64,000 nucleotides of DNA from Gloeobacter kilaueensis JS1 (GTDB lineage: Bacteria > Cyanobacteriota > Cyanobacteriia > Gloeobacterales > Gloeobacteraceae): NCBI RefSeq assembly GCF_000484535.1, contig NC_022600.1:4208234-4272233 (forward strand), given 5' to 3'. Positions 1 to 64,000 of this stretch are shown piece after piece. A program made the position numbers and the translations under genes. Below the pieces are notes generated by a model. It did not search any database. It had not been told where the DNA came from and saw only the letters and a program-made list of their open reading frames with translations. Position 1 is the stretch's first letter. Every line of letters begins with the position of its first letter.

Positions 1-563
1 AGCCTGTGCAGGGCGAGCATCGCCGGGTTGCCCCGGAAGTAAGCTTCGATGGCGCGGTTGGCGTTCGCCTTGTACTCGTCGCTGTCGAGGTACGGATCGA
101 AGCGCCCGCCCATGCCCCGGTGCCAGAGCATAGCCCGCATACACATCTCGGCAAATTCCATGTTGACCCGGTCGTGCCAGAGGTGGTGGAGCAGCCGGGG
201 CAGACGGCCCGTCTCGCCGCGCTCCATAAAGGCCAACAGCTCCGGGTGGGCGGTCGCCTCACCCCGCCAGATGCGCAGATCCGCCGTGTCCCCGGCGTAG
301 TGGTTGTGCAGTTCCAGGTACTCTTTGGGCAAAAAGTACTTGAAAAAAGGCAGCGGTTCGAGAAAGACGCGCTCGCCGATATAGAGCAGATCCCGCCAGT
401 AAAAGTCCATCGGTACGGCGTAGGCTTTGTAGATGCCGATAATCTGCATCAGGTTCTCGGGCGTGTCCGGCAGCATCGCTCCGCCCGCTTCGAGGCGATG
501 GACGATCTCGGCGTGGGGGTGGCGGGAGGGAGGCAGCTTGGCCCTGGTAGCAACGGCGTTCAT
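1..563 (-). CDS. CO2 hydration protein, ChpX/ChpY (CupB/CupA) family, 3' part outside window
   Basis: The minus-strand frame from ATG at 563 is open to the window edge (187 codons visible). It reads MNAVATRAKLPPSRHPHAE, then segments such as PENLMQIIGIYKAYAVPMDF, LRIWRGEATAHPELL and LLHHLWHDRVNMEFAEMCM, which match cyanobacterial CO2 hydration proteins (ChpX/CupB, ChpY/CupA). These proteins sit on a specialised NDH-1 complex and drive conversion of CO2 to bicarbonate at the membrane, coupled to electron transport. It is the third gene of an ndhF-ndhD-chp operon, 29 nt after ndhD. The end of the protein is cut off, and I cannot decide from this part whether it is the constitutive CupB or the inducible CupA type. 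No cupS-like gene is visible. Confidence 0.9.
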   Translation of the reverse strand, partial: MNAVATRAKLPPSRHPHAEIVHRLEAGGAMLPDTPENLMQIIGIYKAYAVPMDFYWRDLLYIGERVFLEPLPFFKYFLPKEYLELHNHYAGDTADLRIWRGEATAHPELLAFMERGETGRLPRLLHHLWHDRVNMEFAEMCMRAMLWHRGMGGRFDPYLDSDEYKANANRAIEAYFRGNPAMLALHR

Positions 564-592
564 CGAATCGCTCCTGGTAGTGGAATCGGTAT

Positions 593-2086
593 CTAGTGCA
601 GGCTGAGCTTGGCGACGGGCACCGGGCGGGGCACAGCGGCGGCAAGGGCGTCGGTGGTGCTCTCAGACCAGTGGGTGAGCCACGAGGGCTGGATGCCCAG
701 AACAAAGATGAGGGCGACCAGCACCAGCGCCGGGATGCGCTCGGACCAGCGGATGGTCGGATAGTAGGCGCGGGAGTTGTCGAGGCGGCCAAAGCAGGTG
801 CGGCTGAGGAGAATGACGAAGTAGACAGCCGTGAGGCCGCTGCAGACCACACAGAGCAGGGTCGCCACCGGAAAGACGGGGAAGCTGCCCTGCAGGACGA
901 GAAATTCGGCAATAAAGCCCACCAGACCGGGGATACCGGCGCTCGCCATCCCTGCCAGCACCAGTAGAGCGCTCGCCAGAGGCAGGCCGCGCACCGGATT
1001 CATCAGGCCGTTGAGCACGTCGAGGTCGCGGGTGCCGGCTTTTTCTTCGATGATGCCCACCAGATAAAACAGCACCGCGAGGATGAGGCCGTGGCTCACC
1101 ATCTGCAGGACGGCTCCCAGCAGGCTGAGGGGCGTCTCCGCCGCCAGCCCCAAAAGCACGTAGCCCATGTGGCCGATCGAACTGTAGGCGACCATGCGCT
1201 TGATGTCTTTTTGGGCAATCGCCGCGAACGCGCCGTAGATGGCGCTGATCGCTCCCAGGGTAGCGAGCCCCGGCGCGGTGAGGTTCCAGGTCTCAGGAAA
1301 AAGTCCCAGCCCAAAGCGCAACAGGCCGTAGGTGCCCAGCTTGGCGAGCACCCCGCCCAGCAAGATCGCCACCGGCGCGGACGCTTCGCAGTAGGCGTCC
1401 GGCAGCCAGGTGTGCAGCGGGAAGAGGGGCGTCTTGATTCCGAAGCCCAGCAATAGCAGGGTCAAGATCACCAGTTGGGCCGTGAGGGGCAGGGTGCGGG
1501 CAATATCCGAGTCGAGGGCAAAGGCCGCCGCTCCACCCAGCACCCCGATGCTCAAAAAAGCGCCCAGCAGCAAAAATCCGGAAACAGCGGTGTAGGTAAG
1601 AAACTTCATCGCCGCGTAGGCCCGCTTCGGGCTGCTGCCCCAGAGCAAGATGAGCAAGAACAAAGGCACCAGTTCCAGCTCATAAAAAAGCAAAAACAAC
1701 AGCAGATTTTGCGCGGTAAACGCCCCAGCCAGCCCGGCTGTCACCAATAGCAACAGCGCGTAGTAGAGCTGGGGGCGCTCGATCGTGCGGGAGCTGGTGT
1801 AGACCGCCACCCAGCCCAGCAGCGCATTGAGGGCCAGCATCAGCAGCGAGAGGCCGTCCACTCCCAGGCTGTAGTTAAGACCAAGCGGCTCGATCCAGGG
1901 CACAAACTCGCTAAACTGCATCGCTGCACTGCTCGGTTGAAACTGGAAAAATAGCCAGCCAGTCCAGAGCAAGAGGGCGGCGCTGACCGCGAGGGCCGCC
2001 TGCCGGGCGCGGGTGGCCCCCAGGTTGGGCCAGAAGCCGATGGCGACAGCCCCCGCCACCGGTAACCAGATAAGCGTGCTTAACAT
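593..2086 (-). CDS. ndhD: NAD(P)H-quinone oxidoreductase subunit 4 (NdhD3/D4 type)
   Basis: 497 residues, about 14 hydrophobic segments, with the antiporter-like core of NuoM/NdhD. The ELELVPLFLLILLWG region carries the conserved Glu in a membrane helix, and the stretch around KTPLFPLHTWLPDAY is the hallmark of the family. This subunit is a proton-pumping module of NDH-1. Placement between ndhF and the CO2 hydration gene marks it as the CO2-uptake paralogue (D3/D4) and not the respiratory NdhD1/D2; this is inference from context. The ATG at 2086 has a GGAG about 8 nt upstream, and the gene starts 18 nt after the ndhF stop, so they are almost surely co-transcribed. Confidence 0.95.
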   Translation of the reverse strand: MLSTLIWLPVAGAVAIGFWPNLGATRARQAALAVSAALLLWTGWLFFQFQPSSAAMQFSEFVPWIEPLGLNYSLGVDGLSLLMLALNALLGWVAVYTSSRTIERPQLYYALLLLVTAGLAGAFTAQNLLLFLLFYELELVPLFLLILLWGSSPKRAYAAMKFLTYTAVSGFLLLGAFLSIGVLGGAAAFALDSDIARTLPLTAQLVILTLLLLGFGIKTPLFPLHTWLPDAYCEASAPVAILLGGVLAKLGTYGLLRFGLGLFPETWNLTAPGLATLGAISAIYGAFAAIAQKDIKRMVAYSSIGHMGYVLLGLAAETPLSLLGAVLQMVSHGLILAVLFYLVGIIEEKAGTRDLDVLNGLMNPVRGLPLASALLVLAGMASAGIPGLVGFIAEFLVLQGSFPVFPVATLLCVVCSGLTAVYFVILLSRTCFGRLDNSRAYYPTIRWSERIPALVLVALIFVLGIQPSWLTHWSESTTDALAAAVPRPVPVAKLSLH

Positions 2087-2104
2087 TGGGGAATGCTCCG
2101 ATTC

Positions 2105-3967
2105 TTAGCGTGAGTGGAGGGCCAGACCGACCGTGTGCAGGGGCGGATGGGAAGAAGCCATCGTCACCGAGGCGTAGATGCCCAGGGCAACCACCCCGAG
2201 CAGGATGGTCAGCATATAGAACTGGGTGCGGCCATTGGTGCTGTACTTGAGCCCTTCGCCTCCAAACAGTGAGGCGTAACCGACCAGATTGACCAGGCCA
2301 TCGACGATGTGGCGATCGACCAGAAATACCAGCCGTGAGATCGAATCGACCAGAAAGACGACGCTGCGGCGATAGATTTCGGCCATGTAAAAGTCGTAGG
2401 CAAACAGTGCCTGCAACTTCGGCCAGGGCAGGGCGGCCAGCCTGAGGCGGATGCCCAAAACGCCCCCCCCAAAGCTGCCCACCGCCAGCAGCACAATGGC
2501 GGGCACAGAAAGACTCGATAGGGCCGGCAAAAGCCCGAGCTGCCAGAGAATAATGGGCAGGTGCAGCGCGACGCCAAACAGGGCCATCATCGGCAGCACC
2601 ATCAGCCAGCTCACCTCCGGCGAGCGCTCGGTCATCTGCTGGGGCTTGCCTAAAAATATCAAAGCAAAGGCGCGGCCCAGGGCATAAGCGCTCAGGGCGT
2701 TGACAGCCACCAGCAGCACCGCCAGCACCGGCTGGCTGGTCCACAGTACTCCGATGAGTTGCACGATGGGCCAGAAACCGGCGAAGGGCGGCAGGGCCAC
2801 CAGGCTCGCCCCCCCCACCAAAAAGGCAAGGGCAGTGAGGGGACGACGAGACCAGAGGCCACCGAACTGGGTGAGATCCTGGGTGACGCTGTTCCAGACT
2901 ACCGAGCCGATGCTCATCACCAAAAGCGCCATCGAGATCGAAAAGCTCAGTACCAGCAACAGCGCCGTCTGCGTCTGCCCGGCGGCGACGGCGATAAAGA
3001 CGATGCCCATGTAGGCGCTCACCAGATAGGAGAGCACCCGCGTGGTGTCCGTCTGGGCAAGGGAGATGAGGGTGCCCCCCAGGGCAGAGATAGCTCCGAT
3101 CGTGGCGAGCAGAGCCAGGGCAAAGGGCGAAATCGTAATCACCGGGGCGAGTTCGACCAGCACCCAGGCACCGGTGGTCACCACCAGGGCGTTGCGCAAG
3201 ATCGAAGCGGGCAGCGGCCCTTCCATCGCTTCGTCCAGCCACAGGTGCAGCGGAAACTGGGCGCACTTGCCGACCGGCCCGGCGATAAGCGCCACGGCGA
3301 TGAGCGTCGCCGGCAGCGGGTCGAGCCGGTGGGTCGCCGCCCAGCGCGCCAGATCGCTAAAGTTCCAGCTGCCCGCCAGCGGCAGCAGGGCAAGCACCCC
3401 CATCAGCAACAGCAAATCGCCGACGCGCTTGGTCAAAAAGGCGTCGCGGGCTCCGGAGACCACCAGCGGCTGGTTGAACCAGAAACCGACCAGCAAGTAG
3501 GTGCCGAGGGTGAGAATTTCAAGCAAAAAGTAACTGAAGAACAGCGACTGGCAGAGCACCAGGCCGCACATCCCCGCCTCAAAAAGGCCCAAAAACGAAA
3601 ACAGCCGCGCCCAGCCCCAGTCCATCTCCATGTAGCCGATCGCATAAATCTGGGCGAGCAAATTGAGTCCGGTAATCAACACCAGCGCGCCGACGGTGAG
3701 CGTCGAAATTTCGACTGGGACCGCGAGGGTCAGGCTCTGCAGGTGCAGCCAGGTAAAGCTGATCTCGCGGGCCGGTTGCCCCCAGATCCCGATGAGCGCC
3801 AAAAGCGAGTGGCTAAAAGCCAGCAGTGTCGTGACGACATTGACGTAGCCCGCCGGCCTGGGACCAGTGCGGCGGATAATACCCGGAAACCACAACAGAG
3901 CAGAAATCGCCCCCACCAGAGGATAGCAAGGAACTAGCCATACAGATTCGACCGCAGACATGAACAT
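2105..3967 (-). CDS. ndhF: NAD(P)H-quinone oxidoreductase subunit 5 (NdhF3/F4 type)
   Basis: 620 residues with many hydrophobic helices. The core motif GPVGKCAQFPLHLWLDEAME is the NuoL/NdhF quinone-side proton-channel signature, although the variant lettering (KCAQFPLHLWL) is that of the short CO2-uptake F3/F4 paralogues. It acts in the cytoplasmic membrane (or thylakoid, if present) as a proton-pumping subunit of the specialised NDH-1 complex that powers CO2 hydration. The ATG at 3967 has AAGGGA about 8 nt upstream. It is the first gene of the operon and diverges from a LysR gene across a 175-nt A+T-rich promoter gap. Confidence 0.95.
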   Translation of the reverse strand: MFMSAVESVWLVPCYPLVGAISALLWFPGIIRRTGPRPAGYVNVVTTLLAFSHSLLALIGIWGQPAREISFTWLHLQSLTLAVPVEISTLTVGALVLITGLNLLAQIYAIGYMEMDWGWARLFSFLGLFEAGMCGLVLCQSLFFSYFLLEILTLGTYLLVGFWFNQPLVVSGARDAFLTKRVGDLLLLMGVLALLPLAGSWNFSDLARWAATHRLDPLPATLIAVALIAGPVGKCAQFPLHLWLDEAMEGPLPASILRNALVVTTGAWVLVELAPVITISPFALALLATIGAISALGGTLISLAQTDTTRVLSYLVSAYMGIVFIAVAAGQTQTALLLVLSFSISMALLVMSIGSVVWNSVTQDLTQFGGLWSRRPLTALAFLVGGASLVALPPFAGFWPIVQLIGVLWTSQPVLAVLLVAVNALSAYALGRAFALIFLGKPQQMTERSPEVSWLMVLPMMALFGVALHLPIILWQLGLLPALSSLSVPAIVLLAVGSFGGGVLGIRLRLAALPWPKLQALFAYDFYMAEIYRRSVVFLVDSISRLVFLVDRHIVDGLVNLVGYASLFGGEGLKYSTNGRTQFYMLTILLGVVALGIYASVTMASSHPPLHTVGLALHSR

Positions 3968-4072
3968 CAGAACGTCCCTTCGCGCAGACTAAATAGTTGT
4001 CTCCCGGCAACCTGGCAACCCCATGCCCGCCGCCCTACTGGTATGTTAAAGAATGGTTACATTTAATTAAAG

Positions 4073-4094
4073 TCAATGATTCTTATATAATCCA
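4073..4094. promoter_or_regulatory. Putative LysR-type (NdhR/CcmR-like) operator between ndhF and the LysR gene
   Basis: TCAATG, a 10-nt spacer and AATCCA lie in the divergent promoter gap. The left half equals the first half of the NdhR motif as I remember it for Synechocystis (TCAATG-N10-ATCGAT); the right half is only a partial match. The surrounding 60 bp are the only A+T-rich stretch here and contain several TATAAT-like hexamers. The assignment is tentative. Confidence 0.4.
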
Positions 4095-4142
4095 TAGAAC
4101 CCAGTCTATATTGAAAGTGCAAACGTTCGAGGTCTGGTTCCG

Positions 4143-5105
4143 ATGCAGGTAACGCTTCATCAGTTGCAGCTTTTTCAGGTAGTGGCGCGGCACTTGAGCT
4201 ACACGCGGGCGGCGGAGGAGCTGTTTTTAACCCAGCCGACCGTCTCGATGCAGATCAAGCAACTGACAAAGAGTATCGGCCTGCCTCTATTTGAGCAGAT
4301 TGGCAAGCGGCTGTACCTCACAGATGCCGGTCGCGAACTGCTCGTCACCTGCGAGGAGATCTCAAAACAGCTCGCTCGCTTTGAGATGACCGTAGCCGAC
4401 CTGCAGGGTCTAAAAAAAGGCTCGCTCAGGCTGGCGGTGGTGACGACGGCCAAGTACTTCGTGCCGCGCCTTCTGGGGCCTTTTTGTCAGCGCTATCCAA
4501 ATATCGATGTGTCGCTGAAGGTGACCAACCGGGGCCGGGTGCTGGAGCGGCTGAGCGCCAACTCCGAAGATCTTTATATTCTCGCCTCGCCCCCCGAAAA
4601 CTTTGAAGCCGAGGCCCAGCCGTTTCTGGCGGACGCGCTGGTGGTCCTCGCACCGGGGGATCATCCGCTTTCCCACCAGCGCAACATCCCGCTGGAGCGG
4701 ATTGCCCGCGAGCCGTTCTTGATGCGCGAGGTCGGCTCCGGCACCCGCCAGACGGTGCAGCGCATCTTTGACAAGTACAACCTCCAGCCCAACGTCAAGA
4801 TGCAGATCGGTAGCAGCGAGGCGATCAAGCAGGCGATCGCCGGTGGGCTGGGCATATCGATTTTGTCGCACCACGTCCTGGCCCTCGAAGGCGGCACCGA
4901 CAAACTGGCCATCCTTGATGTCGTCGGCTTTCCGATTCGCCGCCAGTGGCACGTCGTCTACGCCAAGGGCAAGGCACTCTCGGTGGTGGCCCGCACCTTC
5001 CTTGAATATCTCTTCAGTGAGGGGCAGCAGATAGCCGAGCGCACCAGCACGCCGATGCCTGAGCAACTCTACAGCTACCTGCTCGCCGCCGAAGGGGTCG
5101 AGTAG
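4143..5105 (+). CDS. LysR-family transcriptional regulator (RbcR/NdhR/CmpR group)
   Basis: 320 residues. Residues 1-65 form the winged helix-turn-helix (HQLQLFQVVARHLSYTRAAE, then LTQPTVSMQIKQL). Residues about 90-300 form the periplasmic-binding-like effector domain. The pattern, including LRLAVVTTAKYFVPRLLGPF, is that of the CbbR/RbcR/NdhR group, which senses photorespiratory or Calvin-cycle metabolites. It is divergent from the ndhF-ndhD-chp operon, the classic LysR arrangement, so the operon is its likely target (inference). The ATG at 4143 is used; the preceding GGTCTGGTTCCG offers only a weak ribosome-binding site. Confidence 0.9.
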   Translation: MQVTLHQLQLFQVVARHLSYTRAAEELFLTQPTVSMQIKQLTKSIGLPLFEQIGKRLYLTDAGRELLVTCEEISKQLARFEMTVADLQGLKKGSLRLAVVTTAKYFVPRLLGPFCQRYPNIDVSLKVTNRGRVLERLSANSEDLYILASPPENFEAEAQPFLADALVVLAPGDHPLSHQRNIPLERIAREPFLMREVGSGTRQTVQRIFDKYNLQPNVKMQIGSSEAIKQAIAGGLGISILSHHVLALEGGTDKLAILDVVGFPIRRQWHVVYAKGKALSVVARTFLEYLFSEGQQIAERTSTPMPEQLYSYLLAAEGVE

Positions 5106-5112
5106 CGATCCC

Positions 5113-5358
5113 TTAATCCTCGCCCTGCCAGCCGAGAGCCTGCCGGCTGTGCTTGAGGTCCTTCCAGAGATGGTTCATCTGTTGAAAGGCTTCTTCCGCT
5201 GTGATGTTGCCGCCGGTTTCGAGGGCACAGAGGTACTCTACCTGTCTGGCAAACTGCTGCAGGTTGGCATGAAAGAGCAACTTTTCGGGTGTGAACTCGC
5301 CTCGATAGGGCGTACTGGGATAAAGAAACTGTTCTAACTCGCGGTTGTTCTGAGACAT
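5113..5358 (-). CDS. Small conserved cyanobacterial protein (DUF7219-like)
   Basis: 81 residues, soluble, acidic, without signal or membrane segment. The core YRGEFTPEKLLFHANLQQF, followed by a Cys/Leu/Glu/Thr/Gly stretch, resembles a family of about 80-residue cyanobacterial proteins that I recall as DUF7219. No function is known to me. The start at 5358 has GAGG about 7 nt upstream (AGGAAGAGGTGCT). It is convergent with the LysR gene (7-nt gap). Confidence 0.75.
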   Translation of the reverse strand: MSQNNRELEQFLYPSTPYRGEFTPEKLLFHANLQQFARQVEYLCALETGGNITAEEAFQQMNHLWKDLKHSRQALGWQGED

Positions 5359-5577
5359 AGCACCTCTTCCTGGCTATAAAACTGGGCGCACCGCCCCCAA
5401 CCCCCCCGGCGGGGCACTACTATCGACACCTCAAGCTAAATAGGCGCAAAAGCACGGGTAAAAAGCTCACCCCAGCGTCGAATAACGGCGGCAGGGTAGG
5501 ATACTGCTGTAGCGTCCGTCCTGGCCATCGACATTGCGGGGACGCGCTGCTTTTGATCTGTCTTGGACCGCGATTGT

Positions 5578-6429
5578 ATGCGTATTCCCCGCCACGTCCT
5601 CGATCTCGACCTTCTGGAGCAGGGCCGCAGCTACTATCAAAAATTGTTCGACGAACAAAAACAGGCCCTTGGCCAGCGCCTGGGCGATCCGAACAGCGAT
5701 GCCGGTGCCATCCTGGCCGAATCCGGCAGCACCGCTCTCAATCTCTTGCGCTACCGCTCGGTCCTCGAACCGGGCAATCGGGAATTGCGCAGCCTGCTCG
5801 ATATCGCCTGTCTGCATCTGGGAGGACTGTTCGCCCTGGCGGCGATGCCTGCCGGCAGCGGCAGCTGGGGATTTGGACTGCCCACCGGTGAAAACATTCT
5901 GCTCAGGGGCACCGGACCTACCCCCCAAGCCAACGCCCGGCTGTGGATCGATAGCTTCTGCCTTGCGATCGTCGCCCGCCGCGACGAGGTGCTCGACAAT
6001 CTCGTGCATCTGCCCGAGCCGATCCTGCGCCACTCGCCGGTGGGCTGTCCAGAATACATGCACCTTTGCGTCGCTGCTCTACGCGATCTGCGCGCCGGAG
6101 CGGCGTCTACCGCCGATCGCGTCATCAAGGCGCTGCACGCTGCCAGTGAGCTTCTCGCGGCCCCCAAAGCCGATCCTTCCGTCGTTCAGCTGCGCACAGC
6201 CGAACTGGAGATGCTCGCCGCCCTGGCGGGCGGCGACGGTGCTGGTTTCAACCGCTTTACCCAGAAGACGATGACCCTGCAGCGGCTCTGTTGGGGCACG
6301 CGCCCGCGACTGCTCGATCCGCGCGGCTGGCTTTCGATCGTCGGGCTGGGCCTGGTCACCCACGCCCACCGCCAGGGCGAGCGGATCGTGATTCGCTCAG
6401 ATTACATCCCGGAAGTGCTGGTGTACTAA
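5578..6429 (+). CDS. Uncharacterised soluble protein, possibly Imm49-like
   Basis: 283 residues from ATG 5578 (MRIPRHVLDLDLLEQGR); a TTG at 5563 would add five residues. There is no signal peptide. The protein appears largely alpha-helical and Leu/Ala-rich, ending in a short strand-like tail (GERIVIRSDYIPEVLVY). The length and the start-to-end layout (a short basic start, helical body, and a C-terminal RGWLSIVGLGLVTHAHRQG segment) remind me of the Imm49 immunity family, but no toxin gene is adjacent and I hold this loosely. It overlaps the next, convergent gene by 4 nt. Confidence 0.7.
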   Translation: MRIPRHVLDLDLLEQGRSYYQKLFDEQKQALGQRLGDPNSDAGAILAESGSTALNLLRYRSVLEPGNRELRSLLDIACLHLGGLFALAAMPAGSGSWGFGLPTGENILLRGTGPTPQANARLWIDSFCLAIVARRDEVLDNLVHLPEPILRHSPVGCPEYMHLCVAALRDLRAGAASTADRVIKALHAASELLAAPKADPSVVQLRTAELEMLAALAGGDGAGFNRFTQKTMTLQRLCWGTRPRLLDPRGWLSIVGLGLVTHAHRQGERIVIRSDYIPEVLVY

Positions 6430-6629
6430 AAGGCGCTGCGCATCTGGCGGGCAACGCCATGGCCGGGGCATAGCTCCCATACGCGATTGCCCAGCCGGTA
6501 CCAGGTCGAGCGCTGGCCGCAGTGGGGACAGTTCGACCAGAGCCGGACCAGATGCAGCGGCGTGTGCATGTCAAAGAAGATTTCGTCCTCCGAGCCGGAG
6601 CCGCCGGGACGAATGACGCGGGACGGCAT
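6426..6629 (-). CDS. Small zinc-ribbon-like protein
   Basis: 67 residues from ATG 6629, chosen because AGGGG lies about 7 nt upstream. It contains CPHCGQRSTWYRLGNRVWEL followed by CPGH, a CxxC...CxxH set that could bind one zinc ion. The first 25 residues are polar and probably disordered. I do not recognise the family. The 3' end overlaps the convergent upstream gene by 4 nt. Confidence 0.6.
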   Translation of the reverse strand: MPSRVIRPGGSGSEDEIFFDMHTPLHLVRLWSNCPHCGQRSTWYRLGNRVWELCPGHGVARQMRSAF

Positions 6630-6730
6630 GACAACCCCTGAAACCGATTGCGAATCACACAACGGTTGTTTCTATTGTGAAAAGTTTGGCGCAAAAAAGA
6701 TTCAAAAATTGATATTTGGCAACAAACCGG

Positions 6731-7213
6731 TTATTTCGGTCGGTGGTAGACGACGTAGACCGAGCAGGGGGCGTGGTGAAGCACGTAGTTGCTCACCGAG
6801 CCCAAAAAAAGGGCGCTGAGGGTCGAGCGGCCCCGGCGGCCAATCACGATCAGATCCGCCTGCCAGCTCACTGCCAGCTCACAGATCTTGCGGCCCGGAT
6901 GGCCTGCCACCTGGGTCGTCTCAGCCACCAGACCGGCGGCCTCCGCCTCGCTCTTGTGCGCTTCGAGTAGATCGAGCCCGCTCTGCTCGAAGCGCCGGTA
7001 ACTTTCGAGGTAGAGCCTGAGCGGTTCGTCGTCGAGGGAAGGATAGAACTGTCCGGGCAGCGACAGGGGCAGGGCGGGGCTGCCCTCCTCGTCCCCCGAG
7101 AGCACGTGCAGCAGCTGCAGGTGGGCTTTTGTGGCTCGGGCCAGTTCCAGCGCGGCGGCAAAGACGGCCCTGCCCGCTTCGCTCAGATCGAAGGCTACCA
7201 GGATCCTTTGCAT
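6731..7213 (-). CDS. Universal stress protein (UspA family)
   Basis: 160 residues with the single Usp fold: start MQRILVAFDLSEAGRAVFAA, and the nucleotide-binding loop GRRGRSTLSALFLGSVSNYV, which fits the G-x2-G-x9-G(S/T) pattern of ATP-binding Usp proteins. It is a cytoplasmic stress-linked nucleotide-binding protein of unknown exact task. GGGAGGG lies just upstream of the ATG. It follows ppsA on the same strand after 79 nt and may be co-transcribed with it. Confidence 0.92.
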   Translation of the reverse strand: MQRILVAFDLSEAGRAVFAAALELARATKAHLQLLHVLSGDEEGSPALPLSLPGQFYPSLDDEPLRLYLESYRRFEQSGLDLLEAHKSEAEAAGLVAETTQVAGHPGRKICELAVSWQADLIVIGRRGRSTLSALFLGSVSNYVLHHAPCSVYVVYHRPK

Positions 7214-7292
7214 CTACCCTCCCACCGATTCGAGTCAGTAACTTCCAGCCTACCGGCTCCGCCGCTTCTTGTGGGTGTGCTGGCCGCAACCG

Positions 7293-9749
7293 TCAGGCTC
7301 CGGTGGTCATCTCCGCCTCGATCGCCGCCACCACGAGCCGGGTGCGCACGGCGGCATCCGGATTGAGGCTCATCGAATCGATGCCCAGTTCGACCAGCCA
7401 GCGGGCGAACTCGGGATAGTCGCTCGGAGCCTGACCGCAGATGCCGATCTTGCGGCCCGTCTTTTTTACTGTCGTAATCGCCAGGGCGATCATCGCTTTG
7501 ACTGCCGGGTGGCGCTCGTCAAAGAGCGCTGCCACCGCCGCCGAGTCGCGGTCGAGGCCCAGGGTGAGCTGGGTGAGGTCGTTGGAGCCGATCGAAAAGC
7601 CGTCGAAGATCTGGGCGAACTGCTCCGCCAGGATGACGTTGCTGGGCAGTTCGCACATGACGTAGACTTCGAGGCCATTTTCACCGCGCACCAGGCCGTG
7701 GCTCGCCAGTTGAGCGATCACCGAGCGCCCCTCCTCGGGGGTGCGGCAGAAGGGCACCATCAAGACGACATTGGTGAGGCCCATCTCGTCGCGCACCCGC
7801 TTGAGCGCCCGGCACTCGAGGGCAAAGGCGGCCCGAAAGCGCGCATCGCCGTAGCGGGCCGCTCCTCGCCAGCCGAGCATCGGGTTTTCTTCGACGGGCT
7901 CGAAGCTGCGCCCTCCCAATAAGTCGGCGTACTCGTTGCTCTTAAAATCCGACAGGCGCACGATCACAGGCTTTGGATAGAACGCCGCCGCGATCGTCGC
8001 CACACCCTGGGTGAGCCTGTCTACAAAGTAGTCGTACCGGTGCGGGTAGGAGGCAGTGAGGGCCGCCAGTTGCGCCTTCTCCTCCCCCTCGGGCAACTCG
8101 TCGAAGTGCAGGAGCGCGAGCGGATGGACCTGGATCTGGTTGGCGATGATAAATTCCAACCTGGCCAGACCCACCCCGTCGTTCGGAAACGCGGTGGCGA
8201 GCCGAAACGCTTCGGATGGGTTGCCGACGTTGAGGAGAATCCGGGTACGGGGACGGGGCAGCGTCTGGAGGGCCACCTCGCTGCGCTCGAAGGGAACGAG
8301 TCCGGCGTAGACGTGGCCCTCGTCGCCCTCGCAGCAGGCGACGGTGATCTGCTGCCCCTCGTCGATGCGGCTGGTGGCATCGCCGGTGCCGACGATAGCC
8401 GGGATGCCCAGTTCGCGGGCGATAATCGCCGCGTGGCAGGTGCGTCCGCCCTGGTTGGTGACGATGGCGCTCGCCTTTTTCATCACCGGCTCCCAGTCCG
8501 GGTCGGTGCGGTCGGTGACGAGCACCTCGCCGGTCTCGAAGCTCTCCAGCTGGTCGGGGGTGAGCACGATCCGGGCTTTGCCCCGGCCCACCGCCTCGCC
8601 CACGCCGCGACCGCTCACCAACAGCGGCCCCCTCCCGGTGAGCCGATAGGTGATCAAAGTCTGGCTGCTCTTTTGCGATTGCACCGTCTCGGGACGGGCC
8701 TGAACGATAAACAGTTCGCCGCTGTTGCCATCTTTGGCCCACTCGATGTCCATCGGGGTCGGCACCCCGCGCACGCGGCCATAGTGTTGCTCGATGAGCA
8801 TCGCCCAGCGCGCCAGCTGGACGATCTCCTCGTCGTCCAACACCAGGGCACTCTGCTCGGTGGCCGTCGTGGGCACCGTCAAGAGCACACTGCCTTCGTC
8901 GCCGTCGGCGTAGACCAGCTTGCGCTCCTTGCTGCCGGGGCGCTTGACGAGAATCGGCTGAAAACCCTGATCCAGCGTCGGCTTGAAGACGATGTATTCG
9001 TCCGGGTTGATCGCCCCCTGCACGACCATCTCCCCCAATCCCCAACCGGCGCTGATAAGCACCGCGTTCTCAAAGCCACTCTCCGGGTCGATCGAGAAGA
9101 TCACCCCCGAACCTGCCAGGTCGGAGCGGACCATCTTCTGCACGCAGACCGAGAGCGAGACGGCGAAGTGGTCGAACCCCTTGAGCTGGCGGTAGCTGAT
9201 TGCCCGGTCGGTAAATAGCGAAGCGTAGCAGCGCCGCACCGCAGCGATCACCGCCTCTTCGCCCTGGATATTGAGATAACTCTCCTGCTGACCGGCAAAG
9301 CTGGCGTCGGGCAGATCCTCGGCGGTCGCACTCGAGCGCACGGCGACGTCCGTATCCACTCCGTACTGCTCGCACAGCCGCCGATAACCGGCTCGAATCT
9401 GCGCTTCAAGATCGATGGGCAACGCCCCAGCCTGAATGAGGGCGCGGGCCTTTTCGCCGCGCTCGTGCAGATTGGCCAGATCTTCGATGTCGAGATCGGC
9501 AAACAGCGCCCGCAGCTTCGCTTCCAGCCGATTGAAGTGAATAAAGTTCTGGTACGCAAAAGCGGTAATGGCAAAGCCTTCTGGAACGCGAATGCCCTTA
9601 GGCGTCAACTGCCGGATCAGTTCTCCCAGCGAGGCGTTCTTGCCGCCCACCACCTCGATATCGCCCAGTCCGACCTCGTCCAACCACAGCACCAGTGCCC
9701 GCTCGCGGGGCAACGGCCCAAAAGCATTCTGACGTTTGGTCTGCACCAT
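7293..9749 (-). CDS. ppsA: Phosphoenolpyruvate synthase (pyruvate, water dikinase)
   Basis: 818 residues, full length. It converts pyruvate and ATP (plus water) to PEP, AMP and phosphate in gluconeogenesis. Domains in order: ATP-grasp pyruvate/ATP-binding domain (about 20-350, with VGGKNASLGEL and VRSSATAEDLPDASFAGQQE), swivelling phosphohistidine domain (GGRTCHAAIIARELGIPAIV, catalytic His439), and the C-terminal TIM barrel with GSNDLTQLTLGLDRD and the active-site Cys in GICGQAPSDYPEF. The ATG at 9749 has GGAG 8 nt upstream. The preceding 486 nt hold the promoter. Confidence 0.97.
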   Translation of the reverse strand: MVQTKRQNAFGPLPRERALVLWLDEVGLGDIEVVGGKNASLGELIRQLTPKGIRVPEGFAITAFAYQNFIHFNRLEAKLRALFADLDIEDLANLHERGEKARALIQAGALPIDLEAQIRAGYRRLCEQYGVDTDVAVRSSATAEDLPDASFAGQQESYLNIQGEEAVIAAVRRCYASLFTDRAISYRQLKGFDHFAVSLSVCVQKMVRSDLAGSGVIFSIDPESGFENAVLISAGWGLGEMVVQGAINPDEYIVFKPTLDQGFQPILVKRPGSKERKLVYADGDEGSVLLTVPTTATEQSALVLDDEEIVQLARWAMLIEQHYGRVRGVPTPMDIEWAKDGNSGELFIVQARPETVQSQKSSQTLITYRLTGRGPLLVSGRGVGEAVGRGKARIVLTPDQLESFETGEVLVTDRTDPDWEPVMKKASAIVTNQGGRTCHAAIIARELGIPAIVGTGDATSRIDEGQQITVACCEGDEGHVYAGLVPFERSEVALQTLPRPRTRILLNVGNPSEAFRLATAFPNDGVGLARLEFIIANQIQVHPLALLHFDELPEGEEKAQLAALTASYPHRYDYFVDRLTQGVATIAAAFYPKPVIVRLSDFKSNEYADLLGGRSFEPVEENPMLGWRGAARYGDARFRAAFALECRALKRVRDEMGLTNVVLMVPFCRTPEEGRSVIAQLASHGLVRGENGLEVYVMCELPSNVILAEQFAQIFDGFSIGSNDLTQLTLGLDRDSAAVAALFDERHPAVKAMIALAITTVKKTGRKIGICGQAPSDYPEFARWLVELGIDSMSLNPDAAVRTRLVVAAIEAEMTTGA

Positions 9750-10235
9750 GACAGTTCTCCAGAAGATTCAATCACAACCGGCAAAAAAACATCCTCCACA
9801 CGCTCACAGAGGATCGAGCACTCCCCACAAGACAGCAACCGGCCCCACTATCGGCAATAGCGCCATAGTCAGACGCAGCGATGCCCGCGAACCCTAAAAC
9901 TTTTATAGAGCGATGGGCCAGATCAGATTTGTATAGGAACACTACCGGCCTATCTTTCTTCAATATAGAACAAAATGTTCATTCTGAACTACTAAGTTTT
10001 TTGATCTCCAGGCCGGGGATCAAAGTCATGGCAAGCATTTGCGCCTGAAGAGCGTGGCGGAGCGTCCAAAAATCGGGTAATCCCAACCCTCCGGCACCCG
10101 GCTATTCTCCCACAAAAAGCAAAGCGCTCCTGAGCACCAGTAAAGCGTCCATTCCAACACTTTCACACGCCACAACAGCTTTCAAAAGCGTGTGCCCGCT
10201 AGACTGGTAAAGCTCTTCTGGCAAAAAACATTTTT
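9750..10235. other. Non-coding gap between divergent ppsA and EamA transporter genes
   Basis: No convincing gene was found. A 63-codon frame on the minus strand lacks a recognisable product. The gap is A+T-rich around 9890-10000 and holds a small inverted repeat, GAACA-aaa-TGTTC at 9968-9980. A TATAAA is readable on the minus strand near 9900 that could belong to the ppsA promoter. Confidence 0.5.
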
Positions 10236-11201
10236 ATGTCCCTGCACCGCAGTTCTGGGCGCTGGCAATTGGGCTTGGGGCTCGCCCTTGTCACCACATT
10301 CTTATGGGGAATCTTACCTGTTGCCCTGAGCATTGCTCTCCAGCAGCTTGACAGCTACACCCTGACCTGGGTTCGCTTCGTCATCGCCTTTTCGCTTTTA
10401 CTGCCGTTTCTTGCCCTGCAGCGGTCCCTGCCGGATCTGGCCAAACTGCGCCCGCTGGACTGGGGCCTGCTGGCCCTCGCTGTCGTATTTCTGGCTGCCA
10501 ACTACGTCCTGTTTTTGCTGGGCCTGCACCAGACCTCCGCCTCCAACGCCGAGGTCGTGATCCAGCTTTCACCCGTACTGTTGGCCCTTGGTGCCCTGCT
10601 CATCTTCAAGGAGCGCTACACCGGCCTGCAGTGGAGTGGCCTGGCAGTCTTTGTCGCAGGCTTTGGCCTGTTCTTTCAGGCCCAACTTGCAAGCCTCCTC
10701 ACGAGTTCCGCCACCTACATCGTGGGCAGTGGCCTGGTCGTCGTCGGTGCGATCGTCTGGGCCATCTATGCCCTTGCCCAAAAACAGCTGCTCAAAGTTC
10801 TGCCCGCCGCCGCCACGATGCTGCTCATCTACGCCGGTTGCGCCCTCGTCCTCCTTCCCCTCACCCATCCTGCCCAACTTTTAACGCTCGACAGCCTGCA
10901 CCTCGCCGTCGTCCTCTTCTGCGCCCTCAACACCCTCGTCGCCTACGGTGCCTTCGCCGCCTCGCTGGAGCACTGGGAAGCTTCCCGCGTCAGTGCCGTC
11001 ATCTCCCTTGCCCCCCTTGTCACCCTCGCTGCCGTCTGGGCCTCCTCCCAGGTCTGGCCCGCCCTGCTCAAGCCGGAGCCCCTTACCCCCACCGGCTTTC
11101 TCGGTGCCGTTCTTGTCGTCGTCGGTTCCCTGGCAATGGCCCTGGGACGGGGAACCCTCTCCCCCCAGCCCCCTCCCCCCATGGTGAAGGGAGAGAAATA
11201 A
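10236..11201 (+). CDS. EamA/DMT-family transporter
   Basis: 321 residues forming ten predicted membrane helices in two EamA repeats (about 15-150 and 165-300), the layout of drug/metabolite transporters (RhaT/YdcZ-like). Substrate is unknown. The protein ends in a Pro-rich tail (LSPQPPPPMVKGEK) encoded by a C-rich stretch typical of short intergenic repeats in cyanobacteria; it looks as if such a repeat has been read into the 3' end of the gene. The start ATG at 10236 has no strong ribosome-binding site. Confidence 0.9.
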   Translation: MSLHRSSGRWQLGLGLALVTTFLWGILPVALSIALQQLDSYTLTWVRFVIAFSLLLPFLALQRSLPDLAKLRPLDWGLLALAVVFLAANYVLFLLGLHQTSASNAEVVIQLSPVLLALGALLIFKERYTGLQWSGLAVFVAGFGLFFQAQLASLLTSSATYIVGSGLVVVGAIVWAIYALAQKQLLKVLPAAATMLLIYAGCALVLLPLTHPAQLLTLDSLHLAVVLFCALNTLVAYGAFAASLEHWEASRVSAVISLAPLVTLAAVWASSQVWPALLKPEPLTPTGFLGAVLVVVGSLAMALGRGTLSPQPPPPMVKGEK

Positions 11202-11320
11202 ATATTCTTACGGATCCCTTTGTTCCCGGATCCGGCTATTTCGCTTCCAACCTCTACCGACTGCTGGCCTCACGCTCCTGAACTGCTCGTGCGTAGCGGA
11301 GGCGTCAAAGTCGGGGGGGA

Positions 11321-11405
11321 GGGTGAGGGGGACACGGGTGCCCCCCTCACGCGGGGCGGGGGGTTTGGGGGGAGGGCGCGAAGGGCCCCTCCCCCCGATG
11401 GTTTT
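11321..11405. repeat. G/C-run hairpins in the 292-nt gap after the transporter gene
   Basis: Two inverted repeats lie in tandem: GAGGGGG (11325-11331) with CCCCCCTC (11341-11348), and GGGGGGAGGG (11367-11376) with CCCCTCCCCCC (11386-11396), the second followed by a T-run. Runs of 4-7 guanines could also form G-quadruplexes. The rest of the gap 11202-11493 holds no gene that I can support. Confidence 0.5.
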
Positions 11406-11493
11406 TGTTTCCTCAAAACAGCTCAACCAAGAGACCCCCCGACGGCTTTTGTCTGCCCACCAAAAGCAGAAAGAAACTCACTAAAGTTAAAGA

Positions 11494-12003
11494 ATGCAAC
11501 AACCGCTCGCCTTTGACGTGCGGGCCTTCGCCGCCCGTTTTCTCGCCCAACCCGCCCCAGATCGCCTGCGGACTCTCCAGCAACTGGGCCTGAGCCGTTA
11601 CAGCCTTTTTCTGACCCAGATGGCCCTCACCCCGGCAAATATCGTTGTCGCCGCCCGTTTTCTGGGCAATCCCGATCGAGTCAAATTTCCGGACCTGCGC
11701 GGCGTCGAGCTGGCGGGTCTGGATCTTTCGGGCGTCAACTGGATCCGAGGCGATCTGAGCAGCGCCGATCTACACCACTGCAAGCTCATCCGCGCCGATC
11801 TGCTTTTTGTCCGCTTCGACCGGGCAAATCTGAGCGGGGCTGACCTGGGAGGAGCCACCCTGAATGAGACGCGCTGGAGCGGCACGCTCGTCGATGGTTG
11901 TCATTTTGGCACTGGTCACGGCCTTACTGCCGCCCAACGGTACGACCTCCAGGCACGGGGAGGCCAGTTTGCGAAGGGCGATTTTGCTAATGCGCAGCCC
12001 TAA
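11494..12003 (+). CDS. Pentapeptide-repeat protein
   Basis: 169 residues. Residues about 65-140 are pentapeptide repeats (A/D-L-x-x-x), for example LRGVELAGLDLSGVNWIRGD and ANLSGADLGGATLNETRW, that fold into a right-handed quadrilateral beta-helix. The first 60 residues are a different, helical domain (PDRLRTLQQLGLSRYSLFL). There is no signal peptide. Function is unknown; such proteins are very frequent in cyanobacteria. Confidence 0.85.
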   Translation: MQQPLAFDVRAFAARFLAQPAPDRLRTLQQLGLSRYSLFLTQMALTPANIVVAARFLGNPDRVKFPDLRGVELAGLDLSGVNWIRGDLSSADLHHCKLIRADLLFVRFDRANLSGADLGGATLNETRWSGTLVDGCHFGTGHGLTAAQRYDLQARGGQFAKGDFANAQP

Positions 12004-12063
12004 CCATCAGCACCACTATCCATCAAAGCGGCAGAACTGTCTGAGCGGTGGCCGCGAGGGATC

Positions 12064-15000
12064 TCAAAACCGCGATTCAAACTGAATCGAGAAGCTGACG
12101 TTATCAAAATTTTCATTGGCACTGAGCCGGGTCACCAACTGGTCATCGATGCGGTAGCGCACCCCAAACAGCACAGGTTGAATGTTGTCGGTCAGGTTCT
12201 TAAAAACCGAGACCGAGACCGCTGGAGTCAGGTCTTTGATCGCCTCGATGCCGACGCCCAGGGCAATATTTTGAGGCGTGGCCGTCGCCACCTGACTTGC
12301 CAGGTCGATGCGCAATTCATCGAGGCCGAGGGCGTTGGCGAGGCTCTGCTCGACCGGATTGAGCAGACTGCTGCCCACCGCCGGGACAAGGCCCGTAAGC
12401 AGTGTTCCGGCACCGCCGCCACCGCCGATGAGGGCCAGCACCTCCGTCTCGGTGCGAAAAGGGTGCGAGACCAGATCGATGTCAGGTTCAGAGGCGCTGC
12501 CTGTCACCGTAGCCACGATGTCGATCGTCTGAATGCGTCCGAGGCTCGCCGGATCGCCCGGCGCACTGGGATTGCGCAGCTCGCCGCTATCGAGGAGCAG
12601 GGCGTTGGTGGGCCGGTACTCCGAAACGCGGGCTTCGGCGCGCAGATCGATGGCCGGATCGAGGTCGCCGTCGAAGTACAGCGCGTTGCGGCGACTGCCA
12701 TCTAAGCGAAAGTTGGCGGTACCGATCGTGAGCGCCCCCTGGGGCACATCGAGGTAGCCTTCGATGCTCAAATTGCGGATCGAGCGATCGAGGGCGAGCT
12801 GGCCGTCGAGCCGGGCACTGAGGGCTGTGACGTTGATCCGAAACTGGGGGCCGACCTTCAGCTGCAGATTGTCGAAGGAGAGGGGCAACGAGGCCAGGCC
12901 CGCTCCCTGCCTGCTTGCCGCTGAGCGGAGGTTCGAGGAAGCGCCGGAGAGCGCCTGAATATCCTGCAGACTGAGGAGCAGCTCGCCTTCTTTGACGCGC
13001 AATTGTCCCCCGATGCGGGGCCGCAATAGAGCGCGGCCAACGGCCAGCTCACCTTCTATTGCGCCCCGGTAGAGGCCGGGTAGATTGATCTTGCCGCCGA
13101 TCGTCAGTTGCAGCGGCGTCTTGAGGGTGTCGCGGGGGATCAAGGCGATGGCCCCCTGGCCTGCCAGCGCCGCACCGCCCAGATTTCCCGCCAGCGCCTC
13201 GACGAGTACCTCGCGGCCATCGAAGCGCGCCTTGAAGCGGTCAATCGCCAGGGTGGTCTGCAGGCGGGGAATCCGGACGTGGGCAGCGCTGATCTGGGCA
13301 GTGCCATCGATCTGGACGTCGTCGTAGGTGCCCCGGAGCGTGATCGTGGCATCGCCCCTGGCCGGTTGCCAGACCAGCTGATCGCTCAGCAAATTCAAGA
13401 GCGGCAGATTTTCGGCGGGCAGGGTGACATCGATGTCCAGCTGGCGGTTGTCGGGGTGCAAAAAGGGCACCGGCAGGCTACCGGCCAGCTGCACGCCGCG
13501 ACTTGCGACACCGATGGCCGTCGTCTGGGCGATTATCCGGCCAGAGACGAGGGTGAGGTTGGTGCGCACCGGATCGATGGTGCGGCGATTGAGGGTGAGG
13601 TTGCTCAAGCTGACAGCAGCAAAGACCACCGGCGCGCGCAGGTTGCCCGCGATCTGGGCCTCGGCGCTCAGGTTGCCCGCGATCGCTGTTGCCTGCGGCA
13701 GCAGAGGCTCAAGCACCTCCACCGGAAAGCGATCGACCACCAGCCGGGCTGCCTGCTCACCCGCAAGCGACAGCCGACCGCTGAGGCGGGCGGTGCGGTT
13801 GGCGTAGCGGATCTGGGCGGCATCCAGGTTCAATATCCCATCGCGGTAGTTGCCCTGGGCCTGGAGCGCATCGAGTCGCCACTGTTCCCACTGCCAGCTT
13901 GTGCCAGAAAAGTCGAAGCCCACCTCGGGCGCAGCGAGACGACCGCCCAGGTGCGCCTTGAGTGCAAAATCGCCCTCCAGCGACCGCAGGTTGTCGGGGA
14001 TCAGGCGCTCGGCGGTGTCGTTGAGGCGGGCCAGGGCCACCTGAGATGCCTGCTGGTAGACCGTGAGCAACTGCTGCAGCGGCAGCAGCTCACCGCCGGT
14101 ATTGAGCGGGCCGAGGCGACTGGCGCAGCAGACCGTGCCGCGCTGCTGGGCAAACAGGGCACTGAGCGACTGCAGGCCCAAAAGTCGCACCAGCTGCTCA
14201 AGCCGACCGTCCTCGACGCCAAGATCGAGGGCAAGGGGAACGCCGGCAGCGAGCCCGATCTGGCCAGAGAGGGTGTAGCGGCCATCTTCGATGGCGATGA
14301 GCGTCGGTGCCATCTCAAGGCGATCGCCGCTGAGGCGGGCGGCCAGGTGGGTAGGCCCGAGGGCAAATTCGTTGACTCTGCCCGCGTCGAGATCGACCTG
14401 CAGACTCCCATTCAGACCTCGGGCGGTGCGCTTAAGGTCGATATCGGCGTCGAGGCGACCGGCCAGAGCCCGAATCGGGCCAATCGGTGCGCTCAGGAGC
14501 TGGGACAGCTCAAGATCTTGGACGTGGGCGCTCAACTGCGTGAGCCCCTGGCGAAAGTCGTAGAAGCCCCGGCTTGCATCGATGCGGGTGCGGTTGCTCG
14601 CGATTTTAAGCGAGAGCAGTTGCACGCCCTGGGGCAGGAGAGTGGCCCCGCCACTCCACAGCTGATCCTCGCCCCGCAACTGCGCCCGGATCGCTCCGCC
14701 CTGCCAGCTGAGGGGTCCTGTCAGGCGCGGAGCCCGGTAGCGGCCCAGCTTAGCCCCCCGAATCTCTAAAGCCAGCCGCAGATCAGGATTTTGGAGATTG
14801 CCACGAAACGTCCCGCTGCCGGAAAGCTCGCCCTGCAGGCGCACCGGCACCGGCACCGCCGCCAGATCAAAGCGATCGACAGCAAGGCGCAGGTCGGCCT
14901 GGCGCAGCAGCGGCGCTGCCGGTTCGGCCAGGTTGAGAGCCAGGGTACCGGTCGCAGCGATGCCGCCCAGGCGCAGAACTTTTAGTTGCAGGCGCTCATC

Positions 15001-16749
15001 GCTCAACTGAAAGCGCGTCGCCAGAGCCGGCAGGCGGTGGCCGTCGAGCCTCGGCTCGGCTGCCTGCAGACTGCCGTTGCCGGCGAGGGCCGCGAGGGTG
15101 TTCAAGCTGCCCGCCAGGGCAAGTTGTCCGCGCGCGGTGCCCCCCAGGCGCGCACTCACAAGCGCCAGGGGCATCGCCCTTAGATCGAGATTGAGATCGA
15201 AGGGCCGTAAGCCCGCCAGGGCGGCCCCGCCCGTCGCCACCACTTCGGCACCATCCCCCAGGCGAAGGCGGGTGGGGCCGATGGTGAGGTTGCTGTTGTC
15301 GAGGATCGCGGTGCCGGTGCTCTCAAAGGTTTTGCCCAGCAGCAGGCCGCCGCTTTGCTTAAAGTCTGCCGTCACCCCCAGCCGGTTTGCCGCCCCCTGC
15401 ACGGTCGCCTCAAAGTCGATGGCTCCGGCGCGCTCGACGAGGGGAAGGCGGCCATCGTAGCGGGCTACCAGCTCGTCTATCGCCAGGGCGTGGCCGGTGG
15501 CATGGACAGTCACAAACGCCTCCGTACCCGGCACGAAGCTCAAGTCGGTCTGCCCCTGCACCGAGCCGTGGGCCAGATCAAAGCGAAAGGGTCCGCGCAG
15601 GCGCAGCCCGGAAAGCTCGACGGTGCTCTCAAAGTGAGCAAGCTGCAGCCTGTCCACCCGGACGGGGGTCGTCGCCAGAACCTGGGCACGGGCGGTCAGA
15701 TCCGCCGCATGGGCCAGGGGAATCGTCGCGGTGAGGGCAATTTTGGCCTCGCCCCGCACCGGCACCGACGGCACGGTAAAAGCCGGAACGCTGCGCTCCA
15801 GAGGACCAGCAAGTTGCAGGTCAAGCCGCAGATCTTCGGGCAGATCGAAGACGCCTCTGCCGCGCACCTGGGAACCGGCCAGCTCACCTGTCAGGCGCGA
15901 GAGCACCACCTGCGGCCAGGCCAGTTGGGCGCTGACATCGAGGCTTCTGAGGGCAGGCCGGAGCGGATGGAGCACCAGTTCGCCCCCCACCAGCCGCAAC
16001 GGGCCGCTGCCACTGAAGTGGCCGTCGTGCAGCTGCAGTTGCACCGCCCCTTCGAGCACCCCCCGGCGGACCGCCAGATCGCCCAGGTTAAAAATCGATG
16101 CTGCCAGGGGAGCGGGAATGGCGACCAGCCGGGCGGTGATGACTGTATCGAGCGTGCGCAGGTCGCTGTGGCCGGTTGCCTGCACCTGGCCCTGGCCGAG
16201 GGGGGCCGTCAGCTCCAGCTGCGCACCGCGATCGTCGAAGTGGGCTTCAGCCGTCAGCCCCTGCACCGCGAGCGCTCTGCCGCCAAATACGCGATCGTCG
16301 TAATAAAAGGTGCCGTCGCGAACGACGAGCTGGCTGAGCAGCCTGCCCACCGTCCGGCTGTTCTGGCGCACCTCCTCCTGCCACCCAGGCAGATTGAAGC
16401 GCCCGTCGCTGTCGCGCCGCAATCTGAACACGGGCCGATCGAGACTCAGCCGGGCATCGAGTCCCTGACCCAGGACGAAGCGGGCCAGATCGAAGCCCAC
16501 CACTGCCCGATCGGCCTGCAGCAGATCGGGCTTTTCGCGCCCGGCAATCGTTACCGGTCCCACCACCACCTGCCAGGGCAACAGCCACTGCAGCCGACCG
16601 AGGTGTACGGGCGTTTGCAAAGTTCGGCTGAGCTGTACTTCTGCCTGGGCAAGCGCCGCCGGAGCCAGCCAGAGCGTTCCGAGCCACCCTGCGCCCAAAA
16701 AAAGCGCTACGAACGCCATGCCAAGAAACAGCCACCGCTGGAGCTTCAC
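12064..16749 (-). CDS. tamB: TamB-like translocation and assembly module / AsmA-family giant protein (DUF490)
   Basis: 1561 residues from GTG 16749. An N-terminal signal anchor (WLFLGMAFVALFLGAGWLG) is followed by about 1100 residues of repeating beta-strand segments with G-x-L/V-x-L patterns (AsmA/TamB-type beta-taco). The C-terminal DUF490 domain (about 1200-1561) ends in NFDNVSFSIQFESRF. Proteins of this group span the periplasm and are linked to lipid transport or assembly of outer-membrane proteins. The next gene on the same strand upstream is an LpxB-related enzyme, which fits a role in envelope biogenesis. The reading frame is intact. Confidence 0.93.
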   Translation of the reverse strand: MKLQRWLFLGMAFVALFLGAGWLGTLWLAPAALAQAEVQLSRTLQTPVHLGRLQWLLPWQVVVGPVTIAGREKPDLLQADRAVVGFDLARFVLGQGLDARLSLDRPVFRLRRDSDGRFNLPGWQEEVRQNSRTVGRLLSQLVVRDGTFYYDDRVFGGRALAVQGLTAEAHFDDRGAQLELTAPLGQGQVQATGHSDLRTLDTVITARLVAIPAPLAASIFNLGDLAVRRGVLEGAVQLQLHDGHFSGSGPLRLVGGELVLHPLRPALRSLDVSAQLAWPQVVLSRLTGELAGSQVRGRGVFDLPEDLRLDLQLAGPLERSVPAFTVPSVPVRGEAKIALTATIPLAHAADLTARAQVLATTPVRVDRLQLAHFESTVELSGLRLRGPFRFDLAHGSVQGQTDLSFVPGTEAFVTVHATGHALAIDELVARYDGRLPLVERAGAIDFEATVQGAANRLGVTADFKQSGGLLLGKTFESTGTAILDNSNLTIGPTRLRLGDGAEVVATGGAALAGLRPFDLNLDLRAMPLALVSARLGGTARGQLALAGSLNTLAALAGNGSLQAAEPRLDGHRLPALATRFQLSDERLQLKVLRLGGIAATGTLALNLAEPAAPLLRQADLRLAVDRFDLAAVPVPVRLQGELSGSGTFRGNLQNPDLRLALEIRGAKLGRYRAPRLTGPLSWQGGAIRAQLRGEDQLWSGGATLLPQGVQLLSLKIASNRTRIDASRGFYDFRQGLTQLSAHVQDLELSQLLSAPIGPIRALAGRLDADIDLKRTARGLNGSLQVDLDAGRVNEFALGPTHLAARLSGDRLEMAPTLIAIEDGRYTLSGQIGLAAGVPLALDLGVEDGRLEQLVRLLGLQSLSALFAQQRGTVCCASRLGPLNTGGELLPLQQLLTVYQQASQVALARLNDTAERLIPDNLRSLEGDFALKAHLGGRLAAPEVGFDFSGTSWQWEQWRLDALQAQGNYRDGILNLDAAQIRYANRTARLSGRLSLAGEQAARLVVDRFPVEVLEPLLPQATAIAGNLSAEAQIAGNLRAPVVFAAVSLSNLTLNRRTIDPVRTNLTLVSGRIIAQTTAIGVASRGVQLAGSLPVPFLHPDNRQLDIDVTLPAENLPLLNLLSDQLVWQPARGDATITLRGTYDDVQIDGTAQISAAHVRIPRLQTTLAIDRFKARFDGREVLVEALAGNLGGAALAGQGAIALIPRDTLKTPLQLTIGGKINLPGLYRGAIEGELAVGRALLRPRIGGQLRVKEGELLLSLQDIQALSGASSNLRSAASRQGAGLASLPLSFDNLQLKVGPQFRINVTALSARLDGQLALDRSIRNLSIEGYLDVPQGALTIGTANFRLDGSRRNALYFDGDLDPAIDLRAEARVSEYRPTNALLLDSGELRNPSAPGDPASLGRIQTIDIVATVTGSASEPDIDLVSHPFRTETEVLALIGGGGGAGTLLTGLVPAVGSSLLNPVEQSLANALGLDELRIDLASQVATATPQNIALGVGIEAIKDLTPAVSVSVFKNLTDNIQPVLFGVRYRIDDQLVTRLSANENFDNVSFSIQFESRF

Positions 16750-16845
16750 TGCCCGGACCTTGAAAAAAAGCTAGAACTTAGTCTAGGTCAAGGGCAGCTA
16801 TCTTTCACCTCTTATTCTGAGGGAAAGAAGATGCAGGTGTTCGAT

Positions 16846-18003
16846 TCAGGTGATGAGCTTGATGACGTGCTGGGCAATCCGGCGGGCAGCTCCCGGCGTG
16901 CCCATGCGCGCCGTGCCGTTGAGCCGGATGCGCTCGCGCAGGGGCGCATCGGCCATCACCACCCGCACGCGACTGGCAAGTTCAGCCGGGCCGCCCTCGA
17001 CCAGTTGCACCGACTCGCCCAATAGCCGCGTCTGGGCCTCAGCAAAGCGCGGGGTAAATTGTGGCCCCTCCCCAGCCAGGGTAAAAACGGGCCTGCCCAG
17101 GCCGACGGCCTGCTCGGTAGCGGTCCCGGCCATCGCGATCACCAGATGAGACCGCTGCAGGCATTCGGCAAAGCGTCCCTGCTCAAGGTGAACTGTCAAT
17201 TTGTCGCGACGAAGCAGCGGTCCTTCTAGCTGCCAGCCCACGGGCAGATAGGCGCGGATGCCCTCGTCGCTCAGGCTGCCCGCCCGCGCACACAGCAGGT
17301 GGAGCGGCTGCGGAAAGGTGGCAGCGAGCGGCTCGACCGCCTGGAGCATCAAGGCGAGGTTGCGGCAGGCTTCTGGGGCACGGGAGCCGGGCAAAAGCAG
17401 CGCGACTACGGCACCGGCGGGCGGTGCCGTGGCCAGATCCGGCCCTGCCTCCAGCTTGTCCATCATCGGATTGCCGAGATAGACGGCCTGGGGCACCCAG
17501 CGGCGCAGGTTGTCGGTGGTCAGCCGATCGCGGGGGAAAGCCGCCCGGCAGGCGGGGCGATTGAGAAGCCAGCGTTCGAGGGACGTGTAGTCGGTGGGCC
17601 GCCCGCCCTGGTAATAGTCGGACTTGGCGGTGCCGACGAAGGCGTAGGGGGCTTTGCTCAGGTAGGCGAGGGCCAGAACGACGATGTCTCCCACCGCCAG
17701 CACCAGATCGCACGCGGGGGCCAGACGGCGCAGCGTGCGCCACTGCTCAAAGGTGAGGCGACCGAGGCCACCGCGCACGTCCTTCCAGAACTCGCGCACA
17801 TCCATATAGATAAAACCGCCCGAGGGCATCGTCCGGGTCGGCACGACGATCTTGAGGCCGAGTTGCCGATAGGCTTCTCCCTCACCGACCACCGGCAGAG
17901 CGAGAATTTCGACATCGTAGGCGAGCAATGCCTCGGCGATCCGGGTGGCAATCAGATCTTCGCCGTGGCCGTTGCTCAAGCACAGCAGCCGTTTTGTTGA
18001 CAC
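16846..18003 (-). CDS. Lipid-A-disaccharide synthase-related protein
   Basis: 385 residues from GTG 18003 (AGGAA about 6 nt upstream). The start KRLLCLSNGHGEDLIATRIA and the GT-B glycosyltransferase layout match the cyanobacterial LpxB-related family (TIGR03492). Key segments are MAGTATEQAVGLGRPVFTLA, the nucleotide-sugar-binding C-terminal half, and LLLPGSRAPEACRN. The family is not proven to make lipid A, and cyanobacteria often lack canonical lipid A, so a different glycolipid acceptor is likely. It precedes tamB (96-nt gap) on the same strand. Confidence 0.85.
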   Translation of the reverse strand: MSTKRLLCLSNGHGEDLIATRIAEALLAYDVEILALPVVGEGEAYRQLGLKIVVPTRTMPSGGFIYMDVREFWKDVRGGLGRLTFEQWRTLRRLAPACDLVLAVGDIVVLALAYLSKAPYAFVGTAKSDYYQGGRPTDYTSLERWLLNRPACRAAFPRDRLTTDNLRRWVPQAVYLGNPMMDKLEAGPDLATAPPAGAVVALLLPGSRAPEACRNLALMLQAVEPLAATFPQPLHLLCARAGSLSDEGIRAYLPVGWQLEGPLLRRDKLTVHLEQGRFAECLQRSHLVIAMAGTATEQAVGLGRPVFTLAGEGPQFTPRFAEAQTRLLGESVQLVEGGPAELASRVRVVMADAPLRERIRLNGTARMGTPGAARRIAQHVIKLIT

Positions 18004-18114
18004 GGATATTCCTGGGACTTTGGCCGACGCGCGCCCACTGGTGCCTATTGTACCTGCCGGGCAGGCGCTGCCGGCGGCGCGCTACACTTGAAAGGTTGAG
18101 CGCCGATCAGAGAC

Positions 18115-19053
18115 TTGTACATTCCAGGCATCGAAGTGCGCCTTCTGCGCGAGGGACTGGTGGAGTCGGTTCATTACTGTGAGGCGGTGGTGGTCGATCG
18201 CCGGGGCCGGGTACTCGCCCAGGGTGGCAGCAACCACTTGCCCGTCACTTTTATTCGTTCTGCCCTCAAACCTTTCCAGGCCCTGCCGGTGCTGCGCAGC
18301 GGCGCTCACCAGGCGTTTGGGATGGATAGCGCCGATCTGGCGTTGCTGTGTGCCTCCCACAACGGCGATCTGCTCCACGCCCGCAGAGCCTTCAACCTGC
18401 TGTGGCGCATGGATCTCGAACCGTCGGCGCTCAGTTGCCCGGTGCCGGAGGGCAAACACAGTCCCCTGGAACACAACTGCTCGGGCAAGCACTCCGGTAT
18501 GCTCGCCGTCTGCCGTCAGCGCGGCTGGTCGATCGAGCACTACGCCGAGCGCCGCCATCCTCTGCAACTTCTCATTACCCAGACCCTCGCCGAGCTGTTG
18601 GGGATGCCCATCGACGAATTTATCCAGGCCCGCGACGACTGCGGGGTGCCGACCTTTCAGTTTTCGCTCCAGCAGATGGCCTGGCTGTACGCGCAGCTTG
18701 CTTCGGGACAGGTGGCCGAACTGGAGTGCCTGGCACGGGCGATGATCCACCAGCCGACGATGGTGGCGGGCGAAGGCAAGTTCGACACGGTGCTGATGCA
18801 GCTTGGGGCCGGTCAACTGGTGAGCAAGACCGGCGCAGAGGGCGTGCAGTGCATTGGCCGCATGGGCGAGGGAATGGGCCTGGCACTCAAAGTCTACGAC
18901 GGCTCTAGCCGCGCCAAATATCCGCTGGTCATCCACCTGTTGCGGCAACTGGGCTGGATCGACCCGGCGGTGGCCGAGGCCCTCAATGATCGCTTCGCCG
19001 TGCTGGGCGAGCACCAGCGCCTCGAAGTGGTGGGCGAACTGGAGATGGTCTAA
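18115..19053 (+). CDS. Asparaginase (thermolabile L-asparaginase II family)
   Basis: 312 residues from TTG 18115 (a GTG at 18136 is possible). It hydrolyses L-asparagine to aspartate and ammonia in the cytoplasm. Family signatures: TFIRSALKPFQALPVL, CASHNGD, CPVPEGKHSPLEHNCSGKHS and RMGEGMGLALKV, all in the expected order, as in Rhizobium-type thermolabile asparaginases (PF06089). No signal peptide. It is divergent from the LpxB-related gene, and its 3' end overlaps the next, convergent gene by 4 nt. Confidence 0.9.
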   Translation: MYIPGIEVRLLREGLVESVHYCEAVVVDRRGRVLAQGGSNHLPVTFIRSALKPFQALPVLRSGAHQAFGMDSADLALLCASHNGDLLHARRAFNLLWRMDLEPSALSCPVPEGKHSPLEHNCSGKHSGMLAVCRQRGWSIEHYAERRHPLQLLITQTLAELLGMPIDEFIQARDDCGVPTFQFSLQQMAWLYAQLASGQVAELECLARAMIHQPTMVAGEGKFDTVLMQLGAGQLVSKTGAEGVQCIGRMGEGMGLALKVYDGSSRAKYPLVIHLLRQLGWIDPAVAEALNDRFAVLGEHQRLEVVGELEMV

Positions 19054-19436
19054 TCCAGCACGAGCGGTAGCCCCAGCTGAGCGGCGAAGTAATCGGCCAC
19101 CTCGCGGGCAAAGGCGGGGCGCTTCTCGAAGCTTTCCAGCCGATTCACCTTGCCGTCGGGGGCGCGCACCAGGCCGTAGCTGCTGTTGAGGCGCAGTTGT
19201 TCTCCCCAGTCGAGCAATTCGACCATCGCCCCTGTTCCCTCGCCTCCGCTGACGCGAAAAACGTAGTTGAACGTATTCTGGCGGGCGGCAGCGATCGTGG
19301 ACGGCTCGCCGTAATGGGCCATCAGTTTTAATCGCGCCTGATCGACTAGAGCAGCGTCGTTCCACTCGTGCAACAGCCGCGTCTCGAGGGTGAGGGCAAA
19401 ATAAAAGTCTTCGACAGAAACAAACTCCAGCTGCAT
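19050..19436 (-). CDS. Conserved hypothetical cyanobacterial protein
   Basis: 128 residues from ATG 19436, preferred because GAGGG lies about 5 nt upstream; a longer frame to 19463 has none. The protein is soluble and acidic (LEFVSVEDFYFALTLETRLL; SYGLVRAPDGKVNRLE). I do not recognise a known domain. It is convergent with the asparaginase gene. Confidence 0.7.
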   Translation of the reverse strand: MQLEFVSVEDFYFALTLETRLLHEWNDAALVDQARLKLMAHYGEPSTIAAARQNTFNYVFRVSGGEGTGAMVELLDWGEQLRLNSSYGLVRAPDGKVNRLESFEKRPAFAREVADYFAAQLGLPLVLD

Positions 19437-19544
19437 CCGCCCTCGATCCAGGTACGCTTCCAACCGATAACCCTACCAGCACTTGCCCCATTCGGACAAT
19501 CGCGGTCAGAATGAACACTGGTCCATCCCGCCGGGAATACCGCC

Positions 19545-20156
19545 ATGCCGGAAGACAATCAAGCACCGCCGCCCCCTGCCCAGAACGCCGCCGAGCCGCC
19601 CGCGCCCCCTCCGGTCTCAGAGGAGCCGATGCGCGTTGACACGCCTCCGGAGGCGGAGGGAGTCGCTTCTGAGGCCGCACCAAAACCGCCCCGGCCCAAA
19701 CCCGCCGCTGCTGCCGAGGGAGGCGAAGCGCCCCCCGCCCGTCCGGCCCGGCCCAAACCCGGCGAGGTGCCCGATAAACCTCTGGCCGATTACATCCAGC
19801 AGGACATCCTGCCTCTCCTCGAAAAGCGCATGAAGGCCGAAGGTGCGGGCGACATTGCCCTTTCTGCCGGCGAGAGCGACTTTACCGCCAGTTGGGAGGG
19901 CGGCAACAAGACGTTCACCGTCTACTTCGACGAGGGCAACCTCGAAGGGCGCAAGAGCATCGCCTACAACCAGGTCAAGTCCCCTGGCCGGGTGGTTCAG
20001 ATGTTCATGCCGCCGGAGCGCGGTTTTAAGGGCGTCGATGCGAGGCAGATCGTCGTCATGATCCTCCAGCAATTCACCTCGACCCTTACCTGGATCAAAA
20101 AGACCCCGGCCCAACCGGCAGCGGCAGGCGCAGGGGCAAAAAAACCGAAAAAGTGA
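19545..20156 (+). CDS. DUF2996-family protein
   Basis: 203 residues. Residues 1-75 are a Pro/Ala/Glu-rich, probably disordered stretch; residues about 78-185 are the compact domain (DYIQQDILPLLEKRMKAEG, YFDEGNLEGRKSIAYNQVKS, FMPPERGFKGVDARQIVVMI) that I recognise as DUF2996, a family of oxygenic phototrophs. The tail is Ala/Lys-rich. Function is not established. The long Pro-Ala segment is encoded by a very GC-rich stretch. Confidence 0.8.
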   Translation: MPEDNQAPPPPAQNAAEPPAPPPVSEEPMRVDTPPEAEGVASEAAPKPPRPKPAAAAEGGEAPPARPARPKPGEVPDKPLADYIQQDILPLLEKRMKAEGAGDIALSAGESDFTASWEGGNKTFTVYFDEGNLEGRKSIAYNQVKSPGRVVQMFMPPERGFKGVDARQIVVMILQQFTSTLTWIKKTPAQPAAAGAGAKKPKK

Positions 20157-20206
20157 CCGCTGCGGCTGCCCAATATAGCCGCCATTTTTGAAGTGCAAAG
20201 GGAAGC

Positions 20207-20680
20207 TTACTCCTGCAGGCTCTGGCGGCCATTTTTGACAATCTGCAACAGCTGGCTCAGGTCGCTTTCGAGCTTGCCCAGGACGCGCTCGGCGTACTGG
20301 TCAGCCCCGTTCTGCACCAATTGGGCCTGTTGCAGTGCGCTCTGCTGGATCGAGTCGGCTTCTTTTTGGGCCTGGGATTTGAGATCTTCGGCGCGCACCC
20401 GCGCCACGCGCAACAGTTCCGACTCCTCGACGATGCGCCCCGCCTGCTGCTCGGCGAGGGCGACCAGCCGTTCGGCTTCTTGCTGGGCCTGGGCAAGCAG
20501 TGTTTCGCTTTGCTCGACGACGCGCTCGGCCTCCTCGATCACCTTTGGCAGATTCATGCGGATGCGATCGAGGATGTCGAGAACGGCATTCTCGTCGATC
20601 AGCGTCCGCCCGGAGAAGGGAATGCGCGGCGAAGAGAGAATCATGTCCTCCAGGCGGTCAAGTTCTTTCTGGATGTTCAC
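20207..20680 (-). CDS. Coiled-coil protein, DivIVA/ATP-synthase-b-like
   Basis: 157 residues from GTG 20680, chosen because GGAGGA lies 7 nt upstream inside the end of coaD and the GTG overlaps the coaD stop in a GTGA junction. Residues about 45-150 form an almost unbroken coiled coil ([40 protein letters not shown]). Similar small proteins sit beside coaD in other cyanobacteria and are annotated as DivIVA- or F0-b-like; their role is not known. Translational coupling to coaD is suggested by the overlap. Confidence 0.8.
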
Positions 20681-21165
20681 GTTCGTTCCTCCCACACAAA
20701 GCGCTGACGCAGTTCCTGCTCGATGTGGCCGGGGACCATATGTCCCACCGCTCCCCCAAACTGGGCAACCCCCTTGACCACCGAACTGCTCAAAAAACTG
20801 TATTCGGTCGAAGTGCTCAAAAACAACGTCTCGACCTGGCTTGCGAGGGTACGGTTGGTCTGGGCCATCTGCAACTCCGCCTCAAAGTCGGAAACGGCCC
20901 GCAAACCGCGCAACAGCACCCGTGCGCCCCGCACCCTGGCAAAGGCGACGGTGAGGCCATCGAAGCTCTCGACATCGACGTTGTCGATGTGGCAGACCGC
21001 TTTTTGAATCTGACTGAGGCGTTCCTCGACGGTGAACAAAGGGGTTTTGGCCGGGTTGCGCAGCACCGCCACGATCACCCGCTCAAAGAGGCGGGCCGCG
21101 CGCTCGATCAAGTCCAGATGGCCGTAGGTCAGAGGATCGAAGCTCCCCGGATAAAGTGCAATCAA
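20677..21165 (-). CDS. coaD: Phosphopantetheine adenylyltransferase
   Basis: 162 residues, full length. It transfers AMP from ATP to 4'-phosphopantetheine to give dephospho-CoA, the penultimate step of CoA synthesis. The start [20 protein letters not shown] contains the nucleotidyltransferase T/H-x-G-H motif, and [17 protein letters not shown] is the ISSTxVR-type region. It starts 4 nt after nadB ends, so it is in one operon with nadB and the downstream coiled-coil gene. Confidence 0.96.
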
Positions 21166-21169
21166 TGGA

Positions 21170-22756
21170 CTAGCCTGAGAATGGTCTTATTGTAGCGACC
21201 GATAACGGAGTTTGCGCGAGGCGGTTGGCTGTGATCTCGGTGTGGACCTGCCAGGCCGAGTCGCTTGCGGGGTAGTCGCGCCGGTAGTGGGCCCCCCGCG
21301 ACTCGGTGCGAAAGAGCGCCGATCTTAACAACAACTCCGCGACGATTACGAGGTTGCGCACTTCGAGGGCAGAGCGTTCGCTCGTCGAATCGTCGTCGAG
21401 AATCTGCTGCTTCCAGAACTGCAATTGCTCCAGTCCTTTTTGAAGCCCGGCCTGCTCGCGGATGATGCCGCAGGTGCGCCAGACCAGCCAGGGCAATTCG
21501 TTGCGGATGCGCTGCACCAGTTCTAGATTAGAAGGCTGCTGAGCGGCGGCGGGCGGAAAGCGAATCACCTCCGGCTTGCTCTCGCGGCTGTGGCGAACGG
21601 CCAGCGCGATGCGGTGGGCAAACACCAGGCACTCCAGTAGCGAGTTGCTCGCAAGCCGATTGGCCCCCTGCACGCCGGTGGAGGCTACTTCCCCCACGGC
21701 GTAGAGCCCCGGCAGGCTGGTGCGTCCGTCGAGGTCGGTGACGATGCCCCCCATCCAGTAGTGGGCGGCGGGAGCGACCGGCACCGGCTCGTCAAAGACA
21801 TCGATGCCAAATTTGCGGCAGACCTGGGCAATAGTCGGGAAGCGCTGAGCGATCGTCGCCTCGCCGATGGGCCTGAAGTCGATGAGCACATGGCCTGCCC
21901 CGGTGCGCTGGAGTTGATCGAAGATGGCACGGGCGACCACGTCGCGGGGAGCAAGTTCCAGCCTCGGATCGTAAGCGCCCATAAAGCGCTCGCCCGCCAG
22001 ATTGATCAGGTGCGCCCCTTCGCCGCGCACCGCCTCGGTGATGAGAAAGCGGGGAGCCCCCTCCAGCGAGAGCACCGTCGGATGAAACTGCACGAACTCC
22101 AGATCCCGCAGGCACACCCCGGCCCTGGCGGCCATCGCCAGACCGTCGCCCGTCGCCACCGCCGGGTTGGTGGTGGTGGCAAAGACCTGGCCCGCCCCGC
22201 CGGTCGCAAGCACCGTCACCGGGGCCATGTACCACTCCCGCGTTCCTGCCGCATCGACCAGCACCCCCCGGCAGCGGCCACCGTCGATTGCAAGGTCGAT
22301 GGCGAGTGCTTCTTCGATCACCCGGATGTTGCCCAGGGCGCGCACCTCCTCGACCAGGGCGCGCACCAGTTCGCGGCCCGTCGCATCGGCGGCGTGCAGG
22401 ATGCGGCGGCGGGAGTGGGCGGCTTCGAGGGTGACGGCAAGCCGGCCCTGGTAGCGGTCAAATTCGACCCCGAGACCAATCAGCTCACCGATGCGCGCCG
22501 GAGCTTCTTCGACCAGCACCCGCACCGCCTCCGGCTCGCACAGCCCGGCCCCCGCTTTGAGGGTGTCCTCGTAGTGCAATCCAAACGAATCGTCCGACTC
22601 GACGACGGCGGCGATGCCCCCCTGGGCCCACTGACTCGCCGAGAGCGTCAGGTTTTCTTTGGTGAGAAGCGCCACCCGCCAGTCGCGCGGCAATTTGAGG
22701 GCCGTGTACAGTCCCGCCGCTCCGCTGCCGACAATGATCGCGTCGTAGGCTTTCAT
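21170..22756 (-). CDS. nadB: L-aspartate oxidase
   Basis: 528 residues. FAD flavoprotein that oxidises aspartate to iminoaspartate, the first step of NAD synthesis. Seen: dinucleotide-binding start [20 protein letters not shown], the substrate loop around [20 protein letters not shown], and [20 protein letters not shown]; the succinate dehydrogenase/fumarate reductase-type C-terminal domain follows. It is the first gene of nadB-coaD-coiled coil, a pairing of NAD and CoA synthesis. Confidence 0.95.
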
Positions 22757-22807
22757 GATTCGCTATTATCGGCGATCCGGCCCGCAAGAACGCTCACCCA
22801 AAAGCCC

Positions 22808-22839
22808 AAGACCCCCGGAGAAATTTCTCCGGGGGTCTT
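22808..22839 (-). terminator. Perfect 32-bp palindrome, terminator of psaC
   Basis: Each half is AAGACCCCCGGAGAAA or its exact complement, with no loop required beyond the central AAATTT. It lies 30 nt past the psaC stop and is followed on the minus strand by a short T-containing tract (GGGCTTTT). The stem is strong in both directions, but only the psaC side has a gene ending into it. Confidence 0.85.
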
Positions 22840-22868
22840 GAGGGGATGATGGCGCTATAAAAGGCCGG

Positions 22869-23114
22869 CTAGTAGGCCAGACCCATACTGCGGGTCGTCT
22901 CCGCTCCCAGGTAGACACGGATGCTCAGAAAATCGGTGGGGCAGGCGGTTTCACACCGCTTGCAACCGACGCAATCTTCTGTCCGTGGCGAGGCAGCGAT
23001 CGTACCCGCCTTGTTGCCGTCCCAGGGAACCATCTCCAGGACGTCGAGGGGACAGGCACGGACGCACTGGGTGCAGCCGATGCAGGTGTCGTAGATTTTG
23101 ACAGCGTGCGACAT
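22869..23114 (-). CDS. psaC: Photosystem I iron-sulfur centre subunit PsaC
   Basis: 81 residues. Two ferredoxin-like CxxCxxCxxxCP motifs ([12 protein letters not shown] and [12 protein letters not shown]) bind the terminal [4Fe-4S] clusters FA and FB of photosystem I, which pass electrons to ferredoxin. The C-terminus ([15 protein letters not shown]) is the canonical PSI-docking tail. Residue 34 is Asn (WDGNKAG) where most cyanobacterial and plant PsaC have a ninth, non-ligand Cys (WDGCKA). Monocistronic: promoter gap upstream, strong terminator downstream. Confidence 0.98.
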
Positions 23115-23210
23115 GGGACGCTCCGATTTGGCCTTGCGGCAGACACTTATGAGGCAGTGTAGCCCCTCGCCGCCAAAGTTGCCGAATTCACCGAGCGCTT
23201 GTTAGAGAAC

Positions 23211-24167
23211 TTAATGAAGAGTCGTGTTGAGGGGGGTGCGCTTCTTAAAAGGCAACAGCGGGCGGCCACTCAAGCTCTGCCAGTACAGGCCGCCTACCAG
23301 GGCGATAAAGAGGGCGTAGCCCACCAGTTGCACCAGATAAAAGTGCTCGGTATAGCCAAAAAGAGCGTTCAAGAGGGCACCGGGAAAGCGATTTTCAGGC
23401 AACACCCGCGAGCCGTCCCAGATCCCAGGACCAAGAATGCAGGAGGCATTGCGGCTGAAGCGCTCGCTAAAAAAGCACAGTTGCTCGGAGGCGCGGTCGA
23501 TCTGGGCAAAGGCGTGCAGGGCGGCATCGAAGTGGGCGAGGGCGGCGACCACCAGCCCGGCGACGATCAGCAGCAGCAGCACCCCCATCGTCTGGAAAAA
23601 GCGGCGCAGGTCGATGCGCACCCCCCACTTAAAGAGCAAAAGGGCGATCAAAGCCGCCGCCGCAATGCCCAGGACGGCCCCCAAAGTTGCAAACAGGCCC
23701 TCCTCAAAGCGCGAGGCAATAAAGAGCACCGTCTCAAACCCCTCCCGCACGACAGCAAAGACGATCAAGCCCAAAATCGCCCAGCCCGCCTGCTCGTCGC
23801 GCTGGAGGGCCACCCCCACCGAAGTCTCAAGCTGACCTTTCATGGCGCGGGCCTGGCGGGTCATCCAGAGCAGCATCCAGCTCAGCATCGCGATCGCAAG
23901 CACGCTGAAGACGCCTTCTAACAGCGGTTCGATCACCGGAGCGTAGCGCTGGTTCGCCTCGCCCAGATGGGCAATGAGCCAGCCAAAAAGCCCGCCGATG
24001 ATGGCACTGGCAACCAGACCGAGCCCGACGCCGCTCCAGACCCAGCGGGCGAGGTGGGCGCGATTGGCCTTTTTGAGGTAGGCCAGCACGATGCCCACGA
24101 CCAGAGCCGCCTCTACCCCCTCCCGCAGGGTGATGGCGAAGGTGGGCAGCACCGAGGCAAAATCCAT
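23211..24167 (-). CDS. FTR1-family high-affinity iron permease
   Basis: 318 residues with about seven membrane helices. Two iron-binding REGxE-type motifs are visible: REGVEAALVVGIVLAYLKK near the N-terminus and VREGFETVLFIA about residues 135-150, as in yeast Ftr1p and bacterial EfeU. It would carry Fe(III) across the cytoplasmic membrane after oxidation. It starts 7 nt downstream of the lipoprotein gene and follows the multicopper oxidase gene, forming a likely three-gene operon. The last 20 residues are basic (LLPFKKRTPLNTTLH). Confidence 0.92.
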   Translation of the reverse strand: MDFASVLPTFAITLREGVEAALVVGIVLAYLKKANRAHLARWVWSGVGLGLVASAIIGGLFGWLIAHLGEANQRYAPVIEPLLEGVFSVLAIAMLSWMLLWMTRQARAMKGQLETSVGVALQRDEQAGWAILGLIVFAVVREGFETVLFIASRFEEGLFATLGAVLGIAAAALIALLLFKWGVRIDLRRFFQTMGVLLLLIVAGLVVAALAHFDAALHAFAQIDRASEQLCFFSERFSRNASCILGPGIWDGSRVLPENRFPGALLNALFGYTEHFYLVQLVGYALFIALVGGLYWQSLSGRPLLPFKKRTPLNTTLH

Positions 24168-24174
24168 TGAATCC

Positions 24175-25152
24175 TCACGCCGAAACGACTGCTTTGCTGG
24201 TCCGCTCGACCGCCTGAATCGAGGCAGTGACTTCGCTGACGCTCAAGATGGGTTTACCGGGCGGCTCGATCCCAGGCCAGGCGCTCGAAAGTCTGCGCAG
24301 GTCCGCCGCGAGCACTTTCTCGCTTTTAGGGTGGCTTTTGCCCAGAGCCGGGGCGATCCGGGCGAACAGTTCGTTGGCGTGCAGCACAAAGCCCCGCGAG
24401 TCCTCGTACTCGATCTGGGCGACGATCTTGTTGCCGCTCACGGCGGCGGAATATTCTGCCGCTGCCGCATCCAGAAGCCCGCCAATCACCTGGAGGGTAA
24501 AGGCGGGTTCGGCCCGCTCCGTCGCCGGGACAGCCGCGATTGCCCTGTCGATGGCAGCCAGGGCCGCCTGCAGGCCGGGGGCAATCTCAGGGCTGGTGGG
24601 CTTAAAGCGCACCAGATCCTGCAGCTTCAAAAGCGCACTTTTAAATTCGGGCACCTGGCGCTCGTTGAGCTGATCTTCGACGTCGAGATAAATTTCTTCG
24701 ATCGGATGGCCGATGTGGGGCAGCGCCTGTTCGGGCCGTCGGCGCACGAGCAGTTCCTGGGCCACCAGCAGGTGGCCGCGCATCAGACCGAGCTTGGTGA
24801 GGTAGGCAACGTCGCGGGCCTGACCGGTGAGGACCACTTCCTCGACGCTCACCTGGTCTTTAACTTGATCGAACTGGGCCTGGGTGAGCACTTTTTTGCT
24901 CACCAGTTCCTCCGTCGAGGCGTAGGGCCGGGCGGCCTGGATGCGGTTGGAGAGGGCCGGAATGCCCAGCTGGCCTTCGAGGGTGTCCAGTTCTGAGAGG
25001 ATGGCGGTGTTGATGTTGATGGGCGGACGGCTTGCTGTTACCGTAGCGACGGCGCGCGCCTCGGGCGGCGGGGGGGGGCTGCTGCAGCCGACCAGCAGTA
25101 CCAGCAGCAGGCCCAGGGGCAACAGCGAGCGGCATGGATGCATTCGCGACAC
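24175..25152 (-). CDS. Lipoprotein with helix-hairpin-helix segment and EfeM/EfeO-like imelysin region
   Basis: 325 residues. Signal peptide with lipobox (LLLVLLVGCSS, Cys about 23), a Pro-rich linker, then a ComEA-like helix-hairpin-helix segment (about 45-100: ININTAILSELDTLEGQLGI, ARPYASTEELVSKKVL). The remainder is an all-helical domain (about 110-320) resembling the metal-binding EfeM/EfeO or imelysin-like proteins that partner FTR1 permeases. Context (FTR1 permease downstream, ferroxidase upstream) supports a periplasmic iron-delivery role. The HHH part is odd for an iron-binding lipoprotein. Confidence 0.8.
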   Translation of the reverse strand: MSRMHPCRSLLPLGLLLVLLVGCSSPPPPPEARAVATVTASRPPININTAILSELDTLEGQLGIPALSNRIQAARPYASTEELVSKKVLTQAQFDQVKDQVSVEEVVLTGQARDVAYLTKLGLMRGHLLVAQELLVRRRPEQALPHIGHPIEEIYLDVEDQLNERQVPEFKSALLKLQDLVRFKPTSPEIAPGLQAALAAIDRAIAAVPATERAEPAFTLQVIGGLLDAAAAEYSAAVSGNKIVAQIEYEDSRGFVLHANELFARIAPALGKSHPKSEKVLAADLRRLSSAWPGIEPPGKPILSVSEVTASIQAVERTSKAVVSA

Positions 25153-25248
25153 CTTCCTCCCTAAAAACGCTGGTCAATAAGCCCGCAATCCGTTGCGAGA
25201 TTAATAGAAATCAGTCGCAATAGCAAGTGTAACCGAAACGGAGCCGAT

Positions 25249-26253
25249 TCAACTGTGGGCATGGCCAGTATCGATGGCAGCCGGAGCGGTGCCGTCGGCG
25301 GGCAGCACCAGAAACTGGCCCATGCAACCGTTTTCGGCGACGACATCCTGGTGGGGATGAAACATGTACGCCCCCGGATAGCGGTAAGAAAATTCGAGAA
25401 TGTGGCGCTCGGCGGTTCCCATCGTCACTACATCCGCCTCCTCGGTGGCCTCAAGGGTGCGGCCCGTGCGCAGGAGCCGAAAGAAGTTGGCGTGCAGGTG
25501 AAAGGTGAGGGCGGGTTGCCACTCGACCATGTTGAGCAGATAAAGCCGCACCAGCTGGTCTTGATAGATGCGGATCGGGTGCTGGAGGTAGTAGTTGGGG
25601 ATGCCGTTAAAAGCGTAAATATCGTTGCGGCCCCGGTCATAAAGGTCAAAGCCGCCCATCACCAGCACCATTTCGTCGGCGGGTGCGCGTCCATCGGGCG
25701 GATCGACGATGAACATGCCGTAGAGCCCTTTGCTGATGTGGCGGGCCACCGGCGAGATGTGGCAGTGGTAGAGGTGAACGCCGAACGGCTCAGCGTCGAA
25801 CTCGTAGATCGTCGCCGCCCCGTCGCGCACGGGCCGGATACCGTCCATGGCACCCGAATGGACCCCATGAAAGTGCATCGTGTGGGCGTGGCCGCCGTGG
25901 TTGACAAACAGCACCCGCACCCGCTCGCCCGCCTGGGCCCGCAGGGTGGGGCCGGGGATGCGGCCACCAAAGTTCCAGCTGATAAACGAAAGGGCCGGGT
26001 TGAGCTGCACGCGGCCTGTGCGCGCCTCGATCCGAAATTCGCGCACGCGGGTGCCGTTTTCTTGCTTGAGCGTGCCGTAATCGAACTGGCGCAACAGCGC
26101 CATCGGGTTGAAGGCGCTCACCTCCGCAGCGCCACTGGCAGGCGGAATGCGCACCGCCGAGCGCCGACGCAACAGGTAGGGCAGCGCCGTCGCCCCCGCT
26201 ACCCCGGCTCCTGCCAGTCCCCAACCCAGTAGTTGCCGCCTGCCGACCTTCAC
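25249..26253 (-). CDS. Two-domain multicopper oxidase, probable ferroxidase
   Basis: 334 residues from GTG 26253. A Tat-type signal (GRRQLLGWGLAGAGVAGATA) is followed by two cupredoxin domains. Copper ligands are visible in HTMHFHG, HLYHCHISPVARHISKGLYG and FHLHANFF. The last His motif (FHPHQDVVAENGCMGQF) lacks the usual HCH spacing, so a type-1 centre in domain 1 is more likely. In operon with an iron lipoprotein and an FTR1 permease, oxidation of Fe(II) is the natural role (inference); nitrite-reductase-like or other two-domain oxidases are alternatives. Translation starts inside a perfect inverted repeat. Confidence 0.88.
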   Translation of the reverse strand: MKVGRRQLLGWGLAGAGVAGATALPYLLRRRSAVRIPPASGAAEVSAFNPMALLRQFDYGTLKQENGTRVREFRIEARTGRVQLNPALSFISWNFGGRIPGPTLRAQAGERVRVLFVNHGGHAHTMHFHGVHSGAMDGIRPVRDGAATIYEFDAEPFGVHLYHCHISPVARHISKGLYGMFIVDPPDGRAPADEMVLVMGGFDLYDRGRNDIYAFNGIPNYYLQHPIRIYQDQLVRLYLLNMVEWQPALTFHLHANFFRLLRTGRTLEATEEADVVTMGTAERHILEFSYRYPGAYMFHPHQDVVAENGCMGQFLVLPADGTAPAAIDTGHAHS

Positions 26254-26279
26254 AGGACACCTGCCCGCTTCTGTCCTGT
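26252..26279. promoter_or_regulatory. Inverted repeat overlapping the start of the oxidase gene
   Basis: Perfect 8-bp arms ACAGGACA (26252-26259) and TGTCCTGT (26272-26279) are separated by 12 nt. The left arm covers the GTG start codon of the multicopper oxidase gene. It lies in the gap to the divergent TetR gene, so it is a candidate operator for that regulator, or a leader hairpin sequestering the start. Confidence 0.5.
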
Positions 26280-26450
26280 TGTAACTGATATTCTTTCGCG
26301 AGATGACAGCCTCAGGATAAGCGCTGCTCCCGAGCTGTGCAAAATATCAAGCAATGTGAACTCTTGCATCGGTATGTGGCCCTCCGCCGGGATGGGCTGG
26401 AAGCGGCAGTTAGGATACGCATGAAACGCATTATCTGGAGGTGCTGGAAT

Positions 26451-27083
26451 ATGCGCTTTTTCAGACCGGCCCTCCGCGAAGAGGCCATACCCGACAACCG
26501 CCGCAAAATCCTCGACGCCTCCCAGCACCTGTTTGCTCAGCAGGGCTTCGGCAACACGCCGACCAGTCAGATTGCCAAAAAAGCCGGTATCGCCGAAGGC
26601 ACGATCTTCCGGTACTTTCCGACCAAAAAAGACATTCTCGTAGAACTTGTCACCAGTGGCTGGGTCTCGATTCTCACCGACTTGCTGACCGAGTTGAGCC
26701 AGATGGCGAGCTACACCCATATCGAAGATGTTTTGCGCAACCGGATGCGCGACATGCATCAAAACATGGACATGATGAAGGTCTGCTTTTTTGAGGCCCA
26801 GTTTCATCCGGACCTGCGCGATCGCATCCACGGCGAGGTGATCGAGCGCATGATCGACGTCGCCGAAGATTTCTTTCAGACCGCCATGGATCGCGGCGTC
26901 TATCGCCGGATGAACCCGAAGGTGATCGCCCGCGTCTTTTTGGGCATGTTCACGATCGCGGGCTTCAGCCAGCAGACGATGGGCAACGGCAAGGGGCCCG
27001 GCCTCAGCCAGATTCTTGAGATGGACGAGATGGTGCGCGGCATCAGCGACATCTTTTTACACGGCGTCGTCGCCCACGCTTAA
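26451..27083 (+). CDS. TetR/AcrR-family transcriptional regulator
   Basis: 210 residues from ATG 26451, chosen because GGAGG lies 8-9 nt upstream; the open frame extends back to 26337 without a better start. Residues about 12-60 form the TetR helix-turn-helix (RRKILDASQHLFAQQGFGNT, IAEGTIFRYFPTKKDILVEL). The C-terminal ligand-binding half has no known specificity. It is divergent from the iron-uptake operon and likely controls it, itself or both (inference). Confidence 0.93.
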   Translation: MRFFRPALREEAIPDNRRKILDASQHLFAQQGFGNTPTSQIAKKAGIAEGTIFRYFPTKKDILVELVTSGWVSILTDLLTELSQMASYTHIEDVLRNRMRDMHQNMDMMKVCFFEAQFHPDLRDRIHGEVIERMIDVAEDFFQTAMDRGVYRRMNPKVIARVFLGMFTIAGFSQQTMGNGKGPGLSQILEMDEMVRGISDIFLHGVVAHA

Positions 27084-27364
27084 ACGCCGTCGGGCTCTAC
27101 CGGCTGGCAATCGCGGCAGAAAGCTTCGGCAGGCCCTTCCGGGTGAATGGCACACACCAGCATCGGCGAACGGGCGTAGTTGCGGCAGCCCAGGCAGACA
27201 GGCTGCACGCCCGGAGCAAGAATAGGAGCAAAGCGAGCAGGCCCGGCTGGCCTGCCGGCCTCCCTGGCGCGCTGCAGGGCAAAGCGCCGCCGCATCTGCT
27301 GCTCCCGGAAATCCTGCAACAGCATGTTCCAGGCCAGCAACGAGACCGAACTGCGGAAAGTCAT
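27080..27364 (-). CDS. Small Cys-rich protein (DUF6464-like)
   Basis: 94 residues. The second half has four cysteines in CLGC...C...CRDC around a core SPMLVCAIHPEGPAE, a pattern that reminds me of the cyanobacterial DUF6464 family with a possible zinc site. Residues 1-40 are a basic amphipathic helix. The 3' end overlaps that of the convergent TetR gene by 4 nt. Function unknown. Confidence 0.6.
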   Translation of the reverse strand: MTFRSSVSLLAWNMLLQDFREQQMRRRFALQRAREAGRPAGPARFAPILAPGVQPVCLGCRNYARSPMLVCAIHPEGPAEAFCRDCQPVEPDGV

Positions 27365-27405
27365 CGCTGTGGGATAGTGCTGTCTATCATTGTACCTGCC
27401 GATTT

Positions 27406-28098
27406 TTATTCGAGCGTGGCGGCGTACTCGCTCAGGCGCGACAGTTCGACCTTGATGAACCGTCCCGCCCCGATCACCCCGCGCCGCCTGAGCTTGTTAA
27501 ACAGGCTGGAGCCGGTCTCGCGCGAGACGTTGATGCACTCGCTGATGTCCTTGACCGTGAGCCTGAGGGGCAACAGCACCGTCGAGCCGTTGGTGTTGCG
27601 GTAGCCGAAGCGGTTGGCAAGGCCCACCAGCAAATTGACCAGCCGGTAATAGGCGGAGTGGGCCACCGCCTCGTACAGTTGCTGGCGGCTCGCCTGGGAC
27701 TGCTGGTTGAACCAGCCGCACAGGTACAGCAAACTACCGGGACTGGTACGAACAATTGCCAGAAATTCGTCCACCGGCCAGGCGAGCAGACTGTTGTTTT
27801 CGAGGTGAATGGCGCGCAGTTCGCTGCGGTAGAGGCCCGAGGTGGCAAATAGCCGATTGGTCTGCAGCAGATCCCCCGGTCCTGCGATATGGACGATCGG
27901 CACAGTGCGCGCCCCATAGTAGCTGCGCTCGACAAACGCGCCGCTTTCTACCATGTAGACCAGAGGACGCCCTCCCTCGGTCGCGACTGCTTCGCCGGGG
28001 CGCAGGGCAATTTTTTGGGCACTGCTTTGTAGATGTTTGCGTTCTTCGGCGGCAAACGCTTCGAGAAGCGACGCGTTAATCGAAAGAGATGCGACCAT
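27406..28098 (-). CDS. Crp/Fnr-family transcriptional regulator
   Basis: 230 residues. The N-terminal cNMP-binding-like beta-roll (about 20-130; KIALRPGEAVATEGG, HIAGPGDLLQTNRLFA) is followed by a helical dimer interface and a Crp-type winged helix (LTVKDISECINVSRETGSSL, FNKLRRRGVI). The cAMP phosphate-binding signature (RxxxE-R-SxxT) is not present in canonical form, so the ligand is open. It is divergent from the YbjN-like gene with 194 nt between them. Confidence 0.9.
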   Translation of the reverse strand: MVASLSINASLLEAFAAEERKHLQSSAQKIALRPGEAVATEGGRPLVYMVESGAFVERSYYGARTVPIVHIAGPGDLLQTNRLFATSGLYRSELRAIHLENNSLLAWPVDEFLAIVRTSPGSLLYLCGWFNQQSQASRQQLYEAVAHSAYYRLVNLLVGLANRFGYRNTNGSTVLLPLRLTVKDISECINVSRETGSSLFNKLRRRGVIGAGRFIKVELSRLSEYAATLE

Positions 28099-28292
28099 AG
28101 ATTTGCTTGCAGGTCGTTCCCATCATAGCGAGACTGCGATGCCGGGAACATTTATACGGTAATCCTGGTAGGGTACCGAGGATACACCAAAATAGCAAGG
28201 GATCGCCCACTGCTGCGGTCGAATACCGGGGTAGGCGACAATAGCGGAGGCAGCAGTCCGGATTATCTCAACACTAAGGAGAGGCACAGAGG

Positions 28293-28766
28293 ATGACCAC
28301 GCACGCAGGATCCGTCAGCAGCGAGGAATTACAGCTGAGCACTCACCGCGAGGAAGTGGAGGCTGTCATCGACAGCCTGGCCGTCGAGGGATCGGTTCGC
28401 TTTACCCAACTGCCGGAGAGCGACCAGGGACTGATGTGGATCTTCAAGTACGGCACGGTCCGGGTCTTCGTCGTCATGAGCGGCGAGACCGACGACGACA
28501 CGCTCACCATCTGGGCTCCTGTGCTCAAGTTGCCCGTAGCACCCGACAAGAGCACGGCCCTATTCGAGCAACTGCTGCGCTCTAACTGGCTTGAGACCTG
28601 GGAGGCGCGCTTCTGCCTGCGCGAGGACGAGGTGGCACTGCACACCATGCGCACCCTCGACAGCATCGATCCCGCCGAGATCTCGCGGGCAATCACAATC
28701 GTCGCGACCCTGGCGGACGAATACGACGAGGTGCTCATCGAGCAGTTCGGCGGCGGCGCTCCCTAG
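28293..28766 (+). CDS. YbjN / type-III-secretion-chaperone-like protein
   Basis: 157 residues, acidic, soluble. The fold-level pattern (helix, then strands VRFTQLPESDQGLMWIFKY, VRVFVVMSGETDDDTLTIWA, and a long C-terminal helix pair) fits the YbjN/CesT-like family of cyanobacteria. AAGGAGAGG lies upstream of the ATG. In its 5' leader, ACTGCTGC (28209-28216) pairs with GCAGCAGT (28250-28257), giving a possible hairpin. Function unknown. Confidence 0.75.
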   Translation: MTTHAGSVSSEELQLSTHREEVEAVIDSLAVEGSVRFTQLPESDQGLMWIFKYGTVRVFVVMSGETDDDTLTIWAPVLKLPVAPDKSTALFEQLLRSNWLETWEARFCLREDEVALHTMRTLDSIDPAEISRAITIVATLADEYDEVLIEQFGGGAP

Positions 28767-28803
28767 CTTGACAGCCCGACGCACCCATCCTAAGCTGTCG
28801 ATA

Positions 28804-28826
28804 CTCGACATGTCGTTTCTCGACAT
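28804..28826. promoter_or_regulatory. Repeated CTCGACAT motif upstream of the large permease gene
   Basis: CTCGACAT occurs at 28804-28811 and again at 28819-28826; the first copy is part of the palindrome CGACATGTCG, and TGTCG-TTTCT-CGACA forms a second, staggered inverted repeat. It lies 30-50 nt before the permease start, as expected for an operator. Genes of this permease type are often under PadR- or BlaI-type repressors, but no such gene is adjacent. Confidence 0.55.
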
Positions 28827-28855
28827 AGTGAAGATAACGGGACGGGGTAGCTTCT

Positions 28856-31528
<2,673 letters not shown>

Positions 31529-31598
31529 CCGTTGCCCGCTGGTCTCTTCAACGGTGTGCTGAACGAGTGCAGGGGACTGACCCTTGGTAATGGGTCTC

Positions 31599-31631
31599 AA
31601 GCCCCGCCCTTCTAGGACGGCGAGGAGGTCA
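31599..31631 (+). mobile_element. Decayed IS200/IS605-type right end (possible omega-RNA relic)
   Basis: The stretch around 31590-31631 has GGGTCTCAAGCCCCGCCC, a short loop, then an imperfect complement (GGACGGCGAGG) and GAGGTCA. This is the layout of the right end of TnpB-encoding IS200/IS605 elements, where the omega-RNA scaffold ends. The stem carries mismatches and no tnpA or tnpB frame lies nearby, so it is a remnant at best. The rest of the gap 31529-31909 has no supportable gene. Confidence 0.45.
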
Positions 31632-31909
31632 AAAACTCATGTTTGGTCGAGCTGGAGAGTTCCGCTGCCAGGTACGCTTCTAACGAAATCGGCTGTGAAT
31701 GAGCAGTCATGTCTATATCTTTGAGCGCTCCTCCTCCAGGATCTTGCATCAACTACCCATGGGTGGGCAACAAGCCTGGTTCGTCTTTGCCCCCTGCGCG
31801 CCCTAGCACCGCAGATGAGATCCTCTGCAGGCTGCTGGCGCACCGGAAACAGCACCTCCCGCAGCGGATCCATTAGGCTGTTGAGAAGGAACAGCAAGGG
31901 AAAAACGAG

Positions 31910-32725
31910 ATGGATCAGTTGTTTTCGGGGCTGCGCAGCCTTTCGTTGCCGGAGATTGCCGTACCGGGAACTGGCATCCCCTTCGATGCCAGCCTGGATA
32001 TTGCCCCCGACGATCCGGAGCTGGTGGCACCGCCCTGGCAGCTGGGCGGACAGGCAGTCCTTGAGCTGGCCCAGTTCCCAGTTGAGGCGGTACAGCCTTT
32101 TGTGCCCGCCGGGCTCGATATCCTGCAGACCTGGCCCGGCTACACCCTGGGAACAACCGCCTTTATCGCCTACGACCGCTCGCCCGTCGGCAGCTACGAC
32201 GAGCTGGTCATTGCCCCGGCCCTGGTGCGCAGCCGCGACGTGCTCAGCCAGTGGGTGGCGGTTATCGAAGTCGATTCGGATACCTCGCGCCGCAATGGCC
32301 GCTACCAGTGGGGGCTTCCCAAGCAGTTGCGCAGCTTTGATTACCGCTGGCAGCCGGGAAGAGCCGATTTTACAATTGCGCCCGCCGCAGGCGAGGTGCC
32401 GCTACTGCAGGCCAGTTGCCTCGAAGCCATTCCCCTGCGCGAGCTTGATCTGCCCGACTGGCTCGCCCCGGTGCGCACTGCCCTTCAGGATCTGAGCGTG
32501 CCGCTCCAGCTGACCAATCTGACCCAACTCACCTACAAAAACGCCGGCTTCGTGCGCACTGCGGCTCGCTTCGAAGGGAGCGCAACGGCGGTGCGCTTCG
32601 ATCAGCTCACGACCGAAGCGGCTCCCGACAGCCCCTACCACCTGCTCAAGTTGCGCAGACCGCTCGTTGGCTTACGATTCGAGCGCTTCAGCCTGGAGTT
32701 GGGCACCCCGTCGCCAGTTCTTTAA
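31910..32725 (+). CDS. Acetoacetate-decarboxylase-like protein
   Basis: 271 residues. The central region (GYTLGTTAFIAYDRSPVGSY, DELVIAPALV, VDSDTSRRNGRYQWGLPKQL) is that of the acetoacetate decarboxylase fold (PF06314). Many members of this superfamily do not decarboxylate acetoacetate and the Schiff-base Lys cannot be placed securely here, so the activity is open. AAGGG lies about 10 nt before the ATG. Convergent with the rhodanese gene (2-nt gap). Confidence 0.8.
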   Translation: MDQLFSGLRSLSLPEIAVPGTGIPFDASLDIAPDDPELVAPPWQLGGQAVLELAQFPVEAVQPFVPAGLDILQTWPGYTLGTTAFIAYDRSPVGSYDELVIAPALVRSRDVLSQWVAVIEVDSDTSRRNGRYQWGLPKQLRSFDYRWQPGRADFTIAPAAGEVPLLQASCLEAIPLRELDLPDWLAPVRTALQDLSVPLQLTNLTQLTYKNAGFVRTAARFEGSATAVRFDQLTTEAAPDSPYHLLKLRRPLVGLRFERFSLELGTPSPVL

Positions 32726-32727
32726 GT

Positions 32728-33069
32728 TCAAAAATACTGGGGCACGCTTTGATCGACGTACAGTGCGTAGGCGTGGATGCCGCCCTGGACGTTCTTGACG
32801 TTATTAAAACCGCGCCGCAACAGGTACGAGCACATGTCCGCCGAGCGCATTCCGTGGTGGCAGAGCACGATCGTCTCTTTGGCCGGATCGAGAATCGCGT
32901 CGAGCCTGGGTGACCACTCCTGATACTGGCTGAGGGGGAGGTTGATAAACCGCTCAAGCTTCGATTGTTCCAGCTCATCCGGCTCGCGTACATCGATGAA
33001 CTGGATCTCGCTGGTGGAGGCTGCCAGCTTCCGCTTCAGTTCGGCAACCGAAATTTCCTGATAGGTCAT
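32728..33069 (-). CDS. Rhodanese-domain protein (single domain)
   Basis: 113 residues, one rhodanese domain. The start ISVAELKRKLAASTSEIQFI leads to DVREPDELE and the active-site loop CHHGMRSADM with catalytic Cys, then GGIHAYALYVDQSVPQYF. Likely a cytoplasmic sulfur carrier/sulfurtransferase; the physiological sulfur donor is unknown. Confidence 0.93.
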   Translation of the reverse strand: MTYQEISVAELKRKLAASTSEIQFIDVREPDELEQSKLERFINLPLSQYQEWSPRLDAILDPAKETIVLCHHGMRSADMCSYLLRRGFNNVKNVQGGIHAYALYVDQSVPQYF

Positions 33070-33272
33070 GCCCTGGAGATTAGCTCAACTTCTCTATCCT
33101 AGGTCAGCCGCAAAGCGCCCTGCGATCCCCGCCGGGATCAAAGACTTGATCTAAGTACAAATGCCTGGCACTATGGAACCAGTCCGCGTGATCCCGGATG
33201 GGATCAGCGGTTTGCCAGTCTATCCGGAGCCTGCACAGCAGGTAACGGCTTCGTGCAGTCAGGGAGTGTTCT

Positions 33273-34484
33273 ATGTCCCCTAACGAGCAGTGGTCCCTCG
33301 AGGAGCTGACTCTCCGGCAATTGCGGGGAGTGGCTCAGCAGTACAAGATTTCTCGCTACAGCCGAATGACCAAGACGGAACTGATCGAGGCCATTCAAGA
33401 AGCCCAGGTGCAGCAACAGACAGGAAGACGTACTCGTGGTTTGGAGGCCCAGGTGGAAGTGGAAGACAGCAAGTTTCGCGTTGGTACCGCTGAAGAAGTT
33501 GATCTCAACGACATCGACGCCGATCTAGGTGACCTGCCCGATGGATACGGCGAAAGCCGGATTGTGATTTTGCCTCGCGATCCGCAGTGGGCCTACGTTT
33601 ACTGGGATGTACCGAACGAGCATCGCGAGGAGTTGCGTCGCCAGGGCGGCCAGCAGCTGTCGCTGCGGCTGTACGACGTCACCGACCTCAGCTTCAACGG
33701 CTACAACAGCCACAGTGTTCAAGAATTTCCGATCGACGAATTGGCCCGCGAGTGGTACCTGCCCATTTCGATCAGCGACCGCGACTTTGTCGTCGATATC
33801 GGCTACCGCGCCGCCGACAGCCGCTGGCTGGTCCTGGCCCGCTCCGCCTCGGTGCGCATTCCGCCCGCCTACCCCTCCGACTGGATCGACGATCGCTTCA
33901 TTACGATTCCCTTCGACATGGACCTGCGCGGCAAGACCGTCTACACCCTGGTTCCTCCCTACGCCAGCCCGGCGCTGCAGGGTGGCGGCATCGGTCGCCC
34001 CTACGGTCTTACGCCCCACGAGGCGCTCTTCGAGTACGCGGGCGGCTTAGAAGCGGCAGCGGCCGGTTCGCTTTTTGGTTCCCACCAGCAGTTGCCTGAA
34101 CTTTCTATCAGTTCCTATGCCGTTCCTTCGGGCATCGGCTTTGCGGCCTTCTCCGGAGCCCTCTTCTCCGGAGCGCTCTTCTCCGGTGCTTCGGTACCGC
34201 CTGGCCGCGCCCGTGGCTTCTGGCTGGTGGCCGACGCCGAGCTGATTATCTACGGTGCCACCGAGCCCGATGCCACCGTCACCATCGGCGGCCAGCAGAT
34301 TGACCTGGCTCCCGACGGCACCTTCCGCTTCCAGTACGCCTTCCCCGACGGACTGCAGAACTTCCCGATCGAGGCGGTGGCAGCGGACGGCGAACAGCGC
34401 CGGGCGATCACGATGCGCTTTTTGCGCCAGACACCTCTGCGCAACACCAACACCAAGGCTGAGATCAAGCTCGAAGCCTACTAG
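33273..34484 (+). CDS. DUF4912 protein with Rho-N/SAP-like N-terminus
   Basis: 403 residues. Residues about 8-45 (LEELTLRQLRGVAQQYKISR) resemble the Rho N-terminal or SAP-like helix-turn-helix. Residues about 85-200 are the DUF4912 core (SRIVILPRDPQWAYVYWDVP). A second, C-terminal beta-rich domain (about 310-395) is preceded by a short FSGA-LFSGA-LFSGA tandem repeat (near residues 292-307). The ATG has GGGAG 8 nt upstream. It precedes a GH57 gene and ends in a good terminator; the DUF4912-GH57 pairing is frequent in cyanobacteria, hinting at a role with glycogen or surface glucans. Confidence 0.88.
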   Translation: MSPNEQWSLEELTLRQLRGVAQQYKISRYSRMTKTELIEAIQEAQVQQQTGRRTRGLEAQVEVEDSKFRVGTAEEVDLNDIDADLGDLPDGYGESRIVILPRDPQWAYVYWDVPNEHREELRRQGGQQLSLRLYDVTDLSFNGYNSHSVQEFPIDELAREWYLPISISDRDFVVDIGYRAADSRWLVLARSASVRIPPAYPSDWIDDRFITIPFDMDLRGKTVYTLVPPYASPALQGGGIGRPYGLTPHEALFEYAGGLEAAAAGSLFGSHQQLPELSISSYAVPSGIGFAAFSGALFSGALFSGASVPPGRARGFWLVADAELIIYGATEPDATVTIGGQQIDLAPDGTFRFQYAFPDGLQNFPIEAVAADGEQRRAITMRFLRQTPLRNTNTKAEIKLEAY

Positions 34485-34490
34485 TCACCG

Positions 34491-34519
34491 GGGCGGGCCA
34501 TCGAGTCCGCCCTTATTTT
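34491..34519 (+). terminator. Rho-independent terminator after the DUF4912 gene
   Basis: GGGCGG (34491-34496) pairs with CCGCCC (34507-34512) and is followed by TTATTTT. It lies 7 nt past the stop codon and before the branching-enzyme gene, so the two genes are at least partly separate units. Confidence 0.75.
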
Positions 34520-34553
34520 CGTCGTTACCCACCGATATTCTGGAACTGCCGCC

Positions 34554-36143
34554 ATGCCCCAAGGTTATCTGGCCCTCGTTTTGCACGCCCATCTGCCCTT
34601 TGTCCGCCACCCCGGAAGCGACTTTGTACTCGAGGAAGAGTGGCTCTACGAGGCGATCACCGAGACGTACATTCCGCTTTTGAACATGTTCGAGGGCCTC
34701 AGAGCCGACGGCATCGACTTTAAGATGACGATGTCGATGACGCCGCCTCTGGTGTCGATGCTGAGCGATCCGTACCTGCAGGACAAGTTCGAGCTGCACC
34801 TGAGCCAACTGGAGGAACTGGTCCAGAAAGAGTTGGAGCGCACCAAGAACCACGGCCACCTCAACTATCTGGCCCACCACTACGAGCAATTTTTTGCCAC
34901 CGCCCGCACCACCTGGGAGCGCTACGACGGCGACCTGGTCAAAGCTTTCAGACAGTTTCAAGACAGCAACAACCTCGACATCCTCACCTGCGGTGCGACC
35001 CACGGCTATCTGCCTTTGATGCAGATGTATCCCCAGGCGGTCTGGGCGCAGCTCAAAGCAGCCTTCGATCACTACTGCGAGAGCTTTGGGCGCGAACCGA
35101 AGGGCATCTGGCTACCGGAGTGCGCCTACTACGCAGGGCTGGAGCGGATGCTGGCGGATGTCGGGCTGCGCTACTTTATCACCGACGCCCACGGCCTGCT
35201 GTACGCCAAGCCCCGCCCCCGCTACGGCGCGTATGCGCCTATCTTTACCACCACCGGCGTCGCCGCCTTTGGCCGCGACTACGAATCGTCCCAGCAGGTC
35301 TGGAGTTCGGAGGTGGGCTACCCCGGCGATCCGGTCTACCGCGAATTTTACAAGGACCTGGGCTACGAGTCGGACTACGAGTACATCAAGCCCTACATCC
35401 AGCCCAACGGCACCCGCAAGAACGTCGGCATCAAGTACCACAAGATCACCTCAAGAAACGGCGATCTGGGGGGCAAAGACCTCTACGATCCCTACTGGGC
35501 GCGGGAGAAGGCGGCAGAGCACGCCGGGAACTTCATGTTCAACCGCTCCAAGCAGATCGAGTACCTGCACGGAGTGATGGGCCGACCGCCCATCGTCGTC
35601 TCCCCCTACGACGCGGAGCTGTTTGGCCACTGGTGGTACGAGGGTCCACAGTTTCTCGACTACCTCATCCGCAAGTCCCACTACGACCAGGGCACCTACC
35701 AGATGACCCATCTGGCAGATTATCTGACGGCCAACCCCACCCAGCAGGTCTGCCATCCAGCCCAGTCGAGCTGGGGAGCGAAGGGCTTTCACGAGTTCTG
35801 GCTCAACGACACCAACGCCTGGATCTATCCGCACCTGCACAAGGCCACCGAGCGGATGATCGAACTGGCCCGGCGCGAACCGGCGGACGAATTGGAGTGG
35901 CGGGTGCTCAACCAGGCCGCCCGCGAGGTGCTGCTGGCGCAATCTTCTGACTGGGCATTCATCATGCGCACGGGCACGATGGTCCCCTACGCCGTGCGCC
36001 GCACCCGCTCTCACCTGCTGCGCTTCAACCGCCTCTTTGAAGCGATCCACCAGGGCAAGATCGACTCTGAGTGGCTGCAGAAAGTCGAGACGGTCGATAA
36101 CATCTTCCCAAATCTCAACTACCGCATGTACCGGCCTCTTTGA
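34554..36143 (+). CDS. 1,4-alpha-glucan branching enzyme, GH57 family
   Basis: 529 residues. The start LALVLHAHLPFVRHPGSDFV is the GH57 signature. Catalytic residues predicted from the family are Glu189 in GIWLPECAYYAG (nucleophile) and Asp353 in SPYDAELFGHWWYEG (acid/base), at spacing close to that of the Thermus thermophilus enzyme. The C-terminal helical domain DUF1957 follows. It forms alpha-1,6 branches in glycogen. A GC-rich hairpin with T6 ends the gene. Confidence 0.93.
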   Translation: MPQGYLALVLHAHLPFVRHPGSDFVLEEEWLYEAITETYIPLLNMFEGLRADGIDFKMTMSMTPPLVSMLSDPYLQDKFELHLSQLEELVQKELERTKNHGHLNYLAHHYEQFFATARTTWERYDGDLVKAFRQFQDSNNLDILTCGATHGYLPLMQMYPQAVWAQLKAAFDHYCESFGREPKGIWLPECAYYAGLERMLADVGLRYFITDAHGLLYAKPRPRYGAYAPIFTTTGVAAFGRDYESSQQVWSSEVGYPGDPVYREFYKDLGYESDYEYIKPYIQPNGTRKNVGIKYHKITSRNGDLGGKDLYDPYWAREKAAEHAGNFMFNRSKQIEYLHGVMGRPPIVVSPYDAELFGHWWYEGPQFLDYLIRKSHYDQGTYQMTHLADYLTANPTQQVCHPAQSSWGAKGFHEFWLNDTNAWIYPHLHKATERMIELARREPADELEWRVLNQAAREVLLAQSSDWAFIMRTGTMVPYAVRRTRSHLLRFNRLFEAIHQGKIDSEWLQKVETVDNIFPNLNYRMYRPL

Positions 36144-36167
36144 GTTTTTGCTCCTGATCTCCATTAC

Positions 36168-36192
36168 GGCGCGGTAACCCCGCGCCTTTTTT
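36168..36192 (+). terminator. Rho-independent terminator after the GH57 gene
   Basis: GGCGCGG (36168-36174) pairs with CCGCGCC (36180-36186), followed by six T. It is the clearest intrinsic terminator in the window. Confidence 0.9.
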
Positions 36193-36306
36193 GCCCTCTC
36201 CCCTGGTCGCCACATCGAGATTGAGGAATAGCCTCCCTCAAGTTAGCGCCACAGGCGACCAACAGCTTGCCAATCGGCTGACTTCGGACGGTGCCGGCTC
36301 AATTTT

Positions 36307-36567
36307 CTAGCGGTGGGCGGGATGGCAGGGTTTTAACTTGACCGAGGGTGTCCCGGCGTGGGGGGTGGCGTCGGAGTGCTCCTCGCTGGCACGCGGACCG
36401 CTGTGATCGTTGTTGGGATTCACCTTTGGATTATCGACGCACTCTTCTTTGGCGGCGATCTTCTGGCGAGCCGGATCGGTCTTTGACTTTTCTTTGGCAG
36501 GAGCTGCGACAGCGCAGGCTGCAATCAGCAGGCCACACAGACAGACCTTCGCGAGTCCATTTTTCAT
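36307..36567 (-). CDS. Small exported protein
   Basis: 86 residues from ATG 36567, favoured because GGAG lies about 8 nt upstream; a GTG at 36579 would add four residues. A signal peptide (KVCLCGLLIAACAVAAPAKE) is visible, followed by a polar region (KSKTDPARQKIAAKEECVDN, then NNDHSGPRASEEHSDATPHA) with no known domain. Mature protein is short and charged. Function unknown. Confidence 0.65.
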   Translation of the reverse strand: MKNGLAKVCLCGLLIAACAVAAPAKEKSKTDPARQKIAAKEECVDNPKVNPNNDHSGPRASEEHSDATPHAGTPSVKLKPCHPAHR

Positions 36568-36801
36568 AAGCGTCTCCACACCTCACACCCGCGCCGCACG
36601 GGCGGTACAGGCCGGGCATGGCCTCCTTGGTAGTTGGGATAAAGCGCCAGCGGTGACACACTCACTCAGCTTCAACATTGCGCGCCTGGATGAGAAAAAG
36701 ATGAACACCGGATGAGATGGCTCTCATGGATTCTGCAAAAACCGTCCCGGCCCCGTCCCTGCCGCCCGTGGTAAGTTGGGGGAGTCTTTTGCAGCTTCCC
36801 G

Positions 36802-39078
36802 ATGCGACGACGCGAAGTGCTCTGGCTCGCCGGTCTGGGACTGGGAGCCAACAGCCTCCCGGCAAGAAGCCAGCTCCTTAAAGGTGCAGCCAATCAGACA
36901 GCTCCAGGCGGCGAGCGGTTACTCAGTCCCCTCTACCGCGCCGCTGGGACAAAGAACTTTACTCCGATCGCCTGGAACAAAGCCTGGATGCTTGCAGGGG
37001 AGCAGATGAGCGCTGTGCGGGCGGCGAGCTGGTCACCTGCTTTGCGGCGCGTCGAGCGGCTGGGCTTTTATCTTGATTCGGGGCTGACCAACGAAGAAGC
37101 TTACGCCTGGGCAAAGCTCGCCCGCCTCACAGGAGGAAGGCTGGAACGGCGCGGCGAGAAGGCGGCCCTGGCGGTGGCCCGCGCCCTCGATACCAGTTTT
37201 GGCGTACCGGCAGCCACCAATCACTGGCTGGAATTGCCGGGGAGCAAGGCGATCTTGATCGTGGGCAGTCCCCACAACGGCAGTCATCCCGCCTACAAGA
37301 GCGTCCAGGCTGCTATCCAGGCAGGAGCAAAAGTCTGGCAGTTGAGCGAGGGGGGGACGACACCGGGGGTGGCGGGTAACAGCCTGGTCCTCTCACCCGG
37401 CAGCACCCTCGCCGTCTTGGGTGGCCTCATCCGCTACATCGTCGTCGAGAAGCGGGCGGACCTGGGCTTTCTCGACATTCATACCAACGCTGCCTTTCAG
37501 TTGCAGCCAGAATTTGACTTCAAAGGCGGTCTTTTTTCGGGGTTCGATCCAAAGACGCGGCGCTACGACCCCGACACCTGGGGCTACCAGTACCTCGAAG
37601 GCGGCAAACCGGCCCGCGCCGAACAGTTGAGCGACAGAGGCACCGTCTACGACCGGCTCGCCAGTTTTTATGCCCCCTACACTCCGGCCCTCGTCGCCCG
37701 CATCGCCGGGGTGAGCGAAGGGTTGCTGGTGCGCTGCTGGCGGGAGTGGACGGCTCCTGAGCAACGCCCGGCGAGCGTCGTCTACAGCCTCGATGAGGCA
37801 GTAGCCCCCGAGCTTGTCGAACAGCAGGTGCGGGCAGCGGCGATCGTGAGCCTGCTCACCGCCCAGGTCGGGCGGCCCGGCGGCGGGATTGTGCTGGTGG
37901 CACCGGGGCGCAACTTTCAAGGCAGCGCCGATGTCGGTGCCCTGGGCGGCATGTTGAGCGGCTGGTGCGGCGCTCCGCCGCTGCCGAACGAGGATCTGGT
38001 GGGCTGGGTGCAGCGCTGGGGCCTGCGGGGCGAGCGGCGCTTGATTCCGCTTTTGCGCAGCTGGTACGACACCAACCAGCCGGACTTTGGCTTTTCGCTG
38101 TTGGGCACTGCTGCACAAGCAGATTTGCCCCTGCGCGACAGCCGCCTCGACGTGCTCGTCTGTGTCGGCTCCGACCCGCTGCGCTCAGAAGACTGGCCCC
38201 TCGAAGCGCTCAAATTGCTCGTCGTCCTCGACAGCGACGCTACGAACCGCACCGCCCGCTTCTGGCAGTCTCGTCCGGCGGCGGGTACGGCGGTGCTATT
38301 TTTGCCCCTTGCCCACCCGAGCGAGCGGGAGGGAACAATCACCGACACGGGCCGCCGCATTCAAGCGGTCAAGACGAGCGGTCCACCGCAGGGCAAAAGC
38401 CAGACCGGCCTCGCCCTTGCCACTGCCCTGTGGAACCAGCTTTCTAACCGGCTCGCCACCAGCAGCGAACCCCGTGACCGCGCCCTGCGCTTTGGGCGCT
38501 GGTGGAGCGATCCGACGCCTGCTGCCGTCTTTGCCGAGCTGGCCAATCCCGATCTGCGCACCCTCGAACAGGTGGACGAGGCGGCCCAACCGCAGCAGTT
38601 TCGCACGGCAACGGCGATCTACGCTGGGGCCAGCTACGAGGCGCTGCAGGGACGGCAGCCTTTTGAAGATAGCGGTGGACTGGGGCTCTATCCCGGCTAC
38701 GGCTATCTCTGGCCCGGCAACGTACACGTGATCGCCAACCGGGCAAGCGCCGATCTGGAGGGCAAAAGCCGGATCGAGCCGCCCTTTATGCAGTGGGACG
38801 GCAGGCAGTGGACCGGCCCCGACACCCCGGATATTCCGAACGCCGACAAACCCGCCGCCCCGGCAGCGACGCGCTCTTTTCGCGGTACTCCGGAAGGGGT
38901 GGCGCGGCTATTTGCCGCCAGTTACGCCCTCGGGCTCAACCTCGACACGGGCATCGCCTTTTTGAACGCGCCCACCCCCGCCCTTGGTCCGCTGCCCCTC
39001 TACTACGTGCCGCGCGGCAGCCGCCGCTCCAACCCGCTCTATCCGACCCAGCCGGAAGCGCCGAGCGCCTTTAGCTGA
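36802..39078 (+). CDS. Formate-dehydrogenase-N alpha-like protein lacking cofactor sites
   Basis: 758 residues. The start MRRREVLWLAGLGLGANS is a Tat-like signal. Several blocks line up with the molybdopterin subunit of formate dehydrogenase N/O (FdnG): GLTNEEAYAWAKLARLTGG, KGGLFSGFDPKTRRYDPDTW, ASFYAPYTPALVARIAG, GREGTITDTGRRIQ-like TDTGRRIQAVK, and GPLPLYYVPRG...NPLYPTQPEAP. But the N-terminal CxxC...C [4Fe-4S] motif is missing, the region that should hold the catalytic Sec/Cys reads RRGEKAALAVA, there are only three Cys in all, and the protein stops where the C-terminal molybdopterin-binding barrel would begin. It is therefore unlikely to be a working oxidoreductase. The frame is intact over its whole length. 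Confidence 0.75.
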   Translation: MRRREVLWLAGLGLGANSLPARSQLLKGAANQTAPGGERLLSPLYRAAGTKNFTPIAWNKAWMLAGEQMSAVRAASWSPALRRVERLGFYLDSGLTNEEAYAWAKLARLTGGRLERRGEKAALAVARALDTSFGVPAATNHWLELPGSKAILIVGSPHNGSHPAYKSVQAAIQAGAKVWQLSEGGTTPGVAGNSLVLSPGSTLAVLGGLIRYIVVEKRADLGFLDIHTNAAFQLQPEFDFKGGLFSGFDPKTRRYDPDTWGYQYLEGGKPARAEQLSDRGTVYDRLASFYAPYTPALVARIAGVSEGLLVRCWREWTAPEQRPASVVYSLDEAVAPELVEQQVRAAAIVSLLTAQVGRPGGGIVLVAPGRNFQGSADVGALGGMLSGWCGAPPLPNEDLVGWVQRWGLRGERRLIPLLRSWYDTNQPDFGFSLLGTAAQADLPLRDSRLDVLVCVGSDPLRSEDWPLEALKLLVVLDSDATNRTARFWQSRPAAGTAVLFLPLAHPSEREGTITDTGRRIQAVKTSGPPQGKSQTGLALATALWNQLSNRLATSSEPRDRALRFGRWWSDPTPAAVFAELANPDLRTLEQVDEAAQPQQFRTATAIYAGASYEALQGRQPFEDSGGLGLYPGYGYLWPGNVHVIANRASADLEGKSRIEPPFMQWDGRQWTGPDTPDIPNADKPAAPAATRSFRGTPEGVARLFAASYALGLNLDTGIAFLNAPTPALGPLPLYYVPRGSRRSNPLYPTQPEAPSAFS

Positions 39079-39142
39079 GCACCGGTTTGTGCTTGCCCGA
39101 TGTGGTATCACTGAGCCGGTCTGGATTCTGAGAATCACCGCC

Positions 39143-41356
39143 ATGCTCCGAACGCCGTTCGTCCTCCTGCTATCTGCAATTGCCGCGCTCGCCCTGGGCG
39201 GTTGCGGCCAGAATAACAGCCCGCCGCCCCTCACCGACCCCGACACCACCGCTGCCCAGAATGTCCCCCTGAACACCGATCCGGCCTTCGGTCGCTACGA
39301 GGAGGTGACACAGCAGGTAACGGCAAAAGTGCCGCCCTACACCGTCGCCACCGATCTCAAGAATCTCACCAACTATCCCGGTCCTGCGGAGGCGTCGGAC
39401 TTTGATCTCCTGCCCAAAGCAAAGTACCTGCTCGCCAAAAATGGCTTCGTCGTGCAGCCGGGCTTTGAGCGCGAATTTTTTAGCCTCTACGAGCGCAACC
39501 GCTACGACTACCTTCCCAACTTCGTCACCACCGACTCGCTGTTGCACAACTACCACCTCGTCTTCGACTACCTGCTCAAAAAGCTCGAACAGCAACAGCT
39601 CGCTCCTGCCCTCGCAAGCCTCAACAAGGCGATGCTCGAAGCGGCCCACGAGCAGTACGAAACTGTCAAAGGCAGTGGCTGGGAAAACGCCGCCCGCCGC
39701 AACCTCGCCTTTTTTGCCGTCGCCGCCCGACTTATAGATCCCGAGGCGACCGTACCGGAGGCGGCAAGCGAACCGGTACAGCAGGAGTTGCAGCTCATCG
39801 CCGCCCAGCAGGGGATCGCCGAGTCGCCGGTTGCCAATCTGGGTAATGGCGGGGCAGAAAAATTGCGCGAGGACTATTCGCAGTACACCCCGCGCGGCCA
39901 CTACGAGAGCCAGCTGCTGTTGCGCCGGTATTTTCAGACAATGCTCTGGTACGGGCGCTTCAGCTTTCGCCTCGCCGAAGCGGACGAGGTGCGATCGGCG
40001 GCCCTCATCACCGTTGCTCTCGCCCAAAAACCGGCGGACTGGCAAAAAATCTACCGGACCACCAGCTTCTTCGTGGGCCGCAGCGACGATGTGGGCTACT
40101 TTCAGTTGCGACCGGTGCTCGAAAAAGTCTACGGCTCCGAACTCAGCCTCTCGGCTCTCACGAGCGACGAGGGCCGCTTCAACGCCCTGCTCTCCCTCAT
40201 CAAGACCCTCGCACCGCCCCAGATCAATTCGATTCCTGTCTTCTCTAAAGACCGCGAGCAGGCAAGCCGGAATTTTCGGTTCATGGGCCAGCGGGCCACC
40301 CTCGATGGGGCGATCTTCCAGCGGCTCGTCGAGCGCGAGGTGCCGGGGCGACTGCTGCCGAAAGCCCTCGATATTCCCGCTGCGATGGGCTCGCCCGAAG
40401 CGCTCGCCATCCTCACCGCCGCCGGTGAGACGCGCTACGACAACTACACCGCCAACCTCGACAAGCTCAAAAGCTATATTTCTGGCCTGCCCGTCGCCAC
40501 CTGGACGCAGAACCTTTCTTCGAGCTGGCTGTATGCGCTGCAGCCGCTGCTTGCCATTCAAGGCAACGGCTATCCGAGCTTTATGCGCAATCCGGCCTGG
40601 CAGCGCAAGGATCTCAACACCTTCCTCGCAAGCTGGACCGAGCTGAAGCACGACACGATCTCGTATGCCAGGCAGGGGATGGCCGGGAGGGGCGATGCCG
40701 GCTCCGAAGCGCGGGACGACCGGGGCTACGTCGAGCCGAACCCGGCCCTCTACAGCCGCCTGGCGGCCCTGGTGGGGCTTACCGAGAGTGGCCTTGACGC
40801 CCAGGAACTATTGAGTGCGCCCCACAAACAGATGCTCGAACGCCTCAGCAAGCTCGTGCTCTCCCTCCAGACGATCGCCCAGAAGGAACTGGCCAACACT
40901 CCCCTCACCAGGGCGGAGTACGAACTGATCCGCTCCTACGGCAGCCAGCTTGAGCACTTCTGGCTCGATGTCAACAGCGAGCAGATGAACGGGCTGGACC
41001 AGGAAAATTATCTCGAACAAAACCCGGCGGCCCTCGTGGCGGATGGGGCCACCGACCCGAACGGCAGCGTCCTGCAGGAGGCGACCGGCAGCATCTACGA
41101 GATCTTCGTGGCGGTGCCGGTAGACGGCAAACTGCGCCTGGCCAAAGGGGGCGTCTTCTCGCAGTACGAATTTACCCGGCCCCTGGGCCGCCGCCTCACC
41201 GACAGCGCCTGGCGGCAGCAGGTAAAAGACGGCGGAACCCCGCCCCTGGCGCAGTGGCTGGGAGCTTACCTGGTCATCCCCGAAAAGCCCGCCGCAACAT
41301 CGGCCACCGGCAGCCCGGTCTCGGTGCCGAGCGGGGCCGCTTCGCAGCCCCAGTGA
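39143..41356 (+). CDS. DUF3160-family lipoprotein
   Basis: 737 residues from ATG 39143. Signal peptide with lipobox (LLLSAIAALALGGCGQ) is followed by the DUF3160 domain (about 70-720; LLAKNGFVVQPGFEREFFSL, YLPNFVTTDSLLHNYHLVFD). Members are large exported proteins of bacteria and archaea with no assigned activity. The open frame extends upstream to 38984, but the lipoprotein signal fixes the start. It follows the formate-dehydrogenase-like gene by 64 nt on the same strand. Confidence 0.88.
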   Translation: MLRTPFVLLLSAIAALALGGCGQNNSPPPLTDPDTTAAQNVPLNTDPAFGRYEEVTQQVTAKVPPYTVATDLKNLTNYPGPAEASDFDLLPKAKYLLAKNGFVVQPGFEREFFSLYERNRYDYLPNFVTTDSLLHNYHLVFDYLLKKLEQQQLAPALASLNKAMLEAAHEQYETVKGSGWENAARRNLAFFAVAARLIDPEATVPEAASEPVQQELQLIAAQQGIAESPVANLGNGGAEKLREDYSQYTPRGHYESQLLLRRYFQTMLWYGRFSFRLAEADEVRSAALITVALAQKPADWQKIYRTTSFFVGRSDDVGYFQLRPVLEKVYGSELSLSALTSDEGRFNALLSLIKTLAPPQINSIPVFSKDREQASRNFRFMGQRATLDGAIFQRLVEREVPGRLLPKALDIPAAMGSPEALAILTAAGETRYDNYTANLDKLKSYISGLPVATWTQNLSSSWLYALQPLLAIQGNGYPSFMRNPAWQRKDLNTFLASWTELKHDTISYARQGMAGRGDAGSEARDDRGYVEPNPALYSRLAALVGLTESGLDAQELLSAPHKQMLERLSKLVLSLQTIAQKELANTPLTRAEYELIRSYGSQLEHFWLDVNSEQMNGLDQENYLEQNPAALVADGATDPNGSVLQEATGSIYEIFVAVPVDGKLRLAKGGVFSQYEFTRPLGRRLTDSAWRQQVKDGGTPPLAQWLGAYLVIPEKPAATSATGSPVSVPSGAASQPQ

Positions 41357-41497
41357 TCGGCTCGGCGGCGGTCACGTCGGTGGGCCGCTTGCGCAGATCG
41401 GGGGGCTTCGTAGCTGCTGATACCGATCCAGGATCGGCAAACAGGCAAGATACCCAGCGGTCACCTGCAGTTCAGCATCATCTACGGAGCCTTTCAC

Positions 41498-43732
41498 ATG
41501 AACCATTCTTTGAGACATCTGTTGCTCGCTGCGGCTTTGACCCTATCGGCAGCCACGTTCTATCCGGCCCAGGCCCAGACGGCCCTGCCCAAAAATCTGG
41601 CCGCAGCCCTGCAGCGGATCGTCGAACTGCACAGCCGCGATCCGCAGGCGGCCTACGCGGCGCTCAAAAATATCGAGGGCCTGCCGGTGTTTTTGCGCGA
41701 CCGCGAGGGGCAGCGGCCCCTGGTCCATATCAACCTGGGCGGCAAAGCCAATCTCGAAAGTGTAGTGGCGAGCCTCAAGGCGCAGGGCCTGACCATCCAG
41801 GCGACGACCAATCTGGGCGGTGGGGTAATCGAAGCGTACCTGCCCCTGGAGCGGGCGGTCGAAGTGGCTCGCCTGCCGGGGGTGCGCAGCGTCACCCCGG
41901 TCTATCGGCCTGCCAGAAGCGTCGGTGCAGTAACCAGTCAGGCGGTCGTTGCCCAGAAGGTGCTGCCGGTGCAGCAGACGGGCATCGCCGGTCAGGGGAT
42001 CAAGATCGCGGCGCTTTCTGACAGCTACGCCTCCTCGACCCAGCCTCCGACGGCGGCGGACGACGTGGCGAGTGGAGATTTGCCTGCCAATCTGACCGTC
42101 CTCGAAGATCTGCCCCCCAACTCCGGCTCTGACGAGGGGCGGGCGATGCTGCAACTTATCTACGACATCGCCCCCAGATCTACCCTCGGCTTTGCCACCG
42201 CCTTTAACGGTGAAGTCGATTTTGCCAACAACATCATCGCCCTGCGCGAACAGTTCGGCGCAGACGTGATCACAGACGATGTGATCTACTTCGACGAGCC
42301 GTTCTTCTCCGACGGTATCCTCGCCCAGGCAGTCGATCAGGTCAGCTCCGCCGGCGCAGCTTACTTTTCCTCGGCGGGCAACAATGGCCGCCAGGGCTAT
42401 CTGTCCCAGTACCGGCCAGTGACAGCCCAGGCCGCTCTCAAGCTGGTCCAATCCGGCAGCCAGAATCTGAAGCTGCAGGGGGTGATCGCCCAGGGTCTGG
42501 CACTGAGCTTTCACGACTTCGATCCGGGACCGGGAGTAGATATCAGCCAGACCATCACCGTCGATGCCAGTGCACCTATCTCCTTTCAGTGGGACGAGCC
42601 ATTTAACCTGGGCAAGGTGCAGACCGACTACAACCTGCTCGTCTTCAACGCCAGTGGCCAGTACGTGGGCCAGCTCAGCGGCACCGACGACAACGTGGCG
42701 ACCGACCAGCCTCTTGAGATTACCCAGTTGCCCACCGGCACCTATCAACTGGTAATTGCCAAGGCGAACACCGGCCCGGCTCAGCAGATCAAGTACATCG
42801 CGATCAACACGGCAGTCAGCGGCGAGTACCTGGGCGGTCCCACCACCGCCGGCCACTCGGTGGCAAAGGGCGGTCAGTCGGTAGGGGCCGTCTACTGGGG
42901 CACCCTGCTGCCGGAGGACTTTACTTCCCAGGGGCCGTCCCAGATTCTCTTTGACACCAGCGGCAACCCGCTACCGGCTCCGGACGTGCGTCAGGTGCCG
43001 CAACTGTCGGCCATCGACGGGGCGAGTACCACCTTCTTTGCCGGTGGACCGGGGGCGAACGGTTTTCCGAGCTTCTTCGGTACCAGCGCCGCCGCACCGA
43101 ACGCTGCCGCTGTGGCCGCGCTCGTTCTGCAGGGGGCAGGCGGTCCCGGCAGTCTTACCCCGGCCCAGGTCTACGAGGCGCTCCAATCGAGTGCCCAGGA
43201 TATTCCCTTCGACCTCGATCCCAACTTTGCCCAGGCGAAGCTCTTCCCGGTGCTGCTCACCGCCCAGGGCGACAGCTCCAGCGATCCCAACTTCTTTACT
43301 GTCGCCCTCTCCAGCGCGGCGACGGGCCAGACCCTCAACCAGCTCACGATCAGCCTCAAGGACACCGGCCTGGTCTTCGATCCTTCGACGAGTTCCGGCT
43401 TTCCCTTTACCCTGGGGATCTTGAGGGGGGTGAGTGCGGGCGATGTGACCGCTTCGCTTTCGAGCGATCTGAGCACCCTGACCCTTAGCTTCGCTCCCGG
43501 CAGCTTCGGCCCCGGTGCCTCGGCAGGCTTCGGCATCGACCGCGACTACGCCGCCACCTTCAGCAGCGGCAACAGCGCCGATCTGCTGCAAAAAGCCCGC
43601 GTCAGCGCGATCGTCAACAACAAAACCCTGCGGGGGCAATTCCTCAACACCTATGGCGCACCGGGCTACGACACGATCAGCGGCTACGGCCTGGTTGACG
43701 CCAATGCCGCCGTAAAGGCGGTCAAACCTTAA
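41498..43732 (+). CDS. Exported S8-peptidase-like protein with Glu in place of the catalytic His
   Basis: 744 residues, signal peptide 1-26 (LLLAAALTLSAATFYPAQAQ). Subtilisin-like blocks are visible: Asp175 in IAALSDSY, oxyanion Asn in YFSSAGNNG, Ser530 in FFGTSAAAPNAAAVAALVLQ. At the position of the HGT His the sequence reads GSDEGRAMLQLIYDIAP, so Glu213 stands where His is normal. Between them a beta-sandwich (about 310-430; PPC-like) is inserted, and a C-terminal beta domain follows (about 585-720). An active or inactive status cannot be told from sequence. GGAG lies about 9 nt upstream of the ATG. Confidence 0.85.
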   Translation: MNHSLRHLLLAAALTLSAATFYPAQAQTALPKNLAAALQRIVELHSRDPQAAYAALKNIEGLPVFLRDREGQRPLVHINLGGKANLESVVASLKAQGLTIQATTNLGGGVIEAYLPLERAVEVARLPGVRSVTPVYRPARSVGAVTSQAVVAQKVLPVQQTGIAGQGIKIAALSDSYASSTQPPTAADDVASGDLPANLTVLEDLPPNSGSDEGRAMLQLIYDIAPRSTLGFATAFNGEVDFANNIIALREQFGADVITDDVIYFDEPFFSDGILAQAVDQVSSAGAAYFSSAGNNGRQGYLSQYRPVTAQAALKLVQSGSQNLKLQGVIAQGLALSFHDFDPGPGVDISQTITVDASAPISFQWDEPFNLGKVQTDYNLLVFNASGQYVGQLSGTDDNVATDQPLEITQLPTGTYQLVIAKANTGPAQQIKYIAINTAVSGEYLGGPTTAGHSVAKGGQSVGAVYWGTLLPEDFTSQGPSQILFDTSGNPLPAPDVRQVPQLSAIDGASTTFFAGGPGANGFPSFFGTSAAAPNAAAVAALVLQGAGGPGSLTPAQVYEALQSSAQDIPFDLDPNFAQAKLFPVLLTAQGDSSSDPNFFTVALSSAATGQTLNQLTISLKDTGLVFDPSTSSGFPFTLGILRGVSAGDVTASLSSDLSTLTLSFAPGSFGPGASAGFGIDRDYAATFSSGNSADLLQKARVSAIVNNKTLRGQFLNTYGAPGYDTISGYGLVDANAAVKAVKP

Positions 43733-43751
43733 GAGGCGTTCCCGAATCACA

Positions 43752-43795
43752 AGCAGGTGGCCCTTACTGTCTACCAGGGGAGGGCCACTTCCTGC
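43752..43795 (+). terminator. Hairpin after the peptidase gene
   Basis: AGCAGG-TGGCCCT pairs with AGGGCCA-CTTCCTGCT across a loop of about 15 nt. It lies 20 nt past the stop codon. There is no long T-run, so it may be a weak or Rho-dependent end. Confidence 0.5.
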
Positions 43796-43884
43796 TGCTG
43801 AATTGGGAGGTATAACCGTTCTTCCCGCCGCTCAGGCTATGCTCGATCCTGAGCTGTCAACCCGGCCCAGGGGAGGTCTGGACG

Positions 43885-44598
43885 ATGCAAGAAGGAACCG
43901 ACCAGCCTTCTCGATCCCACGAAAAGTTCAGCCTCGAAAAGCTCAATCAGGCTGTGCAGATCGTCGCCATCGTCGCGGGCGGAGCCTGGGGAATCTACAC
44001 TTTTGTCTACCGGGCCAATATCGCCCCCAATCTTGCTCCCCCGACACTTTCGGTCACCAATGTGCTGACAAAAGTGGGCCACAAAGGCAACTGGGTCGCC
44101 ATTCGCTCGACGGTGAGCCGCAGCAACGTCGGCCACACTGGCGTGCGCGTCCTAGCCCTTACCTACAACGCCATCGGCGTCAAAACCCGCTTCGGCAAAA
44201 AAACGGCTACCGGGACAAATTTTGCCAGAATTGCTCCGGGTGCCACAGTAGTCAGTGCGGCCCGCTACTACGACAACCCGGTCAGCGACGAGGTGATCCT
44301 CCACGAGGGCGTTCTTTTTGAAGGGGCCACCTCCAAACCGAGTGAGCCATCGACCCTGAATCCAGGCGAGCGCGTCACCCGCGACCTTATCTTCTACGTG
44401 GACCGCAGCAAATTCGATTCGATCCGCTTTCTGGTGAACTTTTACTACATCAGGCTCAGTGAGCAGCCCCTGCCCCTCGCCCTCAAACTCGACGGACGAA
44501 ATCTGCTCATGGCTGAACCTGACCAGACCTGTCTGGCAAGTGGCCGGTGCCGGGAAGCGACCATTACCGACTTTGCCACCGAATTTTCGCTGTGGTAG
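43885..44598 (+). CDS. Uncharacterised membrane-anchored protein
   Basis: 237 residues. One membrane helix near the N-terminus (VQIVAIVAGGAWGIYTFVY, about residues 24-42) is followed by a beta-rich, presumably periplasmic domain (TLSVTNVLTKVGHKGNWVAI; VRVLALTYNAIGVKTRF). No family recognised. GGAGG lies 8 nt upstream of the ATG. A C-x5-C pair (CLASGRC) near the end could form a disulfide. Confidence 0.75.
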   Translation: MQEGTDQPSRSHEKFSLEKLNQAVQIVAIVAGGAWGIYTFVYRANIAPNLAPPTLSVTNVLTKVGHKGNWVAIRSTVSRSNVGHTGVRVLALTYNAIGVKTRFGKKTATGTNFARIAPGATVVSAARYYDNPVSDEVILHEGVLFEGATSKPSEPSTLNPGERVTRDLIFYVDRSKFDSIRFLVNFYYIRLSEQPLPLALKLDGRNLLMAEPDQTCLASGRCREATITDFATEFSLW

Positions 44599-44633
44599 GT
44601 CGCCCTGGTGGGGCGGATCGGCTCTACCGGCGA

Positions 44634-45491
44634 TCAGCGGAACGCCTGGCTATAGTCGCGGGCGAAGGTGGCAAAACTGCGCGGCGGGCGGCCCGTCGCC
44701 TCCTGCACCCCGGACGCGACCGCAGCCGCCTCTCCCCGCCGGTAGTGGGCGTAATCTTCCACCAGCCCTTCCGCCTGCCATGGGCCCATGCCACCTGCCA
44801 GCACCGCCTCGCGCATCGCCTCGGGCGGTACGTCCACAAAGGTGACGGGCCGTCCTGTCGCCCCGGAGAGAATGGCGGCGGCCTCGGTGTGGGTGAGCGC
44901 CTCAGGCCCGGTAAGGTCGTAGATCTTGCCTTCGTGGCCGGGCTGTGTCAGTGCCGCTGCTGCCACCTCGGCGATGTCGCGCACATCGACGATACTCACC
45001 TTTGCCTCGCCCGCCGGTGCGTAGAACTCGCCTTTTTGTACGATCGAATCGCGAAAGCCAAGCAGGCCCTGCATGAAGAGGTTGGGTCGCAAAAACGTGT
45101 AGGCAAGCCCGGCGCTCTTGATCGCCCGCTCGGCGATGGCGTGGTAGCGCAAAAAGCGCACCGGTGAATCTTCTGCCGCCGCGAACTGCGAGAGCTTGAC
45201 GATGTGGGCGAGGCCGATTCGTCGGGCAGTCTCGATAAAAGCAAGTTGCTGGGCTTCTGAGCGCTCGGAGGACGGGGTGAGCAAAAATGCTCTTTCGACT
45301 CCCCCGAGAGCGGCTTCAACGCTGGCGGTGTCCTCAAAAGTGCCCACCGCCAGCTCGACGCCCGGCAGAGCAGCGAGCGACTTTGCGGCTGCTTGAGAGC
45401 GGACGAAGGCGCGCACGGTTACACCCCGAGCGGCGAGGAGCCTGACGAGTTCGCTGCCAACGACGCCCGTAGCACCGGTAATCAAAATCAT
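44634..45491 (-). CDS. NmrA/atypical SDR NAD(P)-binding protein
   Basis: 285 residues from ATG 45491, chosen because GAGG lies 8 nt upstream. The start MILITGATGVVGSELVRLLA has the Rossmann GxxGxxG motif. The rest (LTPSSERSEAQQLAFIETAR; ILSGATGRPVTFVDVPPEAM) places it with NmrA-like atypical short-chain dehydrogenases, including NAD(P)H:quinone oxidoreductase QOR2 types. The catalytic Tyr-x3-Lys is not present. Divergent from a TetR gene (166 nt gap), a common redox-responsive pairing. Confidence 0.9.
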   Translation of the reverse strand: MILITGATGVVGSELVRLLAARGVTVRAFVRSQAAAKSLAALPGVELAVGTFEDTASVEAALGGVERAFLLTPSSERSEAQQLAFIETARRIGLAHIVKLSQFAAAEDSPVRFLRYHAIAERAIKSAGLAYTFLRPNLFMQGLLGFRDSIVQKGEFYAPAGEAKVSIVDVRDIAEVAAAALTQPGHEGKIYDLTGPEALTHTEAAAILSGATGRPVTFVDVPPEAMREAVLAGGMGPWQAEGLVEDYAHYRRGEAAAVASGVQEATGRPPRSFATFARDYSQAFR

Positions 45492-45625
45492 CACAAGTAC
45501 CTCAGCAAGGTTGATAAAGCCCAGGCCAGGCAAAATCTGGCCCCTGCGCCACTTCTAGAGGACACTGGGCGAAAAAAACGCAGCACCCCGACCGATTGGG
45601 TGCGGAAGTTACAGATCTAAGATTG

Positions 45626-45654
45626 CTGAACACTGTTTAGTGAACTATGTTCAG
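45626..45654. promoter_or_regulatory. Nested inverted repeats before the TetR gene
   Basis: CTGAACA (45626-45632) and TGTTCAG (45648-45654) form perfect 7-bp arms 15 nt apart; nested in them is CACT-GTTT-AGTG (45631-45642). The right arm ends 3 nt before the ATG of the TetR gene, and the site lies 135 nt before the NmrA-type gene, so it is a good candidate for autoregulation and control of the divergent gene. Confidence 0.55.
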
Positions 45655-45657
45655 AAT

Positions 45658-46305
45658 ATGAGCAATCCGTCCCGCCGTCAAGGGCGCGGTGGTAGGCCAC
45701 CCCGCGAGCCAGAACAAAAAGATGCAGTGCGAGCGCAGATTTTGCTGGCCGCCCGCCGGTTGATCGTCGAAGACGGTTTTCGGGCGCTGTCGATTCGCAA
45801 GCTCGCCTCTGAAATTCAGTACTCGCCGGCGGCCATCTACCTGTACTTTGAAAGCCGGGAGGCGATTGCCCGCGAGCTGTGCCTGCAGGGCTACCGCGAG
45901 CTGCTGCGTTGTCTGCATGTGGCCATCCAGGCAACTGCCGACCCCCAGGCCAACCTGCGGGCCTGCTTCGCCGCCTACGTCAATTTTGGTCTGAGCGAAG
46001 TTGAAACCTACCGGCTCATCTTTATCGACGAGCCGGAGTACCTGGCAGCCGCCTTCGCCAACTGGCCTGCAGACAATCCGGCGACCCAGGCGTATCGCCT
46101 GTTGCTGGATGTGGCGCAGGCAGTCCTCTGCGTCGATGGCGGCGAGCCGCCCCGATTGAGTGTGGTCGAATTTGCCGAGACCTGCTGGGCTGCCATGCAC
46201 GGCATCGTCAGCTTGAAGCTCACCTGTCCCGCCTTTCCCACCACCCCCGTCGAGGTTCTGGGTCGGAGCACCGTTGAGCTGTTGCTTCGTGGCTTACGTT
46301 CGTAA
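45658..46305 (+). CDS. TetR/AcrR-family transcriptional regulator
   Basis: 215 residues from ATG 45658 (a GTG at 45640 would add six). Residues about 25-70 hold the helix-turn-helix (VRAQILLAARRLIVEDGF, IQYSPAAIYLYFESREAIAR). The C-terminal domain resembles TetR_C_33-like WHG-type proteins (CFAAYVNFGLSEVETYRLIF) but its ligand is unknown. It is divergent from the NmrA-type gene, its probable target. Confidence 0.92.
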   Translation: MSNPSRRQGRGGRPPREPEQKDAVRAQILLAARRLIVEDGFRALSIRKLASEIQYSPAAIYLYFESREAIARELCLQGYRELLRCLHVAIQATADPQANLRACFAAYVNFGLSEVETYRLIFIDEPEYLAAAFANWPADNPATQAYRLLLDVAQAVLCVDGGEPPRLSVVEFAETCWAAMHGIVSLKLTCPAFPTTPVEVLGRSTVELLLRGLRS

Positions 46306-46324
46306 CGAGTGATCGAAAAATGGG

Positions 46325-47218
46325 CTACAGGGGCGGTTGCGGCTCGTGGGGCGGTGCAGGTGCGACCCTTGTCTCGCCGGGAGCCGGCAGCGCCTGCTGC
46401 TCAGGGACGATCGCCTCCGATGGGGGAACGGTCGCTTCCTCGGAGGGGTGGGGCGGGTTCAGCCGTTCTTGCGCTGATTCGACGAAGGTCTGGCCGCGCT
46501 CTTTGGCCTGATCGACCAGTCCTTTCGCCTGTTCACCGAGGGCGGCAGTGCGCTCTTTGAGCTGGTCCCCCAGAGATTGGCTGCGCTCTTTGGCCTGATC
46601 GACCAGCCCCCTTGCCTGCTCGCTCAAAGCAGCGGTGCGCTCTTTGATCTGCTCGCTTAGATTCTGGCCGCGCTCTTTGGCCTGGTCGAGGGCGCTGCCG
46701 AGGCGCTGACGGATGCCCTCGCTGTAGAGGGTGCTCGATTTAGCGGTCGCCTCAGGAACGATCACCCGCCTTTTGCCGGAGGTGGTGATCGCCGATGTTT
46801 CCAGCAGGTAGGTGCCGTCGGTGATACCGCTCCAACCGGCGGCGACGAAGAGGTAGTGGCTGATGATGCCGCTCTGGGCGTCGAAAAGAAAGTCGCTGAT
46901 CTTGCCGATGTGGCTGCCGCCGTCGGTCCAGACCTCGTGGCCGACCAGGGACGATTCACCGGGTTTGGCCTCCTCGCTCGTCTCGCCCTCGACGCTCACC
47001 ATGATCGCATCCGGCCCGATGCTTTGCAGCTGGCCAAGGGGCAGTGACTTTCTTTGACCGCTCAAAAAACCGGACTTGTAGACGATGCCGACAACTTTTT
47101 GCTCCTCGGGGGCAGTCCATAGATCGTCTACCCGACCGAGTTCCTCGGCGGTACGCAGATCGAGGATCAGCCGGTTGATCAGGTCACTGTACTTGAGGGT
47201 GCCTTCCTGACTGCTCAC
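46325..47218 (-). CDS. PRC-barrel protein with tandem amphipathic repeats
   Basis: 297 residues from GTG 47218, preferred because GGGAGG lies 6-8 nt upstream; the open frame extends to 47290. Two PRC-barrel regions are visible (about 4-75 and 90-155: KYSDLINRLILDLRTAEELG; LVGHEVWTDGGSHIGKISDF). Residues about 178-253 are three tandem 29-residue repeats, each beginning DQAKER, coded by near-identical 87-bp units at about 46687-46601, 46600-46514 and 46513-46460. These give an Ala/Glu/Lys-rich amphipathic helix similar to LEA proteins. A Pro-rich tail follows. A role in stress or membrane association is speculative. Confidence 0.85.
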   Translation of the reverse strand: MSSQEGTLKYSDLINRLILDLRTAEELGRVDDLWTAPEEQKVVGIVYKSGFLSGQRKSLPLGQLQSIGPDAIMVSVEGETSEEAKPGESSLVGHEVWTDGGSHIGKISDFLFDAQSGIISHYLFVAAGWSGITDGTYLLETSAITTSGKRRVIVPEATAKSSTLYSEGIRQRLGSALDQAKERGQNLSEQIKERTAALSEQARGLVDQAKERSQSLGDQLKERTAALGEQAKGLVDQAKERGQTFVESAQERLNPPHPSEEATVPPSEAIVPEQQALPAPGETRVAPAPPHEPQPPL

Positions 47219-47399
47219 ACGGTCCTCCCTTGGTTGCCAATAAGTTTTCAATCTGGACAGGGCTGACGGGAAGAGGTGCTGAACCACCATTCGCCCGACT
47301 TTCTATCTGTAGCAGAGATCGAGACAAGTGCGGATCATCCCCCGGTTAGAACAGCCCAAAAATAGAACAACTGGGCCGGGGTGGCCGTCTCCAGGGTGT

Positions 47400-48689
47400 T
47401 CAATTTTGTCTACCGGCCTCCAGGGACGCCCTGCCATACCAGGCCAATAGCGCCGCCTGCTGGATGTGCTTGAGGGGCTCGCCGGTGCGCTCGGCCAACT
47501 GACGGCAATCCTCGAACTCCGGCTGTACGTTCAGTACCTCGCCCGCCCGGCTGCCGATTTTGATCCGCACCGGCCCAAAGCGCGTCTCGACCTGCTCAAA
47601 AGAACGTTCGAGGACCGTGCGCATCTGAAAGTGCCGCCGCACACCGAGGGTGGTCGTCTCGCGCAGCAGCACCTCCTCGCAGTCGCCGAGCCGGGCGGGC
47701 GGGCAGAGGACGGTCATCAAAGTTCCGGGCCGTGACTTTTTCATCCCCGCTGGAACTGTGAAGACATCCAGCGCACCTGCCGCTAGCAGGCGATCGAAGA
47801 GGTAGCCGCTTATCTGGGGACTGAGATCATCGATCTGGGTTTCAAGGGAGGCGATCACTTCCTCGTGCGCCGGCGGGTGTGGATGGTCATGCTCGGCGTG
47901 TCGGTGTGACTGCTCGTGGCTGTGGGTCCGGTGGTGCGCGTGGGCGTCGATGAGCGTCGGTACCGCTTCTCCCAGCCACAACCTGAGGACATTCGGGATG
48001 GGCAGATCTCGACTGCCGGCTCCGAGGCCGACGCGGCTCACGGCCATCGTCGGTAGCTCACCGAAGCCTGTCGCGAGGGCACAGACGATCGCAGCTCCCG
48101 TAGGCGTGACCAGTTCTTGCTGGATGCGGTTGCTGAAGACGGGCACCCGGCGCGACTCCCAGAGTCTCACCACCGCCGGTACGGGGACGGGCAGCAGGCC
48201 GTGGGCTGCCCGCACCAGACCGCCGCCCACCGGCAAGGCCGAGCAGTAGATCGCTTCGACCCCCAGGTAGTCGAGCCCGAGACAGGTGCCCACCACGTCG
48301 ATCAGCGCGTCCACCGCCCCCACTTCATGAAAATGCACCGCCTCGGGGGTGGTGCGGTGGACCGCCGCCTCCGCCTCGGCGAGGGCGACAAAAACGTTGA
48401 CACTCCACTGGGCGGCGCGCGGTGGCAGGGCGGCCTCCTCGATGAGCTGCCGGATGGCAGGCAGGTGGCGGTGGATGTGGCCTGCCTGCTCGCTTATGTG
48501 GACGCGGGCCTTGGTGGCGGCGACGCCATTTTTGAGCACCGGCTCGAAGCTGAGCTGGTATTCGTCCGCCAGGGCCAGACGCGCCAGATGTTCCTGCAGG
48601 TATCCGGCGGGTACGCCGCCATCGACCAAGGCTCCCAGACACATGTCGCCTGCGATGCCCGCCGGGCAGTCAAAAAAGGCCAGTTTCAT
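47400..48689 (-). CDS. larC: Nickel-pincer cofactor biosynthesis protein LarC
   Basis: 429 residues from ATG 48689 (GGGAG 9 nt upstream). The start KLAFFDCPAGIAGDMCLGAL and the block VHFHEVGAVDALIDVVGTCL are typical of LarC (DUF111), which inserts nickel into the pyridinium pincer cofactor using CTP. A His-rich stretch (HAHHRTHSHEQSHRHAEHDH, about residues 246-265) likely binds or buffers nickel. In some bacteria LarC is made as LarC1/LarC2 by frameshift; here both halves are in one frame. No larB, larE or larA lies nearby. Confidence 0.93.
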   Translation of the reverse strand: MKLAFFDCPAGIAGDMCLGALVDGGVPAGYLQEHLARLALADEYQLSFEPVLKNGVAATKARVHISEQAGHIHRHLPAIRQLIEEAALPPRAAQWSVNVFVALAEAEAAVHRTTPEAVHFHEVGAVDALIDVVGTCLGLDYLGVEAIYCSALPVGGGLVRAAHGLLPVPVPAVVRLWESRRVPVFSNRIQQELVTPTGAAIVCALATGFGELPTMAVSRVGLGAGSRDLPIPNVLRLWLGEAVPTLIDAHAHHRTHSHEQSHRHAEHDHPHPPAHEEVIASLETQIDDLSPQISGYLFDRLLAAGALDVFTVPAGMKKSRPGTLMTVLCPPARLGDCEEVLLRETTTLGVRRHFQMRTVLERSFEQVETRFGPVRIKIGSRAGEVLNVQPEFEDCRQLAERTGEPLKHIQQAALLAWYGRASLEAGRQN

Positions 48690-48890
48690 CGCCAGTGCTC
48701 CCACCCATCGATCGCCAGTCTAGTCCGCGCAGGTGCAATCGGCCCCGTGCCACCCAGGAAGGCAAAAATTGCTTGCTGCCAGTCATGGAGACCACTAGAA
48801 TCAAGACGCTGATTGCCGTTTTCCCAATCGCTCGTACCGTCCAGATCTCTCTTTATGCCAGATTTTTATCGCCCTTGAGGAACACCTGTT

Positions 48891-49280
48891 ATGGCCAACG
48901 GTCCTACCCGCCCGCGTCTGGTGCTGCCAAAACCACTGCTGACCCTTGGCATTCTCGTGCTGACGCTGATTGTCTATTTTTTGCTGCCGGTGGCCAACGA
49001 CCTTGGCCGGGCCGCCCTGGCGCTGTTCGTCTCACTGGTAGTGATCTTGCTGGTGGGTTTTCTGGTGCCTGCTGTATACCGCCGGGTCGATCGCGGCAGT
49101 CTGCTGGTCCACACGAGCGCGTCGTTTTTCTTTGGGCTGGTGAGTGCCCTGTTTTTAACTCTGGGCAACGTCTTTCCCTGGATTTTCTGCTGGCTGGTGC
49201 TGTGTCTTTTCTGGACCTTCCTGCCCAACCCCAGCTTTCATCGCAGCCTCGAAGACAACTTTGGCGACCTGTTTAGCTAA
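48891..49280 (+). CDS. Small multi-spanning membrane protein
   Basis: 129 residues with four predicted membrane helices (LLTLGILVLTLIVYFLL; ALALFVSLVVILLVGFLVPA; SASFFFGLVSALFLTLG; FPWIFCWLVLCLFWTFL). A GAGGAA lies about 9 nt before the ATG. No family recognised. The 3' end overlaps the next, convergent gene by 4 nt. Confidence 0.75.
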   Translation: MANGPTRPRLVLPKPLLTLGILVLTLIVYFLLPVANDLGRAALALFVSLVVILLVGFLVPAVYRRVDRGSLLVHTSASFFFGLVSALFLTLGNVFPWIFCWLVLCLFWTFLPNPSFHRSLEDNFGDLFS

Positions 49281-49807
49281 GTGCGCCGCTTGAGCCGATC
49301 CAGTTCCTGCTCCAGTTCCCAATCTTGAAAGCGCTTCTCCAGATCGTCGTCGAAGCGGGAGGGGCGCGCCTTGCTGTAGGTAGATTCTTCTTTTTGCTGG
49401 GCGGCCATGTGGGTTTCTAGCTCGTGGCGCTTTTCGGCGATTCGAGCGAGGAGGCCCGCCTGCTGCTGCTGCTGTTCTTTGAGGACGCTCATCTGGCCCC
49501 ACAGTTCGTTGCCCCGGCGCAAAAGTTCGTCTGTCCGCGCCTTTGCCGCCTGGGCCAGATCGTCTCTGTTGCCTGCCTTTGCCTGATCGATGCGGCCCTG
49601 CCACTTTTGCATGTCGCGGGCCACCCCCACGATCTCCTCTTGAATGCGGTTGATGTCGGCCTGCAGCTTCTGCAACTGCTGCTGGGCTTCTTCTTCTTGC
49701 TGGCGGACGTTTTCTAGCAGCACCAGCAGCTTGAGGCGTGGATTGCTATCGAGAAATTCCTCCAGGCGGCTTTCAAGAAACTGGCTGAAATCTTCCCAGA
49801 CGCCCAT
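49277..49807 (-). CDS. Coiled-coil protein, TIGR04376-like (PspA-like length)
   Basis: 176 residues. A short amphipathic N-terminus (MGVWEDFSQFLESRLEEFLD) is followed by one long coiled coil (LLVLLENVRQQEEEAQQQLQ, to residue about 135) and a polar tail. It resembles a cyanobacterial family that I recall as TIGR04376; the shape also recalls PspA/Vipp1 but without clear homology. GAGGG lies 6 nt before the ATG. It starts 6 nt after the upstream gene ends, so they form an operon. Confidence 0.8.
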   Translation of the reverse strand: MGVWEDFSQFLESRLEEFLDSNPRLKLLVLLENVRQQEEEAQQQLQKLQADINRIQEEIVGVARDMQKWQGRIDQAKAGNRDDLAQAAKARTDELLRRGNELWGQMSVLKEQQQQQAGLLARIAEKRHELETHMAAQQKEESTYSKARPSRFDDDLEKRFQDWELEQELDRLKRRT

Positions 49808-49813
49808 AAGCCC

Positions 49814-50497
49814 TCAGTTACCGATGGTCAGAATGCGGTTTTCTTCCCCTCGCTTCAGAATAACGCGATCGGCGGCAAGCCCGACCACCGTCCAGCCGTC
49901 TGCCAGCACTGCGCCGACAGTTGCGCTCTGAAGTTGTCCGCCGGCGCGCAGGAAGGCGAGGGCCGGACGCTGGTTCTTTTCGATCACCCCAACCAGAGCC
50001 AGGGAAGTCTCCGGCTCACCTCCAGCCCCAGGGGCCAGAAGCGGCATTGGCGGCGGCGGCAACAGGCGGGGGGCGGTGGTCGGCCCTGAAAGCACTGGGA
50101 TTGCAGGGACGGCGGCGGCGGATGCCAGAGCCTGCGGGGCGACGAACGGGTCTTTAGAATGCGGATGGGGAAGGCGATCGAGCCGGTGGGCCACCCGCTC
50201 AAGCTCGCGCTCGTACTCGCTTAGAACCTGCCTGGCAAGCAAAGCCAAACGGGAATCCACTTCAGCTGAGGTTATAGCTGGGGGCCGACTGCCCAGGCCC
50301 GATCCTGCCCAGAGCAAGACCAGCAGCAGTCCACCAGCACTGCCCAGCAAGGACCACCGCCCGCCGTAGCGGTACAGCAGCGAGGAAGATCGTAGCTGCA
50401 CGATTGCACTGCTGAGAGAGAACAGCAGCCGGGGCAGGCAGGCTGTAGTGAGGCGCACTACCCGCCGCTCTATCTTCCGCCAGCCCGCTTCTGCCAT
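49814..50497 (-). CDS. Membrane-anchored protein with GspC/PilP-like C-terminal domain
   Basis: 227 residues. One membrane helix (SLLGSAGGLLLVLLWAGSGL, about 48-67), a Pro/Ala-rich linker with a PPPPMPLLAPG run, and a C-terminal beta domain (about 165-227: SLALVGVIEKNQRPALAFLR, VILKRGEENRILTIGN) in the style of the homology region of GspC/PilP. That suggests docking to a pilus or secretion complex, but no pilus genes are adjacent. In operon with the coiled-coil gene. Confidence 0.7.
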   Translation of the reverse strand: MAEAGWRKIERRVVRLTTACLPRLLFSLSSAIVQLRSSSLLYRYGGRWSLLGSAGGLLLVLLWAGSGLGSRPPAITSAEVDSRLALLARQVLSEYERELERVAHRLDRLPHPHSKDPFVAPQALASAAAVPAIPVLSGPTTAPRLLPPPPMPLLAPGAGGEPETSLALVGVIEKNQRPALAFLRAGGQLQSATVGAVLADGWTVVGLAADRVILKRGEENRILTIGN

Positions 50498-50588
50498 CGC
50501 CCATTTACACCACGCGACGGCGATAGATTAACCCGCCTGACAGGGAGGCGACATCCACCACACAGCTGCCTGACGGCGGCAGTCGCTT

Positions 50589-50879
50589 TTAACCGTCGGT
50601 GTTACCCTCGCTGCGCTCCCGGTCATTGCGCAGCAGATAGTCGTTGATTGCCTCCTGCCGGCGATTGGAAGCGCGCAATTCCTCGACCGCCTCATCCAGT
50701 CGAGAGGTTATGGTCCGTAGCCCGGAGATAGCCTCGCCCATGCTGGTGATGAACCTTTCGTTGATGTCGAGCAGGCGATCGAGGTTGCGCGTGTTGCTCA
50801 AAGTCGCTGTCCGCAGCTCGGCAAGCAACCCACCGTGATGATCGAGGCGCTGCTCGGCGCGGTCCATCCGTTCTTCCAT
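50589..50879 (-). CDS. Small coiled-coil protein
   Basis: 96 residues from ATG 50879, chosen because GGAG and AAGG lie upstream (GCAGGAGAAGGCCCG). Almost wholly helical with heptads (RMDRAEQRLDHHGGLLAELR; TSRLDEAVEELRASNRRQEA). Resembles short coiled-coil proteins seen in many cyanobacteria. Function unknown. Confidence 0.65.
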   Translation of the reverse strand: MEERMDRAEQRLDHHGGLLAELRTATLSNTRNLDRLLDINERFITSMGEAISGLRTITSRLDEAVEELRASNRRQEAINDYLLRNDRERSEGNTDG

Positions 50880-50969
50880 CGGGCCTTCTCCTGCAAAGCT
50901 TGTAACATTCTTCAACTCTTAACAGCCAGAAAGAGGGTTCATCTGGAGGCACAGGCGGGTCAGGAAGAT

Positions 50970-51296
50970 CTATTTTGACGGTGCTGGATCAGCGTCATCT
51001 GGACCCGCAGCCTCGCTTGTAAAAGTCAGAGGGCTATTGAGGGAGGCTGGGGCAGGAATGGCAATCTTTTCGAGCAACTCGACTTTCCTTTCGAGGCTGG
51101 CGATTCTCTCGACCACCTCGGCAGGAATGGCCGGGGGAGCAGCGGGCCTGCGGGCAGGCGTCAGCTCAAAATACCGGATCAAGATATCTGCCACCGCCTG
51201 GGACATAGAAAGACCCTGCTCCTTTTCGTACTGCTTGAAGCGGTCAAAGACGTACTGCGGTACGTAGGCTGAAATCTTCGGATTGTTGGTCGGCAT
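50970..51296 (-). CDS. Ribbon-helix-helix-like small protein
   Basis: 108 residues from ATG 51296 (GTG at 51308 possible). Residues 1-45 (ISAYVPQYVFDRFKQYEKEQ, then LSMSQAVADILIRYF) fit a strand-helix-helix like CopG/Arc-type DNA-binding proteins; the rest is a short coiled coil (VVERIASLERKVELLEKI) and a polar tail. Orphan, not paired with a toxin gene. Confidence 0.6.
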   Translation of the reverse strand: MPTNNPKISAYVPQYVFDRFKQYEKEQGLSMSQAVADILIRYFELTPARRPAAPPAIPAEVVERIASLERKVELLEKIAIPAPASLNSPLTFTSEAAGPDDADPAPSK

Positions 51297-51449
51297 CTGG
51301 TAAACCACTCTCTAAACTACTACCAGTCTACCCAGGGGTGTACCACCAGCAAACCACCGACGCCATCCACCGCCAGGATACGCCTGCTCATCGCCTTTCA
51401 AGCGTTCTAAAAGCGCGCACAGTGTACCGCTGCCATTGACAAAAAGATT

Positions 51450-52439
51450 CTACAGCCGCACCAAATCGGTGTACTGGGTCAACAGCTCATCGGAGGTGAG
51501 GGTGTCGTTTTCGTCCGCCGGGGACCAGACCACCTCGACGGCGACGATCTGTTCGCTGGAGAGGCTGCCCAAAATGGTGAGAGCCTGACGCAGATCGTCG
51601 GAGCTGCGCACATTCAGCAGGCGCGGTGCCCCGTCCTCGGTCGCCACTAAGAGCGTCACGACGATGTATTCGGCCACCTCGTCAGGATTCTCGCCGTCAA
51701 ATTTTTTCTGGACTAAGCCGGTGCTGCCGGTCTTGCTCACCACCTCGTCGGTGTACTTGGTGCGCTCGGCGAGGGCGAGGCGGTTGAACTGCGATTCAGC
51801 CTGCAATCGGGGCAGCTCCTGCGCGTCGCTCTTGGCGTAGACCCAGTACTCGGGGTTGCGCAGAAGGGCGAGGGTGACTTCCTGGTTGAGGCGGGTCAGT
51901 CCTTCGGGCGTACTGGTGTCAGATTGTTCGGCGAGGCGAATCAAGTCGCGCTGGAGCTGTTTGGCGGTGGCAAGGAGGGCCACCTGCAGCCGGAAGACAT
52001 CGATCTTGCCCGAGTCGATGGGCTCACCGTCGTAGCCGCCGTAATCGCCCACTCCGGCAGCGTTGCGGCGGATGAAGCGCAAGAAAAACAATCCCGCCCC
52101 GACGACGATCACGATCACAAAGATGCTCGAAAGGCCGAAGCCGCCGCCGTAGCCATAACCGTAGCCGTAGCCGCCGCCGAAGGGAATGGGCACCGGCACC
52201 GGCACCACCGGTCCCGGACTGTAGTAGCCGCCGCCGTAACCGCCCCCTGGCGCGTAGCGCGGCGCGGGAGCATAGCTGCGCGGCGCAGAGCGGAAGGAGC
52301 CGCCGCCGATGCGTCCGCCCGAAGAACCGCGTGCCCAGGCAACGTCGCTGCTTTGAAAGCTGCCGGTGCCGCTGAGCAACAATCCGAGCGCCAGGCCACC
52401 GGCCAGAACGCCGCGCATCAAGGATGTGATCCGAGCCAT
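51450..52439 (-). CDS. DUF1517-family membrane protein
   Basis: 329 residues from ATG 52439 (GAGGTG 6 nt upstream). A signal peptide (MRGVLAGGLALGLLLSGTGS), a low-complexity Gly/Ser/Tyr/Pro stretch (about 45-110) with GYGYGYGYGGGF, one membrane helix (SSIFVIVIVVGAGLFFLRFI) and the cytoplasmic DUF1517 domain (about 145-329; DVFRLQVALLATAKQLQRDL). DUF1517 occurs in cyanobacteria and plastids; function unknown. Confidence 0.88.
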   Translation of the reverse strand: MARITSLMRGVLAGGLALGLLLSGTGSFQSSDVAWARGSSGGRIGGGSFRSAPRSYAPAPRYAPGGGYGGGYYSPGPVVPVPVPIPFGGGYGYGYGYGGGFGLSSIFVIVIVVGAGLFFLRFIRRNAAGVGDYGGYDGEPIDSGKIDVFRLQVALLATAKQLQRDLIRLAEQSDTSTPEGLTRLNQEVTLALLRNPEYWVYAKSDAQELPRLQAESQFNRLALAERTKYTDEVVSKTGSTGLVQKKFDGENPDEVAEYIVVTLLVATEDGAPRLLNVRSSDDLRQALTILGSLSSEQIVAVEVVWSPADENDTLTSDELLTQYTDLVRL

Positions 52440-52613
52440 CGAGTTCACCTCAAAAACAGGCGCTTCTTTCTTTACTATAAGAAGTCCGGGGAAATTGCTG
52501 TATACCCAACCAGACAGGTTTCGGGCAAACAGGCGGGCTATGGGCATGACAGCCGGTGCGGGCGTATAACAGATGAGTTGCGATAGATTAGATCCACCTC
52601 AGGAGTGAAAACC

Positions 52614-53819
52614 GTGGAGACTGTCCGGCAAGCCTTTGAAGAGCACGTCATGCACACTTACGCTCGCTTTCCAGTCGTCTTCGAGCGCGGCGAAGGGTGC
52701 TATCTCGAGGACAGTGAAGGACGACGCTACCTCGATTTCGTCGCCGGTATCGCCACCTGTGCCCTCGGACATGCCCACCCGGTCCTGGGTGCCGCTATTG
52801 CCGAGCAGGCCCGCACGCTCATCCACGTCTCAAATCTTTATTACACCCGCCAGCAGGGTGAACTGGCCCGTTGGCTCACTGACAATTCGGTGGCCGATCA
52901 AGTCTTCTTCTGCAACTCGGGAGCCGAGGCCAACGAAGGGGCGATCAAGCTCGCCCGCAAGTATGGCCGCACTGTCCTGGGCATCGCCGAGCCGCAGATT
53001 ATCAGCACCCACCTGAGCTTTCATGGCCGCACCCTGGCGACTGTCACCGCCACCGGCCAGCCCAAATATCAAAAGCACTTCCATCCCCTCGTTCCCGGTT
53101 TCGTCCACGTTCCCTACAACGACTTCGACGCCCTGCGCGCCCAGGTCACCGATGCCACCTGCGCCGTGCTCATCGAACCCATCCAGGGTGAGGGGGGTGT
53201 GATGCCGGGAGACGTCGATTTCTTCCGCAAGCTGCGGCGCTTCTGCAGCGAACAGCGCATCCTGCTCATCCTCGATGAAGTGCAGACGGGCATGGGGCGC
53301 ACCGGCAAACTCTGGGGCTACGAGCACCTGGGTATCGAACCGGACATCTTCACCCTCGCCAAAGCCCTCGGCGGTGGTGTGCCGATCGGGGCTCTGTGTG
53401 CAAAGGCCGAATTTTCGCTCTTCGAGCCCGGCGATCACGCGAGCACCTTCGGGGGCAATCCCCTTGCCTGCGCGGCGGGACTGGCGGTCTGCCAGACCCT
53501 CGAAGCGGAAGCGCTGGTCGAAAATGCCAGGGTGCGCGGTGAACAGCTCGCCGCCGGTCTCAAGCGCATCGCCGAGCGCTTCGGTAGCCTCGTGCGCCTC
53601 AGCCGGGGCCGGGGGTTGATGCAAGGTTTGGTCCTTGTCGCCCCCCGCGCCGCCGAAGTCGTTCGCCTGGCGATGGACGAGGGTCTGCTGCTGGTAAGTG
53701 CCGGACCCGAAGTCGTCCGCCTGGTGCCGCCTTTGATCGTGAGTGCCATCGAGATCGACGAAGCCCTCGCCATCCTCGAAGGCGTGCTCGCCCGGCTGCC
53801 GGTGACGGTGACGGCCTGA
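52614..53819 (+). CDS. argD: Acetylornithine aminotransferase
   Basis: 401 residues from GTG 52614 (AGGAG 8 nt upstream, so an earlier GTG at 52605 is unlikely). PLP enzyme of arginine synthesis that makes N-acetylornithine from the semialdehyde and glutamate. Seen: FCNSGAEANEGAIKLARKYG (phosphate-binding loop), LILDEVQTGMGRTGKLWGYE, and the Schiff-base Lys250 in FTLAKALGGGVPIGA. The gene stands alone. Confidence 0.94.
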   Translation: METVRQAFEEHVMHTYARFPVVFERGEGCYLEDSEGRRYLDFVAGIATCALGHAHPVLGAAIAEQARTLIHVSNLYYTRQQGELARWLTDNSVADQVFFCNSGAEANEGAIKLARKYGRTVLGIAEPQIISTHLSFHGRTLATVTATGQPKYQKHFHPLVPGFVHVPYNDFDALRAQVTDATCAVLIEPIQGEGGVMPGDVDFFRKLRRFCSEQRILLILDEVQTGMGRTGKLWGYEHLGIEPDIFTLAKALGGGVPIGALCAKAEFSLFEPGDHASTFGGNPLACAAGLAVCQTLEAEALVENARVRGEQLAAGLKRIAERFGSLVRLSRGRGLMQGLVLVAPRAAEVVRLAMDEGLLLVSAGPEVVRLVPPLIVSAIEIDEALAILEGVLARLPVTVTA

Positions 53820-53859
53820 GCTATTCCGGCACCGCTGCAAAATCTATCAGCGGAATTTT

Positions 53860-53944
53860 AATTTTCTCGTACCTGAAGCACGAGAAAATTAAGTTATGCT
53901 CGATTTCGGAGCTGAAGTTCTCATCTTCTCGTACCTCAGGCACG
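53860..53944. promoter_or_regulatory. Palindrome and direct repeat before the HipA-like gene
   Basis: AATTTTCTCGT (53860-53870) and ACGAGAAAATT (53880-53890) are perfect 11-bp inverted arms 9 nt apart. The block TTCTCGTACCTxAxGCACG occurs at 53864-53882 and again, with two changes, at 53926-53944, 10 nt before the start codon. Such paired sites are typical operators of autoregulated toxin-antitoxin loci. Confidence 0.7.
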
Positions 53945-53954
53945 CAATGATTAA

Positions 53955-55796
53955 GTGGCCCTGTACCTGATCGGCCTCAATCTGGACAGCCCCACGGCCC
54001 ATTACAGGGCTGAGCGCGGCTACCTTGTGCAACTGCTCCGTGGAATCTACGTCGATGCTACGGATGACGTGGATGCAGTCGTTCTGCAACACGCCGTCCG
54101 GATTGCAAAGTATCTCTACCCCAACACCTATCTATCGGCAGCGAGTGCCATTCTGCTTGGTCCTACCGCTGACGGTCGTCTTTTCCTGTCGGGCAGGCGC
54201 AAGCAGCGCACGCGCATCAGGACACTGGAGATTATCCAGAATCAGGCACCAGCCTACCCCTCCGTGGCACCCACGCTTGTGAAAGATTCGCTGGGAGAGA
54301 TAAGCGTCGATGTATCGGCAATTCGTCAAAGTTTGTTGGAAGCATTTCGACGCCGCAGCGAACAGTCAGCCTCCATCGATCCAGCAATGAAGCAGGCGCT
54401 TGTCGAGCGGCTCGTCAGCGAATATGGCAGTCCGTCTAAAGCAGCAGATGCCGTTTGGGCTCTGGCCCGTGAGAACCAGTGGTACAGGGAAGGCGAGGAA
54501 GCGGAGCAATGGCTGCTGCGCCAGCCACCGATCGTCGTCAGCAATGCCGAGACAGGCATCACCTTTCATATCACCTGGCACGGTGTGCCCCTCGGGCGGT
54601 TGCGCAACGACGGCTTCGAGTGGCGCTGGCTGCTGGAGAAAGTGGATCTCATCTCTCCGGTCCGAGATACTGTGCCAGGACAACTGCCGCCGTTTATCAG
54701 TTCGCTTCTGCCGGAGGGCTGGACTGAGGAGGTGCTGCAGACCGACGACGAGCGGGAAGTTCTGCTCGGTGGTCGCCGGTACCTGTCCAACATTGCGATT
54801 GTCGATGATCTGGCAAAGCTTGCCAGCCTGCCTGTCGATGTGCTCGATGGCAGGCTCGCTCGCTGGATGCAGGAAGGACGATTTGTTGGTGCCTACGCGG
54901 GTCCAGGCAGAGGACACATTGCCAAAGGATTCGAGTGGGCAGTGGCTGAACTGTATCGGGATAGAGACACCCCACGCCTTTCAGGTGTACAGATCAAGGC
55001 TCCGATGTACCTGAATGCCTTGGGACAATTACTCGATGCGCGAGGGCGGCCATTCACGCACATCTTGAAGCCTGCGGGTGCAGCAGGATTCGAGGCCACT
55101 CCGATTGTCGAGTGGACAGCGCTCGAACTGGCGAAGCGTATGGAGTTTGTTGTGCCGGCACACGCCCTGGTGGAGATGCCGGAGCAGCTACCACCGGCAC
55201 TGGTGGTGGAGCGCTTTGACATTCGGTGCGGACTGGAAGACAACCAGCAGTTATATTGCCAGGAGGACTTCTGTTCGCTGCTGAACATCTCCAGTGCCAA
55301 GAAGTATGGTTCGACCATCGAGCAGGTGGCAAAAACCCTGCGCTCCGTCTCGACCGAGCCGGAAGCAGATCTGCTCCTGCTCTGGCGCAGAGCCCTGTTT
55401 GCCTGGCTGATTGCCGATGGAGACATGCATCTAAAGAACCTTGCAGTACTAAGAATCGCTGTACCTGGCGAGCGGTCGTTTCTGTCTGTGCGTCTGGCCC
55501 CGGTATACGATACCCTCACTACCCGAGTCTTCCCAGGGATGGCTCAGGACCGTATGGCTTTGAAACTCAACGGCAAGAACGACAGATTGCAGGCCAGCGA
55601 TTTTCTCACCCTGGCAAGAACCATCGGGATCAAAGTGTCAACTGCCGAGCAGGCGCTCGCACAGATGACGAGCAAACTGGCCAGTGCAGTTCGGGACATC
55701 TGCCTTCCTGCCCTGGCCTACTACGGCCCCCAGGGATTGGAGAAATTTACCCAACTTCAGCAGATCGTTGAAACTCGCTGCAAAAAAATGGCCTGA
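53955..55796 (+). CDS. HipA-family kinase fused to an AbiEi-like N-terminal domain
   Basis: 613 residues from GTG 53955. Residues about 1-190 (YLVQLLRGIYVDATDDVDAV, YLSAASAILLGPTADGRLFL) resemble AbiEi-type antitoxin/regulators. Residues about 200-610 are a HipA Ser/Thr kinase: LLPEGWTEEVL, LSGVQIKAP, THILKPA, VVERFD, catalytic Asp490 in IADGDMHLKNLAVL and metal-site Asp519 in APVYDT. In HipA systems the kinase phosphorylates a tRNA synthetase and is held by HipB. Here no hipB gene is next to it, and the fused domain may serve as built-in antitoxin or DNA-binding part (inference). Upstream repeats suggest self-control. A 312-nt gap separates it from the Cmr operon. Confidence 0.85.
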   Translation: MALYLIGLNLDSPTAHYRAERGYLVQLLRGIYVDATDDVDAVVLQHAVRIAKYLYPNTYLSAASAILLGPTADGRLFLSGRRKQRTRIRTLEIIQNQAPAYPSVAPTLVKDSLGEISVDVSAIRQSLLEAFRRRSEQSASIDPAMKQALVERLVSEYGSPSKAADAVWALARENQWYREGEEAEQWLLRQPPIVVSNAETGITFHITWHGVPLGRLRNDGFEWRWLLEKVDLISPVRDTVPGQLPPFISSLLPEGWTEEVLQTDDEREVLLGGRRYLSNIAIVDDLAKLASLPVDVLDGRLARWMQEGRFVGAYAGPGRGHIAKGFEWAVAELYRDRDTPRLSGVQIKAPMYLNALGQLLDARGRPFTHILKPAGAAGFEATPIVEWTALELAKRMEFVVPAHALVEMPEQLPPALVVERFDIRCGLEDNQQLYCQEDFCSLLNISSAKKYGSTIEQVAKTLRSVSTEPEADLLLLWRRALFAWLIADGDMHLKNLAVLRIAVPGERSFLSVRLAPVYDTLTTRVFPGMAQDRMALKLNGKNDRLQASDFLTLARTIGIKVSTAEQALAQMTSKLASAVRDICLPALAYYGPQGLEKFTQLQQIVETRCKKMA

Positions 55797-56108
55797 TGTG
55801 TTCCTACGAAAAACTCCGGCCCCGCAAGTTTTGCAGTAAAGGACAGAGCCAGTGCAATCGTCAGTAGCAATGAGCAGTAGAACTGGTGCAGTCACGTTTG
55901 GCTGTACAGCTACATTGACTGTCCTGGCTATGTAATGCTCCAAAGTTTGACAGAGATATCCAGTACCCTGAATCTTGGCTGGGCGATCGGCTGAGGGGGG
56001 AACAGACAAAGCGGTACGTACTTCAGAGATTACTAAGTTTTTTCAATTAATAGCAGCTGCTGATTACAGGAGGTGTAAGCTTTCCGGGTACTCCTGTTTT
56101 GAAGTGAA
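55797..56108. other. Non-coding gap before the Cmr operon
   Basis: 312 nt without a supportable gene. It holds TTGACA at 55947-55952, but no good -10 box follows at the right distance, and AGGAGGT near 56068-56074 that is too far from the cmr2 start. The cmr2 promoter is presumably here. Confidence 0.5.
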
Positions 56109-57602
56109 TTGTCAGCTTTGTATACTGTCTTCACCTTTGCCCCCGTTCAAGGATTCATCGAAAAATCCCGAAAACTCCGAGACCTTTACGGTGCTTCAAT
56201 CATCCTTTCGTATCTCACCTTCCGGTTGACCGAGAAGGCCGAAGCAGCTGAAGGTGTGCAGGTCATTTCTCCTGGAATGCCAAATGTGCAGGAAGGAATG
56301 CCGAATCGCATCGTCCTCAGTGGAGTCGTGACAGTCGAAGAATATCAGAAAGCATTCTTTGAGAACTGGCGGCGGATGTTGCGGGAAGTGCGCGACTGGA
56401 TCGAGCGGCAACTACCTGCTTATGAGTACTGCTGGCGCGACGAATGGCAGCACTGGGGCAACCATGCCTGGGAGTTTTTCTGGGGGCAGGGAGCTTCTGT
56501 GCCTGAGGCTGTGAACGACCTGGAGGCACGTAAGCTCGCTCGCAGTTGGACAGGAATCAACTGGACGGGAGAAAGTTCGAGCCTATCGGGTACTGACGCC
56601 ATAGCCTGGCCAGGTCTTGGCCGAGTGGTGGATGTGCGCAGCCGGAAGCTGAATCAAGAAAAACAGCAAATTCAATTGTTTTACTCGGAGCTTGCTAAGC
56701 GACTCGATCCACAAGGGGAAGGCAAATTTCTGGCTGAAAACGAACAGCTCAGCATTCCAGAGCTTACCAAGCGACTGGTCACGCGCCACGATCTCGCCCG
56801 CTCATTGGGAATGACCGAACTAGAAGCGGGTTTTACTGATCTCGCTCGTGAGCAGGACAAGGGTACCTGGACTGGTTGGCTGATGGGTGATGGTGACAAG
56901 ATCGGCAACTATCTAAAGGATCTTGCCCGATCAGAGGACGGGGGTGCATTGCGGCACTTTAGCGAGGCTATGCGCGAGTGGGGCAGGAGCTTCGCCCGAG
57001 ATTTTGCTCAAGAAAAACTTGGCCGAGTAATATATGCAGGTGGCGATGACTTCCTGGCTGTCTTCTACCGGCCCCAGAAGAAATTGTTGCCTGGAGAAGT
57101 AATAGATTGGCTGTGCAATTTCCCAAAAATCTGGAGGCAACACGGTCAGAAAGTAACTGTAAGTGCTGGATTTGTTTGGGCGGCTCCCAGGGTTCCCCAG
57201 CGCGATGTGCTCCAGCACTGTCGTGAGGCGGAGCAGCTCTCCAAAGCCGCTGGTCGGGATCGCCTCACTCTGCGGGTGGTCTTCAACAGCGGACAGTACG
57301 TCCAGTGGACTTGCCCGTGGGAGTACCTGAAGACACTGATGGAACGTCGCAATCAGGTTGATTGGACACGACTATACAAAGATCTCGCCGAACTGCAAGC
57401 TCGTCACGCCTTTGAAGAGAATCACGAATCTGCCGATCCTCGCGTGGCTCTTGCCCTTTTTGACATATATTTTCCAAGGCAGGGAGAGTACTTAAACGCT
57501 CATCGCACACTCGTACACAAAGACAAATTCTCAGGCCAAGCGATCAATTCCTGGATTTCGGATCTCATTCGCGTAGGGTGGCATCTGTGTTCCAATACGT
57601 AA
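56109..57602 (+). CDS. cmr2: Cas10/Cmr2, type III-B CRISPR, without HD domain
   Basis: 497 residues from TTG 56109; in-frame stops just upstream leave no other start. The start YTVFTFAPVQGFIEKSRKLR is the beginning of the Cmr2 palm region, so the N-terminal HD nuclease found in full Cas10 is absent. Palm motifs are GDGD (residues 260-263, MGDGDKIGNYLKDL) and GGDD (311-314, IYAGGDDFLAVFY); the intact GGDD predicts cyclic-oligoadenylate synthesis. Cas10 is the large subunit of the RNA-guided Cmr complex. First gene of the operon; it overlaps cmr3 by 16 nt. Base composition is richer in A+T than in upstream genes. Confidence 0.92.
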   Translation: MSALYTVFTFAPVQGFIEKSRKLRDLYGASIILSYLTFRLTEKAEAAEGVQVISPGMPNVQEGMPNRIVLSGVVTVEEYQKAFFENWRRMLREVRDWIERQLPAYEYCWRDEWQHWGNHAWEFFWGQGASVPEAVNDLEARKLARSWTGINWTGESSSLSGTDAIAWPGLGRVVDVRSRKLNQEKQQIQLFYSELAKRLDPQGEGKFLAENEQLSIPELTKRLVTRHDLARSLGMTELEAGFTDLAREQDKGTWTGWLMGDGDKIGNYLKDLARSEDGGALRHFSEAMREWGRSFARDFAQEKLGRVIYAGGDDFLAVFYRPQKKLLPGEVIDWLCNFPKIWRQHGQKVTVSAGFVWAAPRVPQRDVLQHCREAEQLSKAAGRDRLTLRVVFNSGQYVQWTCPWEYLKTLMERRNQVDWTRLYKDLAELQARHAFEENHESADPRVALALFDIYFPRQGEYLNAHRTLVHKDKFSGQAINSWISDLIRVGWHLCSNT

Positions 57603-58573
57603 TCACCGTTGAACCCCTTGGCCTACTGTATGGAAGTGCCGGGGCATTTCTGTCGCCTGCGAATCTGGTAGGCCGGGCTGGTCGGCGCTTCCCACCGGAC
57701 GCTCCCACTCTCTCGGGTCTTTATTACAACGGTGCGTCCGAGGCACTGCGGCGTGAGTTGGGTGAAAAGCTGCATCTGGCTGGCCCCTTCTGGGCTGAGC
57801 AAGAGGATCCGCTCAACTTCTATGTACCCATTCCCTGGACTCGAGTCGTTGGCGAAGACAGCAGCGATGAGTGGACAATTGCCGATCACCACTGGCAACG
57901 CACCGACCCTGACCTCAAGCCTGCTTATCGCTGGCAACCGATCAATAGCTGGAAGGCTCCTCTGCGCAACCTACAGAAGAATCAAGCCAGGAAGGATCCC
58001 TGGCAGTTCGTGCCCGCTCTGCATCCGCATTTGAAAGACGACGAGCGCTGCGTGCCCGAGCAGGACGGTTTGTTTCTAGAAAATGCTGCGCAGATGTGCC
58101 CTGGCACTTGCCTGGTCTACCTGGCCAGCCATCCGCTCTCGGCGGGTTGGTACCGCTTCGGCGGTGAGAGTCACGTTGTACAGATTGGCTGTCGCGACTT
58201 GCCGGAACGTTCAAAGGCGATGGCTCTATTGGCTGAGCCCATCGATCGGGCTTTCGCTCTGCTGACTCCGGGGATCTGGGGATCGAACCGCTTTTCACTG
58301 CGCCATCCGCAACACCCCGATTTTCCCAAACCAGTGCTGATGCTCACTGAAAAGCCGGTGCCGTTTCGTTATCGCATCGCCGAGCAATTGGGGCGCGGAC
58401 GATACGCGGTGCCCGCCGGGAGTGTCTATGTTCTAAGTCAGCCGCTAGACCAACCCTGGCGTGACTGGAACAGCGACTGGTTTCCGCGAGAAGGCCATAG
58501 CTACAAGCGCTGGGGCTGCGGCCTGGCCCTGCCCCTCGAAATAGAAGGACTGCAAACCCTCCAAGGAGTCTGA
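57587..58573 (+). CDS. cmr3: Cmr3 (Cas5 group), type III-B
   Basis: 328 residues from GTG 57587 (AGGGTG 6 nt upstream; GTG 57578 possible). The start VITVEPLGLLYGSAGAFLSP and the order of blocks (SGLYYNGASEALRRELGEKL; FYVPIPWTRVV; GSNRFSLRHP, then a Gly-rich C-terminus) fit Cmr3, the RAMP subunit that binds the crRNA 5' handle. Follows cmr2 with a 16-nt overlap. Confidence 0.85.
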   Translation: MFQYVITVEPLGLLYGSAGAFLSPANLVGRAGRRFPPDAPTLSGLYYNGASEALRRELGEKLHLAGPFWAEQEDPLNFYVPIPWTRVVGEDSSDEWTIADHHWQRTDPDLKPAYRWQPINSWKAPLRNLQKNQARKDPWQFVPALHPHLKDDERCVPEQDGLFLENAAQMCPGTCLVYLASHPLSAGWYRFGGESHVVQIGCRDLPERSKAMALLAEPIDRAFALLTPGIWGSNRFSLRHPQHPDFPKPVLMLTEKPVPFRYRIAEQLGRGRYAVPAGSVYVLSQPLDQPWRDWNSDWFPREGHSYKRWGCGLALPLEIEGLQTLQGV

Positions 58574-58576
58574 ACC

Positions 58577-59374
58577 ATGTATAGTCGCGCCTATGGCGTC
58601 ATCGAGGCGCTCGCTCCCCTGCATGTTGGGGCGAGTGCAGGTGAGGAGAGTGGTAACCTCAATCTCATCTTTCGCGATCAGTTTACCCAGACCGGCATCG
58701 TCCCAGGCAGTTCTATTCGGGGCCGTCTGCGCGCTGAGATGCGTCAAGCTGGCGAGCAGGATGAGCAGGAGTGGTATGGTCGAGGCACCGACGCCGGTCG
58801 CACCGACGGTATGAGCGAGTCGGCGGTGAAGTTCGAGTACGCCTCGCTCATCTGGCTACCGGTCTTCTGTCCCGGCCAGCCGATTGTCTGGGTGAGTTGC
58901 CCACGTCTACTTGCCCGCTACCAGCGCATCGCCGGGATGCAAGGAGAATTACCACGTCCCTACACCGGCTCGAAGGATCTGCAGGGTATCGATGGCAAGG
59001 ACGTTTTATTCTTCAACCTTGGCTTTCTCACCCTCAAACGCAAAGAGGATTTATCGGCCTGGTTCCCTGAAAGGCGAGCACGTCCGGCGGTTGTCGTCGA
59101 GGACTCAGACATGGCGGTGATCCATGACATGGCTCTCTATCGTCAGAGTCGCGTCAAACTCCACGACGAGGTGAAGGTAGTCGATGGCGGTGCTTTCTTC
59201 AACGTCGAGGCTCTGCCGGAAGAAACGCTGCTCGTGTTTCCAGTGGCGATTAAACCAACGACAAACGGGAAGACCTGGCAGCCTTTTTCTGATGGTATGA
59301 GTGCGGAGATCTACCTGGGTGGGCTGGAGTCGATAGGCTTCGGTCATTGCCGGGTGACTATCTATGGAGTGTGA
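58577..59374 (+). CDS. cmr4: Cmr4 (Cas7 group), type III-B
   Basis: 265 residues. The start MYSRAYGVIEALAPLHVGAS and the Gly-rich loop GIVPGSSIRGRLRAEMR are the RAMP signature of Cmr4, the backbone subunit that cuts target RNA. A conserved Asp near the thumb is needed for cleavage; the DxxM/H context here (FRDQFTQTG, about residues 32-40) holds Asp33, in the right area. AGGAG lies 10 nt before the ATG. Confidence 0.9.
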   Translation: MYSRAYGVIEALAPLHVGASAGEESGNLNLIFRDQFTQTGIVPGSSIRGRLRAEMRQAGEQDEQEWYGRGTDAGRTDGMSESAVKFEYASLIWLPVFCPGQPIVWVSCPRLLARYQRIAGMQGELPRPYTGSKDLQGIDGKDVLFFNLGFLTLKRKEDLSAWFPERRARPAVVVEDSDMAVIHDMALYRQSRVKLHDEVKVVDGGAFFNVEALPEETLLVFPVAIKPTTNGKTWQPFSDGMSAEIYLGGLESIGFGHCRVTIYGV

Positions 59375-59377
59375 ACG

Positions 59378-59791
59378 ATGAGCTGGCAATCATACCAACT
59401 TGACCGCGCCGCCCAAGAACTGGTGCTCAGGCACCGTGACAAAGGTGTACTCAACCAGTCTTACAAGATGCGTCAGGCAGCTGCTTTTGGTCTGGAGCGC
59501 TTCTGGGGCGAGCATGTTCGTTTGATGAAAGAGGATGCAACGGCAGCAGGCTACTGGAAACAAACCTGGGACTCCCTTGTGACCATCTTGAAAAAGGCGG
59601 GTCTAGAGCTTCCAAACCACACCATCAAAGACCCCAAAAAGACTCAGGATATTCAGGCGATGGCAGACGAATTGTGGAAACTCAGTCCCCAAAAGCAGCG
59701 TGTTGCTCTGGCTGTGCTTGTGCAATTCTGCGACTGCTTGATCTGGTGGACTCAGCGCTACAAGACCGGCAAGGAGAAGAGCGATGGATAG
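59378..59791 (+). CDS. cmr5: Cmr5 (Cas11 group) small subunit, type III-B
   Basis: 137 residues, all-helical, start SWQSYQLDRAAQELVLRHRD. Size, position between cmr4 and cmr6, and helical pattern fit Cmr5, which lines the target-RNA channel of the complex. GGAG lies 9 nt before the ATG. Starts 3 nt after cmr4; overlaps the next gene by 8 nt. Confidence 0.8.
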   Translation: MSWQSYQLDRAAQELVLRHRDKGVLNQSYKMRQAAAFGLERFWGEHVRLMKEDATAAGYWKQTWDSLVTILKKAGLELPNHTIKDPKKTQDIQAMADELWKLSPQKQRVALAVLVQFCDCLIWWTQRYKTGKEKSDG

Positions 59792-61445
59792 CAACAAGGT
59801 GCCCCAGTTATTTCGGGCACAGGTAGAAGGGCGTTGTCAGCTGCAGAATCCGCGTACAGATGATGCCCAGCGCTGGGCCTACGAGTGGATAGCGAAAGCC
59901 GATCGCCGTGCTCCTGCCTTTAGTCGTACCGTCCGTCAGCGGCGCTACCGGATCACCTGGCGCTTTGTCACCAATGGTGGTCAGGACGACGGTGTGATCC
60001 GTCCGGTACTAGGTGCGCGGGGCTGGCCCTACTATCCCGGTTCGAGCATGAAGGGGGCGTTTCGCAGCGCCTGTCGTCAGGCCGCTCCTGATAAAGTTAT
60101 CCGCTACTGCGGGGGCAGTGACGGTCAGGGTGGATGGCGTCCGGGTATTCTGCGATTCCATGGTGGGTACCCGGCCAACGCTGACTGGCAACAACGTGAG
60201 CGTCTCGTCGATCTCGTACATCCACAGGAGGGTGTGCAGGTAGAGGCCAGCAGCAGCAGACACAGTGCCTTTGCACTTTTCTCGTTGTACCGTCCAGAAT
60301 TGCGCTTTGCTCTCTCCAGCAACAAGCCTCTCGAAGATGTTGAGTGGACAGAGATCTGGTCGATTTGGGAAAAAGCACTCAGCCACGGCATCGGTTCACG
60401 GGTGAGTGCTGGCTATGGTCGTGTTGTGAGAGAGCAGGATGGTGAGCGCGAACTGCTGGTAGCTGATCCACTTGTCAGTGTGCATTTGACCGGGCAGGGG
60501 CAGGCATCCTATCTGCTCACCAAAGCGAGTCCGAGACCGGCAGAGTTTCGTCCCAACATGTTCAAAGCGGCTTTACGCGGACACACCCGACGTCTGTTTG
60601 GGGGATTCGTAGATGAGGCAACTGCTGAGGAGTTGACATACGAACTGTGGGGAGGCATCCAGGGCAAGGCAAAAGCTGGTTTATTGGGAGTAGTCTTTAA
60701 TGGCGAGGCTGAACTGGGTACCCATGGCCGTGGTTCTTTTGCAGTACCAACCTATACCGTTAAAGACGGCTGGCTTCGCGTTGTCCAGACTAGAGACATC
60801 CCCGATGAACGCTGTCACGAGCTAATCAAATTAGTTGCGCGCCTGATGCAATTCAGCCTGCTACTAGGAGGTTTTGGCAAATCGTGGCGACGGGTGGATC
60901 ATCGGCTTTTTTATCCGCAATACTACACCGATAGCAACAAGCCTCTCATTGGCTGCCATTGGAAATTATCGGAAAAAAAACTTCATCCTGTCTACGTAAC
61001 AATTAATGACTTACAAGATGTTGGAAAGGCAATCGAGAAAATCCGAAATCAGTGCCACAGGTGGATAATGAGCCATCCCAACATCAAGCTGCGTGAAAAG
61101 CCTTGCCACTGGCGCGAAGCTTGGCACGCAGATAAGGTGCAGGTTTGGGGACGAGTTGCTTCTGATAAAGCTGATAGTCGGGCGGTATCCTGGTTTCATG
61201 GTCCCTATCAAAACCAGGCGACCATCAAAGGCTCGGAATTAACTGGGAGGCTCGGCGCAATCGGTCGCATCTGGCACCGAATGTACCCTAGAGTGATCAG
61301 GGAAGCGGACCATTTAGTAGCAAAGCCTGAGTTTGTCGAACTGTTGACTCTATTCCCCGATTCAAGCCAACAAACTCAAAGATTTATCAACTTTCTCGCT
61401 ACTCCCCAAAGTGGTTTTACCAAGCTCTGGCCTTTTGAGGAATAA
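59784..61445 (+). CDS. cmr6: Double-RAMP protein: Cmr6 joined to a Cmr1-like domain
   Basis: 553 residues, roughly twice the length of ordinary Cmr6. The first half (about 1-230) has YYPGSSMKGAFRSACRQA and GSRVSAGYGRVV, the Cmr6 signature. The second half (about 240-553) repeats a RAMP pattern with FRPNMFKAALRGHTRRLFGG, AKAGLLGVVFNGEA and LLLGGFGKSWRRVD, like Cmr1, and no separate cmr1 gene exists in the operon. The simplest reading is a Cmr6-Cmr1 fusion, although a duplicated Cmr6 is possible. AGGAG lies 9 nt before the ATG. No frameshift is seen. Confidence 0.8.
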   Translation: MDSNKVPQLFRAQVEGRCQLQNPRTDDAQRWAYEWIAKADRRAPAFSRTVRQRRYRITWRFVTNGGQDDGVIRPVLGARGWPYYPGSSMKGAFRSACRQAAPDKVIRYCGGSDGQGGWRPGILRFHGGYPANADWQQRERLVDLVHPQEGVQVEASSSRHSAFALFSLYRPELRFALSSNKPLEDVEWTEIWSIWEKALSHGIGSRVSAGYGRVVREQDGERELLVADPLVSVHLTGQGQASYLLTKASPRPAEFRPNMFKAALRGHTRRLFGGFVDEATAEELTYELWGGIQGKAKAGLLGVVFNGEAELGTHGRGSFAVPTYTVKDGWLRVVQTRDIPDERCHELIKLVARLMQFSLLLGGFGKSWRRVDHRLFYPQYYTDSNKPLIGCHWKLSEKKLHPVYVTINDLQDVGKAIEKIRNQCHRWIMSHPNIKLREKPCHWREAWHADKVQVWGRVASDKADSRAVSWFHGPYQNQATIKGSELTGRLGAIGRIWHRMYPRVIREADHLVAKPEFVELLTLFPDSSQQTQRFINFLATPQSGFTKLWPFEE

Positions 61446-61451
61446 GATTTT

Positions 61452-63002
61452 ATGTCTCTATGGATTGTCACCGTTGGCAGCAGCGATGTGCAGTTGTCTT
61501 CTCGTAGTAACTGGTATACATTATTCGAGAAAGTGCGCTCTGAACTGGAGTGCGAGGAGTTCTCGCCACAGGAAGTCGAGTCAGAAGCTGCTGAGCGGCG
61601 CTACGTGGTGCCGGGACGGGTGCTAGGTCTTGTCTACGGTACAAGCTCTAAGCATGAAGACCTTGTTTTTCCACTGCTAGATGCCTACACTTCTCGGTTA
61701 TTACCTCTGCAACCTCCAAGCAAAGTTGTTTTTCTACTTACCGATCAATCAAATCTAGCTCTTGAGCGTCGTCTGCCCCAATCACCTTACTGGCAGGACA
61801 CCTGCACCCTAGCACCATTGCTTGCTGCTTATATTCACCGTCGCCTCAATCTCGAACCACAAATGCTCATTCTTACTCCACCAAAGGGTGGGCGTGGTAT
61901 CGACCATTGGGATGCCACTCTAAAGCTGGTTGGTGAGCAACTAATGCAGTTAACAACTAAATTGCACGAACCTGTCTATGTGAGTCACCAAGCCGGTACC
62001 CCTGCGCTTTCGTCTGCAGTACAGTTTATGAGCTTGAGCCAATTCGGCGAACAGGTACGCTTTCTCGTTGTTAACCGCTTTGACAGCGGCGAACCAGTAG
62101 AATGTATAGAGAGTTCACGCTATTTGCGGGGCATTCGAGCACAAGAAGCCAGACGACTGGTGGTTGACGGTATACCTGGGGCCGCACTCAATTTGCTTAC
62201 TGTCTCAGATTCTGAAGCTACCTTTCGACACCCTGAACTGGTAAAGTTAGTAAACTTTTTCAATCTGCGCAGTACAGGCACTGGCCGAGAGAAAGACTTC
62301 GATCTTGATCAGGTAGCCCAGCGACTTTTCGAGGCTCTCGAACTCATCTCTATTTTCTTTCATCAGCGTAATTATTTAACTGGAATCACTCTACTGGCTG
62401 CTGCTCACGAGCTTTTTTTAAAAGCAGCTGTTATCAGAGCGCTTACGACACGCTCAGAGATAGTTATTCGTGGCAACTCACTGTTGTTGAACCAGCTTAT
62501 TGAATGGAATGAGTACGGTCTGCGGCTGAAGAAGAGCGAGTTACTTATACGCTTTGGCCTGCCTGACGATAAAGATGGCAAGAATTGGGGAGGTTTGAAA
62601 GAAGGGATCGACAAATGCCTCAATTATCCTAAGCCTGCACTTAACAGGCGCTTTTTTGATGCTAATGCTAACTTGCTTCCGTGGCTGAAAGCACTTCGAG
62701 CAGACTTTGTTAGTTGGCCATTGCTCAACTGGATCTGCGATGATAAGCGGTCTACTGAGCAGGATCTGCGCAACCAATTGATGCACAACTTACGGGGGAT
62801 TGAAGAAGAAGATGTAGTCCGCTATTTACTGGCAGGCAAGCAAGCAGAGATTGGAGAAAGCCCCGCCTCCACCTACAGAGTAAAGATATTGGAACCATTT
62901 CTAGCAGCACTAGAGCTTGTTGGCTCTGTCGATAAAGATGCAGTGCTTCTCGATCATCGGTTGAATGAGACAGCCAAACATCTTGTGCATTATTCACTCT
63001 AA
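61452..63002 (+). CDS. CARF-HEPN-type effector (Csx1/Csm6-like)
   Basis: 516 residues. The N-terminal part (about 1-200: LWIVTVGSSDVQL, PVYVSHQAGTPALSSAVQF) resembles CARF ligand-binding domains that recognise cyclic oligoadenylate. The C-terminal helical part holds R-N-x3-H (Arg440-Asn441...His445 in LRNQLMHNLRG), the HEPN RNase motif. Such proteins are activated by the Cas10 product and degrade RNA. It is the last gene of the operon, 6 nt after cmr6, and clearly more A+T-rich than the rest of the window. Confidence 0.8.
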   Translation: MSLWIVTVGSSDVQLSSRSNWYTLFEKVRSELECEEFSPQEVESEAAERRYVVPGRVLGLVYGTSSKHEDLVFPLLDAYTSRLLPLQPPSKVVFLLTDQSNLALERRLPQSPYWQDTCTLAPLLAAYIHRRLNLEPQMLILTPPKGGRGIDHWDATLKLVGEQLMQLTTKLHEPVYVSHQAGTPALSSAVQFMSLSQFGEQVRFLVVNRFDSGEPVECIESSRYLRGIRAQEARRLVVDGIPGAALNLLTVSDSEATFRHPELVKLVNFFNLRSTGTGREKDFDLDQVAQRLFEALELISIFFHQRNYLTGITLLAAAHELFLKAAVIRALTTRSEIVIRGNSLLLNQLIEWNEYGLRLKKSELLIRFGLPDDKDGKNWGGLKEGIDKCLNYPKPALNRRFFDANANLLPWLKALRADFVSWPLLNWICDDKRSTEQDLRNQLMHNLRGIEEEDVVRYLLAGKQAEIGESPASTYRVKILEPFLAALELVGSVDKDAVLLDHRLNETAKHLVHYSL

Positions 63003-63050
63003 CTAGAAAATGCAGAGCCGATAGTGTTTAACGGCAAGAATTGGAGCGCA

Positions 63051-63132
63051 CATTTCAACTCAATCTTCCATTAAGGGGTGTCGAGCTTCTCAGGTCTGCA
63101 TGTGGTCTTTTATCGCTTAACACACGTCGAAC
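63051..63132. repeat. Decayed CRISPR repeats at the cas-proximal end
   Basis: 63051-63086 matches the array repeat at 23 of 36 positions, and 10 of the 13 changes are transitions. 63097-63132 matches only in its last 9 bases (ACGTCGAAC) plus scattered bases; the distance from its end to the first good repeat is 38 nt, a normal spacer length. Confidence 0.55.
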
Positions 63133-63170
63133 GTGACAAGCTTCTGGCCTATTTTGAGACTTGCAAGTGG

Positions 63171-64000
63171 GCTTCCAATCTAATCGTTCGCTGAGGGACG
63201 TCGAACCTCCTGCACAGTGATCGGTATGTTGGATCTAGAGTGCCAGGTACTCACGTTTCCAATCTAATCGTCCGCTGAGGGACGTCGAACACGCCCGGTA
63301 ACACGCCCGGTAGCCCATCGGTAATCATTCAAAATCTCTACGTCACCACGTTTCCAATCTAATCGTCCGCTGAGAGACGTCGAACACTTCCTGGCCCTCG
63401 GAGACGCCCAGGCGCAGACCGGTTAACCCGTTTCCAATCTAATCGTCCGCTGAGGGACGTCGAACACCCGCCACTCTCACGTGGACTGCCCTCGGCTCCC
63501 GAAAGTTTTTATGTTTCCAATCTAATCGTCCGCTGAGGGACGTCGAACTCGCATTTACATTACTGCTTGCGTAGTGGGTGGCATCACCTTTGGTGTGTTT
63601 CCAATCTAATCGTCCGCTGAGGGACGTCGAACAGATTGTTCGCGCCGATATCGATCGTGCCAACAGCACGTTTCCAATCTAATCGTCCGCTGAGGGACGT
63701 CGAACTGGCTCTGCTTACGACCAGCGTGATGAAGACCAGAAAGCAGTTGTTTCCAATCTAATCGTCCGCTGAGGGACGTCGAACATCCGTGCCGATTTGT
63801 TATTGTTGTCCGTATTCGACGTTTCCAATCTAATCGTCCGCTGAGGGACGTCGAACAAGTTCGATTAAATGACTCAATAGTATACCGAATAGCTCCGGGT
63901 TTCCAATCTAATCGTCCGCTGAGGGACGTCGAACGATGGGGGCGGAGGGGCGTTTTGGTTCCCCGGCTTTTCCGTTTCCAATCTAATCGTCCGCTGAGGG
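63171..64000 (-). CRISPR. CRISPR array, 36-nt repeats, runs off the right edge
   Basis: Eleven repeats begin at 63171, 63255, 63350, 63430, 63513, 63597, 63670, 63749, 63821, 63899 and 63974 (the last cut by the window). On the plus strand they start GTTTCCAATCTAATCGTCCG and end CGTCGAAC. Spacers are 36-48 nt except one of 59 nt. The first repeat has two changes, the one at 63350 has one. On the minus strand the repeat ends ATTGGAAAC, the usual 3' end of type III crRNA repeats, and CGTCC/GGACG forms a 5-bp stem with a 6-nt loop. This, with decay at the left end, indicates leftward transcription from a leader outside the window. Confidence 0.97.

Follow-up and report, generated by a model that had tools for sequence, protein, structure and literature searches.

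In the 64,000-nucleotide stretch of the Gloeobacter kilaueensis JS1 genome analysed here (the window), a single gene encodes a protein that joins an AbiEi-like domain, a HipS-like domain and a HipT/HipA-type kinase core, in that order (Table 1). An in-frame stop codon (TAA, 53952–53954) directly before the GTG start codon fixes the N-terminus and rules out a longer one. It is the only HipA_C gene in the genome, which was searched as a single 4,724,791-bp contig, and inspection of the adjacent frames found no hipB-like frame beside it, as the initial annotation had stated. Its neighbours are argD and cas10, so that neither the adjoining hipB-like helix-turn-helix gene of a hipBA operon nor the adjoining AbiEii nucleotidyltransferase gene of an AbiE system is present.

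The adjoining type III locus that had also been reported is a type III-B CRISPR operon, which begins ~0.3 kb downstream on the same strand with cas10 as its first gene. PADLOC identifies Cas10b, Cmr3, Cmr4, Cmr5, Cmr6 and Csx1 in it, and beyond the cmr and csx1 genes lie a repeat array, then cas2 and cas1, and a CARF/HEPN-like gene. The gap between argD and mnmA measures ~18.7 kb here versus about 2.3 kb in two sister genomes, and the lineage-specific stretch that fills it holds hipA, the type III-B locus with Csx1, the array, cas1/cas2 and the CARF/HEPN-like gene. The stretch also encodes two nucleases, one of Uma2 type and one HNH. hipA and the CRISPR locus occupy a common variable site, and their pairing is not conserved: no type III locus lies beside any other relative examined, and the decayed relative from the same family sits at a different site, away from argD. 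The shared defence island that had been suggested thus holds locally, for this common stretch, but finds no counterpart among the other relatives examined.

Table 1. Features of the fusion gene, its surroundings and related loci. Positions refer to the window unless a locus is named.
Feature	Position	Strand	Remarks
Lineage-specific ~18.7-kb stretch	53820 to about 72532 (window + L079)		Between argD and mnmA
IR1 (AATTTTCTCGTACCTGAAGCACGAGAAAATT), putative operator	53860..53890	.	12/14 arm positions paired
IR2 (CATCTTCTCGTACCTCAGGCACGCAATGATT), second, imperfect putative operator copy	53922..53952	.	Ends 2 bp before the start codon
Fusion gene	53955..55796	+	613 aa, GTG start; full-length relatives 53–62% identical over best segments
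AbiEi-like domain	53955..54524	+	Residues 1–190; weak profile matches, winged helix ~20–30 residues short
HipS-like / HipA N-subdomain-1-like domain	54552..54959	+	Residues ~200–335; PDB profile matches
E254-G255-W256	54714..54722	+	Aligned to HipS Glu63/Trp65 (7ab3_B)
Gly-rich loop TPRLSGVQIKAP	54969..55004	+	T339-PRLSGVQIKAP; alignment of members
Kinase core	54972..55790	+	Residues 340–612; HipA_C, HipT(Lp) and HipA matches
Catalytic motif D490-x-H-x-K-N495	55422..55439	+	D490-M-H-L-K-N495 here
Mg-binding D519	55509..55511	+	AP-Y-D519
Decayed relative	L010 1260–2178 (genome G004, same family)		Residues ~47–391 deleted, frame broken
Free-standing AbiEi-like-domain relatives	L026 3977–4630, L027 3977–4597, L029 3977–4597		206–217 aa, annotated hypothetical
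733-aa HipA-domain protein	L028 3995–6196		Shewanella xiamenensis plasmid
AbiEi-like domain fused to Fic/DOC enzyme	L035 529–2007		AbiEi-like domain N-terminal

Three domains in one chain

The kinase core matches Pfam HipA_C over residues 342–578 (5e-41), and a family profile searched against the PDB finds HipT of Legionella best (1.5e-24), followed by E. coli HipA (7.6e-16). The features of a Hip kinase – a HipA_C domain with a glycine-rich loop, a DxHxKN motif and an Mg-binding aspartate – are all present; the three motifs are kept in 21 members and are all intact here, in agreement with the initial annotation. In an ungapped comparison, R341 occupies the position of HipA Ser150 and HipT Ser57, and S343 that of HipT Ser59 (HipT numbering in the loop from PMC10627512); relatives keep R341-L342-S343, with only the second serine present.

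The middle domain had gone unseen, as had the conservation of the palindromes described below. When a profile of 15 members was searched against 177,635 PDB sequences, the top three matches were HipS: two constructs from E. coli O127 (E 0.012, a similarity weak in absolute terms) and H. influenzae HI_0666 (0.016), the fourth match following only at 0.57. HipS was reached by this 15-member profile only; phmmer with the window's own middle domain alone returned nothing meaningful and did not find it. In one relative, Couple_hipA also matches the domain weakly. P-E254-G-W256 aligns with P-E63-G-W65 of HipS, a register with which the residue count along 7ab3_B agrees exactly, and this P-E-G-W motif, with E254 and W256, is invariant (21/21 members). 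Seven ordinary HipA proteins served as controls (one from E. coli, two cyanobacterial and four from fusion-bearing genomes), and none has tryptophan at the wedge position, which is taken by Pro, Ala, Arg, Val or Glu instead. In HipBST, the Trp65 wedge of HipS, together with Glu63, blocks HipT (PMC10627512), and a HipS-type domain with the equivalents of both residues is what the fusion contains. Because the invariant Glu/Trp wedge of HipS lies here, the role of a built-in antitoxin is, as far as sequence can tell, better assigned to the HipS-like domain than to the AbiEi-like one. An N-subdomain in cis is found in active HipA kinases too, and the presence of a HipS-like domain is therefore no proof of inhibition.

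The N-terminal ~190 residues are extra relative to HipA; the case that they might be the normal HipA N-subdomain and nothing else, which would have undone the initial annotation, is excluded, that subdomain lying separately at residues ~200–335. Their proposed AbiEi-like character stands as a weak but consistent similarity that points to a distant AbiEi relative. PADLOC AbiEi models match several members at E 0.0009–0.02 (0.0042 for the window's protein; best 0.0009, in a relative), and several models agree on one register. A profile–profile comparison with eight AbiEi proteins, including the genome's own copy, is collinear over residues 18–174 with a score of 34, against 14 ± 3 (maximum 26) for 100 column shuffles and 21.5 for the reversed control; this similarity – weak, collinear and above all 100 shuffles – may reflect homology over the winged helix and the C-terminal domain. 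A PDB search with the N-terminal-domain profile gave chance matches only and no AbiEi structure, and AlphaFold models from 7-row alignments (pLDDT 45 for the full protein, 48 for residues 1–196) were unusable for the fold. A clear AbiEi-family protein is encoded elsewhere in the Gloeobacter genome.

Relative to AbiEi, the first 20–30 residues are missing, leaving the winged helix without helix 1 and a portion of helix 2. The shortening is found in all members and in the free-standing relatives L026, L027 and L029, which sit on Xanthomonas, Pseudomonas and E. coli plasmids, so DNA binding by the AbiEi-like domain is not assured. In relatives, purifying selection acts on all three domains (dN/dS 0.03–0.18 for every domain in four pairs; 0.03–0.14 for the AbiEi-like domain).

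At a further locus, L035, an AbiEi-like N-terminal domain is fused to an enzyme of a second class, Fic/DOC, and its occurrence on both a Fic enzyme and a Hip kinase suggests a general control module. This would favour a reading in which the AbiEi-like domain is antitoxin and repressor at once and the HipS-like part is an ordinary HipA N-subdomain only. We consider that reading unlikely: AbiEi neutralises a nucleotidyltransferase, not a kinase, and it is the middle domain that has, invariant, the residues by which a Hip kinase is known to be blocked.

Paired palindromes before the start codon

Two palindromes of ~31 bp precede the gene, their centres 62 bp apart. IR1 is equalled by 0.3% of dinucleotide shuffles; IR2, with 9/14 arm pairs, is not significant alone and is a 77% identical direct repeat (D4) of IR1. 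In the family, every intact member has the proximal palindrome and most have a clear distal one, which is weak or missed by the scan at several loci; equivalents of IR1 lie at a similar distance in most relatives, and most have a better preserved equivalent of IR2. Where both are clear, their centres are spaced by 55 or 60–64 bp, and the proximal palindrome ends 0–10 bp before the start codon. They recur with letters changed in both arms, around a core of about CGTAyyTGArrTACG or CGCAyyTGArATGCG, and the two inner-base types (GTA..TAC and GCA..TGC) roughly track protein subgroup. Across the upstream regions L002–L034 the spacing groups do so too, with L021 as an exception, and in L032–L034 the inner palindrome arms have diverged while the outer arms are kept. 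The decayed relative has one good palindrome upstream and no recognisable second.

At 22 of 23 non-cyanobacterial loci, a TTG (–35) stands between the palindromes, at c-41 to c-37 from the proximal centre, and this nearly fixed position places the –10 box inside the proximal palindrome, in its left arm. Protein bound there would block RNA polymerase, and little of that arm would enter the transcript. This favours a DNA operator over an RNA hairpin; IR2 as a hairpin is disfavoured, given that wherever a relative's promoter can be recognised the –10 would lie in its left arm and leave that arm only partly transcribed. Upstream of the window's own gene, no alphaproteobacterial-type –35 and no clear promoter was seen. 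For known AbiEi proteins, repression of the operons that encode them runs through inverted repeats (PMC7319586).

Because the motif occurs only at the gene's promoter region – it is found nowhere else in the 4.72-Mb genome and is absent at cas10 – it is, on this evidence, a putative private operator of the fusion gene; a global-regulator reading is rejected, the operator being at one genomic site only. The same evidence bears on whether the gene is an ancillary toxin of the adjoining type III-B CRISPR system, as its position might suggest: the cas10 frame, which shares its strand and its lineage-specific stretch, starts ~0.3 kb past its end. The gene has a palindromic promoter region of its own, with an operator that cas10 lacks, and the pairing with a type III locus is not conserved in the other relatives examined; we reject a CRISPR-associated toxin as very improbable.

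Occurrence and neighbours of the fusion

The gene belongs to a previously undescribed family of AbiEi-like/HipS-like/Hip-kinase fusions of 599–617 aa, which are found in Alphaproteobacteria, on plasmids as well as chromosomes, and in a single Gloeobacter genome. The order of the domains is the same in 21/21 aligned members, drawn from several alphaproteobacterial orders, MAGs and one cyanobacterium. Public records label these proteins only as 'HipA domain-containing protein' or 'HipA family toxin', and this fusion is not described in the literature consulted, chiefly open-access, that mentions both HipA and AbiEi.

Full-length relatives are present in seven genome contigs, and 74 plasmid records, mostly from Alphaproteobacteria, contain a match that spans at least 80% of the query; phage and viral collections and contigs yielded none. 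In the sampled sets the fusion is rare (5/385 alphaproteobacterial genomes and 3/398 genomes of the phylum sample, the centre genome counted each time). Among 59 related cyanobacterial genomes, one contains a close relative, 74% identical, in which a large internal segment is deleted and the frame is broken, and three same-genus genomes lack the gene. Horizontal spread is likely, given this rare and patchy distribution, mainly on alphaproteobacterial plasmids, and a single close cyanobacterial relative that has decayed.

At twelve annotated plasmid loci, the fusion stands as one gene among differing, unrelated neighbours, and the genome contigs of relatives, as far as checked, likewise show a single gene in changing company. 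Other defence or mobile genes near some relatives are cas9 (L014), HSDR_N (L002), a DndB-like gene (L006) and RES-Xre with Fic (L016). The HipA-domain protein of L028 has a similar N-terminus (FFVGVNITKRQ...GELLRLGRGIYID), is without the wedge tryptophan (LMPEIV at that place) and possibly represents a deeper, second branch of such fusions.

Might the window's gene be a decaying acquired copy without present function? The imperfect IR2, the lack of a clear promoter, the deleted pseudogene that is its nearest relative in the same family and its absence from the three same-genus genomes would all fit, but the frame is complete, every motif is intact and IR1 is well preserved, and we give this explanation only a small chance.

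A candidate one-gene toxin–antitoxin unit

The protein is a Hip kinase and, because gene organisation, model cut-off and partner genes do not agree, it is not a member of HipBST, hipBA, HipH or AbiE. With HipBST (E. coli O127, L. pneumophila, H. influenzae), a system that phosphorylates TrpS, it shares a HipS-like putative inhibitor bearing an E-G-W wedge and a HipT-like core, and HipT(Lp) and HipS are its best PDB matches; unlike the separate hipB, hipS and hipT, however, it is a single gene at all loci, with an AbiEi-like domain rather than the helix-turn-helix of HipB and with Arg where HipT has Ser57 in the Gly-rich loop. HipA of hipBA also has N-subdomain 1 followed by the kinase core, but with a separate HipB, no wedge tryptophan (LLPDSP in E. 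coli) and no AbiEi-like part. The type IV antitoxins AbiEi/Rv2827c are distantly similar to residues 1–190 and have inverted repeats in their own promoters (PMC7319586), as does the fusion gene, where binding by the protein is predicted; they differ in being separate proteins encoded next to an AbiEii nucleotidyltransferase, with a full three-helix winged helix and 23-bp repeats.

Two monocistronic Hip kinases come close in organisation. HipL (Hip clade XI) has a HipS-like domain in the same chain (PMC8262856), but in the order kinase, HipS-like domain, HIRAN domain, and no AbiEi-like domain. HipH/YjjJ (E. coli K-12, Hip clade X) has, like the fusion with its putative binding, an N-terminal extension of DNA-binding type, earlier proposed as a possible cis antitoxin (PMC8262856); it differs in its 443 aa, its ~100-aa helix-turn-helix extension and its alignment with HipT without a HipS-like part (PMC8262856). 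Operators are not described in the HipH literature examined. The idea of a single-gene Hip system was anticipated for HipH and HipL (PMC8262856), and the AbiEi-like module, the paired operators and the cis Trp wedge are not described in the available Hip/AbiE literature.

HipH, with its single gene and N-terminal helix-turn-helix, phosphorylates RpmE and CsrA (PMC8262856, PMC9948734), and by analogy the fusion could be a regulatory kinase with physiological targets, self-tuned by its DNA-binding domain, rather than a toxin–antitoxin unit. This appears distinctly improbable in view of the patchy, often plasmid-borne distribution, the HipS-like domain, the operator at a single genomic site and a score against the YjjJ equivalog model NF007297 (16.3 bits, relatives similar) that is nowhere near the cut-off of 401.

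The explanation we favour, with somewhat more confidence than doubt, is a one-gene Hip toxin–antitoxin unit: a single polypeptide that condenses HipBST, with a repressor of AbiEi type and a HipS-like cis antitoxin. That it represents a new single-gene toxin–antitoxin family, defined by AbiEi-type autoregulation through paired palindromes and by cis inhibition through a HipS-like Trp wedge, strikes us as evenly balanced. The one-gene system with built-in antitoxin and repressor that the initial annotation had proposed fits the single-gene relatives and the conserved palindromes, but the antitoxin role fits the HipS-like domain better.

What we infer of its working – DNA binding, repression, cis inhibition, kinase activity, toxicity, a target and a trigger – would run as follows. 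The kinase core would be restrained by its own HipS-like domain, with W256 wedged into the Gly-rich-loop pocket as Trp65 of HipS is in HipT, while the AbiEi-like domain, in HipB's place, would bind both promoter palindromes and repress the gene. Some trigger would then release the kinase, which would phosphorylate a host protein and so stop growth.

If this is true, toxin and antitoxin are covalently joined, and the rule that an unstable antitoxin is degraded to free the toxin would not apply as such; the kinase would have to be freed by a conformational change, by leaving the DNA or by cleavage. The fusion would then provide an easy way to test how Hip kinases become active. Searches for toxin–antitoxin gene pairs would miss the family, its records naming only a HipA domain or family toxin. 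It would connect the Hip kinases of type II systems with the AbiEi control of type IV and provide a compact natural counterpart to HipBST, with every part fixed at 1:1.
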